From Holdemanella porci (lineage in GTDB: Bacteria; Bacillota_I; Bacilli_A; Erysipelotrichales; Erysipelotrichaceae), in NCBI RefSeq assembly GCF_009696075.1, contig NZ_VUMR01000010.1, forward strand, positions 1 to 48,100: a stretch of DNA of 48,100 nucleotides. The letters run 5' to 3'. Every line of letters starts with the position of its first letter. The stretch's first letter is position 1. Under the pieces are notes generated by a model. It made no database searches and was not told the origin of the DNA. It saw only the letters and a program-made list of their open reading frames with translations. Below are positions 1 to 48,100 of the stretch, one piece after another. The position numbers and the translations under genes were made by a program.

Positions 1-2
1 AT

Positions 3-113
3 ATGCACAAGAATCTACAATATCCAGGACAGTCATGTTCAATATCTCATTCTATTTTTAATGTGATTGGTTCCTTATCAAATCAAATTCGAGATGTTTT
101 ACCTGTCCTATAA
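3..113 (+). CDS. possible 3' end of a gene entering from the left
   Basis: One forward frame is open from the window edge to a TAA at 111-113 and would encode about 36 residues ending in IRDVLPVL. It would converge on the EVE-domain gene that ends at 125. There are too few residues to recognise a family, and a chance open frame of this length is common, so this is only a candidate partial gene. No other feature is seen in the first 124 bases. Confidence 0.22.
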   Translation: MHKNLQYPGQSCSISHSIFNVIGSLSNQIRDVLPVL

Positions 114-124
114 ATATACTAGCA

Positions 125-1414
125 TCAAACTTTAATTTTTGTATCTTCTTCTTCGTTTCTTTGAACTATAAATCTATTTCTCTTTTTTAGCATCAAAACA
201 ATATTTTCTTTCAACTGCAATGCTTCTTGAATAATCCAAGTTATATATAGATCATCACTGTAGTTTTCTGAATCATATGACAAAACAAATTTTTTATGTT
301 TAGTTTCGTTTTCTATTGTTTTAGTTGGAATAGTCCAAATTCCATTTGTACCCTTTTTTAATTTTTCAAAATTTTCATTGAAAAAATGGTACAATTCAAC
401 ACTCTCTTGTATATATACTTCTAAGCATTTAGTTGAACTATTTCGGATTGCTAAATGCATTTCATTATCTTCCCATCTCAAATCATAATACGACCTATTA
501 ATCATATTAGACTTTTTAAAATTATTTGAAAAGATTTTATTTGAATATGCAATTGATATAAATCTATTCCAAAAATTGCTATACTTATTATTTTTAATCA
601 AATCGTGTAAATATAAATATTTTGCTCCTTGAGGATTAGGTGATAACACAAAGGAAGAATCTAGTTTACTTAATAGTTTGATTAAATAAAATCGATATAC
701 TGTATTCTTCTTAGAAAATTTAAATGTATTCTTTCTTTCTTGAATATATTTATACACATTATCATTTCCGATATATTTATCCGGTATGACTTCTATGACG
801 TCTTCTACTTGATAAACAGCATTAATTACACCGCCAGTTTCTCTAAAAGCAATATATTTAGGTGCTTTTTGAGGATAACCTTGTGTTAAAGGATGAGCAT
901 GAACATTGTATTTTTCTATTAATTCCAGGGTCCCATTAATAGGAACTGTTAAAACTTCATCATTTTCTTCTCTTGTATTTTGATAATAATTAAATGTATT
1001 TGTAGTTTCTAGAATATACTTTGCCCATGAAGTTAGAGAATTATCAGTACTAAGCATTTTCCGTGGCCCTTGAATATTGCCTGCCATTCCTCTTCTTTGT
1101 ATATCAAAAACTGATAAGTTATCAAAATTGAATTGTTTAATCAATTTAAATCGAACATAATCTTTTCTTGTTATCTCATCATAATTATCAGGATTTCTCC
1201 AGTATTTCTTATCATTAATTAAACTGTTCTTATCAACATAGGTTTCTATCACTTCACAAAGATACTCAATTGTCTGTATAGGTCTACTTACGTAAATATA
1301 AACATAATCCCCCACAGAATAATTTGCATTTTTTCGCCAATCAATAAATTCTAAATCATTAAATGCAGATTCAATATCATAAATATTAGGATTAGCCGGT
1401 ATAAGCCATAACAT
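125..1414 (-). CDS. EVE-domain protein with DUF4268-like C-terminus
   Basis: The first ~140 residues look like an EVE (PUA-like) fold: MLWLIPANP, then a GDYVYIYVSRP stretch typical of EVE domains, which bind modified bases in DNA or RNA. Residues about 150-240 form a beta-rich middle part (KYIAFRETGG). Residues about 285-400 (FWNRFISIAYSN, then YDLRWEDNEMHLAI) resemble the DUF4268 family seen in restriction and defence proteins. No signal peptide or membrane segment is visible, so it is probably cytoplasmic. It is the last gene of the leftward block after the sortase, in a position where mobile elements carry cargo. A role as a modified-DNA sensor or nuclease is inference. I see no clear catalytic motif, and the DUF4268 assignment is tentative. 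Confidence 0.6.
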   Translation of the reverse strand: MLWLIPANPNIYDIESAFNDLEFIDWRKNANYSVGDYVYIYVSRPIQTIEYLCEVIETYVDKNSLINDKKYWRNPDNYDEITRKDYVRFKLIKQFNFDNLSVFDIQRRGMAGNIQGPRKMLSTDNSLTSWAKYILETTNTFNYYQNTREENDEVLTVPINGTLELIEKYNVHAHPLTQGYPQKAPKYIAFRETGGVINAVYQVEDVIEVIPDKYIGNDNVYKYIQERKNTFKFSKKNTVYRFYLIKLLSKLDSSFVLSPNPQGAKYLYLHDLIKNNKYSNFWNRFISIAYSNKIFSNNFKKSNMINRSYYDLRWEDNEMHLAIRNSSTKCLEVYIQESVELYHFFNENFEKLKKGTNGIWTIPTKTIENETKHKKFVLSYDSENYSDDLYITWIIQEALQLKENIVLMLKKRNRFIVQRNEEEDTKIKV

Positions 1415-1483
1415 TGTTTCACACCCTTTACATGAAATTCTTATAGCTCCACCATATCACAAATACATAAACATTTCATGAAT

Positions 1484-2233
1484 TTATAAAATATTTGGAT
1501 TAATCAATTTAGCTAGAATCACAATTCTCTTATTGTTACCTCTTGTATCACAAGTAACCAAAGTCATTAATCGATCATCTTTATTTACTGAAACACCAGT
1601 TTTATACAATCCCCTATTAATAGAATCTGATATAAAGGCATTAAATGAATTTGTTGAATCCCATTCAGTTTGTGTAAATTCTAAAGAATCATTCAAGTTA
1701 TTTAAATCAACATTCATTACTCCAAATATTTGATATGTTCTAGTTTCATCTTCAGTAATAAATTTAAATGTATCATGCTTTTTATAATAGTTCTTATCTG
1801 TATAACTCATTAAAGGAGTAAAAATAATGTTATCCCATTTACTAGAATGACCATAAATTACAACATTTTTTGAATCTATATTTCCATCTGCCGATACAAA
1901 TGGTATCCCAGCATTGGCATATTCTTTGTTGATATTTTTACGAACATAATAATCATTATTTGGAGCTTGTACAATCGGCTCATAAATAATTCGATCATCA
2001 AATTCTAAAATACCCACAACATCTTTATTTGTTTGTTTCAACAAAGATAAAGAAAGCTCCTTTTCAGAAGCTTCCTCATTCTCTTTTTTTGATTCTTTTT
2101 TAGTCGTTTTTGTTTCTACATAATAATCCGAATAATCATAAGATTTCTTTGCAGTAACCTGATTGTAGATAACTCCACCAATCAATCCCACTACAACTAG
2201 CGCAGCCGCTATTTTTATTCTTTTATATTTCAT
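1484..2233 (-). CDS. srtB: class B sortase
   Basis: This is a cysteine transpeptidase that joins a surface protein to the cell wall or to another protein. The 249 residues show a basic N-terminus with a membrane helix at about 7-25, a charged Lys/Glu linker to about 60, and the sortase fold. The catalytic set is His129 in IYGHSS, Cys228 in LVTC and Arg236. The long segment between His and Cys (TPLMSYTDKNYYKKHDTFKF) is typical of class B. It starts 5 bp after the stop of the adhesin gene, so the adhesin is the obvious substrate. Adhesin plus sortase B pairs of this kind are known from Tn1549-like conjugative elements of gut Firmicutes. The family is certain; the substrate is inferred from adjacency. 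Confidence 0.93.
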   Translation of the reverse strand: MKYKRIKIAAALVVVGLIGGVIYNQVTAKKSYDYSDYYVETKTTKKESKKENEEASEKELSLSLLKQTNKDVVGILEFDDRIIYEPIVQAPNNDYYVRKNINKEYANAGIPFVSADGNIDSKNVVIYGHSSKWDNIIFTPLMSYTDKNYYKKHDTFKFITEDETRTYQIFGVMNVDLNNLNDSLEFTQTEWDSTNSFNAFISDSINRGLYKTGVSVNKDDRLMTLVTCDTRGNNKRIVILAKLINPNIL

Positions 2234-2238
2234 ACTAT

Positions 2239-5200
2239 TTATACCCCTGTATTTGGAACAACGATACGTGCGTTTTCAAAATAATAAATAATTGTATCGG
2301 TTTCCTCATCTGCCTCTACTTTATAAGCTTTAGACTTATCAGCTAACTGATAAGAAGTAGGTGCTTTAATTTCTTTGAATTCATATTCATGTCCATAAAT
2401 AGTATCCGCTAATACTGCTTTTCCATCTTTTACAATATGCTTTGTTGCCTTGTCATCTCCAACTTTTCTAGAATAATATGTTCCATCATCAATATCTAAA
2501 ACAATCTGTTTGTTTTCATCTGTTTTTACTGTCTTGATAATTTTAGAGAAATCTTCTTTTTTAGAGATTTCATACTCTTCATCTTTTTCTTCTCCAGTAA
2601 TCATCAATTGACCACTTGCTAAAGTAGTAACATAAGCATCTGCTGTCTTATCATATACTTCAAAAATCGCTCCATTCAAGAAATGATCATGATGATCCTT
2701 ATCCACTTTATTGACATCCAATTCTAAACGGCGCTTTTCATTATAAAGATCCATTGAAACTGTTACAGTAGGCTTAGTGGTATCTTTATCATAATTGAAA
2801 GTAAAGTCATGCTTTTCTTCATCCAATTTGAAGCCTACATTTGTTTCCAATTCTTTAACATAGTATTCGCCTGTTGGAAGATCCAATTGTTCAATGTTCT
2901 TACCATCTTCATCAATTGTTAATGTTCCAACCAATCCATCTGCAGGAATAATTACTTTATCATTTAAAGTAATATCATTTTTAGAATATACACCAAAGAC
3001 AACATCTTTATATGCATCTTTATCTTCATCTTCAAATGTTTTAGTAATCTGCAAATCTAATTTTTGTCTTTCATTTACATAAGACTGTTTGATTTCAACT
3101 ACATCAATCATCTGACCAGCATATTCAATATCAAAATCATATGTGTTTCCATCTAACACAAAACCAGTTTGTGTTGCTGTTTCTTTAATAGAATATTTAC
3201 CTAATTGAAGTAAAGCTGAAGTTGTTACACCATCCCCTGTTGTAAATGTATCAACTACATCTCCTTTGTGAAACCACACAGTTCCTTCTGGAGTTACAAT
3301 ATCTTCACGTGCTGTAATTTCATACGTAACACCTGATAAATATTTTTCTTTGTATTCTGGAGTATACAAAGTTCCATAATCTGTTTCAGATTCTTTTGCT
3401 CCTGACAACATCTCACCTGTCTTTTCCACATAGACCTGGCCTTTTTGTGTTTTATTGTCAAAATTCATAAAGATTTCTGTACTAGAACCATCCACATTGA
3501 TTGGAATCTCTGTATCTTTTAATACATAGCCATGTGGTGCTTTGATCTCCACTAATTTATATTCACCATACTTTAATGAAGAAGGTAAATGTACAGAACC
3601 ATCTTCATCCGTTTTAAATACATCTGTAGTTTCTTTTTTAGGATACGTTACTTCCTGTGTTACATAATTACCATCTGCATCTTTAATTTTAAATTCGACT
3701 CCGGCTGCCGGAATACGTTTTCCAGTTTCACTGTCCGTTTTATAGATTGTTAATTCGGCTTTGATTGTATCATTATAGATGTTATAGAAATATGTCTTTT
3801 CATTTTGATCAATCTTTACTTCAAAAGGATCCAAAGTATCATAACCTTTTGTTTCGTGTTCTTTAACAATATAAGTTCCATATGGAAGATAATCACTAAT
3901 AGCTCGACCATCTTCATCCGTAGTCAATGTTGATACGACTTTACCTGTCGATTTTAAAATAATATCAAATTTAAATCCTTCACCAGGCTTTTGAACATTA
4001 CTTTGGAATAATCCATACTTCTCCTTATCAATTGTTTTCGCAATCTCAATGCGACCCTTAATAACCTGATCTTTAACTGTTGTATAGAATGTACTAGGTG
4101 TGTTATCACCTGAATATTTAAGTTCTACTTTATTACAAGAACTGTTAGTTAAATATCCTTCAGGAGAAGTAACCTCACATACATTCAAAGTTGTTCCCAC
4201 TGGATATTTTTTTGATTTTGCCTTTGATCCATTTGTTGTGATGGTTTCAAGTACATTTCCACTTGTATCTTTAATCGCAAATGTAGCTCCATTGAAAGTA
4301 GCATCTCCTTGAGTCTTAGTACCTGTTTGAGAATCCTGTTTTTCAACTTCAATATCTGCATACATCAAATCAAAATTTAATTTGAAGTTTGGAGAAGGAT
4401 CTCGCCTTGAGGCTAAATAAATAACTCTTTGATATCCACCTGATCCATAGATAACATTTACATCTCGTGCTGTAAAATTACGTGAAAAAGTAATACTCTT
4501 ATCATAATTTTCAGATGTGATAGCTACTGTAAGATTGTTTCCATTTACAGAAGCACGAATTCCATTTGAGCTTGTGATTGAATAGTTTGCTAAAGTACCC
4601 TTCGTATCCGTTAATGTCACCGGTGTATTTAATCCCATCTTGATTGTTTGGTTATTGAATGAAGGTCTACCTTGAGGCTGAGTACGTAAATTGTTGATGA
4701 CTGCAACCTCATTTGAAATATCATACACTGTAGTTCCATCTGTATAGTAAGGCTGATACCAAGTTCCAGTCACTGCCTGCCAAATCATAACCTGAGTTGC
4801 GACATAGTATTTTTCTGTTTGATGACCAGAATAGCTGTATCCATAATAATTGATTTCCCAGATATTCTGACGCGTTTGTTCAGATAATTCATCCCATTTT
4901 GCAGTATCCTGATGATAATCCAAGCCTTCTGTAAAAAGCTGCATAGGCTCAATACAGAATACTGTCTTATCCCCAACATACAATTGCTGTACATAATCAA
5001 ATCCATACTGATTGGCAATATGGATCATTGCATAAATACTGCCTGTTCCTGTTGTATCCGTTAATGAGATTCCATCAGACTGAGGCATCAAATCAGGAAA
5101 TACATCTTCTGCATTTCCAAGTTCTACAATCGTATCTAAATCATTTTCATCTGTAGTCGTTTCTTCAGCATGTACCGGTAAAGTATTCATCAACGAATTG

Positions 5201-5256
5201 AGAATAACTAATGCTGTTAGAAAGAATTTACTACCTTTCTTCAATATGTTTTTCAT
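2239..5256 (-). CDS. thioester-domain / Cna-B repeat surface adhesin
   Basis: This 1005-residue secreted adhesin has a signal peptide at 1-30 (cut near PVHA/EE). A thioester domain follows at about 65-290: Cys101 in VFCIEP and Gln155 in TQVMIW are the pair that form the internal thioester able to bond covalently to host targets. From about 300 to 985 there are roughly six Cna-B/SpaA-like beta domains, each opening with a Lys-containing strand (VEKQD, EIAKT, TIYKT, YVEKT, QITKT, DVNKVD), which should be stiffened by isopeptide bonds. It ends in VPNTGV with the stop codon immediately after, so the usual hydrophobic segment and basic tail behind the sorting motif are missing. The sortase B gene follows directly. 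Function as a cell-wall adhesin is inferred from domains. Confidence 0.9.
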   Translation of the reverse strand: MKNILKKGSKFFLTALVILNSLMNTLPVHAEETTTDENDLDTIVELGNAEDVFPDLMPQSDGISLTDTTGTGSIYAMIHIANQYGFDYVQQLYVGDKTVFCIEPMQLFTEGLDYHQDTAKWDELSEQTRQNIWEINYYGYSYSGHQTEKYYVATQVMIWQAVTGTWYQPYYTDGTTVYDISNEVAVINNLRTQPQGRPSFNNQTIKMGLNTPVTLTDTKGTLANYSITSSNGIRASVNGNNLTVAITSENYDKSITFSRNFTARDVNVIYGSGGYQRVIYLASRRDPSPNFKLNFDLMYADIEVEKQDSQTGTKTQGDATFNGATFAIKDTSGNVLETITTNGSKAKSKKYPVGTTLNVCEVTSPEGYLTNSSCNKVELKYSGDNTPSTFYTTVKDQVIKGRIEIAKTIDKEKYGLFQSNVQKPGEGFKFDIILKSTGKVVSTLTTDEDGRAISDYLPYGTYIVKEHETKGYDTLDPFEVKIDQNEKTYFYNIYNDTIKAELTIYKTDSETGKRIPAAGVEFKIKDADGNYVTQEVTYPKKETTDVFKTDEDGSVHLPSSLKYGEYKLVEIKAPHGYVLKDTEIPINVDGSSTEIFMNFDNKTQKGQVYVEKTGEMLSGAKESETDYGTLYTPEYKEKYLSGVTYEITAREDIVTPEGTVWFHKGDVVDTFTTGDGVTTSALLQLGKYSIKETATQTGFVLDGNTYDFDIEYAGQMIDVVEIKQSYVNERQKLDLQITKTFEDEDKDAYKDVVFGVYSKNDITLNDKVIIPADGLVGTLTIDEDGKNIEQLDLPTGEYYVKELETNVGFKLDEEKHDFTFNYDKDTTKPTVTVSMDLYNEKRRLELDVNKVDKDHHDHFLNGAIFEVYDKTADAYVTTLASGQLMITGEEKDEEYEISKKEDFSKIIKTVKTDENKQIVLDIDDGTYYSRKVGDDKATKHIVKDGKAVLADTIYGHEYEFKEIKAPTSYQLADKSKAYKVEADEETDTIIYYFENARIVVPNTGV

Positions 5257-5288
5257 ATTCTTTTTCCTTTCCTTTAGGTTGTTGCAAC

Positions 5289-5310
5289 AAAAAAGACGAG
5301 ATTTCTCTCG
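5289..5310 (-). terminator. Rho-independent terminator between the secreted-protein gene and the adhesin gene
   Basis: A 5-bp stem CGAGA/TCTCG (5297-5301 with 5306-5310) with a 4-nt loop is followed, reading leftward, by C and six T (5294-5289). It lies after the secreted-protein stop and before the adhesin start, so it can end the upstream transcript or act as an attenuator ahead of the adhesin-sortase pair. The stem is short, so strength is uncertain. Confidence 0.6.
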
Positions 5311-5345
5311 CCAAAGTATTTATTCAATTGTCATTTATCACATCC

Positions 5346-6029
5346 TTACTGAATCAAACTTCCATTGCTCCAAAGGTTCAGTCCGTAATAGGCAATACCA
5401 TGATCATTTCGATACACAGGCTGCACCGAATAATTTGTTATTTCAGCATTTCCAATATACATCACATCATTCATATAGTACTCACCTGCCGACTCTGCTT
5501 CAGACATAGAACCATACGTTGCATAATAGAAGTTACTATCTAGGATCACATCACAGGAAACATTTTGATTAACTCCTCCTTGACATGCATAACTTGGTTG
5601 CACTGTTTCTGGTGCAGGTGCTGGTTCAACAACAGTTTCCTCTTTTGAGGTGGTTTGTTGTACTGAATCATTCGTAGTAGAAGAATTGTTATTACCAGAA
5701 TCATTTACTTTTGTATCAGATTTCACATTACTCTTTGAGGCATCATTACTTTGAGTATCTTGTTTTTTTGTGTCAGAAGAAACGCTCTCTTTTTTTGAAT
5801 CACTTTTATTGGCTGTGTTTTCTTCCTTAACCTGAATTTCATTTGTTTTTGATTCCTCTTTGTCAACATCTTCATGTTTACTAACTTTTGATTTTTTCTT
5901 TTCAACACTCGTTGTTTCCTTAGAAGACTTTTCCACAGTAGGAGCAGAAACATCTTGATTTGATCTAAATGCTACTCCTGCTCCAATCATCATCACAGTA
6001 CTAATCACTGAAATAATTAACTTCTTCAT
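5346..6029 (-). CDS. secreted protein with long low-complexity linker
   Basis: I do not recognise a family. The 227 residues have an N-terminal signal sequence (MKKLIISVISTVMMIGAGVAF) without a lipobox. Residues about 28-145 are low complexity, rich in Lys, Ser, Thr, Asn and Glu, and look like an extended wall-spanning linker. A compact C-terminal part of about 75 residues follows; its two cysteines (CQGGVNQNVSC, about 149-159) could form a disulfide. Tyr and Asn are frequent in this end part. It lies upstream of the adhesin in the same direction, separated by a terminator, so it is probably another surface factor of the element. No sorting signal is present at its C-terminus. Function unknown. 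Confidence 0.75.
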   Translation of the reverse strand: MKKLIISVISTVMMIGAGVAFRSNQDVSAPTVEKSSKETTSVEKKKSKVSKHEDVDKEESKTNEIQVKEENTANKSDSKKESVSSDTKKQDTQSNDASKSNVKSDTKVNDSGNNNSSTTNDSVQQTTSKEETVVEPAPAPETVQPSYACQGGVNQNVSCDVILDSNFYYATYGSMSEAESAGEYYMNDVMYIGNAEITNYSVQPVYRNDHGIAYYGLNLWSNGSLIQ

Positions 6030-6147
6030 TTGGTTTACCTCCGTTTATACTTCTTAATAACATCTCTTTATTTAAAAATACCCAATATAAATTCTATTTA
6101 CCAACATACAAATATTAATTCTATCTATATAACAAACATTTTTTCTT

Positions 6148-6180
6148 TTTCGGTAGGTAATAAGATTCTTTCGGTAGGTA
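6148..6180. repeat. two 12-bp direct repeats at 21-bp period
   Basis: TTTCGGTAGGTA occurs at 6148-6159 and again at 6169-6180, exactly 21 bp apart, which puts both copies on the same face of the helix. They sit in the 260-bp gap after parB and run straight into the G-rich segment. This pattern suits protein binding (iteron, operator or centromere site). What binds is not shown. Confidence 0.7.
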
Positions 6181-6249
6181 GGAGGGGTTTTAGGGGAGGT
6201 AAAAGTCACACCTCACCACGCAAAGACAAACTGCCCCTCCAACAGTTTG
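6181..6249. other. G-rich tract and nested inverted repeats, candidate origin or transfer site
   Basis: The + strand carries GGAGGGG at 6181-6187 and a second G run at 6193-6199. GGAGGGG can pair with CCCCTCC at 6234-6240. That CCCCTCC is itself the loop of a perfect 7-bp hairpin, CAAACTG (6227-6233) with CAGTTTG (6243-6249). The base composition differs sharply from the A/T-rich surroundings. Hairpins that expose a short C-rich loop beside direct repeats are seen in rolling-circle origins and oriT loci, but no relaxase or Rep gene is visible here, so the role is inferred only from structure. Confidence 0.45.
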
Positions 6250-6289
6250 GAACAATCACAAGTACGAACAAGGCAATTTCTACATCCAA

Positions 6290-7270
6290 TTATCGCTCTT
6301 GTTCTCGTGATCTTTTCTTCGCCCAGTTTTCCAGCAAGTGGATCATCAAATCCTTCTTCTTGCCTGGTGTGTAGTCCTTGGGAAAATATTTATCAATTTC
6401 CTTCATTTGAAAAGATAGTTTCTCTCTTTGGTTTGGTTTTTCCTCAGAAAGCGTATCTTCTATAAAGTCTGCAGTTAACTCACCATCATGACTTAATCGC
6501 TTGAATTCCTGACATTGAGCTAACGATGGAGTCCTTTGATTTTCAATGATTGCATTTACCAAATCAAATTGTTCTGACTCTGTTAAATATGACAATTCAA
6601 CAGCTGGGTTAAATGCAATTTTAATCTCATTTTCATTTCGTCCATCCACCATTTCCTGCAATGGTTCAATAAGATAGGTTAACCGAATAAATCGCCTAAT
6701 CTGATTCCTATCAAGGCCTAGTTGTTCTCCTAACAGTTCAACCGAATATTTATTCTTAGACTTCTGCTCAACTTGAGTAGAAGTAGATTTTGAATATTCA
6801 ACATGAACATCATCAACATTAATATCTACTTTTTTACCTTGATGTTTCATAGCTTCTAAGCGCATCTTATAGGCATAACCTCTTTCACTAGGATAAATGT
6901 TTTCACGCTGAATATTTGAATCTACCATCAGAATCGTTGCCTGATCATCGTCCAATTCTCGTATGATAACATTCATTTCGGTTCTTCCTAGCTGTGACAT
7001 AGCGAATTTCCGCCTGTGACCAGAAATCATTTCATAAGTTCCATCTGGTTTTGGTCGTACAAGTGCAGGCATCAACATATCGTTTTCTTTTATAGAATCA
7101 ATAAGCTTCGCCATATCTTCATCCATAGTTACATGGAATGGATGTCCTTCAAAATCTTTAATTTTATTAATTGGGATTGCCATTACCTTTTCGGTATTGG
7201 CCTCCTGTCTTTCTTCTTCTGTAGAAAATAAGGAGTCATAGCTAGGCAATCCTAAGTCTAATTTTGGCAA
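6290..7270 (-). CDS. parB: ParB/Spo0J-family partition protein (element type)
   Basis: This is a centromere-binding CTP-dependent partition protein of about 326 residues. The ParB N-terminal domain shows the classic GHRRKFAMSQLG motif near residue 90-100 and the IQRENIYPSERGYAYKMRLEAM segment, followed by a KorB-like HTH region (LGEQLGLDRNQIRRFIRLT). The start matters: the GTG at 7279 overlaps the ribosome site, whereas the TTG at 7270 lies 8 nt after AGGAGG (7284-7279) and gives MPKLDLGLPSYDSLF, like relatives in conjugative elements. It follows the zinc-ribbon gene by 15 bp and belongs with parA and ssb in one leftward operon. It is of the plasmid/ICE sort rather than the chromosomal Spo0J beside the replication origin. 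Confidence 0.9.
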   Translation of the reverse strand: MPKLDLGLPSYDSLFSTEEERQEANTEKVMAIPINKIKDFEGHPFHVTMDEDMAKLIDSIKENDMLMPALVRPKPDGTYEMISGHRRKFAMSQLGRTEMNVIIRELDDDQATILMVDSNIQRENIYPSERGYAYKMRLEAMKHQGKKVDINVDDVHVEYSKSTSTQVEQKSKNKYSVELLGEQLGLDRNQIRRFIRLTYLIEPLQEMVDGRNENEIKIAFNPAVELSYLTESEQFDLVNAIIENQRTPSLAQCQEFKRLSHDGELTADFIEDTLSEEKPNQREKLSFQMKEIDKYFPKDYTPGKKKDLMIHLLENWAKKRSREQER

Positions 7271-7285
7271 GCATGCCACCTCCTT

Positions 7286-7495
7286 TTAAAATAGAGTGAG
7301 TTGTATATTCTTTTTTAATACATGATGATTCCATTCTTCAATCGCTTGATCTGATGTTGGCTCAGTTTTCGTTCTTTTAAAGCATAACGTACAAATAACA
7401 TACTGGCCATAATAGCCATTGATTTTTTTACTGTTCCAATCAATTACTAAATGAGCAGTTGAATGACAAAATGGACATCGTTTGATTCTAGGCAT
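7286..7495 (-). CDS. Lar-like zinc-ribbon protein
   Basis: The 69-residue protein has a CPFC pair at residues 7-10, a second CTLC pair at about 35-38 and a C-terminal AIEEWNHH segment. This is the layout of the Lar restriction-alleviation family, small zinc-ribbon proteins common in phages and conjugative elements. It overlaps the end of ssb by 8 bp and precedes parB, so translation is probably coupled. In E. coli Rac prophage, Lar modulates type I restriction; whether this protein does so is inference, and many database relatives have no known role. Confidence 0.75.
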   Translation of the reverse strand: MPRIKRCPFCHSTAHLVIDWNSKKINGYYGQYVICTLCFKRTKTEPTSDQAIEEWNHHVLKKNIQLTLF

Positions 7496-7793
7496 CTAGC
7501 AATCTAAAAGATTCTACAACCACATTCGTAGAATAATTCTTTTTACCATTTTTCTCATATGAGTTTGTTCGGATATTTCCCTCAATATGATAAGCTGTAT
7601 CCTTTTCACCTTTTCTACAGATGGCATTCGCAATTTCTCCAAATGCGATGCAGTTAATATAATCCGAATACGAATTAATCCCATCTCTTGTACAGATTAA
7701 ACAAAACTTCACAAAAGAATTTCCCTTATCATTCTTAGATACTTCAATATCTCTTGAGAGTTTTCCATTCAATAAAACATAATTGTTTGTCAT
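7488..7793 (-). CDS. ssb: short single-stranded DNA-binding protein
   Basis: The 101 residues form one OB-fold domain: NNYVLLNGKLSRDIEV at the start, then FVKFCLICTRD, DYINCIAFGEIANAICRKGEKDTAYHIEGNIRTNSYEK, which follow the SSB pattern. It lacks the acidic C-terminal tail that recruits replication partners in housekeeping SSB (usually 150 or more residues), and ends soon after the OB fold. It lies 12 bp after parA and overlaps the next gene. Probably an element-encoded SSB acting during conjugative transfer or element replication. Confidence 0.88.
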   Translation of the reverse strand: MTNNYVLLNGKLSRDIEVSKNDKGNSFVKFCLICTRDGINSYSDYINCIAFGEIANAICRKGEKDTAYHIEGNIRTNSYEKNGKKNYSTNVVVESFRLLDA

Positions 7794-7805
7794 TTTGTTT
7801 TTCTC

Positions 7806-8624
7806 CTATCTATTTAATTCTTCTTTGTGCTTTACTTTTTGATTGTTGATCAATTCTTTTGTAAGCTTTTCATAAGCTAAAGCTACTTTGGAATCTTTGG
7901 CATACGCATAGATACTCTTACCGGAAATACTTGCTTCACTCGCTTTCGTTGCTTTTGGAATGATTGTATCAAACACACGAATATTCTTTCCGAAACTTTC
8001 TCGAATCGTTTCGATTGTACTCTTTGTTAGATTTGTATTTAAATCCGCAAGCGTCATCACAATACCGGTGATTTTTAGATTACTATTAATCTTACGTTGA
8101 ACTTTTCCTACCGTCTGTAATAACTTAGTCATTCCTTTTGCAGGAAGATACTGCGTCTGTACTGGTATCAGTACTTCATCAGCAGCAGATAAAGCATTAA
8201 CGGTCAACATTCCTAAAGATGGTGGACAATCAATAAAGATGTAGTCATATTGATTTCTCAATGGCTCAATACAATTACTTAAAGTCTGTTCTCTGTTGAT
8301 TACACTCACTAGACGCATTTCAAAATCAGCTAATTCAATATTTGCCGGAATTAAATCCACATGTTCTTCATGATGTAAGATTAACGATTCATAATTAATA
8401 TCATTGTCATTGATATAATCATCAAGCATAGATGAAACAGAGTGTTCCAATGAATCATTGTTTTTCCATCCAAGACAGCTTGTAAGATCGCCCTGAGGAT
8501 CAAAATCCACAATCAATACATTGCATCCATTACGAGCTAAACCAATTGCCACATTCTCTGTAGTTGTAGTTTTGCCTACACCACCTTTTTGATTTGTGAC
8601 TGCGATTACTTTACATTTTGGCAT
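7806..8624 (-). CDS. parA: ParA/Soj-family partition ATPase
   Basis: This is a deviant Walker ATPase that positions DNA by forming nucleoid-bound patterns with ParB. The motif KGGVGKTT lies at about residues 13-20, the switch FDPQGDLTSCLGW follows, and FIDCPPSLGMLTVNAL is the Walker B region. The total is 272 residues. The start at 8624 is chosen because AAGGAG lies 8 nt before this ATG; the reading frame is open 34 codons further up but those have no ribosome site and run through a long hairpin. First gene of the parA-ssb-zinc ribbon-parB run. ParA, ParB and a short SSB together point to a conjugative element or plasmid. Confidence 0.92.
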   Translation of the reverse strand: MPKCKVIAVTNQKGGVGKTTTTENVAIGLARNGCNVLIVDFDPQGDLTSCLGWKNNDSLEHSVSSMLDDYINDNDINYESLILHHEEHVDLIPANIELADFEMRLVSVINREQTLSNCIEPLRNQYDYIFIDCPPSLGMLTVNALSAADEVLIPVQTQYLPAKGMTKLLQTVGKVQRKINSNLKITGIVMTLADLNTNLTKSTIETIRESFGKNIRVFDTIIPKATKASEASISGKSIYAYAKDSKVALAYEKLTKELINNQKVKHKEELNR

Positions 8625-8629
8625 AATAA

Positions 8630-8677
8630 AAACTCCTTTCTCATATGCCAGATTTACCTGGCTATGTAAAAGGAGTT
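8630..8677 (-). promoter_or_regulatory. long leader hairpin masking the parA ribosome site
   Basis: Reading leftward, AAACTCCTTT (8677-8668) pairs perfectly with AAAGGAGTTT (8639-8630). Inside, CATA/TATG (8642-8645 with 8663-8666) and GCCAG/CTGGC (8647-8651 with 8658-8662) continue the stem with one bulge and a 6-nt loop, about 19 bp in total. The right arm of the RNA contains the AAGGAG used by parA, and its end runs into TTTTTATT, so the structure could block translation or terminate transcription. Control of parA by this structure is inferred. Confidence 0.7.
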
Positions 8678-8752
8678 TGCTCATATTGTCTTGTTTTATG
8701 CTTCTAATACTCTTATGTTTGACCACTCATCAAGTGTTCTTAAAAGATGAAT

Positions 8753-8852
8753 ATTAGCTGATAACCTATTTTTATTAGCTGGAAGTAGTCAAAATGTTCG
8801 AATCACGCCAATTTCTATTAGCTGGAAAATCAGTAAAATTCATCCAATTTCT
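8753..8852. repeat. phased ATTAGCTG repeats upstream of parA
   Basis: ATTAGCTG occurs at 8753-8760, 8774-8781 and 8817-8824: spacings of 21 and 43 bp, close to two and four helical turns. The last two copies extend to TATTAGCTGGAA-like sequence. A related CCAATTTCT element precedes the third copy (8808-8816) and recurs alone at 8844-8852. The arrangement suggests an iteron, operator or parS-like site for the element's partition or replication proteins. The binding protein is unknown. Confidence 0.6.
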
Positions 8853-8858
8853 GATAAG

Positions 8859-8890
8859 AAAAAAGCGATAAAATCAACAGATTCTATCGC
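8859..8890 (-). terminator. terminator after tRNA-Arg(CCT)
   Basis: GCGATA-AATC (8865-8875) pairs with GATT-TATCGC (8880-8890) around a 4-nt loop, an 11-bp stem with one mismatch. Reading leftward it is followed by six T. It lies 50 bp downstream of the tRNA gene and separates it from the element's parA leader. Confidence 0.8.
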
Positions 8891-8940
8891 AATTTTCATA
8901 TGGTCATAAAGTGCTAAAAAGCCTTTATTTATGAGCTATA

Positions 8941-9017
8941 TGGTGTCCCTGATAAGATTTGAACTTACGACCTTTCGCTTAGGAGGCGAATGCTCTATCC
9001 AACTGAGCTACAGAGAC
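8941..9017 (-). tRNA. tRNA-Arg (anticodon CCT)
   Basis: All four arms can be drawn. The acceptor stem GTCTCTG pairs with CAGGGAC (one G-T pair), the D arm is GCTC/GAGC, and the anticodon arm TTCGC/GCGAA holds loop CTCCTAA with anticodon CCT. The T arm carries TTCAAAT, and the discriminator A and CCA are encoded. It reads AGG codons. It lies at the boundary between the mobile-element block to the left and the chromosome to the right, and its 5' half is repeated in degenerate form three times just upstream. Confidence 0.95.
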
Positions 9018-9062
9018 AATTCTCGATTCAATTTTTACTTTTTTTGGCCACTCACTCCTAAC

Positions 9063-9103
9063 TCTTAGGAGGCGATTGCATTCTCCAGCTGTGCTACGAG
9101 GAC
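9063..9103 (-). pseudogene. tRNA-Arg 5'-half remnant A
   Basis: The acceptor 5' strand GTCCTCG, D arm and anticodon arm CGCCTCCTAAG are recognisable, then homology to the tRNA stops in the anticodon loop. No 3' half follows. At the break the + strand has a perfect dyad CTCCTAA-CTC-TTAGGAG (9055-9071), a possible crossover site. Confidence 0.8.
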
Positions 9104-9147
9104 ATTTCTTATTTAATTTTATCACTTTTTGGCCACTCACTCATAAC

Positions 9148-9186
9148 TCTTAGGAAACCGCCGCTCTATCCACTGAGCTACGGAGG
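9148..9186 (-). pseudogene. tRNA-Arg 5'-half remnant B
   Basis: It starts GCCTCCGTAGCTCAGTGGAT and reaches GGTTTCCTAAG, then stops in the anticodon loop like the other copies. Its acceptor and anticodon-stem bases differ from the intact gene and from remnants A and C, so it probably derives from another tRNA-Arg variant and not from a local copy. Confidence 0.78.
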
Positions 9187-9232
9187 CATATTTTCTATTC
9201 AATTTTTACATTTTTTGCCCATTCACTTTTAA

Positions 9233-9274
9233 CTTTTAGGAGGCGAATGCTCTACCCAACTGAGCTACTGGGAC
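9233..9274 (-). pseudogene. tRNA-Arg 5'-half remnant C
   Basis: It starts GTCCCAGTAGCTCAG and ends at CGCCTCCTAAAA. Its acceptor strand would pair at six of seven positions with the 3' acceptor strand of the intact gene. As the outermost copy it may be the original chromosomal 5' half, displaced by later insertions; that order is inference. Confidence 0.78.
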
Positions 9275-9285
9275 ATATTATGATT

Positions 9286-9912
9286 TTAACACAATTCTGT
9301 AAAATCAACGATTGTTTTTACATGGTTTTTTTCAAACACCTTCTGATTATTTGAATTTACTAAACCAATACACTCAATATTTAATGATCGAGCTGTATTA
9401 ATCGCATACATCGAATCCTCAAATACAATCGCACTTTCTGCAGTTGTATTTAAATCCTTCAATACATACTCATAAATGTCCACTTCTCTTTTTGACATCT
9501 TTAATTCATCTGCTGAATATACATTCTCCATATATTTCAACATACCAAGTCGATCTAATACTTTTTCGGATAATACTCTTGTGTTTGATGTTAATACAAC
9601 CATTTTTTTCTTTTCTGAAGCACACTTCTTTATATAGTCCAAAGCACCCTTCTTTGCCTCAATATGATACGCATATTGATTTAAAATATCTTCATGTACT
9701 TCATTGAACATCCAAGCCTCATCTTGTTTAGTATGAAATCTTTCTTTGATGTATGTTAAAACCTCTGAAAATTTCATCGTAAAAAAGATTTGACGAGCCT
9801 CTTCCATACTCATATCCAAATCCATCTTTTTAAATAAATGAATGACGGCATCTTCCCATACGTGCATCGATTCAATTAATGTATCATCTAAATCAAAAAG
9901 TATTGTTTCCAT
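9286..9912 (-). CDS. HAD-family hydrolase (beta-phosphoglucomutase-like)
   Basis: A 208-residue cytoplasmic phosphatase or mutase of HAD subfamily IA. Motif I is FDLDDTLIES at 5-14, with Asp7 as nucleophile. A helical cap follows (about 15-85), then motif II VLTSNT (about 107-112), the motif III lysine region and motif IV VFEDSMYAI. The substrate cannot be read from sequence. The ATG at 9912 has AGGTG 5 nt upstream. It begins 12 bp after tRNA-Arg(CCG) in the same direction, so it may be read from the tRNA promoter. Confidence 0.85.
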   Translation of the reverse strand: METILFDLDDTLIESMHVWEDAVIHLFKKMDLDMSMEEARQIFFTMKFSEVLTYIKERFHTKQDEAWMFNEVHEDILNQYAYHIEAKKGALDYIKKCASEKKKMVVLTSNTRVLSEKVLDRLGMLKYMENVYSADELKMSKREVDIYEYVLKDLNTTAESAIVFEDSMYAINTARSLNIECIGLVNSNNQKVFEKNHVKTIVDFTELC

Positions 9913-9924
9913 GTTTCACCTAAA

Positions 9925-10001
9925 TGGCGCGCCTGACAGGGCTCGAACCTGCAACCGCCAGAATCGGAATCTGATACTCTATCCAGTTGAGCTACAGGCG
10001 C
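9925..10001 (-). tRNA. tRNA-Arg (anticodon CCG)
   Basis: Acceptor GCGCCTG pairs perfectly with CAGGCGC; D arm GCTC/GAGT; anticodon arm TCAGA/TCTGG with loop TTCCGAT, so anticodon CCG reading CGG. The T arm GCAGG/CCTGT has loop TTCGAGC, and the CCA end is encoded. A TATAAT box lies at 10018-10013, about 12 bp before the gene. It is followed closely by the HAD hydrolase gene. Confidence 0.95.
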
Positions 10002-10092
10002 ATTACTTGATAATTATAGCCTAAATTAGTTTCATAATCCATTAAAATGTGGTATAAAAGTGAATGTATATTTTAGGAGGAGAATATTTTTC

Positions 10093-11346
10093 ATGGCAAA
10101 ACGAATTATTCAAGTTGAAGAAAAAGTACCTGCAAATCTGCTGGTACCATTAAGTATTCAACACATGTTCGCAATGTTTGGAGCCAGTGTATTAGTACCA
10201 TTCTTATTCGGTATTAACCCAGCTATCGTACTATTCATGAATGGTATTGGAACATTGTTGTTTATTTTTATCACAAAAGGAAAAGCACCAGCCTATTTAG
10301 GAAGTAGCTTCGCCTTCATTGCTCCCGCAAATATCATTATCGCAAAATTTGGATATCCATACGCATGTGGTGGATTTGTTGCGGTTGGTTTTTGCGGATG
10401 TTTATTGGCAATGATTATCAAGAAATTTGGAACAAAATGGATTGATATCGTACTACCATCTGCCGCAATGGGACCCGTTGTTGCATTAATTGGTCTAGAA
10501 TTATCTTCGTCGGCTGCAAATACAGCTGGAATTCTAGGAGATAACATTGACCCTAAAAACGTGATTGTTTTTGCGGTTACACTTGGTATGGCCGTAATTG
10601 GAAGTGTATGCTTCAAAAAATTCTTAAGCGTCATTCCAATCTTAATTGCCGTAGTTACAGGATATTTAACTGCTGTTGCCGTAGGCATTGTAGACTTTAC
10701 TCCAGTATTAGAAGCAAGCTTTATCTCAATTCCAAACTTCCAAGCACCAAAATTCAGTATAGATGCCATTCTAATGATGCTTCCCGTATTATTAGTTATC
10801 GCATCGGAACACATTGGTCACCAAATCGTTACAGGAGAAGTTGTAGGAAGAAACTTAATCGAAGATCCAGGACTACACCGCTCTTTATTTGCAGATAACT
10901 TCTCAACAATGATTTCAGGTTTAATTGGATCTGTTCCAACTACAACTTACGGAGAAAACATTGGAGTTATGGCGATTACTGGCGTATACAGCGTACAAGT
11001 TATTGCTGGAGCTGCCATCCTATCCATCATCTGTTCATTCATTGGTCCATTATCTGCATTGATTCAAACAATTCCAAATCCAGTTATCGGTGGAATCAGT
11101 TTCTTACTATACGGTATGATTGGTACAAGTGGATTAAGAATTCTAGTCGATCAAAAAGTTGATTATGGAAAAAGCGTAAACATGATTTTAACATCCGTTG
11201 TGTTCGTTGTTGGACTTAGCGGAGTAACAATTCACTTAGGAAATATTTCTTTATCAGGAATGGTACTTGCTTGTATCACAGGAATGATCATGTCCTTACT
11301 ATTCTATATCTTTGAAAAATTCCATTTATTAAATGAAGAAGAATAA
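10093..11346 (+). CDS. uraA: uracil permease, NCS2 family
   Basis: Integral membrane proton symporter for uracil (pyrimidine salvage). About 417 residues; many hydrophobic helices across the whole length. Family signatures are visible: the N-terminal LSIQHMFAMFGASVLVPFLFG, the SSFAFIAPA stretch, ASEHIGHQ with its conserved Glu, and GSVPTTTYGENIGVM. The frame is open from 10060, but the ATG at 10093 follows AGGAGGAG and gives MAKRIIQVEEK, the expected start. Monocistronic, closed by a strong terminator. A member with xanthine or other nucleobase preference cannot be excluded, but the motifs fit UraA best. Confidence 0.92.
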   Translation: MAKRIIQVEEKVPANLLVPLSIQHMFAMFGASVLVPFLFGINPAIVLFMNGIGTLLFIFITKGKAPAYLGSSFAFIAPANIIIAKFGYPYACGGFVAVGFCGCLLAMIIKKFGTKWIDIVLPSAAMGPVVALIGLELSSSAANTAGILGDNIDPKNVIVFAVTLGMAVIGSVCFKKFLSVIPILIAVVTGYLTAVAVGIVDFTPVLEASFISIPNFQAPKFSIDAILMMLPVLLVIASEHIGHQIVTGEVVGRNLIEDPGLHRSLFADNFSTMISGLIGSVPTTTYGENIGVMAITGVYSVQVIAGAAILSIICSFIGPLSALIQTIPNPVIGGISFLLYGMIGTSGLRILVDQKVDYGKSVNMILTSVVFVVGLSGVTIHLGNISLSGMVLACITGMIMSLLFYIFEKFHLLNEEE

Positions 11347-11349
11347 ACT

Positions 11350-11383
11350 AAAAATTGTCATCATTCACGATGACAATTTTTTT
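11350..11383. terminator. bidirectional terminator between uraA and the DJ-1/PfpI gene
   Basis: AAAATTGTCATC (11351-11362) pairs perfectly with GATGACAATTTT (11369-11380) around a 6-nt loop, with seven T on the right and A on the left. It can end both uraA and the convergent PfpI-type gene, whose stop lies inside it. Confidence 0.92.
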
Positions 11384-11927
11384 AGTGCTTTGCATCATAA
11401 TAAATCGATGCTTTTACTTTTTCTGTATGTTCTTTACCACAAAGCTTTTCTAGAATCGCAAACGCAAACTCAATACTTGCTGCCGCACTTACACCCGTAA
11501 TGATGTTTCCGTCTGTAACGGCATAAGCATATTGATATTCTCCACCAAAATCTTCATCCATATCTTTAAAACAAGTATATTTCTTACCTTTTAAGATACC
11601 CTCATGACCTAAGATTGTTGGAGAAGCACAAATAGCTGCCAATACTTTATTTTCAGCAAACTCATGAGCTAATTTTAATACTTCTTCATTCTTTTCTAGC
11701 TTTTGATAATGTGGACCACCAGGTAAAACTAAACAATCCACATCGCTAAAGTCATATGTGTTCATTGGAAACACACTCGAATAGGTTACGCCAAAACGAC
11801 CTGTAACCTGTTCCTCATTGTTGACACCAATCATATCCACATCAAGTCCACCACGTCTAAGTAGGGCAATTGGACCCATAGCTTCTAATTCTTCAAATCC
11901 ATTTTCTAACAAAACTGCAACTTTCAC
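11382..11927 (-). CDS. DJ-1/PfpI-family protein
   Basis: About 181 residues of the class I glutamine amidotransferase-like fold. VAVLLENGFEELEA at the start and VLPGGPHYQKLEKN match the family; the nucleophile elbow is AAICASPTILG, with Cys near residue 102, in the DJ-1/YajL branch typical of protein deglycase or chaperone candidates. The GTG at 11927 is preferred because AGAGG lies 8 nt before it and it gives MKVAVLLENGF; the ATG at 11933 is only 2 nt from that site. It is transcribed alone, back to back with the HdeD-like gene. Role in stress repair is family knowledge, not shown here. Confidence 0.88.
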   Translation of the reverse strand: MKVAVLLENGFEELEAMGPIALLRRGGLDVDMIGVNNEEQVTGRFGVTYSSVFPMNTYDFSDVDCLVLPGGPHYQKLEKNEEVLKLAHEFAENKVLAAICASPTILGHEGILKGKKYTCFKDMDEDFGGEYQYAYAVTDGNIITGVSAAASIEFAFAILEKLCGKEHTEKVKASIYYDAKH

Positions 11928-11989
11928 GTTCATCACCTCTTAAAATAAGTATACAACAGAGTATAATAATTGTGAAAGGTTGTGATTAT

Positions 11990-12511
11990 ATGAAAGAAAC
12001 AAAAACAGAAGCCATCTCATCGGCAATTCTATGCATTTTATCTGGCTTAGTCTTATGCATATTTAACGTCTCCATATTAACAACAATTACGCGAGTTATT
12101 GGATGTATCTTTTTAGTCATTGCGATTCTATTTCTATATACATATTTCAAGAAAAGAAATAGTACAACACTAACAACTCTTGTATTAGGCATATTCCTAT
12201 TGTCTGTAGGCCTATATATGAGTTTTGATCCAAGAAAATTCATTAGTATTGTACCTATACTTGTAGGAATTCTATTGATTATTAATTCCCTATCCCATTT
12301 TCAAAAAGTATTACTCTTAAAAGACAATGGCTTTGAACAATGGAAAGTCAATCTTGCCGGAGCTATCTTTATCTTAGTTGTCGGAATTGTATTACTTATG
12401 AAACCCGTTCAATCCTTAAACTTTATTTTCTCTTTAACCGGATCCTTCCTTGTACTAAATGGAATTCTTATCTTTTTGAATCAATATTTCATCCAAAAAA
12501 CGAATTTATAA
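11990..12511 (+). CDS. HdeD/DUF308-family membrane protein
   Basis: About 173 residues with six hydrophobic helices (near 10-28, 33-50, 63-80, 88-105, 122-140, 147-165) and little else. Gly-rich helix pairs such as VLGIFLLSVGLYMSFDP and LVGILLIINS repeat, as in the HdeD (DUF308) family, which has been linked to acid tolerance in enterobacteria. The ATG at 11990 is chosen because AAAGG lies 10 nt upstream; an earlier GTG at 11972 has no ribosome site. Its last 23 bp overlap the end of the convergent HAD phosphatase gene. Function here unknown. Confidence 0.75.
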   Translation: MKETKTEAISSAILCILSGLVLCIFNVSILTTITRVIGCIFLVIAILFLYTYFKKRNSTTLTTLVLGIFLLSVGLYMSFDPRKFISIVPILVGILLIINSLSHFQKVLLLKDNGFEQWKVNLAGAIFILVVGIVLLMKPVQSLNFIFSLTGSFLVLNGILIFLNQYFIQKTNL

Positions 12512-13277
12512 ATCGAAGCACACCCTGCTCATTATTTGTATAGTCGCTAATATATTTAGCGGCTTTTTTTGCCTGTGCACTCCCATTTTTCATCGCAACA
12601 CCATATCCACAAGATGCAAGTAATTCCACATCATTTCCATTATCCCCAAATGCCATTACACTAGAGATTGATACACCCTTCTTCCTACATATATATCGAA
12701 TGGCTGCAAGCTTACCCACATCATAAAATCGATATTGTGGATGGTGTCTTAAAACTGATGTTTTAAAGTTTGGGATTGTAATCCCCGCAAAACAAACTTT
12801 GTCATACAATGCTTCATTTAATACAATATCCCTTTCAAATTTCGCTTTTTGTAATGATTTTATATAATGTGAATCCAGAGGAATAATTGAAAATATTTTC
12901 TTAATAATATTCATAACAGAAACACCAAACATCGTATATCCACCATTTTGCCAAACATAACAAATTAAATGATGCTTCTTAGCTTCTTTTACTATACCTT
13001 TTACTTCATCCTTGGATAAACGAGTAAAACTCTTCATCTCTCCATCTGAAAAGTCATGTATTTCTAAACCATTTGAACTTGCCACAAAACCATTGTATTC
13101 TCGTAATTTCAATATTTTAATAACTTCACCCAACTCTTCATAAAATCTTCCAGTCACAATCCCAACTACAATACCCTTTTGTTCAAGTTCAATTATTTTA
13201 TGAACTGTATCTTTATCAATATGTTTATGCTTATCATACAAAGTTCCATCTAAATCAAAAACGACAATTTTAACCAT
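12489..13277 (-). CDS. HAD-superfamily IIB (Cof-type) phosphatase
   Basis: 262 residues. Motif I FDLDGTLYD is at 7-15, motif II GIVTGRFYEE at about 39-48, and motif IV VMAFGDNGNDVELL near 210-223. The large middle cap (about 85-185) is of the C2 type used by Cof phosphatases acting on sugar phosphates and cofactors. The start has AGAGG 6 nt upstream. It converges on the HdeD-like gene with a 23-bp overlap and stands back to back with the Rrf2 regulator gene. The substrate is not predictable. Confidence 0.87.
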   Translation of the reverse strand: MVKIVVFDLDGTLYDKHKHIDKDTVHKIIELEQKGIVVGIVTGRFYEELGEVIKILKLREYNGFVASSNGLEIHDFSDGEMKSFTRLSKDEVKGIVKEAKKHHLICYVWQNGGYTMFGVSVMNIIKKIFSIIPLDSHYIKSLQKAKFERDIVLNEALYDKVCFAGITIPNFKTSVLRHHPQYRFYDVGKLAAIRYICRKKGVSISSVMAFGDNGNDVELLASCGYGVAMKNGSAQAKKAAKYISDYTNNEQGVLRFINSFFG

Positions 13278-13345
13278 TTTTTACCTCTTTGCTAGAAAAC
13301 CTACTAAATATATATTATTATAATAAAAAGAAAAGGGGAATAAAA

Positions 13346-13774
13346 ATGAAAATATCTACAAAAGGTCGCTATGCCCTTCGCCTACTTATAGATTTAGCTC
13401 AACATAATGATTCAGGCTTTATAACACTAAAGGATATTGCCGCCAGACAAAACATCTCAAAAAAATATTTAGAACAAATCGTTCCAATTCTTACAAAAAG
13501 TGGAATGGTCCAATCCAACCGTGGTTTTCAAGGGGGATATAAGCTCGCAAAAAATCCAGACCAAATCCTTGTATATGACGTATTAGTCGCAACTGAAGGA
13601 AATTTATCCTGTGTTGCCTGCCTAGATTCGGATGTAAATACATGTCCAAGAAAAGAAGATTGTACTACACTTTATATTTATGAAGGATTAAATCAAGTGA
13701 TTGAAACCTATTTAAAAGGAATTTCACTACAAGACATTTTAAATCGTGAACAAAGCTTTGATTATATAATCTAA
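13346..13774 (+). CDS. Rrf2-family regulator with a cysteine cluster, likely controlling sulfur genes
   Basis: 142 residues. The N-terminal winged helix starts MKISTKGRYALRLLIDLA, the standard Rrf2 opening, with the recognition segment ISKKYLEQIVPILTKSGMV. Four cysteines at 89, 92, 100 and 106 could hold a metal or Fe-S cluster or sense redox state; spacing differs from IscR. Its neighbours metY, metA and cysK make a CymR-like role in cysteine/methionine control likely, but this is inference from context. The frame opens at 13289, but the ATG at 13346 follows AAAGGGG. A TATAAT box lies just upstream. Confidence 0.85.
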   Translation: MKISTKGRYALRLLIDLAQHNDSGFITLKDIAARQNISKKYLEQIVPILTKSGMVQSNRGFQGGYKLAKNPDQILVYDVLVATEGNLSCVACLDSDVNTCPRKEDCTTLYIYEGLNQVIETYLKGISLQDILNREQSFDYII

Positions 13775-13839
13775 GCTTTTCTTTTACTTTTTTTAAAGAT
13801 AATATTACAATAATGGATAGGAAATGAGGTTAATTTATT

Positions 13840-15117
13840 ATGAAAACTGAAACAAAATGTTTACATGCTGGCTATGAGCCAAAAAATGGTGAGCCAAGAG
13901 AAGTTCCAATTTATCAAAGTACTACTTTTAAATATGATTCAAGTCTTCAAATGGGAAGATTATTCGATTTAGAAGACAGTGGATATTTCTATTCACGCCT
14001 TCAAAACCCAACAAACGATATTGTCGCAAGTAAGATTGCTGCTTTAGAAGGTGGTATTGCTGCTATGTTGACATCAAGTGGACAAGCTGCAAACTTCTTT
14101 GCGGTATTCAATATTTGTGAAGCAGGAGATCACTTAATTGCTTCTAGTGCCATCTATGGTGGAACATACAACCTATTTGGTGTGACAATGAAGAAAATGG
14201 GTATCGATTGTACATTTGTAGATCCTGAAATCAGTGCAGAAGATCTTCAAAAAGAATTCAAGCCAAACACAAAATGTGTCTTTGGAGAAACAATCACAAA
14301 TCCAACAGTACGTATTTTCGATATTGAAAAATTTGCGAAAGTCGCACACGCAAATGGAGTTCCATTAATTATTGACAACACATTCGCTACACCAATTATG
14401 TGTCAACCAATCCAATGGGGAGCTGATATTGTTACTCATTCTACCACAAAATACATGGATGGACATGCATCTTGTGTAGGTGGGGCCATTGTAGATAGCG
14501 GTAATTTCAACTGGTTAGAACACGCCGATAAATACCCAGGACTAACTACACCAGATGAATCCTACCATGGTATTGTATATGCTGAAAAATTCGGTAAGCT
14601 AGCTTATATCACAAAAGCTACAAGTCAATTGATGCGTGATTTAGGATCAATCCAAGCACCTCAAAATGCATATTATCTAAACTTAGGACTAGAATCATTA
14701 GCTGTTCGTATGAAGGCACATTGTGCAAATGCACTAGCCGTAGCTAAATACTTAGAAGCCAATGAAGATGTTGCATGGGTAAAATATGCAGATCTTGAAA
14801 GTGACCCTCATCATGAATTAGCTAAAAAATATTGTCCGAATGGAACTTGTGGTGTATTGTCATTTGGATTGAAAGCCGATCGTGATCAAACTGAAAAATT
14901 CATGGATAGCCTAAAATTAGCTTCTATTGTAACCCATGTTGCCGACGCAAAAACTTGTCTGTTACACCCAGCAAGTCACACGCACCGTCAAATGAGTGAA
15001 GAGCAATTAAAAGAAGCTGGTGTGGCTCCAGATTTAATTCGTTTCTCTGTCGGTCTTGAAGATGCACAAGACATCATCGACGATTTACAACAAGCACTAG
15101 ATGCCATGAAAGCATAG
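13840..15117 (+). CDS. metY: O-acetylhomoserine sulfhydrylase
   Basis: PLP-dependent enzyme of the Cys/Met metabolism family that makes homocysteine from O-acetylhomoserine and sulfide. 425 residues, the usual length for this branch and longer than cystathionine enzymes. It opens with TKCLHAGYEP; PIYQSTTF and YSRLQNPTND follow, and the PLP lysine is Lys204 in THSTTKYMDGHA. The region RFSVGLED near the C-terminus binds the substrate carboxylate. A GAGG site precedes the start, and a strong terminator follows. The next gene, metA of the acetyl-CoA type, supplies its substrate. Confidence 0.95.
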   Translation: MKTETKCLHAGYEPKNGEPREVPIYQSTTFKYDSSLQMGRLFDLEDSGYFYSRLQNPTNDIVASKIAALEGGIAAMLTSSGQAANFFAVFNICEAGDHLIASSAIYGGTYNLFGVTMKKMGIDCTFVDPEISAEDLQKEFKPNTKCVFGETITNPTVRIFDIEKFAKVAHANGVPLIIDNTFATPIMCQPIQWGADIVTHSTTKYMDGHASCVGGAIVDSGNFNWLEHADKYPGLTTPDESYHGIVYAEKFGKLAYITKATSQLMRDLGSIQAPQNAYYLNLGLESLAVRMKAHCANALAVAKYLEANEDVAWVKYADLESDPHHELAKKYCPNGTCGVLSFGLKADRDQTEKFMDSLKLASIVTHVADAKTCLLHPASHTHRQMSEEQLKEAGVAPDLIRFSVGLEDAQDIIDDLQQALDAMKA

Positions 15118-15124
15118 TCTTTTA

Positions 15125-15155
15125 CAGAATGGAAAATTTCCATTCTGTTTTTTTT
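15125..15155 (+). terminator. terminator after metY
   Basis: CAGAATGGAAA (15125-15135) pairs perfectly with TTTCCATTCTG (15137-15147), followed by eight T (15148-15155). The -10 box of metA (TATAAT at 15160-15165) starts five bases further on. Confidence 0.92.
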
Positions 15156-15196
15156 CGCGTATAATAAAGTGTATACAAAAAAGGAGTTGTTTATTT

Positions 15197-16177
15197 ATGC
15201 CAATCAACATACCTGATGCATTGCCCGCAAAAGACATATTAGAAAGTGAAAAAATCTTTGCGATTGAAGATAAAAGTGCACATAGACAAAGAATTCGACC
15301 ATTAAAGATTGTGATTCTCAATCTAATGCCCAAAAAAATAGAAACAGAAACACAAATCTTACGATTAATTTCTAAAAGTGCACTACAAGTTGATATTGAT
15401 TTTATGATGGTAAAAAACCATGTTTCTAAAAATACAAGTCAGGATCATTTAGTTAAATTCTATACATATTTTGAAAAATTAAAAAATAATTATTACGATG
15501 GAATGATCATTACAGGAGCTCCTGTTGAACATCTAGAATATGAAGATGTGGATTATTGGAGTGAACTTGAAGAAATCATGGAATGGTCTAAAACTCATGT
15601 ATATTCCACACTACATATTTGTTGGGGAGCCCAAGCTGGACTGTATTATCATTATGGAATTCAAAAACATATCTTGCCAGAAAAAGTATTTGGCATCTTT
15701 CCAGAACAATTAGTCGATGAATATGACTTTTTAACGAATGGCTTCGATGAAATCCACTACACGCCGCATTCAAGACATACGGCAATTGATGAAGAAGCCG
15801 TCAAAAAAGTGAAATGCTTATCTATTCTATCTAAAAATGATGAAATTGGTTCAAACATCATTGTCACAAAGGACTATCGTCAAATATTTATTTTAGGTCA
15901 TTTTGAATATGGAAAAGAAACATTAAAAGATGAGTATTTTAGGGATTTAAAAGCCAATAAACCCATCCATATTCCATTTAACTATTTTCCCGATGATGAT
16001 CCAGAAAAAGAACCTATTTTAAAATGGAGAAGCCATGCCAATCTTCTATATCGAAACTGGCTAAACTATGTATATCAATTAACACCATTTGAAATTGAAG
16101 AAATTGGAAAAATAAAAGAACCCATTGGTACGGGTTCTAGAGAAGATCATGGCTATGCCAAGACTTTTACGAAGTAA
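15197..16177 (+). CDS. metA: homoserine O-acetyltransferase (MetA family)
   Basis: First step of methionine synthesis from homoserine. 326 residues of the MetA fold. The catalytic residues fall at the family positions: Cys142 in ICWGAQAG, His235 and Glu237 in GHFEYG. Residue 111 is Glu (GAPVE); in studied MetA proteins Glu111 goes with acetyl-CoA and Gly111 with succinyl-CoA, so the product should be O-acetylhomoserine despite the common name homoserine succinyltransferase. This agrees with the metY upstream, which uses that product. AAGGAG precedes the ATG. The gene has its own TATAAT box at 15160 and a terminator overlapping its stop. Confidence 0.95.
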   Translation: MPINIPDALPAKDILESEKIFAIEDKSAHRQRIRPLKIVILNLMPKKIETETQILRLISKSALQVDIDFMMVKNHVSKNTSQDHLVKFYTYFEKLKNNYYDGMIITGAPVEHLEYEDVDYWSELEEIMEWSKTHVYSTLHICWGAQAGLYYHYGIQKHILPEKVFGIFPEQLVDEYDFLTNGFDEIHYTPHSRHTAIDEEAVKKVKCLSILSKNDEIGSNIIVTKDYRQIFILGHFEYGKETLKDEYFRDLKANKPIHIPFNYFPDDDPEKEPILKWRSHANLLYRNWLNYVYQLTPFEIEEIGKIKEPIGTGSREDHGYAKTFTK

Positions 16178-16196
16178 TTTTTACTTCGTATTTTTT
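16168..16196 (+). terminator. terminator after metA
   Basis: TACGAAGTAA (16168-16177) pairs perfectly with TTACTTCGTA (16181-16190) and six T follow. The left arm includes the metA stop. On the other strand no T run follows, so the convergent cysK has no clear terminator here. Confidence 0.92.
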
Positions 16197-16197
16197 A

Positions 16198-17127
16198 TTA
16201 TTCCGCAAACATTGGAGTAGATAAATAACGCTCACCTGTATCTGGTAATAATACGATGATTGTTTTCCCTTTGTTTTCGGGACGTTTTGCGATTTGAATA
16301 GCGGCATATGTAGCAGCACCACTTGAAATACCTACTAACATACCTTCATTATGTGCAATCAAACGACCTGTTTCATAAGCTTGTTCATTTGTGACTGTAA
16401 AGACTTCATCATATACACTTGTATCCAAAGTATTCGGTACAAAGCCAGCACCAATACCTTGAATACCATGAGGACCTGCATGACCTTCAGACAATACTGG
16501 ACTTGTTGCAGGTTCAACCGCAACCACTTTCACATTTGGATTTTGATCCTTCAAATATTTACCTGTACCACTTACAGTACCACCTGTTCCAACACCGGCA
16601 ACAAAAATATCAACTTTTCCTTCTGTATCTTTCCAAATTTCTGGACCTGTTGATTCATAATGGGCCTGAGGGTTTGATGGATTTTCAAATTGACTTGGAA
16701 TAAAACTGTTTGGTGTGGCAGCTGCCAATTCCTGAGCTTTTGCGATAGCCCCCTTCATACCAGCCTTTCCATCTGTTAAAACAACTTTGGCACCATACGC
16801 CTTCAATAAGTTACGACGCTCCACACTCATTGTTTCAGGCATTGTCATAATAGCCTTATATCCCTTAGCCGCTGCAACAGACGCAATCCCAATACCTGTA
16901 TTTCCACTTGTAGGTTCAATCAATGTAGCTCCTGGCTTGATCAATCCTTTTTTCTCAGCATCCTCAATCATTTTCTTTGCGATACGATCCTTTACACTAC
17001 CTGCTGGATTAAAAAATTCTACTTTCGCAAAAACACTAGCGTCTAAACCTTCTTTTTCTTCAATATGTGTTAATTCTACTAATGGTGTATTTCCAATTAA
17101 ATCTGAAATTGCTTTATATACTGTCAT
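16198..17127 (-). CDS. cysK: cysteine synthase A (O-acetylserine thiol-lyase)
   Basis: PLP enzyme that makes cysteine from O-acetylserine and sulfide. 309 residues, full length. The PLP lysine is Lys46 in [11 protein letters not shown]; substrate loop [10 protein letters not shown] and phosphate loop [14 protein letters not shown] are intact, and ends in the usual [20 protein letters not shown] lies 8 nt before the ATG. It is read on its own from a TTGACA/TATAAT promoter; between that promoter and the gene sits a tiny ORF with two Cys codons. CysK also binds CymR in Bacillus and staphylococci, which is of interest given the Rrf2 gene 2.4 kb away. Confidence 0.96.
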
Positions 17128-17158
17128 TTTCTTTTCCTCCTATTAAACAAATTCAATA

Positions 17159-17191
17159 TTATTCATTTAAAGAGTTACAACATCGCTCCAT
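17159..17191 (-). CDS. cysK leader peptide with two adjacent Cys codons
   Basis: A 10-codon ORF (M-E-R-C-C-N-S-L-N-E, then TAA) lies between the cysK promoter and the gene, 31 nt before the cysK ATG. GGAGG (17204-17200) stands 8 nt before its ATG, as good a ribosome site as that of cysK. TGT TGT occupies 17182-17177. Such a leader could sense charged tRNA-Cys by ribosome stalling; Cys-rich leader ORFs of this type are known from actinobacteria. The sequence shows the ORF and its ribosome site; translation and control are inferred. Confidence 0.55.
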   Translation of the reverse strand: MERCCNSLNE

Positions 17192-17206
17192 AATCAGTAC
17201 CTCCAC

Positions 17207-17262
17207 TTACTATTCCTAGTAACTTTATAGGTATTATAGGAGTTTAACACCCTATTGTCAAT
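17207..17262 (-). promoter_or_regulatory. cysK promoter with a dyad at the transcription start
   Basis: TTGACA (17262-17257) and TATAAT (17238-17233) are separated by 18 bp, a near-consensus housekeeping promoter. Just downstream is a perfect dyad TTACTA-GGAA-TAGTAA (17222-17207), fit for a repressor operator or an RNA stem with a GGAA tetraloop. Several CCTA/TAGG half sites overlap the -10 region. A TAGGAA word also occurs before metY and CCTA before the Rrf2 gene, so Rrf2 control is plausible but unproven. Confidence 0.75.
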
Positions 17263-17291
17263 AAAAAAAGTGATAGAAATTCATCTATCAC
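17263..17291 (-). terminator. terminator of the ascorbate operon
   Basis: GTGATAGA pairs perfectly with TCTATCAC (17270-17277 with 17284-17291), followed leftward by seven T. It overlaps the stop codon of the last operon gene, and the T run touches the -35 box of cysK, insulating the two units. Confidence 0.92.
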
Positions 17292-18067
17292 AATTTATTC
17301 TGAATAAAATAAGAAACACCATCATCTTCATTTGATTTTGTTAAATACTTTGCGACTTTTTTTAAACTCTCCTGTGCATTTTCTACAGCAACACCATCTG
17401 CAACTTCAAACATAGAAATATCATTATAGTTATCCCCAAAAGCTAATACAGAACTTGGCTCCATATCAAGATATTTTAAAAGCTTTAACAAGGTTTTGCC
17501 CTTCGTCGAATCCTTATTTGTTAAAGTATAAATAATACCTTCCGATTGCATACATAATGTTTTGTCACAAACAGAATTTAATTGATTTTTTATCTTTTCC
17601 ATATTTGGATGAATCATCACAACCTTAAATATTGATTCACTAACAATATCTTCTATGTTCGCATTTTCAACTATTTTGCACTTACCAATCAAACGATTCT
17701 TAAACATATCCAGCCCTTCTTGATATCCAACTGAATAAATGATTTGATTTGTATAAGCCAGGAACGCAACTTTGTGTGCGACTAATATTTTTAAACAAGT
17801 CTTTAATTCACTAGAATCAATTGGACATTCATAAATACATGTATCCCCCAAAAACATGTTTGCTCCATTATTCGTAATATAAGGTAAAGAAATATTTAAT
17901 TCTTTTATATAATCCTGAATAATATGTACATTTCGACCCGATACAAAAGTAAGTGGAACATTCTTTTCAATCAGAACACTTTTAATATTTCGATCTAAAC
18001 TTTTATCATCATGCAAAAGCGTACCATCTAAATCAGCAACAATCAATTTAATATTTTTTAAAGACAT
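17288..18067 (-). CDS. HAD-superfamily IIB (Cof-type) phosphatase of the ascorbate operon
   Basis: 259 residues. Motif I VADLDGTLLHD lies at 10-20, motif II TFVSGRN at about 37-43, and motif IV VLAFGDNYNDISMF near 207-220, with a C2-type cap between. AAAGG lies 7 nt before the ATG, and the start overlaps the end of the transketolase gene by 10 bp, so it is the last gene of the ascorbate unit. It may remove phosphate from sugar phosphates that build up during ascorbate use; that is inference. The terminator overlaps its stop. Confidence 0.87.
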   Translation of the reverse strand: MSLKNIKLIVADLDGTLLHDDKSLDRNIKSVLIEKNVPLTFVSGRNVHIIQDYIKELNISLPYITNNGANMFLGDTCIYECPIDSSELKTCLKILVAHKVAFLAYTNQIIYSVGYQEGLDMFKNRLIGKCKIVENANIEDIVSESIFKVVMIHPNMEKIKNQLNSVCDKTLCMQSEGIIYTLTNKDSTKGKTLLKLLKYLDMEPSSVLAFGDNYNDISMFEVADGVAVENAQESLKKVAKYLTKSNEDDGVSYFIQNKL

Positions 18068-18984
18068 TCCTTTACCTTTTCAACAATATGATCCGCATTC
18101 AAACCATATTTAGCTAGTAGTTCATTCGGTGTTCCACTCTCTCCAAAAGTATCCTGCATGCCCATCATTTCCATACGCACTGGACTCTTCTTAGAAGTTA
18201 CTTCACTCACTGCACTACCTAATCCTCCATATACATTATGTTCTTCACAAGTAATGATCAATTCATGAGATTTTGCGATTTTTTCAATCAACTCTTCATC
18301 GATTGGTTTGATACAAGGCATATCTACAACTGTAACTGAGATATCTTCTTTAGCTAAAATATCTGCAGCTTTTAATGCCTCTTGCACCATCATTCCTGTC
18401 GCAATCAATGCGATTTTCTGACCTTCTCTTAAAACTTTTCCTTTACCCAATTCAAACTTATAATTTTCATCATATACATCTTCCACTGCACCACGACCCA
18501 GTCTTACATAACAAGGTCCATCTATGTCGGCCACTGCCTTTACAATAGCCTTTGCCTGATATTGATCACATGGTACAAAAACTTTCATATTTGGAATACT
18601 TCTCATTAGTGCAATATCTTCAATACATTGATGACTCGCCCCATCTTCTCCAACTGTAATTCCAGCATGCGTTGCACATACTTTTACATTCAAATTAGGA
18701 TAACAAATACTATTACGAATCTGTTCAAAAGCTCTTCCTGCCGCAAACATCGCAAAACTTGATGCGTACACTACTTTATTAGATGCAGCCATACCAGCAG
18801 CGACAGCCATCATATTTCCTTCGGCAATTCCCATGTTGAAATGATGTTCCGGTCTTGCCTTTTTGGCATCGATTGTCTTTGTCGATTTTGTAAGATCCGC
18901 ATCTAAAACTAATACGTCATCTCTTTCTATAACTAATTCTGCCAAAGCCTTTCCATAGGCATTACGTGTTGCTTCTTTTGCCAT
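18058..18984 (-). CDS. transketolase, C-terminal subunit
   Basis: 308 residues covering the pyrimidine-binding and C-terminal domains of transketolase as a separate chain. Visible are the pyrimidine-domain stretch GIAEGNMMAVAAGMAASNKVVYASSF (in parts), catalytic-site segment THAGITVGEDGASHQ and the C-terminal ITCEEHNVYGGLGSAV. It pairs with the N-terminal subunit just upstream; start and stop overlap by one base (TAATG). Together they convert D-xylulose 5-phosphate, the end product of the ascorbate route, into pentose-phosphate intermediates. Confidence 0.94.
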   Translation of the reverse strand: MAKEATRNAYGKALAELVIERDDVLVLDADLTKSTKTIDAKKARPEHHFNMGIAEGNMMAVAAGMAASNKVVYASSFAMFAAGRAFEQIRNSICYPNLNVKVCATHAGITVGEDGASHQCIEDIALMRSIPNMKVFVPCDQYQAKAIVKAVADIDGPCYVRLGRGAVEDVYDENYKFELGKGKVLREGQKIALIATGMMVQEALKAADILAKEDISVTVVDMPCIKPIDEELIEKIAKSHELIITCEEHNVYGGLGSAVSEVTSKKSPVRMEMMGMQDTFGESGTPNELLAKYGLNADHIVEKVKECL

Positions 18985-19802
18985 TATTCAAGACCTCCTA
19001 ATTCCTTCATTGCCGTTTCATATTGTTCATCATTTGGAGCCGTACCATGCCATGCATAGTTATTTTCCATGAAGGATACACCCTTACCTTTGATTGTATG
19101 GGCAATAATCATTGTTGGTTTATCCTTAACTTGTTTAGCTTGTTCAAACGCATTTCTTAATTCATAAAAATCATGTCCATTCACATTCAATACGTTCCAT
19201 CCAAAAGATTCAAATTTACTTGCGAATGGCTCTGGCGAAATTACATCGTCAATATTTCCATCAATTTGTAAATGATTGTAGTCTAAGACGGCACATAAAT
19301 TATCCAATTTATAGTGAGCTGCTGCCATGCAAGCTTCCCATACTTGACCTTCTTCACATTCACCATCACCCAATAAACAATAGATTCGATGATTATTCTT
19401 ATCTACTAATTTATTCACAATAGCCATGCCCACAGCACAAGAAATACCTTGTCCTAAAGAGCCTGTAGACATATCAACACCAGCTACTTCATTCATATTT
19501 GGATGTCCTTGTAAATTTGAATTGATCTTTCTAAATGTCGTTAAATCATCCTCTAACAATCCCTTTTCTTTTAACGTTCCATATAATAATGGACTAGCAT
19601 GTCCTTTACTTAATACAAAACGATCACGATCAATTGAATCAACATTGTCTTTATTGATATCCATCTGTTCAAAATAGATTTCTGTTAAAATATCTGCACC
19701 ACTCAAGGATCCTCCTGGATGTCCCGAATTGGCACTATGTACTTCGGTTAATATATTTTTACGAATACGATTCGCATGAAGTTCTAATTCTTTTATTTCC
19801 AT
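18984..19802 (-). CDS. transketolase, N-terminal (thiamine diphosphate) subunit
   Basis: About 272 residues. It carries the diphosphate-binding parts of transketolase: HSANSGHPGGSLSGADIL, SKGHASPLLYG and the thiamine-diphosphate motif GDGECEEGQVWEA up to NHLQIDG. The start at 19802 is preferred: the ATG comes one base after the stop of ulaE and has AAGGG upstream, while the TTG at 19811 is too close to that site. The split form is common in Firmicutes sugar operons. The two-chain enzyme joins the ascorbate route to central metabolism. Confidence 0.94.
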   Translation of the reverse strand: MEIKELELHANRIRKNILTEVHSANSGHPGGSLSGADILTEIYFEQMDINKDNVDSIDRDRFVLSKGHASPLLYGTLKEKGLLEDDLTTFRKINSNLQGHPNMNEVAGVDMSTGSLGQGISCAVGMAIVNKLVDKNNHRIYCLLGDGECEEGQVWEACMAAAHYKLDNLCAVLDYNHLQIDGNIDDVISPEPFASKFESFGWNVLNVNGHDFYELRNAFEQAKQVKDKPTMIIAHTIKGKGVSFMENNYAWHGTAPNDEQYETAMKELGGLE

Positions 19803-19803
19803 C

Positions 19804-20652
19804 TTACCCAAATCCCTTATCTAACTTATCTCTTAAGAACACACCTGCATTCTTTACAACATCTTGCCAGTCTTCATTGTTCACATACCAAAATTCTCCG
19901 ACAAACATACGCACGCCTAGTCGTTTCAATGTTTTGATATTTTTCACAAACTCTGTATGCCCTGTTCCAAATGGAATTTCACGATATTTACCTGGAACAG
20001 TTTCTTTTAAATGACTCGCAAAAATATGTCCTTTTCCACACATCAAATCTTCATCCACGTCTACACCATATAATAAGGATGCATTTTTTAAGTTTCCAAT
20101 ATCTGGATATACACCTAGATATGGGCTGCTTACTAGATTTACATAGCGCATTGCCTTTTCTACTGTATCCATAAATGGTGTTTCCATTGTTTCAAAGCCT
20201 AATACAATTCCTTTTTTAGCAGCCATTTCCACACATTTCTTTAGATTTGTTTCAAAATCATGATTCGTGTATAGATCCCCGTCTTCATAATAGACGTCAT
20301 ATCCAGCTAACTGAATAATGCGAACTCCTAAATCTGCCGCAAAATCAATTGCTTTCTTCATGATTTCCAATGACTTCTTTTGAATCTCTTTATCATGTGA
20401 TCCAAGTGGATATTTACGATGTCCACTTAAACACATTGAAGAAATAGGAACACCCGTTTTTTGAATGGCCTTCTTGATTTCATTCGTTGGCTGATCCAAT
20501 CTTGCAAGCTTTGCATCACTTTCATCAATACTGATTTCCAAATAATCAAATCCACTCTTCTTGGCAATTGTTAATTTTTCTACCCAAGTAAGTGTACTTG
20601 GCATACTCTTTTCATATAGACCTAGTCTATACTCTTTATTTAGATTGTCCAT
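19804..20652 (-). CDS. ulaE: L-ribulose-5-phosphate 3-epimerase (L-xylulose-5-phosphate 3-epimerase)
   Basis: About 282 residues of the xylose-isomerase-like TIM barrel. It follows UlaE closely: [58 protein letters not shown] and YPDIGNL, with metal-ligand Glu, Asp and His in the usual strands. It converts L-xylulose 5-phosphate to L-ribulose 5-phosphate. The start at 20652 has GGGAG 6 nt upstream and overlaps the end of ulaF by 17 bp; an ATG at 20670 has no ribosome site. The enzyme needs a supply of L-xylulose 5-phosphate, normally from UlaD, which is not in the window. Confidence 0.94.
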
Positions 20653-21337
20653 AATAAGCTCCCGGTCCATGCTTACGATTAAAGTGTTTATCTAATAGAA
20701 CCTGCTGCATGGAATCAATTTCATTGTTGTTTAATAAAGATGCGATCGCATTCATCTTTGCGCATTCTTCTAAAACAACCGCATTATGAACCGCATTAAA
20801 TCCATCTGTTCCCCATGTGAAAGGTCCATGTGAATGTACCAATACGCCAGGAACTCTGTCTGGATCTATATTGCGTGTCTTAAATTCTTCTACGATAACT
20901 TTTCCTGTTTCCAATTCATAATCTCCATGAATTTCTTCTTCCGTCATCAAACGAGTACATGGAACTGCTCCATGGAAATAGTCAGCCTGTGTTGTTCCTA
21001 ATGGAATGATATCTTTTCCTGCCTGTGCAAAACTTGTTGCCCAAGTAGAATGTGTATGAACTACACCTCCGATATTTGGAAAATTACGATAGAATTCCAA
21101 ATGCGTATCTAAATCTGAGCTTGGACGTAGATTTCCTTCCACAATATTTCCATCTAGATTCACAAGGACAATATCATCGCGAGTCATTACATCATATTCA
21201 ACACCACTTGGTTTAATAGCTACAATTCCTTTTTCTCGATCGATTTCAGATACATTTCCCCATGTGAATGTGATCAAACCATATTTTGGCAATAATAAAT
21301 TAGCATCTAGTACACGTTGTTTCAATTCTTCTAACAT
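20636..21337 (-). CDS. ulaF: L-ribulose-5-phosphate 4-epimerase
   Basis: 233 residues of the class II aldolase/AraD family. It has the zinc histidines His94 and His96 in VVHTHSTWA and His170 in [12 protein letters not shown], with phosphate-binding GNVSEID and SSDLDTH. It turns L-ribulose 5-phosphate into D-xylulose 5-phosphate. Its place before ulaE and transketolase in an ascorbate operon favours ulaF over araD. GGAGG precedes the ATG. It lies 3 bp after the beta-propeller gene. Confidence 0.94.
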
Positions 21338-21340
21338 ATC

Positions 21341-22375
21341 TTAGTCCTCCGTTACAAAGTAGATTGCTGCTTGGGCTGCGGTATGATTAGCACTAACAAT
21401 AATATCTCTATTATCTTCATGTACAACACATAGATTGGCTGGTCCTACACCTTTATCAACCATTGTGACTTTATATTCTCCATCTTCATATGTAACGACA
21501 AATAATTCGCAGTCTTTTCTTCTGACACCACACACAAATGCATTTTGTCCTGCAAGTTTAGTTCCAACTAAGGCATGTGCAAAATCAATTTCATTATCAT
21601 ATTGCCATACTTTCTTATATTCGCTTCCATCTTTCTTATAGATTTGAATTGTATTTCCATGGAATTCTTCAATTGTCATGATTTCATCCTGACCATCTCC
21701 ATCAATATCAATTGTGGCAATCTCACCAATATGTCCAGATAGAATTGGTTCTACTTTCCATTGTCCACCACGTTTTTCTGGTGCACTTACACGTAAGATT
21801 CCTTGGTCACTTCCAAAGTATCCAACATCTTTACCATTTTCTTTTGTTTGCCAGAAACCATGGTTACGATATAATCCATCACATAATACTTCTAATTCAA
21901 CTCCTGTACTTGGATCTTCTGGTAATTCAGCTACATAAATTCTTCCTGGAACACTCCAGTCATTCTTTTCTTTTTTAGAAGTAGCTACTGTAGCTAGGAT
22001 CAAATAATTGATTCCATTCTGATTAAAAATTCCAAAACGATGAACATAAGGTACGGATACTACATCTTTGAATTGCCATGTTCCGTTGTCATATTTTCCC
22101 CATACGATTTTTGCCAAAGATGGCGTAACCTTCAAATAGAATTCTTGAACACAAAGGAATTCTTTTTCTTTTCCTGGAATCGGAACGATTGACATACATC
22201 CACCTGGATGTGTCCATACATTTTCTTTTGTCTCATAGTCTTTTCCATAGTACATATTACATGCGACATCTGGATCTTCACTAGCCAATAAAATATGGTT
22301 TTGACCATCAAAACAAATATTACTTGCGCAATAGCAACGGTACATATCATCTAATTTTTTTTTAACAATTTTCAT
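21341..22375 (-). CDS. VCBS/FG-GAP-like beta-propeller protein of the ascorbate operon
   Basis: 344 residues, with no signal peptide or membrane helix, so probably cytoplasmic. The sequence is a run of beta blades; the clearest is IATIDIDGDGQDEIMTIEE near 240-258, a calcium-binding FG-GAP/VCBS-type loop. Similar strand patterns (NYLILATV, AFVCGVRR, DIIVSANH) recur along it. Cytoplasmic propellers of this sort can be lactonases, epimerases or scaffolds. It sits between ulaB and ulaF, with a good ribosome site (GAGGAG), where E. coli has ulaD. It shows no resemblance to the UlaD barrel, so a direct replacement is only speculation. I do not know its function. Confidence 0.7.
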   Translation of the reverse strand: MKIVKKKLDDMYRCYCASNICFDGQNHILLASEDPDVACNMYYGKDYETKENVWTHPGGCMSIVPIPGKEKEFLCVQEFYLKVTPSLAKIVWGKYDNGTWQFKDVVSVPYVHRFGIFNQNGINYLILATVATSKKEKNDWSVPGRIYVAELPEDPSTGVELEVLCDGLYRNHGFWQTKENGKDVGYFGSDQGILRVSAPEKRGGQWKVEPILSGHIGEIATIDIDGDGQDEIMTIEEFHGNTIQIYKKDGSEYKKVWQYDNEIDFAHALVGTKLAGQNAFVCGVRRKDCELFVVTYEDGEYKVTMVDKGVGPANLCVVHEDNRDIIVSANHTAAQAAIYFVTED

Positions 22376-22412
22376 GATTTTCTCCTCTTTTGGTCTATTT
22401 TTGGGTATAAGA

Positions 22413-22434
22413 AAAGCTGCATAAACGCAGCTTT
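22413..22434 (-). promoter_or_regulatory. intercistronic hairpin after ulaB
   Basis: AAAGCTGC pairs perfectly with GCAGCTTT (22413-22420 with 22427-22434) around a 6-nt loop. Reading leftward only TTTTCTTAT follows, a weak T run. It probably trims transcription or protects the upstream PTS message, giving more transporter than downstream enzymes; a full stop is unlikely as the operon continues. Confidence 0.55.
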
Positions 22435-22443
22435 CATTTTTTA

Positions 22444-22740
22444 TTATTCACTAAGTGCTGCTTTTAAGCCTTCTTCAATTTCTTTTGCAGACATTACATT
22501 CTTTAATCCAACAACTTTAGTTCCACGTTTCTTTGAATCTTCAAACATAGGAACAAAGTTTTTTGAACACAATACGACATCATAATTTCCAGCAGCTGAC
22601 TTTCCTTCACACACTGCACAGTGATGAATTTCTTGTACATCAAGTCCCATCTTTTTAGCCACTTTTTCAACATTTAATTTAATCATCATGCTTGTTCCAG
22701 CACCATTGCCACAACATACTAATAATTTTAATTTTGCCAT
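22444..22740 (-). CDS. ulaB: ascorbate-type PTS EIIB
   Basis: 98 residues. It is the small phosphocarrier domain of the ascorbate (L-ascorbate/galactitol-like) PTS. The loop LLVCCGNGAGTSM holds Cys9 and Cys10, one of which accepts phosphate from EIIA. It passes phosphate to ascorbate during uptake by EIIC. Full length, AAAGGAG before the ATG, directly after the EIIC gene. The extra pair of cysteines (CAVC, about 41-44) is not part of the usual active site. Confidence 0.93.
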   Translation of the reverse strand: MAKLKLLVCCGNGAGTSMMIKLNVEKVAKKMGLDVQEIHHCAVCEGKSAAGNYDVVLCSKNFVPMFEDSKKRGTKVVGLKNVMSAKEIEEGLKAALSE

Positions 22741-22754
22741 TGTAATTTCTCCTT

Positions 22755-24221
22755 TTATTCAGCACTTGTTGCTTCTACTTTTTCTAAATATGCATCATAA
22801 TCTTCTGTAATTAAGAAATATGTATCTGGGTGTTTACGATACTGCAATTGTGGAATTGCCACCAAAATCAATACTACGATTCCTACACCTACGTATCCAG
22901 CATATTTCATGATTACTGTAAAGATTGGCCATACTGTTGCCCAGTCAAACATTCCTAGATATCCTCCATATTGACTTAATCCAACCCAGCCAGCAATTAA
23001 AGCAGATCCGAATACTTGAATTAAACCAGAAATAAATGGAAGAAGCATAGCTGCTTTGATACCACCACGATTATCAGCATATACAGCAATAACTGCATTA
23101 TCGAAGAATACAGGAACGAAACCTGCAATTACCAATGTTGGTGAATGCATCAACAATAAAGCACCAATCGCTAAGAATTGTCCTAAAGCACCCATTAAGA
23201 ATCCTACTGTTACAGCGTTTGAACTACCAAATCCAAATACAGCGGCACAATCAATACCAGGAACAGCTCCAGGTAATAATGAATTAGAAATACCTTGGAA
23301 TGAATTTGTAAGTTCTGTAACGAAGGTACGAACACCTAATTGTAAGATAGCTAGATATACCGCAAAGTTAAACGCTGTTGTCATAGTATAGAAGAAGAAG
23401 TTTTGTGTTTCTGCAATAAATCCAGCTTCAACTAAATAATCCTTTCCTAATACCATTAAAATAGCACCGAAGAATAAGAACATCAAGATAGATGTTGCAA
23501 CCATATTTTCATTAAAGATAGATAAGAATCCTGGGAATTTTAAATCATCCAAACGTTTTGAATTTTCACCTTTCATCTTTTTAGCAATACTACCAAATAA
23601 TGCGATACCAAACATTTGTTGGTGAGCAATCGCAAAACCTCCACCTTCAGTTAATTCCTGCGTAATTTCTACTGTTAAGTTTGAACCAACAGCCCAATAC
23701 AATCCTAAAATCAATCCCATAACAATTAGAATTGGTGTACTTCCTAATTTAGGGAAGCAGAATAGAATCAACCAGAATGCTGTTGATGCTTGTTGCATCT
23801 GTACATGACCTGTTGTAAATACAGCACGCATTTTTGTCCATTTTTTTAATCGAACTAAAATTAAGTTCATAATAAATGCGATCAACAATAAAATCATAAC
23901 TTGAGAGAACGTTCTACCAAATTGTTCCTGCAAACCTTCTGTAACAGCATTTTGTCCAAAATATGGATCAATAACCATTGCGTGTAAATTGAAACGATCT
24001 TTTAATCCAACTAAGATTGGTCTAAAGTTTCCTACCAAGCCTGAAGAACCAACACTTAAAATCATGTATCCTACTGTGGCTTTAATAAATCCTGCAAATG
24101 CATCGTAAATTGGTTTTTTCAATAATAAGTAACCGATAAATACAATCAAACCGATAAAATATGCGGGTTGCGTCAAAATATTTGTCGCAAAAAAGTCCCA
24201 TACTGTCATTATTATATTCAT
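22755..24221 (-). CDS. ulaA: ascorbate-type PTS EIIC (permease)
   Basis: 488 residues with about eleven hydrophobic segments. It matches UlaA/SgaT: GYLLLKKPIYDAFAGFIKATVGYMILS at the start (read in parts), the VGLKDRFNLHAMVIDPYFGQNAV region and GGFAIAHQQMFG. It imports L-ascorbate and releases it as L-ascorbate 6-phosphate. It lies between EIIA and EIIB of the same system. Length is close to E. coli UlaA. Specificity for ascorbate over related sugars rests on family and on ulaG in the same operon. Confidence 0.94.
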   Translation of the reverse strand: MNIIMTVWDFFATNILTQPAYFIGLIVFIGYLLLKKPIYDAFAGFIKATVGYMILSVGSSGLVGNFRPILVGLKDRFNLHAMVIDPYFGQNAVTEGLQEQFGRTFSQVMILLLIAFIMNLILVRLKKWTKMRAVFTTGHVQMQQASTAFWLILFCFPKLGSTPILIVMGLILGLYWAVGSNLTVEITQELTEGGGFAIAHQQMFGIALFGSIAKKMKGENSKRLDDLKFPGFLSIFNENMVATSILMFLFFGAILMVLGKDYLVEAGFIAETQNFFFYTMTTAFNFAVYLAILQLGVRTFVTELTNSFQGISNSLLPGAVPGIDCAAVFGFGSSNAVTVGFLMGALGQFLAIGALLLMHSPTLVIAGFVPVFFDNAVIAVYADNRGGIKAAMLLPFISGLIQVFGSALIAGWVGLSQYGGYLGMFDWATVWPIFTVIMKYAGYVGVGIVVLILVAIPQLQYRKHPDTYFLITEDYDAYLEKVEATSAE

Positions 24222-24238
24222 TTTACTCTCCTCCTAAA

Positions 24239-24691
24239 TTATTCATATTGATTAGCAATTTCTTCTAAATCACCTTTTGTTTTTGCATTCATCAATGCTT
24301 CAACGATATCCTCATTCATCAAAATATCCATTAATGATTGTATATTTTGAATATGCTGATCATGGTCAATTGCTGCTAAAGAGAAGAACAATTTTGCCTT
24401 TTTATCTGGATCTTCTGGATCAAAATCAACTTCTTCTTCCACCTTCATAAATGAAATAGCTGTTCCATTACATCCTACAGCTCCTTCTGTTGAGTGTGGC
24501 ATCGCAATACCTGGAACAATCACAATGTATGGTCCATATTTATTGACGCATTCAATAACAGCTTCTACATAGTCACTTTCAACTGTATTATCCTTTAACA
24601 AAGGTGCATAACTTTGTCGAATGGCGTCTTGCCACGAATCAACTTTCTCAACAAAACAACAGTGTCCTTTTTCAACAATTTCTTTCAACAT
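24239..24691 (-). CDS. ulaC: ascorbate-type PTS EIIA
   Basis: About 150 residues of the mannitol/fructose-type EIIA fold. The phosphorylated residue is His66 in IVPGIAMPHSTEG. It takes phosphate from HPr and hands it to UlaB. The ATG at 24691 is preferred because AGAGG is 8 nt upstream; the ATG at 24697 is only 2 nt away. It follows ulaG closely in the operon. Confidence 0.92.
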   Translation of the reverse strand: MLKEIVEKGHCCFVEKVDSWQDAIRQSYAPLLKDNTVESDYVEAVIECVNKYGPYIVIVPGIAMPHSTEGAVGCNGTAISFMKVEEEVDFDPEDPDKKAKLFFSLAAIDHDQHIQNIQSLMDILMNEDIVEALMNAKTKGDLEEIANQYE

Positions 24692-24706
24692 ATTCATTAC
24701 CTCTTC

Positions 24707-25810
24707 TTATAAAACTGATCGATATGGAACGTTAGGTTCCTCTTCGAAGCAATCCTCAAATCCTCTACGATAGTGATATTGACGTTTTGCTTTATCTGTT
24801 GGATATACATATTTACCACCTACATCCCAAATAAATGGATGGAATTTGTAATCTAACACATCTTTCTTATAATTATATAGCAATTCGATTTCTTTTGGGT
24901 CTGCTTTAAAGTTAGTCCAAACATCATAGTGAATAGGAATTACTACATCTGTTCTTAAAGCTTCAGCCATTCGTAAGATATCAACACTTGTCATTTTATC
25001 TTGCATTCCAACTGGATTTTCTCCATATGATCCAAATGCAACATCGATATCATAATCTTTTCCATGTTTTGCATAATAGATTGAATAGTGAGAATCACCT
25101 GAATGATAAATATTTCCTCCTGGTGTTTTTACTAAATAGTTTACAGCTTTATCATCCATATCTGTTGGACATTTTCCATGAAGATCTTCACGATCTGCTC
25201 CTTGTGAATCGGTTGTAGTAATACAAGTACGGTCGAATGAATCTAAGGCAACAATTTCGATATCTTTAATTTTAATTGTATCTCCAGGTTTTACTGTAAT
25301 ACAACGATCTGCAGGTACACCCCATTTTTGCCACAATTCAACAGATTTTTTAGGACCAATGAATGGTACTGGAATTTCATTTCCATTTTCATCCACTGTA
25401 GTCATTCCTGATTTTAGTACGTGACTAGCATATTCAGCTGACATGTGATCTTGATGATAGTGTGTTGCTAATACTGCATCTACTTGCTTAATTGCGAATG
25501 GATCAATCACAAATGGTACAGCTCTTAAATTTGGCTGCATATTTCTACATCCGCACATATTAGCCATTTGATGGCCAACTTTCATTTTTCCATCACCATG
25601 AGTACGTTTACCATTACCTGCCCATAAGTCAATTGTAATGTTTGCACCACCAGGTGTTTTAAACCAAATACCAGTACATCCTAACCACCACATTGCTACA
25701 GTGCCAGGTTTTACTTCTTCATTTTCAATTTCTTCATTCAACCAAGTACCCCATTCTGGGAAAGTTGACATGATCCAAGAATCTCTTGTAATTTCATCTA
25801 CTTTTGACAT
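24707..25810 (-). CDS. ulaG: L-ascorbate-6-phosphate lactonase
   Basis: First gene of the operon. 367 residues of the metallo-beta-lactamase fold; the metal motif is His117-x-His119-x-Asp121-His122 in THYHQDH, with a later HSGDSHYS and a C-terminal IPIHYDVW. It opens the lactone ring of ascorbate 6-phosphate to give 3-keto-L-gulonate 6-phosphate. The N-terminal [19 protein letters not shown] is typical of UlaG. AGAGG lies upstream of the ATG. It faces a divergent regulator unit across a 213-bp gap. Confidence 0.95.
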
Positions 25811-25880
25811 TTTGTTTTCCTCTTTCTATCTTTTTACCATGGTTTTTTGACGTTCAAATCATAAAACATTAAAAGACTAA

Positions 25881-25973
25881 AAACAATCACATTATATGTT
25901 TGTTTTAACTTTTTTATGATTGTTTAATTCTTTATATCCATTTTTACATTCTTTTAATTCCATTATATGATTG
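25881..25973. promoter_or_regulatory. divergent control region of the ascorbate operon
   Basis: A perfect 9-bp inverted repeat AAACAATCA (25881-25889) and TGATTGTTT (25917-25925) has 27 bp between its arms. ATTATATG plus a TTG appears twice in the same direction (25891-25902 and 25962-25973), and a third TGATTG half site lies at 25968-25973. A TATAAT for the leftward ulaG unit is on the minus strand at 25896-25891. These are good candidates for binding of the DeoR-type regulator encoded on the right; binding is not shown. Confidence 0.55.
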
Positions 25974-26023
25974 ACTTATATGTTCTTTTTAGATAAAATA
26001 AGCTTAAAGAAAGAAGGTACAAC

Positions 26024-26806
26024 ATGAAAACATTAGAAAAGATGTCTTTTTCACAAAATGCTCAACAAATTATATCTTATACATTCTATATTTTATTTGC
26101 AGCCTACAGTATTTATAAGATCATTCAAGCTGAATTTATATCTACTAAAATACTATTTATCATTCTATTAATTATTATCTTGGGCATTGCACTTTATTCT
26201 GAATATTTAAAACATTTATATAGAAAGGCAATCAAAACAATTGCCTATGATTTAAATCCTGAAAAAGCAAATAAACAATTTAATGCACTATTAAAAAAAG
26301 ACGTATTTCACGCCTATAAAAATGATAAAAAAATATTCGATACTTTATATTATATAGATCAAATGGAATATAAGAAGTGCTTGGAACATATTGAAGAAAA
26401 CTCAAAGTTTTTCCATAGTTCAATTGATCAGTTATTGATCTATCATTACACAAAGTTCTATTGTTCATTTATGTTGAATGATTTAGATTGTGCAAAACAA
26501 GAATATAATAAATTAGAAAGAATGCGTAACACAAAAGTAAAAGGTGCAAAGGTTTCACCATTATTTAACTGGGAATTTATGGATGCCGTATACTTAGTAT
26601 GCAGAAAGGATTATAAACAAAGTCTGAATGTATTTAAATCTGTTAACACAGAAAATATGAATCCTAGAGAAAAAGTACAATACTATTATCAATTCGGATT
26701 ATTATGTAATAAAATAAAAGAAAAGCATTTTTGTGAAAATTATAAAAATAAAATAATAACATTAAAAGGGTTAAGTAACACATGTAAAAAGGGAGAGATT
26801 TTATGA
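26024..26806 (+). CDS. membrane protein with a TPR-like cytoplasmic part
   Basis: I do not recognise a named family. 260 residues: two hydrophobic helices at about 17-35 and 42-60, then a soluble, mostly helical part of about 195 residues with Tyr, Lys and Asn in abundance. Pairs of helices such as LYYIDQMEYKKCLEHIEENSKF (in parts) and QYYYQFGLLCNKIKEKHFCENY look like tetratricopeptide units. It overlaps the DeoR-type regulator by four bases (ATGA), so the two are translated together. This suggests a part in control of the ascorbate genes, perhaps as a membrane partner of the regulator, but there is no direct evidence. Confidence 0.7.
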   Translation: MKTLEKMSFSQNAQQIISYTFYILFAAYSIYKIIQAEFISTKILFIILLIIILGIALYSEYLKHLYRKAIKTIAYDLNPEKANKQFNALLKKDVFHAYKNDKKIFDTLYYIDQMEYKKCLEHIEENSKFFHSSIDQLLIYHYTKFYCSFMLNDLDCAKQEYNKLERMRNTKVKGAKVSPLFNWEFMDAVYLVCRKDYKQSLNVFKSVNTENMNPREKVQYYYQFGLLCNKIKEKHFCENYKNKIITLKGLSNTCKKGEIL

Positions 26807-27585
26807 AAATGGCGAAAGAAGTCGTAGATAAGCGACGAAAAAAAATCATGCAAAAAATACAGGTCAAGGGTACTGTAAACGTGGAAGAACTGGCTTCAGA
26901 ATTGAATGTAACACCATTAACAATTCGTAGAGATTTACAATATTGGGAAGACATGGGAGCTGTTGAACGTTTCTATGGTGGTGCCAAACTTGTTCAAAAT
27001 TTTGTTGAACATGACATAGATCCAAACGAAGCTTATAAACATGCGATTGCCAAGTTTGCTGCAACATTTGTAGATGATGGAGATACAATTTTCATCAATA
27101 CAAGCTCAACTGCACTATTAATCATAAAATATATCATAGGAAAAAGGGTCACAATCATCACAAATAACGGAAAAGCTATTTTCTGTGATCATGACCCAAA
27201 TGTACAAATTGTAATGACTGGCGGCGAGCTTCGTTTCCCTAAAGAAACAATGACCGGTGATTTTGCCTTAAACAATCTTCAAAGAGTCAAAGCCAACAAG
27301 GCATTCCTAGGATGCAACGGATTTGACAGCGAAGTCGGCATGAGTACGGCAATTCTTCCGGAAGTAATCATCAATGAAACTATGATTTCTAGGTGCAGTG
27401 GTGCTGCCTTTATTTTAGCAGATGCGACAAAAATTAATTATGTGCATCAATTTGTAGTCGCAAAGCCAGACTCATTCGCATATCTAATCACAGATACTCG
27501 AGTGCCTGCTGAACAAATAGAAGAATTTGAAGAAAAGGATATTTTTGTCAAACAATTAGATCCACTACTTAATTATAAGAAATGA
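26803..27585 (+). CDS. DeoR-family transcription regulator, likely of the ascorbate operon
   Basis: 260 residues. The N-terminal HTH reads VNVEELASELNVTPLTIRRDLQYWEDMGAVERFYGGA (in parts), the DeoR signature. The C-terminal sugar-phosphate sensor domain has DDGDTIFINTSSTALLI, TIITNN and ILADATKINY. Members such as UlaR respond to sugar phosphates, for UlaR to ascorbate 6-phosphate. Its position opposite ulaG suggests the same role. It starts inside the stop of the preceding membrane-protein gene, with GGGAG upstream. A short A/T-rich inverted repeat AGAAATGATTTCTTT-like sequence follows the stop at about 27582-27600 and may be a weak terminator. Confidence 0.88.
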   Translation: MKMAKEVVDKRRKKIMQKIQVKGTVNVEELASELNVTPLTIRRDLQYWEDMGAVERFYGGAKLVQNFVEHDIDPNEAYKHAIAKFAATFVDDGDTIFINTSSTALLIIKYIIGKRVTIITNNGKAIFCDHDPNVQIVMTGGELRFPKETMTGDFALNNLQRVKANKAFLGCNGFDSEVGMSTAILPEVIINETMISRCSGAAFILADATKINYVHQFVVAKPDSFAYLITDTRVPAEQIEEFEEKDIFVKQLDPLLNYKK

Positions 27586-27601
27586 GAAATCATTTCTTTT
27601 T

Positions 27602-28015
27602 TTAGTCCAACAACTCTAACCTATACTCCATCAAACACTCATTGGTTTCATATACACTCTTCTTGTTCTCAATACAATAGATCAATAATGCATCTCTTTT
27701 TACTTTTGGATACAACATCCCATTATTCGATAACGACAATAAGTTGTTTGTGATGTGTAAATCCAATCCTAAAGCTAAACTTAACTGAATCACCTTATCT
27801 TTATTAGGAGCCTTGGATCCATCAAAGATTTGATACCCATAATTTCTCTGTATAGTTGTCATTGATAAAACTTGCGCCTTAGTTACATGTTTAATTTCTA
27901 ATATGTGATTTAAATACTGTGAAAAAGTTAAATTGTCTAGACTTTCCATCAAAGTACTTAATCCATCACTCTTTGTTTCTTGAATTGTTTTTAATAATTG
28001 ATTTGTCTCTGCCAT
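27602..28015 (-). CDS. HTH-like protein paired with the membrane kinase
   Basis: 137 residues from the ATG at 28015. Residues about 20-85 look like a degenerate XRE-type helix-turn-helix: FSQYLNHILEIKHVTKAQVLSMTTIQRNYGYQIFDGSKAPNKDKVIQLSLALGLD (in parts). The rest is helical, with YCIENKKSVYETNECL near the end. A start at 28045 would add MLFLVYIISI without a ribosome site. The chosen ATG has only a TATTATAAG box shortly upstream and no ribosome site, so the message may be nearly leaderless. Head-to-head with the kinase gene, 33 bp apart. It may be a DNA-binding target of the kinase; inferred. Confidence 0.68.
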   Translation of the reverse strand: MAETNQLLKTIQETKSDGLSTLMESLDNLTFSQYLNHILEIKHVTKAQVLSMTTIQRNYGYQIFDGSKAPNKDKVIQLSLALGLDLHITNNLLSLSNNGMLYPKVKRDALLIYCIENKKSVYETNECLMEYRLELLD

Positions 28016-28027
28016 AATACTTATAAT
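27998..28027 (+). promoter_or_regulatory. kinase promoter
   Basis: TTGATT (27998-28003) and TATAAT (28022-28027) are 18 bp apart; the kinase ATG is 21 bp further. The -35 lies inside the start of the divergent HTH gene, so the two promoters overlap and may be mutually controlled. Confidence 0.6.
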
Positions 28028-28048
28028 ATACACAAGAAAGAGCAATTT

Positions 28049-29017
28049 ATGAAGACTTTACAAATAATTAAACAAGATCAAGATAAAACTATTTCATTAG
28101 TAGAACATGAAACATCACACACTAAATATATCCAGAAAGAATTAAATTATTATGATAAGACTCTTTATCAAACGATTCAAAAGATAAAGAATCCTTACTT
28201 ACCTAAAATTTTTGTGATCCAAGAAAATGACAATCATTTAACTTTAATTGAGGAATTTATTGAAGGTAAAACGTTAGATCAACAATCCTTTTCAAAAGAA
28301 CAAGTTAAAGACATCATGCATCAATTAAGTGAATGTTTAGATGCATTACATAAGTTAAATCCACCTATTATCCATCGTGATATCAAGCCAGAAAATATTA
28401 TTTATCATGATAATAAGGTTACACTCCTTGATTTTGGCATTGCTCGTTTTCTAGATTCCAAGAAAAGTAAAGATACCCTTATCTTAGGCAGTGTTGGCTA
28501 TGCAGCACCCGAACAATTTGGCTTTCAACAATCCAATCCGCAAACAGACATATATGCTTTGGGTAAATTAATGAACTACCTATTAAATGGTTCACTAGAA
28601 CATCAAAACAATATTCCCTTTGATTTAAAACAAGTTATTTTAAAGGCAACACAATTGGATTATAAGAATCGCTATAATTCGGTTAAAGAAATGGATCTAG
28701 CCATTCAACAAAAACTAATTATTATTCCCCCTCTTAATAATGACACGTTCAAATCTAAAATGATCAGTTTAGCTTGGATCGTATTTACACTTATGATTGT
28801 GGTCGATTTGGAACCAGGGGAAACCATTAAAAACAGCTTTATTAATAAGCTGAGTTGTTTTGTGTTTATATATTTTAGTTTATTCCTTTACTATAATAAG
28901 AATTTATTCCATAAACACATGTCCAAAGTTCCTTGGCCAGTACTCTATTCCTCCATTCTATTTTTGTTTGTATGTTTAGATGTATGGTTTTTCATGTGGA
29001 TTGATTCCCTGATTTAA
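28049..29017 (+). CDS. Ser/Thr protein kinase with three C-terminal membrane helices
   Basis: 322 residues. The kinase part (1-235) has the key active-site motifs: HRDIKPEN at 109-116, DFG at 128-130 and YAAPEQFG, followed by TDIYALG. A Gly-rich loop is not obvious and the N-lobe is short; candidate ATP lysines are Lys26 and Lys30. Three hydrophobic helices at about 242-255, 265-280 and 295-320 anchor it with almost no external part and no PASTA repeats, so it differs from PknB. GAAAGAG precedes the ATG at 28049. It is probably active, signalling to the HTH protein encoded head-to-head. Substrate unknown. Confidence 0.87.
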   Translation: MKTLQIIKQDQDKTISLVEHETSHTKYIQKELNYYDKTLYQTIQKIKNPYLPKIFVIQENDNHLTLIEEFIEGKTLDQQSFSKEQVKDIMHQLSECLDALHKLNPPIIHRDIKPENIIYHDNKVTLLDFGIARFLDSKKSKDTLILGSVGYAAPEQFGFQQSNPQTDIYALGKLMNYLLNGSLEHQNNIPFDLKQVILKATQLDYKNRYNSVKEMDLAIQQKLIIIPPLNNDTFKSKMISLAWIVFTLMIVVDLEPGETIKNSFINKLSCFVFIYFSLFLYYNKNLFHKHMSKVPWPVLYSSILFLFVCLDVWFFMWIDSLI

Positions 29018-29088
29018 ATGTATGCTCATGGCATACCAAACTTATTTATATTTTTCTTATACTAAAGAAAAAGGAATAAGGAGTATAT

Positions 29089-29682
29089 ATGAAAAAGGGT
29101 TTAAAAGTATTTTTAACAGCCGCTATTGTCTTATCGGCTGTCGCTTGTTCAACAACGAGTGATGAAGAAACAAAGGATAAAGACACAAAAGAAAAGGTCG
29201 TAGAAACAAAGGAAGATACAACTGTGCCAAAAGAGTATCGTAATGCACTGCATAAGGCTGAAAATTACAGTAAAATGATGCACATGTCCAAACAAAGAAT
29301 CTATGATCAATTAACTTCGGAATATGGAGAAAAGTTTGATGCAGAAGCTGCACAATATGCGATTGATAATCTAAATGCGAATTATAATGAAAATGCATTA
29401 AAATGCGGAGAAAACTACAAAAAGACGATGCATATGTCAAAAGCTAGAATTTATGATCAACTAACTTCAGAAAATGGAGAAAAGTTTACACCAGAAGAAG
29501 CGCAATATGCCATTGATAACATCAAGGGAGATTATTTAGAAGCCGCTTTGAAGTCCGCAAAGAACTATCAAGAAACTATGAGCATGTCAAAAGATGCCAT
29601 CTATGATCAATTAACTTCGGAATATGGAGAAAAATTTACAGCTGAAGAAGCACAATATGCCATTGATAATTTAGATGACTAA
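29089..29682 (+). CDS. Ltp-type lipoprotein with three 50-residue repeats
   Basis: 197 residues. A lipoprotein signal ends at Cys20 (LSAVAC), then a charged linker to 48. Three repeats of exactly 50 residues follow (50-97, 100-147, 150-197), each with a Tyr-x-x-x-M-x-MSK-x-x-IYDQLTSE core and GEKF-x-x-EEAQYAIDN. These are host cell surface-exposed lipoprotein (PF07553) units. In Streptococcus phage TP-J34 the Ltp lipoprotein of this family blocks DNA entry of other phages. Here a role in phage exclusion is a guess; the domain is also common in bacterial surface proteins. It has its own ribosome site (AAGGAG) and follows the kinase by 71 bp. Confidence 0.85.
   Translation: MKKGLKVFLTAAIVLSAVACSTTSDEETKDKDTKEKVVETKEDTTVPKEYRNALHKAENYSKMMHMSKQRIYDQLTSEYGEKFDAEAAQYAIDNLNANYNENALKCGENYKKTMHMSKARIYDQLTSENGEKFTPEEAQYAIDNIKGDYLEAALKSAKNYQETMSMSKDAIYDQLTSEYGEKFTAEEAQYAIDNLDD
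29236..29682 (+). repeat. three in-frame 150-bp repeats in the lipoprotein gene
   Basis: The DNA behind the repeats keeps long identical stretches (such as TATGATCAATTAACTTC and CAATATGC-ATTGATAA), period 150 bp, so copy number can change by recombination. The second and third copies share the ACAGAAGAAGC-like codons for the EEAQ segment. Confidence 0.85.
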
Positions 29683-29697
29683 TCTTATACTAAAGGC

Positions 29698-30225
29698 ATG
29701 AAACTTGCTATATTATTTCCTGGAATTGGATATCACACTGATAAACCATTACTATACTATTCAAAGAAGATATTAAAGAATATGAATTATGAAGTCAAAG
29801 AAATTCATTTTAAAAACCTAGACTTTGATTTAAACAAATCTAAAGATGAAGCGTATAGACAAGCCAAAGATCAAATTGAAAAAATGGATTTAGGCACATT
29901 TGATTCCATTCTATGCATATCTAAAAGTATTGGAACCTATTGCGCAGCTAAGCTTGCCCATGAATATAAGTTAACTGCTAATATCTATTTCACGCCATTA
30001 GATTTTACTTTGGAATATCTCCAACAAAAAGATTTAGTGTATTCGGGAACTCAAGATCAGTGGGCTAACTTCGATAAGATTGAGCGCTATTGTATTTATC
30101 ATCTTATTGAATTTCACAGTATTCTAAATGGAAATCATTCCTTAGAAACAGGAAATATTCAAACAGACATTGAGAATCTGAAACAAATCATGTATCGTGT
30201 AGAAACATTTATCCACAGCTTATAG
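29698..30225 (+). CDS. small alpha/beta-hydrolase-like protein
   Basis: 175 residues. It begins MKLAILFPGIGYHTDKPLLYYSKKIL, the usual first strand and oxyanion region of small alpha/beta-hydrolases. The presumed nucleophile elbow is LCISKSIGTYCA with Ser in a degenerate G-x-S-x-G (S-K-S-I-G). A His near QTDIENLKQ is not obvious, so catalysis is uncertain. Cytoplasmic. It begins 15 bp after the lipoprotein stop and may be co-transcribed. The ATG lacks a clear ribosome site, which is odd. After the stop, TCCACAGC-TTATAG-GGCTGTGGA with TTTTT forms a terminator. Confidence 0.62.
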   Translation: MKLAILFPGIGYHTDKPLLYYSKKILKNMNYEVKEIHFKNLDFDLNKSKDEAYRQAKDQIEKMDLGTFDSILCISKSIGTYCAAKLAHEYKLTANIYFTPLDFTLEYLQQKDLVYSGTQDQWANFDKIERYCIYHLIEFHSILNGNHSLETGNIQTDIENLKQIMYRVETFIHSL

Positions 30226-30242
30226 GGCTGTGGATATTTTTA
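30211..30242 (+). terminator. terminator after the hydrolase-like gene
   Basis: TCCACAGC pairs perfectly with GCTGTGGA around a loop of about 7 nt, and the stem is followed by TATTTTTAAT. The left arm lies in the end of the gene. Confidence 0.82.
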
Positions 30243-30251
30243 ATTGCACTT

Positions 30252-30431
30252 TTAACACTCAAAATCACTCACATCATGCAACAAACACGCAATCATTAAA
30301 TCTTCTACATTCAGCCCTTCTTTTTCAGCAAATTCCTTTCCAATATTCACGACGCGATACGAATGAGCCAAACGATATGGATCCTTTATTCTCTATTTCA
30401 AATAGTCTTGAGCTTTTATTGGGGTTTCCAT
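30252..30431 (-). pseudogene. broken HD-domain phosphohydrolase gene
   Basis: Read leftward from the ATG at 30431, 60 codons give METPIKAQDYLK, then an in-frame TAG (codon 13), then a clear HD-domain front half: PYRLAHSYRVVNIGKEFAEKEG and DLMIACLLHDVSDFEC before a TAA. The metal-binding His and the HD pair (His-Asp) are in place, but the protein stops there, whereas such enzymes have about 150-200 residues. It is therefore a remnant with a nonsense codon and a deleted 3' part. A TATAAT-like box precedes it. The forward ORF of 95 codons over the same bases is a shadow. Confidence 0.75.
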
Positions 30432-30450
30432 ATCTTCATTATACTATTTC

Positions 30451-30469
30451 TTTCAGAAATTTTCTGAAA
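30451..30469. promoter_or_regulatory. 19-bp perfect palindrome upstream of aroB
   Basis: TTTCAGAAA and TTTCTGAAA flank a single base. A TATGAT -10 box lies at 30487-30492, so the palindrome covers the -35 region of the aro operon, a good place for a repressor. It also lies upstream of the HD remnant on the other strand. The binding protein is unknown. Confidence 0.6.
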
Positions 30470-30513
30470 AAAGCTTATGTTCATGGTATGATATATGAAA
30501 GGAGTTTTTTATT

Positions 30514-31527
30514 ATGAAGTTAAATGTCGATTTACAAAACCATTCATATCCAATATATATTGAAAGAAACACAATTCAAAAAGTACATGAATATATTCCA
30601 GTCACACGAAAAATTGCGATTATCACAGATACAGGTGTGCCTGAAAAATGGGTCAACATCGTAAAAGAACAGTGCCCTGATTCTTTTATATGCACCATTC
30701 CGCAAGGTGAACCATCCAAATGTTTTGATCAATATAAAAATCTTTTAGAAGAAATGATTTCACACAACATGTCCAGAAAAGATGCCATTATTGCGGTAGG
30801 CGGTGGTGTTGTCGGAGATCTTGCAGGTTTTGTCGCCGCTAGCTATATGCGCGGCATTGATTTCTACAACATCCCAACAACTGTATTAAGCCAGGTTGAT
30901 TCAAGTGTAGGCGGAAAAGTAGCTATTGATATGGGTTCCTACAAAAACATTGTAGGGGCATTTTGGCAACCTAAAACCGTTATTATCGATCCAAACGTAT
31001 TATCTACGCTTTCTCTTCGTCAACAACACAATGGATTATGTGAAGCTTTAAAAATGGGACTCATTTTGGATGATCATTTAGTCTCTCTATTTGAACAAGA
31101 AACAATAGATATCGATGCGATTATTACGCGTTCCATTGAATTAAAGCGAGATGTAGTTCAACAAGATGAAAGAGAAAGTAATCTTAGAAAAATTTTAAAC
31201 TTTGGACACACCATTGGACACGCCATTGAATCTGCATATGGATTAAATACATATCTTCATGGAGAATGTGTGGCAATGGGTATGTTATTCTTTATTGAAG
31301 ATAAAACATTAAAACAACGCGTATTAAACATCTATAAAAAACTAGGTTTGCCTCAAGTACCAAACTATGATACTTCCACATTATTAGAATATGTAACACA
31401 TGATAAGAAAAGCAGTCATAATACTGTATCTACCATTTTAGTTGAACAATCTGGTTCTTATATCATCAAAGAACTTTCTTTTAAAGAAATACAAGAAGTA
31501 TTAGAAAGAGGACCTTATGAAGAATAA
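30514..31527 (+). CDS. aroB: 3-dehydroquinate synthase
   Basis: Second step of the shikimate route, DAHP to 3-dehydroquinate, NAD- and metal-dependent. 337 residues, full length. VGGGVVGDLAGFVAASYMRG binds NAD; the metal ligands lie in the NGLCEALKMGLI Glu and in the FGHTIGHAIES and HGECVAMGM histidines. AAAGGAG precedes the ATG. First gene of aroB-aroC-aroA-tyrA, with stop and start overlapping by 11 bp at aroC. Confidence 0.96.
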   Translation: MKLNVDLQNHSYPIYIERNTIQKVHEYIPVTRKIAIITDTGVPEKWVNIVKEQCPDSFICTIPQGEPSKCFDQYKNLLEEMISHNMSRKDAIIAVGGGVVGDLAGFVAASYMRGIDFYNIPTTVLSQVDSSVGGKVAIDMGSYKNIVGAFWQPKTVIIDPNVLSTLSLRQQHNGLCEALKMGLILDDHLVSLFEQETIDIDAIITRSIELKRDVVQQDERESNLRKILNFGHTIGHAIESAYGLNTYLHGECVAMGMLFFIEDKTLKQRVLNIYKKLGLPQVPNYDTSTLLEYVTHDKKSSHNTVSTILVEQSGSYIIKELSFKEIQEVLERGPYEE

Positions 31528-32626
31528 TTTTGGTACAAATATATCTTGGACATTATTTGGTGAAAGCCATGGTCCTGCCATTGGTATTACGTTAGATGGT
31601 CTTCCTGCAGGATTTAAGGTGGATATGGAACAAATCAAATCGGATATGGATAAGCGTAAGGCAACAGGTAAAATTTCAACACAAAGACACGAAGCGGATG
31701 AAGTGCATATTCTTTCTGGAATGTATAATGGCTATACAACAGGTACAGCTCTTACCATTCTAATTGAAAACCAAAACACAAAGTCAAAAGACTATTCTGC
31801 TTTTCATGGAAGATTGCGTCCTGGACATGCGGATTTTACAGCCTTTGAAAAATACAACGGATATCAAGACTATCGTGGTGGCGGACACTTTTCCGGAAGA
31901 CTTACCGCATGCATTGTAGCTGCCGGAAGTATTTGTCGACAAATTCTGAAATCACATGGCATTGTAATTGGATCACACATTGAAAGCTTATATACGCTAT
32001 CGGATATACCTTTTAGTCAAGACTCTCGTGTTTTAGAAAAACAAATTCAAGAAGTTAATGATAAAACCTTTGCGGTTATAGATGATCAAGTCAAAGATCA
32101 AATGATTCAAGAAATTGAAAAAGCAGCTGCTGAAGGTGATTCATTAGGTGGTATTTTAGAAACTGCCATTATAGGTCTTCCTACAGGACTAGGAGAACCT
32201 TTCTTTGATTCAGTAGAAAGCATTTTATCGCACTTGATTTTCTCTGTACCAGCCGTTAAAGGCGTTTCCTTTGGCGAAGGATTTGGCTTTGCGAAATTAA
32301 AAGGATCTCAAGCCAATGATGCCTTCCGTTTTAATGATAAAATTGAAACCAAGACAAATCACAATGCTGGAATCAATGGCGGCATCACAAATGGAATGCC
32401 AATTATCATTCATACTTGTATTAAGCCAACACCATCGATTTTTAAAACACAAGAATCTGTGGATTATCTTTCAAAAGAAAACGTGGATCTTAAAATTCAA
32501 GGAAGACACGACCCATGCATCTTGCACCGGGCAAGAATTGTTGTGGATAGTGTAGTTGCGTTTGGCTTATTAGATTTATATATGTCTAGGCTTGCCATTA
32601 AGCCACTTCAGGGGGATTTTGAATGA
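31517..32626 (+). CDS. aroC: chorismate synthase
   Basis: Last step of the shikimate route: EPSP to chorismate with reduced flavin. 369 residues. It has the family signatures LFGESHGPAIG near the start, HGRLRPGHADFT and the DYRGGGHFSGRLTA region, and RHDPCILHRA close to the end. AGAGG lies just before the ATG inside the end of aroB. Its stop overlaps the aroA start (ATGA). Confidence 0.96.
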   Translation: MKNNFGTNISWTLFGESHGPAIGITLDGLPAGFKVDMEQIKSDMDKRKATGKISTQRHEADEVHILSGMYNGYTTGTALTILIENQNTKSKDYSAFHGRLRPGHADFTAFEKYNGYQDYRGGGHFSGRLTACIVAAGSICRQILKSHGIVIGSHIESLYTLSDIPFSQDSRVLEKQIQEVNDKTFAVIDDQVKDQMIQEIEKAAAEGDSLGGILETAIIGLPTGLGEPFFDSVESILSHLIFSVPAVKGVSFGEGFGFAKLKGSQANDAFRFNDKIETKTNHNAGINGGITNGMPIIIHTCIKPTPSIFKTQESVDYLSKENVDLKIQGRHDPCILHRARIVVDSVVAFGLLDLYMSRLAIKPLQGDFE

Positions 32627-33885
32627 AAGTAAAAGTAACACCAAGTAAAGTACATGGAAACGTAAAGATACCCGCATCCAAATCTATGGCACATAGAGCA
32701 TTGATTTGCGCCTCATTAAGTGATGGTACAAGTCTTGTTTCTAATGTCACAAACTCAAAGGATATTGAAGCAACCGTTGGCTGCATGAAAGCTTTGGGGG
32801 CTATAATTAAACAAATCGATGGAACTACATATGAAGTAACAGGTACTAATCTTTTTAAACAAGAAGGAAATATTACGTGTAATGCGAATGAATCCGGTTC
32901 TACTTTACGCTTCTTGATTCCACTTGCTGCATGTACAAATGCCAAAGTTAAATTTTTAGGTCAAGGAAGATTGCTTCAAAGACCTATGGATGTATACGCG
33001 AATGAATTTAAAAAGCAAAACATTGAATTTAATCAATCCGATAAAGAAATCATTGTGAGTGGAAATCTACAAGCAAAAGACTATGTTGTACAAGGAGATA
33101 TTTCAAGTCAGTTTATTACAGGCTTCATGTTTGTCCTTCCATTATTAAATCAAGATAGTACACTAACAATTACTGAGCCTTATGAATCAAAGAGCTATGT
33201 AAATCTTACGATTCAAATGTTAGCGAAATTTGGCATTGAAATTTTGGAAACAAGTTCAAATTCATATTTAATAAAAGGAAACCAACACTATAAAGCACAA
33301 GATGTTTCTGTAGAAGGAGACTTTTCTCAACTAGCCTTCTTTGCGGTGTTAGGCACTTTAAACAATACTCTTTCATGCTCCAACATGGACATGTCAAGTA
33401 AACAAGGAGATAAAGCCATTTTAGATTGTATTCCTAGTTTTACAAGTGACAAGGATACGATCACATTCACAAAAAAACAACCTGTACCACAAACTATCGA
33501 CTTATCTAATTGTCCAGATTTAGGTCCAATCTTATGTGTCTTGGCCAGCTTCACAAATGGTGAAACCAATATTGTGAATGCAGCTCGTTTACGCATGAAA
33601 GAAAGTGATCGTATTCTAGCTATGGAAACCGAATTAAAAAAATGGGGTGTAGATATTACTTCTACATTTGATTCCATTCAAATTCACGGTAAAGAACACT
33701 ATAAATCAAATAATACAGTAGAAATCTTTGGACATAATGATCACCGTATTGTTATGGCAATGACGGTATTTGGATTATGTGCAGGTTCCGAATGTATTAT
33801 TGATGATGCTCAAGCCATCACAAAGAGTTACCCTACTTTCTTCGAAGACATTCAAAGCTTAGGTGGAAAGGTTGAGATTCTATGA
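32623..33885 (+). CDS. aroA: EPSP synthase (3-phosphoshikimate 1-carboxyvinyltransferase)
   Basis: Joins shikimate 3-phosphate and phosphoenolpyruvate. 420 residues of the two-lobed fold. PASKSMAHRALICA holds the catalytic Lys and Arg; NESGSTLRFLIPLA and GQGRLLQRPMD bind substrate, and RMKESDRILAM lies in the C-lobe. The NESGSTLRF loop has Ser in place of the common Gly-x-Ala (class I has NAGTAMRPL); this is class II-like. GGGGG precedes the ATG. Coupled on both sides by ATGA overlaps. Confidence 0.95.
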   Translation: MKVKVTPSKVHGNVKIPASKSMAHRALICASLSDGTSLVSNVTNSKDIEATVGCMKALGAIIKQIDGTTYEVTGTNLFKQEGNITCNANESGSTLRFLIPLAACTNAKVKFLGQGRLLQRPMDVYANEFKKQNIEFNQSDKEIIVSGNLQAKDYVVQGDISSQFITGFMFVLPLLNQDSTLTITEPYESKSYVNLTIQMLAKFGIEILETSSNSYLIKGNQHYKAQDVSVEGDFSQLAFFAVLGTLNNTLSCSNMDMSSKQGDKAILDCIPSFTSDKDTITFTKKQPVPQTIDLSNCPDLGPILCVLASFTNGETNIVNAARLRMKESDRILAMETELKKWGVDITSTFDSIQIHGKEHYKSNNTVEIFGHNDHRIVMAMTVFGLCAGSECIIDDAQAITKSYPTFFEDIQSLGGKVEIL

Positions 33886-34736
33886 CAAATATTGCCATTA
33901 TAGGACTTGGATTAATGGGAGCGAGTTTTGCGAAGAAACTAACGCGCTTAAACTACAACGTCTATGGTATTGATGTATCTCAACAAACCATTGGTAAAGC
34001 TAAAGAATTAAAAATCATCGTAGATGGTAGCACAAATCCTTTAGATGTCATTTCAAAGTGTGATACATTTATCTTCTGTTTATATCCAACTAAAATTCTT
34101 CCTTGGATTGAAGTCTATCAGAATGATATTCCTAAACATTCATTATTAATGGATATTAGTGGTGTAAAGACAAATATTGTCAAACCCATTCAAGATGTAT
34201 TACGAGAAGATCTTGAATTATTAAGCATTCACCCCATGTGTGGTAGAGAATCTCGTGGTATTGAATTTAGTGATGAAACGATTTTTAAAGGTTCAAACTT
34301 TATTCTTGTTCCTACTCAAAAGAATAAAAATGAAACAGTTGAAGCTGTAAAAGAATTAGCTAATAAGATGGAATTTGGTAGAATCTGTACTCTATCCATT
34401 GAAGAGCATGATAAAATGATTGGCTTTTTATCTCAATTAACCCATGTCATTGCGGTATCTTTAATGAATACACATGACAATGCACATCTTGTAGAATATA
34501 CGGGAGATAGCTTTCGGGATTTAACGCGTATTGCGAAAATCAATGAAGATTTATGGACTGAACTCTTCATTATGAATAAAGATATCTTATTAGATGAAAT
34601 CAACCAGTTTATCGATTCAATCTCTCACTTTAGAGATTCTTTAGAACAAGAAGATACACAAGAAATGAAACGTCTATTCATTCAATCCACAAAGCGTAGA
34701 GATAAATTTAATAAAACCGATGCGAAGAAGAGATAA
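33882..34736 (+). CDS. tyrA: prephenate dehydrogenase
   Basis: Tyrosine branch: prephenate to 4-hydroxyphenylpyruvate, NAD-linked. 284 residues. The Rossmann motif is IGLGLMGASFAKKL at 5-18; the substrate site is HPMCGRESRGIEFSD, with the catalytic His, and SQLTHVIAVSL. No ACT domain follows, so it probably lacks the tyrosine-binding domain seen in many Bacillus forms. It overlaps aroA by four bases and ends the aro operon. aroE, aroK and pheA are not in the window. Confidence 0.94.
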   Translation: MTNIAIIGLGLMGASFAKKLTRLNYNVYGIDVSQQTIGKAKELKIIVDGSTNPLDVISKCDTFIFCLYPTKILPWIEVYQNDIPKHSLLMDISGVKTNIVKPIQDVLREDLELLSIHPMCGRESRGIEFSDETIFKGSNFILVPTQKNKNETVEAVKELANKMEFGRICTLSIEEHDKMIGFLSQLTHVIAVSLMNTHDNAHLVEYTGDSFRDLTRIAKINEDLWTELFIMNKDILLDEINQFIDSISHFRDSLEQEDTQEMKRLFIQSTKRRDKFNKTDAKKR

Positions 34737-34751
34737 TGCTCTTCTTTTTTT
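34725..34751 (+). terminator. terminator of the aro operon
   Basis: AAGAAGAG (34725-34732) pairs perfectly with CTCTTCTT (34739-34746) and is followed by five T. The left arm lies in the last codons of tyrA. Confidence 0.9.
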
Positions 34752-34790
34752 GTACTTTTTTTGGCATAATAAAGGTTGGAGGTTTTGAAA

Positions 34791-35645
34791 ATGAAAACGA
34801 ATACATTAAAAAGCTTTTTAACTATCACACTCGCCATGTTTATCATCAGTGTCGCCATATATTTCTTCTTAATTCCTAGTGAAGTTATTACTGGTAGTGT
34901 TACTGGTTTAGCTATGGTTTTAGCCAAAATCACAAGCCTATCTATTTCTACACTTACCTTTGTGATCAACTCCTTATTGTTGATTCTAGGTATCGTTCTA
35001 ATTGGTAAAGAGTTTGGTGCAAAAACGATTTATGCCTCTTTATTATTACCTTTATTTCTAGCCGTATTTGAAAGAATCTATCCAAACAATATTTCTTTAA
35101 CACAAAATGCTGTTTTTGACATGGCTACCTATACATTGATTTTAGCATTTGGACAAACCATTCTATTTCGTGTAAACGCATCGAGTGGTGGAACGGATAT
35201 TATTGCGAAAATTGTCAATAAATATACACATATGGATCTAGGCAAAGCTTGTACGTTAGTCGGACTACTCATTTGTACAACAAGTCTAATTGTATATGAT
35301 GTTGGCTCTTTAGTGGTTGGTGCATTGGCAACACTAGCCAATGGTCAGGCTGTAGATTATTTTATTGATGGTTTTAATAAGAAAAAGAAGATTTGTATAT
35401 TATCCAAAGAATATGAAGTCATTCAAGATTATATAATGAACACATTAAAGCGTGGTGTTACTTTATATTCGGCAAAAGGTGGTTATGATAAGACCGAGCA
35501 TACAGAGCTTGTCACAATTATGGCTTCAAATGAATATAAAAAATTACTATATTATCTTCAAGAAAGTGATATTGAAGCATTTGTAACGGTATCAACTGTT
35601 AATGAAGTCATCGGTACTTGGAATAATAAGAAAAATCACGTATAA
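34791..35645 (+). CDS. YitT-family membrane protein
   Basis: 284 residues with five or six hydrophobic segments in the first ~195 (DUF161/YitT_membrane) and a cytoplasmic DUF2179 domain at the end (about 205-280: KICILSKEYEVIQDYIM ... GVTLYSAKGGYDKTEHTELVTIM, in parts). Conserved GxVTGLA and SSGGTDIIAKI are family signs. The start is set by GGAGG 8 nt before the ATG at 34791; the frame is open 5 codons earlier. Transport function is suspected for the family but not known. Single gene after the aro operon. Confidence 0.9.
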   Translation: MKTNTLKSFLTITLAMFIISVAIYFFLIPSEVITGSVTGLAMVLAKITSLSISTLTFVINSLLLILGIVLIGKEFGAKTIYASLLLPLFLAVFERIYPNNISLTQNAVFDMATYTLILAFGQTILFRVNASSGGTDIIAKIVNKYTHMDLGKACTLVGLLICTTSLIVYDVGSLVVGALATLANGQAVDYFIDGFNKKKKICILSKEYEVIQDYIMNTLKRGVTLYSAKGGYDKTEHTELVTIMASNEYKKLLYYLQESDIEAFVTVSTVNEVIGTWNNKKNHV

Positions 35646-35730
35646 AATGACTTAGCCTCATAGTTTAATTGCACTTTCGATAATCCTTTTTGTATTCGAA
35701 ATGGATTGTGATGTTTTACTTTTAATATAC

Positions 35731-35767
35731 AAAAAGACTGTAGCGACTCACATATCGCTACAGTTTT
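35731..35767. terminator. bidirectional terminator between YitT and EIIA genes
   Basis: CTGTAGCGA (35738-35746) pairs perfectly with TCGCTACAG (35755-35763). TTTTATT follows on the right, and on the minus strand CTTTTTG follows. It can end both convergent units. Confidence 0.88.
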
Positions 35768-35768
35768 A

Positions 35769-36236
35769 TTATTTATATTGAACTTTTATTAGAGGTTTGT
35801 CTAATTGATCGCCTTTTTCCAATTTAGAAATACGCTCATCATTAACAACTATCATCATTGTAATCGTATTATAGCCTTTTTCTTCAATCATTTCTTTATC
35901 GAAATATACAACAGGCTGACCTTTATTCACTCTATCATTTATATTCACTTTCTTAACGAATCCTTCGCCTTTTAATTCGACTGTATCCAATCCAACATGA
36001 ATCAATATTTCAATACCATCCTCTGATTGAATTCCAATCGCATGAAGGCTATCTTGGATCATAACAACTTGTCCGTCAATAGGTGAAATAATTTCTCCAT
36101 CACTAGGGTTGATTGCGATTCCATCACCTAGTAATTTGTCTGCAAAAACTGAATCAGGAACATTTTCAATAGGCACAATGTCTCCTTGCGCGCATTTAAA
36201 GATTTCTAATTCATTAACTTTCTTTCTAAAAAACAT
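35769..36236 (-). CDS. glucose-family PTS EIIA
   Basis: 155 residues, the Crr-type phosphocarrier. The active histidine is His80 in ILIHVGLDTVEL, with the partner His65 in SLHAIGI. It gives phosphate from HPr to an EIIB of the glucose/beta-glucoside family. Its start overlaps the stop of the fusion remnant by one base (TAATG). No intact EIIB or EIIC gene is in this locus, so the protein may now serve other permeases. Confidence 0.93.
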   Translation of the reverse strand: MFFRKKVNELEIFKCAQGDIVPIENVPDSVFADKLLGDGIAINPSDGEIISPIDGQVVMIQDSLHAIGIQSEDGIEILIHVGLDTVELKGEGFVKKVNINDRVNKGQPVVYFDKEMIEEKGYNTITMMIVVNDERISKLEKGDQLDKPLIKVQYK

Positions 36237-36466
36237 TATTGACTCACTTTCTCTACATATTCTTCAAAATCACTTTTTATAACTGTCACTTGTGGTCCAT
36301 AAATGATTTGAATTCCTTTACCCTTTTTATCTTTAACAAACAAGGATATTAGAATAGCACCAAAATTAGTGATTACTGCTTTCATTCCTTGTTTATTCAC
36401 GATTTCAAACTTGTAAACTTCTTTACCCGATGGATGTATTCCAAATACTTCTTTTTTAACGCTCAT
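36236..36466 (-). pseudogene. fusion scar: start of galM joined to the end of a PTS EIIB
   Basis: The 76 residues split in two. Residues 1-49 match the N-terminus of aldose 1-epimerase (VFGIHPSGKEVYKFEIVN, then MKAVITNFGAILISLFVKDKKG). Residues 51-76 (GIQIIYGPQVTVIKSDFEEY) match the C-terminal end of a glucose-type EIIB domain. An internal deletion most likely fused a galM gene to a PTS EIIB-containing gene, removing the catalytic parts of both. The frame survived and the operon was kept: it overlaps the GH4 gene at its start and EIIA at its end. The two matches are from memory of the families. Confidence 0.75.
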
Positions 36467-37850
36467 GAGCAATAATCTCGTTCACTACTGAATCTTTGAT
36501 TGTTACATTTTCTTTTTCTAATTTTTCAATTGTAGATTTAAATTGTGGTAAATAATTCTTATGTGCAATCAACAATTCATCTAAAACACGCTTTGCATTT
36601 TCTCCTGATGGAATCAATTCATTTAATGTAAATGCTTCAAGTGCCAATCCATAATTACCTGTAACTGCAGCTTCGATTGTACATTCTTCCATTGCTTTCA
36701 TACATTGAAGCCATCCTCTTTGTGCACTTGGTAATTTTCCCCAAGCAACAGGCATTGCTCCTTTTGCCCCAATATAGCAGCTTACTTCAACAATTGAATC
36801 TTCCGGCAATTCTGGAATTGCTCCTCTATTTTTTGTGCTGACAACCATATGAGTCTGCTTATTGTTATAAATCGCATTGATACATTCACACGCTGCATCG
36901 CTGTAATAAGCTCCACCACGTTTTGATAACTCTTCTGGTTTATGATCTAAATTCGGATTTTTATATAATTCAAACAATTTATTTTCTGTTTCTTTTACTT
37001 GTTGACCACGAGTACCAATTGTTTCATATTCCATCAAACTATGCTCTAACATTTCTTGTTGACGATAATAATATCTATGGTATCCACAAGGAATCATATT
37101 CATTTCTCTGATTTGTTCTCCAAAGAAAGGAACGTTATTGATGTTTGCTGGAAGACCAACATCTTTTCCATCCAACATAGCATCAATTACTTTACTTGTT
37201 AATTCATTTCCATCTTTATCATATACTTTGTGCCAATGAAAGTGATTTAACCCTACGAATTGATAAATCAACTCATTTGGATCTACATTTAATGCAATAG
37301 GCTCTTTCATCATAGCAATCGTTGGAACATTACATAAACCAATACAACGATCCCACTTTCCGTATTTAATAACTGCTTCAGTTATCATTCCACTTGGATT
37401 TGTAAAATTAATTAACCATGCATTTGGACATAATTCTTTCATATCCTCTACAATATCAAGAATGACAGGAATTGTTCTAAATGCCTTAAAAATTCCACCA
37501 GCTCCATTTGTTTCTTGTCCTAACATTCCATAAGACAAAGGAATTCTCTCATCTTTAATTCTAGCTTCCAATAAGCCCACTCTAAATTGTGTTGTCACAA
37601 AATCCGCATCTTTTAATGCCTCTCTACGATCAAAGGTTACATGCACTTTTACATCATAACCTGCTGCATCCCACATACGTTGTGACATTTTGGCATCAAT
37701 ATTTACTTTTTCTTTTCCTTGTTCAATATCAACAAGCCAAATTTCCTTAATAGGAAGTTCATTATAACGTTTAATAAAGCCTTCCATCAATTCAGGTGTA
37801 TAACTGCTTCCGCCACCAATCGTAACAATTTTTAATCCTTTTTCCATCAT
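36456..37850 (-). CDS. 6-phospho-beta-glucosidase, GH4 family
   Basis: 464 residues. NAD- and metal-dependent glycosidase: IGGGSSYTPELMEG binds NAD; the active-site Cys-Asn-Val-Pro is at 173-176 with His203 in GLNHFHWH. The CNVP form goes with 6-phospho-beta-glucosidases (LicH/CelF-like) rather than alpha. It cleaves phosphorylated cellobiose-like sugars in the cytoplasm after PTS uptake. The start at 37850 is set by AAAGGAG; the frame is open 31 codons further upstream. The matching PTS permease is missing here (see the fusion scar), so its substrate must come by another EII. Confidence 0.92.
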   Translation of the reverse strand: MMEKGLKIVTIGGGSSYTPELMEGFIKRYNELPIKEIWLVDIEQGKEKVNIDAKMSQRMWDAAGYDVKVHVTFDRREALKDADFVTTQFRVGLLEARIKDERIPLSYGMLGQETNGAGGIFKAFRTIPVILDIVEDMKELCPNAWLINFTNPSGMITEAVIKYGKWDRCIGLCNVPTIAMMKEPIALNVDPNELIYQFVGLNHFHWHKVYDKDGNELTSKVIDAMLDGKDVGLPANINNVPFFGEQIREMNMIPCGYHRYYYRQQEMLEHSLMEYETIGTRGQQVKETENKLFELYKNPNLDHKPEELSKRGGAYYSDAACECINAIYNNKQTHMVVSTKNRGAIPELPEDSIVEVSCYIGAKGAMPVAWGKLPSAQRGWLQCMKAMEECTIEAAVTGNYGLALEAFTLNELIPSGENAKRVLDELLIAHKNYLPQFKSTIEKLEKENVTIKDSVVNEIIAHER

Positions 37851-37947
37851 GTTTTCTCCTTTTCTATTTGATAGCTTTAATTTACTTTTTACCCAGTTAT
37901 TCTTCAATATGTCCAAGAATTGAAGATAGTTTTTTCTAAGCAAAATA

Positions 37948-37988
37948 AAAAAGATTCAAAAAAATCTGAAACTTTTTGAATCTTTTTT
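37948..37988. terminator. bidirectional terminator after the RpiR gene
   Basis: AAAAAGATTCAAAAA pairs perfectly with TTTTTGAATCTTTTT around a 10-nt loop. On the minus strand it ends the RpiR message. Confidence 0.85.
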
Positions 37989-38844
37989 AATCCTTTGGTC
38001 GATCATCCATATAATCAATCGAATCATAAATATATTTTGTATTCTTTTTTCTTCTCACATTATAAATACAACCATACAAAACATCCATAATATATTGCAT
38101 AGCTATATGACTTGAAAATTGAGACATTCTATCTCGATTATTTTCAGAATCACTAATCGATAAATGATATGTCACATATTGAGAATAATAATTACTTCCT
38201 GCTTTTCCAATTTGTATAACTTTCACACCTTTTTCATATAATTTTTTTACAATTGGCAATATAAATGTAGCCTTTCCCGAATAAGATAGAATAATCGCCA
38301 CGTGTTTTTGGTCCGAAGCCAATACAGTTAATCTTTGATTATAAAAGCTGCTTGGACAGTTTACACTTCTTCCAATCGTCAACATTTTATCTTGAAAATT
38401 TTCTGCTATATTTGAATTATGGGCATGAGTATAAACATCAATTACATCTGCCGAATCTATTAATTGTGAAACTGCTTTGATTTGGTCTAAATCAACATAT
38501 TCAAATGTATCTTTAATAGCCTTCTCATAAAGTTCTAAAAGCTTAAAAGCTATCTGTCTTGGATTATCCTTTGCCTGAAATGGATAATTCACATTGATAT
38601 AGGAATTGTTTTCTAATAAATCAGCATTTTCTTTTGCGATACTCACTTTTAAATCATTGAATCCATTAAACCCAATCTTTTTCACAAAACGATGAATCGC
38701 AGATTTTGATATAAATAGTATATCAGCCAATTCTTGAATCTTTAGTTTCGTAACCGCATCTTTATTATTTAAAATATAAGATGCAATTTCTGACTCTAGC
38801 GGTGTCATAGAATCACATAGTTCTATCCTTTTTTCCAATTTCAT
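37987..38844 (-). CDS. RpiR/MurR-family regulator
   Basis: 285 residues. An N-terminal HTH_6 (LTPLESEIASYILNN, then LADILFISKSAIHRFVKKIGFNGFNDLK, in parts) is followed by a SIS sugar-phosphate-binding domain at about 115-260 (DVIDVYTHAHN, VAIILSYSGKATF). Such proteins respond to sugar phosphates. It probably controls the GH4/PTS locus just downstream. GGAGG lies 8 nt before the ATG at 38844; the ATG at 38859 has no such site. Confidence 0.9.
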   Translation of the reverse strand: MKLEKRIELCDSMTPLESEIASYILNNKDAVTKLKIQELADILFISKSAIHRFVKKIGFNGFNDLKVSIAKENADLLENNSYINVNYPFQAKDNPRQIAFKLLELYEKAIKDTFEYVDLDQIKAVSQLIDSADVIDVYTHAHNSNIAENFQDKMLTIGRSVNCPSSFYNQRLTVLASDQKHVAIILSYSGKATFILPIVKKLYEKGVKVIQIGKAGSNYYSQYVTYHLSISDSENNRDRMSQFSSHIAMQYIMDVLYGCIYNVRRKKNTKYIYDSIDYMDDRPKD

Positions 38845-38923
38845 GTTATACACCTCCAACTATTCCAATAATATCTAAGAATTCTTAAAATATAAAGAAA
38901 AAAATTAACAAAAGCATACTATT

Positions 38924-38962
38924 CACTTTCAAAAATTTAAAAATTTTTATTTTTTGAAAGTG
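38924..38962. repeat. inverted repeat copy 1, upstream of the AAA ATPase promoter
   Basis: CACTTTCAAAAA (38924-38935) and TTTTTTGAAAGTG (38950-38962) form arms of 12-13 bp around an A/T centre. A near copy lies 87 bp to the right. Confidence 0.85.
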
Positions 38963-38967
38963 GCATA

Positions 38968-38997
38968 TTGCATACAAAGATTATAATCGGATATAAT
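38968..38997 (+). promoter_or_regulatory. promoter of the AAA ATPase gene
   Basis: TTGCAT (38968-38973) and TATAAT (38992-38997) are 18 bp apart, placing the start near 39004, between the two inverted repeats. Confidence 0.65.
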
Positions 38998-39010
38998 ACA
39001 AGTAAGGATG

Positions 39011-39047
39011 ACTTTCAAAAGTTTAAAAAAATTCATTTTTTGAAAGT
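39011..39047. repeat. inverted repeat copy 2, in the AAA ATPase leader
   Basis: ACTTTCAAAA (39011-39020) pairs with TTTTGAAAGT (39038-39047). Its right arm ends one base before the GAGG ribosome site, so in RNA the stem touches the site that serves the ATG at 39059. Confidence 0.85.
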
Positions 39048-39058
39048 GAGGTAACACT

Positions 39059-40267
39059 ATGAAAACCATTGAAAGAACTGAATACCTAAATCGAATAAAG
39101 AATCTGAAGGATACGCCTGATATAAAAGTTATTACCGGTATCAGAAGATCGGGTAAGTCAATACTGATGCAGGAGTATATCCAGTATCTGAAAGACAACT
39201 TTAATGATATCAACGTTATCTTTATTGACTTTATGGATCTTTCATTTGAACACCTGAAAGAGTATCATGCGCTTCATGCCTATGTTGAAAAACGATATGT
39301 GGAAGGAAAGTCGAATTATCTTTTCATTGATGAAGTGCAGATGTGTCCAAATTTTGAACTGGCTGTAAATAGCTTATATTCAAAAAGAAAATATGATATC
39401 TATATCACCGGTTCCAACGCTTTTTTGTTAAGTGCAGATTTAGCCACTCTATTTACCGGGCGTTATATTGAAATTCATATCTATCCATTCAGTTTCAAAG
39501 AATATTGTAATTACTACGACAACAACCACGACATAGAAAAGCTATTTGAAGATTATACCATCAAAGGTGGATTAGCTGGGTCCTATGCCTACAACACCGA
39601 AAAAGACAGGAAGGATTATATCAAGGAAGTCTATGAAACAATTGTTACAAGAGATCTTGTACAGAAGTATTCCCTGCCAGATACTCAGGTATTACAGCGC
39701 TTAAGTGAATTTCTTATGGACAATATATCAAACCTGACCTCACCAAGCAGAATCAGCAATATGCTATCCGAAAAGAACGTATCAACTAATCATGTCACCA
39801 TTGGAAAATATATCAAATACCTGTGCAACGCCTTTGTTTTCTATGATATCAAGCGCTACGATATCCGTGGCAAAAAATATCTTGAAAGCACAGAAAAGTT
39901 CTATTTAAGTGATATTGGCATACGTTATGCTGTTCTTGGTACAAGAAACATGGATTATGGCAGAGTATATGAAAACATGGTCTGTCTTGAATTATTACGT
40001 AGTGGCTATGATGTCTATGTTGGAAAGCTTTATCAAAAAGAAATCGATTTTGTTGCCCAAAGAGGTAGTGAAAAAATCTATATTCAGGTAAGTGATAATA
40101 TCACTGAAGAGGAAACATTCAAAAGAGAATATGCGCCTCTTTTACAAATCAAGGATGCATATCCAAAGATTATCATCGCCAAAACCGGTCATCCAAAGTA
40201 TTCATATGAAGGAATTGAAATCTTTGATATCAGGGATTGGTTGCTAAATAAAAAACAAGCTATATAA
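39059..40267 (+). CDS. AAA_14 / DUF4143 ATP-binding protein
   Basis: 402 residues. Walker A GIRRSGKS at 27-34 and Walker B YLFIDEVQ with Asp91-Glu92; the AAA_14 domain covers 1-150. The C-terminal DUF4143 domain (about 200-370) has RISNMLSEKNVSTNHVTIGKYIKYL (in parts), a winged-helix look, and VYENMVCLELLRSGYDVYVGK...EIDFVAQ, resembling a PD-(D/E)xK nuclease core. Leucine is often encoded by CTG here, in contrast to the TTA/CTT/CTA of neighbours, a sign of gene transfer. The family is widely spread and highly mobile; function uncertain. Confidence 0.9.
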   Translation: MKTIERTEYLNRIKNLKDTPDIKVITGIRRSGKSILMQEYIQYLKDNFNDINVIFIDFMDLSFEHLKEYHALHAYVEKRYVEGKSNYLFIDEVQMCPNFELAVNSLYSKRKYDIYITGSNAFLLSADLATLFTGRYIEIHIYPFSFKEYCNYYDNNHDIEKLFEDYTIKGGLAGSYAYNTEKDRKDYIKEVYETIVTRDLVQKYSLPDTQVLQRLSEFLMDNISNLTSPSRISNMLSEKNVSTNHVTIGKYIKYLCNAFVFYDIKRYDIRGKKYLESTEKFYLSDIGIRYAVLGTRNMDYGRVYENMVCLELLRSGYDVYVGKLYQKEIDFVAQRGSEKIYIQVSDNITEEETFKREYAPLLQIKDAYPKIIIAKTGHPKYSYEGIEIFDIRDWLLNKKQAI

Positions 40268-40298
40268 TCAAAAAATTAGTAAGATTAAAATATTAAAC

Positions 40299-40323
40299 GC
40301 ATCAGCATCTGCTGGTGCTTTTC
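40299..40323 (+). terminator. terminator after the AAA ATPase gene
   Basis: GCATCAGC pairs with GCTGGTGC (one G-T pair) around a 4-nt loop; TTTTCTT follows. Confidence 0.85.
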
Positions 40324-40342
40324 TTGTAAAATTACATTTTGT

Positions 40343-40403
40343 GCGTGCTTTTCGATAACTGAGGAGTTAATTTTGCTACTTATAAGCGTGCTGTATGCGT
40401 GCT
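40343..40403. repeat. three GCGTGCT direct repeats between the ATPase gene and rpsI
   Basis: GCGTGCT occurs at 40343-40349, 40386-40392 and 40397-40403. The 40268-40527 gap otherwise holds two terminators and two ATTCACA words (near 40424 and 40433). Such clusters can mark integrase arm sites, and rpsI 3' ends are known insertion sites for conjugative elements in streptococci, but no integrase is present. Confidence 0.4.
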
Positions 40404-40447
40404 TAAAGAGACTTTTCAGCACTATTCACAACAATTCACAGAAATAG

Positions 40448-40487
40448 AAAAAGCCACCCAAATCCCATATATAAAGGGTTTGAGTGG
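40448..40487 (-). terminator. terminator after rpsI
   Basis: CCAC-CAAA-CCC (40454-40466) pairs with GGG-TTTG-GTGG (40476-40487) with one mismatch and one bulge, followed leftward by C and five T. Confidence 0.85.
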
Positions 40488-40527
40488 TTTTGAATCTCTT
40501 TGCAGAGTAGTCAAAAGTATGTTCTGA

Positions 40528-40929
40528 CTAACGTTTAGAGAATTGTGGAGCACGACGAGCTGCTTTAAGACCGTATTTTTTACGTTCTTTAGCACGAGGG
40601 TCACGAGTAACGAATCCTGCAGCTTTTAATACTGGACGGTAGTCTTCACTAGCTTCCATTAAAGCACGAGTAATTCCGTGACGCATAGCACCAGATTGAC
40701 CAGTGTATCCTCCACCTTGTACGTTGATAATCACATCAAATTGATCAACTGTGTTAGTGATTTCTAATGGTGATTTAACAACCATACGTAAAGTTTCCAA
40801 TGGAAGGTATTCTTCCAAAGTTTTTCCGTTGACTACGATATTACCTGTACCTGGACGTAAAAAGACACGAGCAACAGATTTTTTACGACGTCCAACGCCA
40901 TGATATTGAACAGTGTTAGATTTTTTCAT
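40528..40929 (-). CDS. rpsI: ribosomal protein S9 (uS9)
   Basis: 133 residues with the full S9 pattern: [44 protein letters not shown] and the C-terminal [17 protein letters not shown] whose end reaches the P-site tRNA. Small-subunit component. It follows rplM by 13 bp as in nearly all bacteria. Its last codons are a known target for some conjugative elements. Confidence 0.98.
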
Positions 40930-40942
40930 ATTCTATTCCTCC

Positions 40943-41380
40943 TTATCCTCTTACCTTCAATTCAACAGGTTTTTGAGCAGCATGTGGGTGTTCGCTACCA
41001 GCGTATACGAATACGTGTCCACGTTGTACATCACCTAATTTAGTGTGAGGTAACATACCTTTGATTGCTCTTTCAACCCATTCAACAGGGTATTTCTCTT
41101 TCATTTCTTTAGCTGTACGCACACGCATACCTCCAAAGTATCCAGAGTGGTTGTAATACTTTTCAGTATTCAACTTGTTTCCAGTCATTTCGACCTTGTC
41201 GGCATTGATCACAATTACATAATCACCACAGTCAACATTTGGTGTGTATGTAGGTTTGTGTTTTCCTTTTAATACATGAGCACAAGTTGAAGCCAAACGT
41301 CCTAAAGTTTGTCCGTTTCCATCAACTACATACCATGTACGTGTTACATCGGCAGGTTTTGCCATAGTAGTTTGACGCAT
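40943..41380 (-). CDS. rplM: ribosomal protein L13 (uL13)
   Basis: 145 residues. It has TWYVVDGNGQTLGRLAS, HKPTYTPNVDCGDYVIVINADKV (in parts) and AIKGMLPHTKLG. Large-subunit assembly protein. AAGGAGG lies 9 nt before the ATG at 41380; an internal ATG five codons later is also possible and would match the length of shorter relatives. The leader resembles the L13 leader RNA of Firmicutes. First gene of rplM-rpsI. Confidence 0.97.
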   Translation of the reverse strand: MRQTTMAKPADVTRTWYVVDGNGQTLGRLASTCAHVLKGKHKPTYTPNVDCGDYVIVINADKVEMTGNKLNTEKYYNHSGYFGGMRVRTAKEMKEKYPVEWVERAIKGMLPHTKLGDVQRGHVFVYAGSEHPHAAQKPVELKVRG

Positions 41381-41398
41381 ATCTAATTTCCTCCTTGA

Positions 41399-41440
41399 TT
41401 TGAGCGTTTACCGGGGCTCAAAAGGCCAGAGTTTAGCCAT
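41399..41440 (-). ncRNA. L13-type leader RNA (ribosomal autogenous control)
   Basis: A stem TTTGAGC/GCTCAAA (41416-41422 with 41399-41405) with a 10-nt loop stands just before the rplM ribosome site, and a short GGC...GCC stem (41424-41438) lies ahead of it. Its position right before rplM and its size fit the Firmicutes L13 leader family, thought to bind L13. I cannot run the covariance model, so the assignment rests on position and shape. Confidence 0.6.
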
Positions 41441-41446
41441 CTAATA

Positions 41447-41474
41447 TGATATGCAATATCCCTATAAAAGTCAA
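41447..41474 (-). promoter_or_regulatory. rplM promoter
   Basis: TTGACT (41474-41469) and TATCAT (41452-41447) with 16 bp between. Transcription would start at about 41440, at the front of the leader. Confidence 0.65.
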
Positions 41475-41481
41475 TGAAAAA

Positions 41482-41515
41482 AGCAAAAAGTTTAGCTTTA
41501 TTTTTGCTAAACTTT
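41482..41515 (-). terminator. terminator of the rpsK-to-PHP gene block
   Basis: AAAGTTTAGC (41515-41506 read leftward) pairs perfectly with GCTAAACTTT (41496-41487), followed leftward by TTGCTTTTTT. It overlaps the stop of the PHP gene and ends the block before the rplM promoter. Confidence 0.9.
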
Positions 41516-42322
41516 AATCTTGTTTTCTTTTATTTTTTTATAATTAATCGAAGGAATATCATCTATGATTTCTACATCAAATTCAGATAGTTTTTCTAAA
41601 GCAGAATCATACCATTTTTTATTTAAATCGCCTACCTCATGTGCATCCATACCAATGATAGCCTTGACATCATATTGACCGGCAATTTGCCAGAATCTAG
41701 AATGTGGATACTCTTCATAGCCCATACGTAAATTATGCTGCATACCCAACACATTAAATTCTAATGGAACATTATAATCTTGACTTGTCTTACAAATTCT
41801 GTGGAATCCCTCTTCGATTTCTGGTGTTATTACACCACCCGTACTTCTTAAAATCAATTCTGGATGTGCCAAGTATGCATACATACCCGTTTTCATACCT
41901 TCCACACAAGTATCAAAATAGCCTTTAATATATTTTCCTTTCGCTCCACCTAAATAAAAATGATCCTCATCTGTACCATAATAATGATTGCCAAAAATCA
42001 AATAATCAATTTCATTTTCAATACAGAAATCCAATAACCAATCCATATATTTAGGAAAGTATTCTGCTTCTAAACCAAAACGAATCTCAATCTGCTTCTT
42101 ATATCTATCTTTCAGATATAAAACGCTATCTTTATAATCATCAAATTCATCAAGCTTCATACGCATATGCGCCACAAAATCGGAGTCATATTTCCAACAC
42201 GCATGATCTGAAAAGCCCAATACTTCAAAACCGTTTTGTATGGCAGTACGAACAAATTCTTCATCATTACCAAAGGCATGATGACAACGTGAAGTATGTG
42301 TATGAAAATTAGTTTGTTTCAT
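41507..42322 (-). CDS. PHP-domain phosphatase (histidinol-phosphatase-like)
   Basis: 271 residues. The PHP metal motif is FHTHTSRCHH at 6-15, with further ligands GFSDHACW, GLEAEYFP and IIGMDAHEV near the C-terminus. The family splits phosphate esters, in HisK-like members histidinol phosphate. No other his genes are near, so the substrate is uncertain. It overlaps the end of truA by 14 bp. Confidence 0.85.
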   Translation of the reverse strand: MKQTNFHTHTSRCHHAFGNDEEFVRTAIQNGFEVLGFSDHACWKYDSDFVAHMRMKLDEFDDYKDSVLYLKDRYKKQIEIRFGLEAEYFPKYMDWLLDFCIENEIDYLIFGNHYYGTDEDHFYLGGAKGKYIKGYFDTCVEGMKTGMYAYLAHPELILRSTGGVITPEIEEGFHRICKTSQDYNVPLEFNVLGMQHNLRMGYEEYPHSRFWQIAGQYDVKAIIGMDAHEVGDLNKKWYDSALEKLSEFDVEIIDDIPSINYKKIKENKIKV

Positions 42323-43052
42323 TGTATTTTACCTCCACTAAATATAATCCGCAACTCGGTGCATTATAACGACATGCCGACTTATCTTTCGCATCTAACA
42401 TTCCTTGCACATCATCAATATCTATCTTATGTTGACCTACCGCAATTAAAGTACCCGTCATCATTCGAACTTGATACCTTAAAAAACCTGTACCCTCAAA
42501 GATAAACTGCACATCTATACCTTCTTCATTAATTTCAATATTTGAAATCGTTTTAACTCTAGGCTTTCTAGGATCGATTTTACTTGAGGCAAAACTCGTA
42601 AAATCATGAGATCCCAAGAATACTTTTGATGCATTTTTCATCGCCTCAATATCCAATTTTTTGGTTAATAAATTACGATATTTATAATTAAAAGGATTCT
42701 TTATATCGTACGAACAATAATAATCATAACGTTTGCCTACAGCACTAAAACGTGCATGAAAATCATCGGGCATTTCTTCCGTTTTTAAAATACGAATATC
42801 TTTAGGAAGCAATGCATTTAATGCTCTTTCATATTGAATAGCCGGAATATTTTTATTTGTTTCAAAATGAAAGACCTGACCAAACGCATGAACACCAGCA
42901 TCCGTTCTTCCACTCGCAACAACATCCACATTCTCTTTAGTAATTTTGTACAAAGCTTCTTCAATCACTTGTTGAATACCTAACGCATTCTCTTGTTTTT
43001 GCCAGCCTGCATAATTAAAACCATCATAGCTGACAAGTGCTTTTACAATCAT
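42309..43052 (-). CDS. truA: tRNA pseudouridine synthase A
   Basis: About 247 residues. The catalytic Asp51 is in SGRTDAGVHAFGQV; YDGFNYAGWQ opens the fold, and FHARFSAVGKRYDYYC and FLRYQVRMMTGTL are conserved. It modifies U38-40 of many tRNAs. The ATG at 43052 overlaps the ecfT stop (ATGA); the earlier frame start at 43079 has no ribosome site. Confidence 0.95.
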   Translation of the reverse strand: MIVKALVSYDGFNYAGWQKQENALGIQQVIEEALYKITKENVDVVASGRTDAGVHAFGQVFHFETNKNIPAIQYERALNALLPKDIRILKTEEMPDDFHARFSAVGKRYDYYCSYDIKNPFNYKYRNLLTKKLDIEAMKNASKVFLGSHDFTSFASSKIDPRKPRVKTISNIEINEEGIDVQFIFEGTGFLRYQVRMMTGTLIAVGQHKIDIDDVQGMLDAKDKSACRYNAPSCGLYLVEVKYNETN

Positions 43053-43846
43053 AATACCCAAATACCAATACAAGCACAAAGAACGACAACACTTAAAATC
43101 ATTGAAGCATAATCGATAGTCTGCATCTTTAACACTTTGTAACGTGTTCTTTTTATAGAAGGATCATACCCTCTAGCTTCCATCGCATTCGCAAGTTGAT
43201 CTGCACGATCAAAGGCAGAAACAAATAGCGGAACAATTAAAGACAAAATAGCCATGATTTTTTCTTTAATACTCCCATTTTCTAAATCCACACCACGACT
43301 TGCCTGCGCATTCATAATACGCTGTGTTTCTTCAATCAATGTTGGAATAAAACGCAACGCAATACTGATCATCATCGCAATAATATGAGCTGGTACACCA
43401 ACCTTTTCAAAAGGCTTCAACAATTTTTCAATTCCCAAAGTCAAATCCAAAGGCTTTGTTGTTGCTGTTAATACAGTTGTGATAATGACCATCAACATTA
43501 AACGAACCACAATATACAACGTTTGATTTACGGCATCACTATAGATTGTAAACCCTTTGATTGAAAACAAAGGTGTTCCTGTTTTAATAACCAATAGGTT
43601 AATAACCAACAAGAAAGCCATCATCCATAACATTGGTTTCATTGTTCTTAAGGCATATTGAATATTTAGTTTTGATAAATATAAACTAAATAAAATAAAT
43701 GCACCAATGATCGCATATCCAAGGACTCCTGCAGGAATAAATATCGCAACCATTAAAAACAACATGATCATGATCTTAGATCGAGGATCCATCTTATGAA
43801 CCACAGAATCTAATGGCATATATTGTCCTAACGCAACATTATTCAT
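43049..43846 (-). CDS. ecfT: ECF transporter transmembrane component
   Basis: 265 residues, about five membrane helices. The coupling motifs ASRGVDL and AMEARGYDP, each with Ala-Arg-Gly-like core, contact the ATPases. With EcfA1 and EcfA2 it powers vitamin uptake with separate substrate-binding proteins. No S component is in the window, as usual for the shared group II module. It overlaps ecfA2 by 8 bp. Confidence 0.95.
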   Translation of the reverse strand: MNNVALGQYMPLDSVVHKMDPRSKIMIMLFLMVAIFIPAGVLGYAIIGAFILFSLYLSKLNIQYALRTMKPMLWMMAFLLVINLLVIKTGTPLFSIKGFTIYSDAVNQTLYIVVRLMLMVIITTVLTATTKPLDLTLGIEKLLKPFEKVGVPAHIIAMMISIALRFIPTLIEETQRIMNAQASRGVDLENGSIKEKIMAILSLIVPLFVSAFDRADQLANAMEARGYDPSIKRTRYKVLKMQTIDYASMILSVVVLCACIGIWVL

Positions 43847-44699
43847 GTTTCTTCACCTGCTTTTCTATTGAATCCACAAGTGAATTCATATCCATAATAT
43901 CTGGATCCAACTCAAATCCATTTTCTTCTAATTGCATCTTTAAACGCACAATACTGGGCGGATTAATACCAATCTCTTGTAGATATTCAGGATGCTTAAA
44001 AAATTCCTTCACATCCGCTTCCTGCGTTACTTCACCATGACTTAACACAATTACATGATCACAATAATTCATGACATGCTCCATATCGTGAGTTACTAAA
44101 AGAACGGTTTTGCCTTCCTTTTTATTTAAGTTCATAAACAAAGTCATCATTTCTTGAGCACCTTGAGGATCAAGACCAGCAGTTGGCTCATCTAAAACTA
44201 AAACTTTTGGATTCAATACTAAAATACCGGCAATCGCAACACGACGTTTTTGTCCTCCACTCAAATCAAAAGGAGAACGATCCAAATAACTTTCATCCAA
44301 ACCTACAACAGGCAAGACTTTCTTTACTAGTTGGGAAGCATCTTCTTCACTTGTTCCAAAGTTTTTTGGCCCAAACGCAATATCCTTAGCAATCGTTTCT
44401 TCAAACAATTGATATTCAGGAAACTGGAATACAAGTCCAACTTCTTTTCTCAATTGCTTCACATCTTTGATTTTCAACAAAGGCTGAATATGGAAACCAC
44501 AAATATCCAAAGTACCCGCTGTTGGAATCAACAAACCATTTAAATGTTGAACCAAAGTTGATTTACCAGAACCCGTCTGCCCAATAATAGCTGTAACTTT
44601 CCCTTCTGGAATTGAAAGATCAATACCTTTTAATGCAGCACGCGAAAAAGGGGTGTTTTCATTATATGTGTGCTCTAACTTCTTTATTTCAATCGACAT
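43839..44699 (-). CDS. ecfA2: ECF transporter ATPase A2
   Basis: 286 residues. Walker A GQTGSGKST, Q-loop QFPEYQLFEETI, signature DLSGGQKRRVAIAGIL and Walker B VLVLDEPTAGLDPQG are intact. It is an ABC ATPase of the shared ECF module; the FPEYQ-type Q-loop is typical of EcfA2. It overlaps ecfA1 by 16 bp. Confidence 0.95.
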   Translation of the reverse strand: MSIEIKKLEHTYNENTPFSRAALKGIDLSIPEGKVTAIIGQTGSGKSTLVQHLNGLLIPTAGTLDICGFHIQPLLKIKDVKQLRKEVGLVFQFPEYQLFEETIAKDIAFGPKNFGTSEEDASQLVKKVLPVVGLDESYLDRSPFDLSGGQKRRVAIAGILVLNPKVLVLDEPTAGLDPQGAQEMMTLFMNLNKKEGKTVLLVTHDMEHVMNYCDHVIVLSHGEVTQEADVKEFFKHPEYLQEIGINPPSIVRLKMQLEENGFELDPDIMDMNSLVDSIEKQVKKHE

Positions 44700-45502
44700 A
44701 ATTTTTCTACCACCTCATCTAAACGACATACATTTTCCTTAAAAATCCCACGCTTCTTTAATTCTTTAGAAATCTTTAACGCAAAAGGAATATCCAACTG
44801 CATTTTAGCTAGCTTATCTTCCTGTTTAAAAATATCCATTGGTGTTCCCTGCATCGCAATCTCACCATTTTCTAATACAATGACATTTTCAGATTGAGCA
44901 ACCTCTTCCATATCATGTGTAATTGATAAAATAGTGATATTTTTTTCCTCATGTAACTTGCGAATCTGTGCATTAATACTTGCCTTACCTTGAGGATCTA
45001 ACATGCTTGTCGATTCATCAAAAATTATAATATCAGGTTCAATTGCTAAGATGCCCGCAATCGCTACACGCTGTTTTTGTCCACCAGATAATTTAGTCGG
45101 CTCTGCACTTAAAAAATCCGTCATTCCAACACGACTTGCGACATCTTCAATAATCCCCTGCATCTTTTCTTGTTCTACACAATGATTTTCTAAACCAAAG
45201 GCAATATCATCTGCCACTGTAGAACCAATAAATTGATTATCTGGATTTTGGAATACTATTCCAACATGACTTCTCAATTCATATACACTTTCTTCATTTA
45301 GTTCTTGACCTAAAATTTGAATTTTTCCCTTTTTCGCTTCCAATAAACCAATGATTAGTTTTGCCATTGTACTCTTACCAGAACCATTATGTCCAATAAT
45401 CGTTGTATAGCTTCCTTTTGGGATTGAAAAAGAAACATCTTTTAATATATCATTTTCCCCATCATAGGAAAAAGTTAAATGTGAAACTTCAATTGCTTCC
45501 AT
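44684..45502 (-). CDS. ecfA1: ECF transporter ATPase A1
   Basis: About 272 residues. Walker A GHNGSGKST, Q-loop QNPDNQFIGSTV, signature LSGGQKQRVAIAGIL and Walker B IIIFDESTSMLDPQG. It has Ser in place of the Pro after Asp-Glu, typical of EcfA1. Start at 45502 with GGAGG 7 nt upstream. First of the ecf genes, 63 bp after a hairpin terminator. Confidence 0.95.
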   Translation of the reverse strand: MEAIEVSHLTFSYDGENDILKDVSFSIPKGSYTTIIGHNGSGKSTMAKLIIGLLEAKKGKIQILGQELNEESVYELRSHVGIVFQNPDNQFIGSTVADDIAFGLENHCVEQEKMQGIIEDVASRVGMTDFLSAEPTKLSGGQKQRVAIAGILAIEPDIIIFDESTSMLDPQGKASINAQIRKLHEEKNITILSITHDMEEVAQSENVIVLENGEIAMQGTPMDIFKQEDKLAKMQLDIPFALKISKELKKRGIFKENVCRLDEVVEKLCRLK

Positions 45503-45546
45503 CACATATCCTCCACCATAAACGGAACTATTATACCATATTAAAA

Positions 45547-45568
45547 TGGCTTGAGCACCCTCAAGCCA
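45547..45568 (-). terminator. hairpin between the small membrane protein gene and ecfA1
   Basis: TGGCTTGAG pairs perfectly with CTCAAGCCA around a 4-nt loop. Reading leftward only TTTTAATAT follows, so it may end or slow transcription. ecfA1 could then have its own promoter. Confidence 0.65.
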
Positions 45569-46021
45569 CTATTTGTTAAAATGAAATCCTTTATATTCAG
45601 CACTCGTGTTTGTACATGCATTTACAAGTGTGTCTGACAAAATTTTTAAATCACTTTCATTTACACCCTCATGATAAACTACATCCACAAGTTTGTCTTC
45701 ATCATCATACGAAGAAGTTAATCCATTTTCAGCAATTTCTGTTTGAAATTGTTTAGCCGCCTCCTTAGAATCAAAACTATATGTAAGTGTGACCGGAAGA
45801 ATTTCTTCTACAGCATCTTTAAATCCCATAATATCCGATTCCATATTTTTTAATGGACTTACACTTGGTTGAATCTCTTTTTCAATAGGTTCATCAATAT
45901 CTGGACATAAGAATTCATCTAGCTCTTCCAGTCTTTGTTTATCACGACGTACTTTACCAGCAACTGCACATGCACCAACTGTAATGGTTGCAGCACCTAC
46001 TAAAAATTTAAAAAGATTCAT
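45569..46021 (-). CDS. small membrane-anchored protein of unknown function
   Basis: 150 residues. A membrane segment at about 5-20 (FLVGAATITVGACAVAG), a basic patch RRDK, then an acidic linker and a soluble alpha-beta part at about 75-150 with LTYSFDSKEAAKQFQTEIAENG. I know no function. It lies 2 bp after the methyltransferase gene and before the ecf genes, so it seems part of the ribosomal-gene neighbourhood in this lineage. Confidence 0.7.
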   Translation of the reverse strand: MNLFKFLVGAATITVGACAVAGKVRRDKQRLEELDEFLCPDIDEPIEKEIQPSVSPLKNMESDIMGFKDAVEEILPVTLTYSFDSKEAAKQFQTEIAENGLTSSYDDEDKLVDVVYHEGVNESDLKILSDTLVNACTNTSAEYKGFHFNK

Positions 46022-46023
46022 AA

Positions 46024-46593
46024 TTATTTCCTCCTTGTAATGGCAACTCCGTCTCCATAATCATAAAATGCTGTTTCATAATTGGAAAGTTCTGCCAAAT
46101 ACGTATGATAATCATGGATCTTACGAACCAATTGGCGGGTATTGCGATTGCGCGACAATTCAGGATGTTCTACAAGTCCATGAAAATTCATGTTATCTGA
46201 TACAATTATACCATTCTCATTCAAATGGATACAGTATTTATCAAAAAAACGTCGATATTGTGCTTTAGCTGCATCAATAAAAATACAGTCAAACATACCA
46301 TCTACATCTACTTCAAGAGCATCCCCTTCAATCAATGTGATTTGGTCAGATAATCCACTTTCCTCAATATTCTTTTTTGCCTGAACGATCATGTCAGGAT
46401 TTCTTTCAATTGTGACAACTTTCATTCTAGAATCTAACTTAGCTACTTCAATAGATGTACGCGCAATTGCAGTTCCTAACTCCAAAAATGACAGGCATTG
46501 ATTTTCTTTAAGTTTTTCTAACAAGAACTTTAACCCACCATCCATCATAATAGGCACTTGATGTTCTTTTGCGTATTGTTCTAAATCACTCAT
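46024..46593 (-). CDS. class I SAM-dependent methyltransferase (O-methyltransferase family)
   Basis: 189 residues. The SAM motif is FLELGTAIARTSIEVA, followed by VVTIERNPDMI and the IFIDAAKAQY strand. This is the family of YrrM/TrmR, one member of which methylates tRNA 5-hydroxyuridine to mo5U. Alternatives are small-molecule O-methyltransferases. AAGGAG precedes the start. It follows rplQ after a terminator. Confidence 0.85.
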   Translation of the reverse strand: MSDLEQYAKEHQVPIMMDGGLKFLLEKLKENQCLSFLELGTAIARTSIEVAKLDSRMKVVTIERNPDMIVQAKKNIEESGLSDQITLIEGDALEVDVDGMFDCIFIDAAKAQYRRFFDKYCIHLNENGIIVSDNMNFHGLVEHPELSRNRNTRQLVRKIHDYHTYLAELSNYETAFYDYGDGVAITRRK

Positions 46594-46606
46594 TTTAATT
46601 CTCCTT

Positions 46607-46639
46607 AAAAGAAAAGTGAAGTAGTAACTACTACTTCAC
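46607..46639 (-). terminator. terminator after rplQ
   Basis: GTGAAGTAGT pairs perfectly with ACTACTTCAC (46616-46625 with 46630-46639), followed leftward by TTTTCTTTT. The stop of rplQ is inside the stem. Confidence 0.9.
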
Positions 46640-46993
46640 GAATTGTACAATTGCCATTGGAGCTGCATCTCCACGACGGATACGTGTTTTTACAACACGA
46701 GTGTATCCACCATTACGATCTGCATATGCTGGTCCAATTTCATTGAATAATTTTTGAAGAGCTGTTGTTCCCTCTTCATCAACTTCTACATTACGAACGT
46801 AAGCTGCTGCTTGTCTACGTGCATGTAAATCTCCACGTTTTGCTAATGTTACTAATGAGTCCATTACAGCGCTTAATTCTTTTGCTTTCATTTCTGTTGT
46901 TTCAATTTGTCCGTTTTCAATCAAAGATGTTGCCATGTTACGCAACAATGCTTTACGATGATCGGCTTTACGTCCCAATTTACGATTCCACAT
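46631..46993 (-). CDS. rplQ: ribosomal protein L17 (bL17)
   Basis: 120 residues. It starts [25 protein letters not shown] and has the conserved [14 protein letters not shown] end. Large-subunit protein near the exit tunnel. It follows rpoA by 14 bp, the standard alpha-operon order, and is closed by a strong terminator. Confidence 0.98.
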
Positions 46994-47007
46994 GATTCTT
47001 ACTCCTC

Positions 47008-47958
47008 TTATTCATACGATTTGAAGAACAATCCCAATTGGTACATTTTGTCCTTCACTTCTTTGAGTGATTTCTTACCCAAATTCTTAACATGCATCAT
47101 TTCATCTTCTGTTTTTTGTGTAAGTTCATCAACAGTTTGAATTCCTGCACGTTTTAAACAATTGTAAGAACGAACAGATAAATCCAAATCTTCAATCATC
47201 ATTGTATTTACTTTCTTAACATCCTCAACTTGAGTTTTTTGAACCATGAAACTTTCTTCTAATTCTAAATCTGAAACAGTTAAAACTTCATCTAAGTTTT
47301 CCATACAAATCTTTGCAGCCATCGTGATAGCTTGTAAAGGTGTAATTGTACCATCTGTTTCTACATTGATATGTACTTTATCATATTTTTTATCCAACCC
47401 AACACGAGCAGGTTCTGCTAAATAATCTGCTTTACGGATTGGAGTGAAAGTTGCATCTAATACTACGACATCTTCACCAAAGTCGTATGACACTTTGTTT
47501 TCAATTGAACTCTTATATCCAGTTCCAGTTACAGCATAAATCTCCATTTCCAAGCTTGCACCTTTTTCTAAAGTACAAATCACTTGTTCAGGATCTACAA
47601 CTTCAACAGCTTCTGGACAAATAATGTCAGCCGCCTGAATTGTTGCAGGACCCTTCTTTGAAATATGCAATATTTGGAATCCTTCTCCATCATTGTATAA
47701 TTGTACAGCTTTTAAATTTAATGAAATACGATAAATATCTTCTAAAATACCTTCGATCATTGTTGCTTTTCCATCAAATCCAGATACTTTAAATCCAACA
47801 ATGCGTGTGCCAGGTACACTTGTTAATAATGTACGGCAAATGGTATTTCCAATCGTAATTCCAAAGCCTCTTTCAAGAGGTTCAAAGATATAAGATCCAG
47901 TATTGTTTTCTTCATTCACAAAATCTTTATGAAGTGAAGCTCTTTCAAATTCCTGCAT
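47008..47958 (-). CDS. rpoA: RNA polymerase alpha subunit
   Basis: 316 residues. The N-terminal assembly domain has [33 protein letters not shown] (in parts). The C-terminal domain binding UP elements has [20 protein letters not shown] and [27 protein letters not shown] precedes the ATG. It lies between rpsK and rplQ as in most bacteria. Confidence 0.98.
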
Positions 47959-47974
47959 CGTTATCCTCCTTTAA

Positions 47975-48100
47975 CTATCCACGAGGTCGTTTTGGTGGAC
48001 GACATCCGTTGTGTGGAATTGGTGTTACATCATTGATCATTGTAATTTCTAAACCAGCTACCTGTAATGCTCTGACAGCTGCTTCACGTCCAGGTCCAGG
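47975..48100 (-). CDS. rpsK: ribosomal protein S11 (uS11), C-terminal part
   Basis: The last 41 codons are in the window: [16 protein letters not shown] at the edge, then [23 protein letters not shown], the invariant S11 end. The gene continues beyond the right border. It is followed by rpoA after 16 bp. Confidence 0.97.

Follow-up and report, generated by a model that had tools for sequence, protein, structure and literature searches.

Between a strong promoter and the cysteine synthase gene cysK, the window (the whole 48,100-nt stretch of DNA analysed here) carries an ORF of only ten codons with two adjacent Cys codons. This raises the question of whether the ORF is a cysteine-responsive leader and, if so, through which RNA structure a ribosome translating it would act on cysK. 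An earlier note on this DNA had proposed such an attenuator, together with one particular RNA fold as its switch, and both proposals are taken up below along with comparisons to related genomes.

The short ORF between the cysK promoter and cysK

The locus comprises the following genes and signals:

13346-13774, forward strand: Rrf2-family regulator, candidate CymR-like protein (Rrf2 superfamily cut-off passed)
13840-15117, forward strand: metY-type O-acetylhomoserine/O-acetylserine sulfhydrylase
15197-16177, forward strand: metA, homoserine O-acyltransferase, convergent with cysK
16198-17127, reverse strand: cysK, cysteine synthase A (NCBIfam TIGR01139 above cut-off; ATG at 17127)
17136-17141, reverse strand: cysK ribosome site AGGAGG
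17159-17191, reverse strand: leader ORF MERCCNSLNE, 10 codons plus stop, between promoter and cysK
17177-17182, reverse strand: the two adjacent Cys codons, TGT TGT (codons 4 and 5), where the ribosome presumably stalls
17200-17204, reverse strand: leader ORF ribosome site GGAGG
17207-17222, reverse strand: perfect dyad TTACTAGGAATAGTAA, overlapping the putative operator
17212-17234, reverse strand: putative CymR/Rrf2-type operator ATACCTA-N9-TAGGAAT (putative assignment), overlapping the end of the -10 box and the presumed start site
17233-17238, reverse strand: cysK promoter -10 box TATAAT (spacer 17 bp)
17256-17261, reverse strand: cysK promoter -35 box TTGACA
17270-17291, reverse strand: intrinsic terminator of the upstream HAD-hydrolase gene (8-bp stem plus TTTTTTT)

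The cysK promoter (17261-17233) agrees with TTGACA-17-TATAAT at 12 of 12 positions; the earlier note had named both boxes correctly and had placed 18 bp between them, one more than the measured spacer. The perfect dyad downstream of the promoter (17222-17207), the GGAGG site and the 10-codon ORF with two adjacent TGT codons before cysK were all located as described there. The ORF reads ATG GAG CGA TGT TGT AAC TCT TTA AAT GAA TAA (17191-17159), so that a short ORF with adjacent Cys codons, of predicted translation, lies directly upstream of a pathway gene, as in leader-peptide attenuators; a sensor of this kind needs at least two Cys codons, the number present here. For three scanned leader peptides, NCBIfam returned no model.

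Within the genus, two species were compared, i.e., the one represented by the window (G000, a 2.07-Mb draft genome) and its sister G001, in which the leader reads MKRCCSSLNELY up to its stop. The stretch that runs from the promoter to cysK is shared by both, and the roughly 70 bases upstream of it differ. Unchanged in G001 are the leader start, the ribosome site, the frame, Arg-Cys-Cys, SLNE and both arms of the hairpin described below, while the leader has K for E at codon 2 and S for N at codon 6, and terminates two codons later.

A CGA Arg codon stands immediately 5' of the Cys codons (CGATGTTG) at cysK in six out of six genomes (G000, G001, G006, G015, G148 and G177), and slow decoding of CGA or a constraint on the RNA at this position may matter. 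Elsewhere in the window's genome, the leader DNA has a second match (G000:C68), which proved to be unrelated coding sequence, and two further in-frame Cys-Cys starts (C111 and C59) are not cys leaders. Stretches resembling GGAGGA...ATGTATATTTATCT...TTGATGTTGC repeat in the same genome at C35:3575, C45:17258, C56:4903 and C81:3664, and are probably a repeated or mobile element.

Cys leaders across the family and possible control of the promoter

The family sample consisted of 480 nt upstream of each of 119 cysK genes, which were picked by CysK similarity except for those of G015 and G006 (first met via the leader itself), and an ATG ORF was counted as a leader if it had a ribosome site, contained adjacent Cys codons and did not exceed 40 codons. 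Such Cys-Cys leader ORFs were present in 52 of the 119 regions, compared with 0.7 expected from shuffles, and in none of 80 upstream regions of other genes at the same loci. When all 20 residues are compared as doublets, Cys-Cys stands out far more than any other; FF comes next (13 vs 1.7 expected), with an excess that arises partly because the leaders share residues. The leaders span 11 genera, 38 out of 53 coming from two species-rich genera, and the counted leaders are therefore not independent. Their runs contain 2 to 6 Cys, often four to six (e.g., MKHYTVMCCCCCCSVLNEPGPIC and MFENIKHNMVCCCCCCICHSPDGSPGSF, each followed by a stop), encoded by 127 TGT and 43 TGC codons, and the CGATGTTG core is seen again at cysK in other genera. 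A class-wide sample of 57 cysK regions, almost exclusively from other families, contained no Cys leader, and neither did 15 cysK regions of the sister family f2. Matches to the pattern in G066, G068 and G136 turned out not to represent cysK Cys leaders.

The alignment of cysK relatives that the earlier note had suggested as a check showed that the start, the ribosome site and the Cys codons are conserved and that the remaining codons vary, and the comparison across 11 genera speaks for the Cys-sensing leader peptide that it had put forward. On comparative sequence grounds, the designation of the window ORF as a putative cysteine leader peptide gene is well supported. The statement that no T-box is present was also borne out, as Rfam scans returned no T-box or other family at cysK in the window and no T-box or other match in 40 related cysK loci.

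Three further loci were noted during this comparison. On a MAG contig labelled Lachnospiraceae (L193), a leader ORF with CLCC, a terminator and a possible antiterminator lies 251-122 nt upstream of cysK, representing either spread outside the family or a mislabelled MAG, since MAG labels are unreliable. In L179 (JAFWQJ010000075.1), GGAGG is followed by ATG AAA CGA TGT TGA, i.e., MKRC and a stop, just upstream of cysK; it shares ATGAAACGATGTTG with G001, has a single Cys codon before the stop, and could be a reduced leader or chance. G210 possesses two cysK genes (C70 and C214) with a Cys leader (MTIRQMCCCWCMCTR, then stop) at one only, and the paralogs may thus differ in regulation.

The window promoter additionally carries the putative operator ATACCTATAAAGTTACTAGGAAT (17234-17212), the half-sites of which are kept in sister G001. 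It matches the pattern ATNCCTA-N9-TAGGNAT perfectly and is the sole match in the window with fewer than two mismatches; likely counterparts with one or two mismatches are found at cysK in G206, G210, G212 and G213. The overlapping dyad is imperfect in G001 (TTACTAGGAATAATAA), where one base breaks it. The nearby Rrf2-family gene adjoins metY and metA, about 3.8 kb from cysK, and in the scan of the window proteins its product scored 105.5 bits for NF047409 (CymR; cut-off 195) and 124 for IscR (cut-off 207.55). With a palindrome at the promoter and an Rrf2 gene below the CymR and IscR equivalog cut-offs, CymR-like repression is plausible and the regulator a candidate only.

The perfect operator pattern, its counterparts and the neighboring Rrf2 gene would also be in line with a simpler explanation, in which the short ORF arose by chance or serves generic re-initiation, and cysK is controlled solely at initiation by a CymR-like repressor at 17234-17212. 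However, the operator pattern was derived from these same cysK promoters and showed no enrichment across the whole genome, so that a 'CymR regulon' based on the pattern was rejected. Moreover, an ATG ORF led by a ribosome site and containing Cys-Cys arose by chance in only 40 of 20,000 dinucleotide shuffles of the window leader (0.2%), and both the recurrence of the CGATGTTG core in other genera and the wide distribution of Cys leaders with antiterminators in the family argue against repression alone, which we regard as very unlikely. Where the earlier note had set a Cys leader against CymR control, the leader stands and the either/or does not, as a CymR-like operator is located on the same promoter.

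RNA structures downstream of the Cys codons

The switch originally envisaged was a pairing of the RNA 5' end AGTTAC (17224-17219) with GTAACT (17178-17173), which runs over the second Cys codon and would be broken by a stalled ribosome. Both complementary 6-nt stretches exist, and G001 keeps the pair via a G-U wobble with a pairing probability of about 0.2. Nevertheless, we give this switch hardly any credence, because its predicted probability in the window is 0, 17% of shuffles contain such a 6-nt complement, and the pairing alone would leave the cysK ribosome site untouched.

In the relatives, an intrinsic terminator was identified between leader and cysK in about 40 of the leader-bearing family loci. 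For 28 of 41 leaders, the stretch from the Cys run to the stop matches the terminator's 5' arm in predicted pairing better than 95% of shuffles, and this antiterminator pairing begins at a median of 10 nt past the last Cys codon, just beyond the edge of a stalled ribosome. When partners were swapped among 34 leaders, the pairing energy was -12.9 kcal/mol compared with -17.5 kcal/mol for own antiterminator partners, and none of 20,000 permutations was as good; this preference for the own partner represents covariation of leader ORF and terminator with the sign expected for classical attenuation. Judged from their sequences, the terminator-bearing relatives would qualify as textbook ribosome-mediated attenuation.

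The window itself contains no intrinsic terminator between 17159 and 17127 and so does not conform to the trp type, and a terminator is also absent in several genera besides the window's genus. Instead, the following structure is predicted:

17161-17174, reverse strand: 5' arm of the predicted sequestering hairpin, CTCTTTAAATGAAT, beginning 2 nt after the second Cys codon
17137-17152, reverse strand: 3' arm of the predicted hairpin, ATTTGTTTAATAGGAG, including GGAG of the cysK ribosome site

Here CUCUUUAAAUGAAU, immediately 3' of the Cys codons, is predicted to pair with the cysK ribosome site in a hairpin of 14 bp (stem part UUAAAUGAAU). A stalled ribosome was modelled in the RNA fold as a blocked footprint from -14 to +15 relative to the P-site. 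With this footprint, the predicted unpaired fraction of the cysK ribosome site changed from 0.29 in free RNA to 0.93 and 0.91 with Cys4 and Cys5 in the A site, respectively, and in G001 from 0.42 to 0.97 (Cys4) and 0.91 (Cys5). A similar rise on stalling is predicted for G006 (0.05 to 0.7) and G177 (0.18 to 0.83), and a weaker one for G148 (0.27 to about 0.57); in G000, G001, G006 and G177 the arm opposing the ribosome site sits beneath the stalled ribosome. Alternative RNA structures set by the position of the ribosome are hence predicted for the window as well as for relatives. The spacing in this class (~2 nt) is opposite to that of the terminator class (~10 nt), as required by its opposite logic. 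A ribosome modelled as waiting at the leader stop codon also holds the hairpin open while it is there. In these models, the candidate switch with better support than the AGTTAC-GTAACT fold is one in which the codons following the Cys pair sequester the cysK ribosome site.

The stability of the window hairpin is modestly unusual (z about -2 to -2.4, with 4% of shuffles equally stable), and as the window's genus comprises only two species in our comparison, the hairpin shows no covariation; the sequestration step is thus one that we infer. The Cys leader could be real and its output in the window a different one, namely mRNA stabilisation, opposition to Rho-dependent termination or altered coupled re-initiation at cysK. 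This would fit with comparative support that covers the leader ORF and the Cys codons, with the only modest significance of the hairpin, and with three terminator-less relatives having leaders (G015, G213 and G210) whose cysK ribosome site is not predicted to be sequestered. In G015, the stop of the leader (L035 1455-1547, about 30 codons, ending in ECFFRCCYSKQKYEFIIQ) overlaps the cysK ribosome site, an arrangement more suggestive of coupling than of sequestration. On the other hand, sequestration is predicted in G000, G001, G006 and G177 and, more weakly, in G148, and we consider a different output in the window to be unlikely.

It is likely, in our view, that the ORF is the gene of a cysteine-sensing leader peptide and controls the translation of cysK by attenuation. 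The sequence supports the first two steps, in which the strong promoter would give rise to an mRNA whose first ORF encodes MERCCNSLNE, and the RNA after the two Cys codons could fold into the 14-bp hairpin that buries GGAG. With plentiful Cys-tRNA, the ribosome would complete the leader and depart, the hairpin would form and cysK would be poorly translated. With scarce Cys-tRNA, the ribosome would stall on TGT TGT with its leading edge over CUCUU, leaving the cysK ribosome site free. Most sensor-bearing relatives would use the other output, a terminator controlled by an antiterminator just past the stalled ribosome, and a CymR-like Rrf2 protein probably represses initiation at the promoter as well. 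For the family, we are inclined to believe that the whole family senses cysteine at cysK through leaders with Cys runs, that the sensor was rewired between termination and translation-initiation outputs, and that the one in the window is under a CymR-like repressor.

Relation to known leader peptides and cysteine control

In Clostridium perfringens, cysK-cysE is under the control of a Cys T-box (PMC2940859). The window would share cysteine-dependent control of cysK with this T-box and with CymR in Bacillus and Staphylococcus, yet it differs in having no T-box and in that CymR-like control may coexist with a leader. The open-access literature searched yielded no account of a Cys leader preceding cysK in Bacillota. 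If true, the proposed mechanism would add a cysteine-sensing ribosome-based switch to a Bacillota group described via CymR and T-boxes, and would provide a natural series in which a single sensor is coupled to a terminator in some members and to a ribosome-site hairpin in others, with the spacing past the Cys codons (about 10 or about 2 nt) as a sharp testable prediction. In addition, it points to dozens of very short genes likely to be overlooked by standard annotation.

His leader attenuators have been reported in Erysipelotrichales, the B. cereus group and Peptostreptococcaceae (PMC9413887), and a His leader in bacilli (PMC2965389). The terminator-bearing cysK relatives match trp/his-type attenuators in having an ORF with regulatory codons, a terminator and an antiterminator; the differences are the Cys codons and cysK as target and, for the window, the lack of a terminator and an apparent action on the ribosome site. 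In Actinobacteria, polycysteine leader ORFs precede cys operons of Mycobacterium and P. acnes and cbs of B. longum, with the Cys run near the stop codon and no conserved terminator (PMC1262725), and cysteine-responsive attenuators of mycobacteria were described by Canestrari 2020 (doi 10.1111/mmi.14498, cited in PMC9094748 and PMC13236596), the title of which calls the mycobacterial ORFs leaderless. Common to both groups are short ORFs with Cys runs before cysteine synthesis genes and attenuation by cysteine supply, which is predicted here. Compared by the descriptions in these papers, the ORFs studied here differ in having ribosome sites, and most leader-bearing relatives in having a clear terminator and antiterminator.

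The uORFC-8-2 motif before cysS in Rhodobacterales contains tandem Cys codons, an upstream ORF and a terminator (PMC8632094). All three elements recur in the leaders described here, whereas the motif belongs to Alphaproteobacteria, precedes a tRNA synthetase gene and is unrelated in sequence. Altogether, we regard the window ORF as a real cysteine leader peptide gene within a family-wide set, which according to the folding models most likely acts by freeing the cysK ribosome site. In this it resembles the translational attenuation of erm and cat, where a ribosome stalled on the leader frees a sequestered ribosome site in response to an antibiotic; in the case of cysK, the trigger would be a lack of Cys-tRNA.
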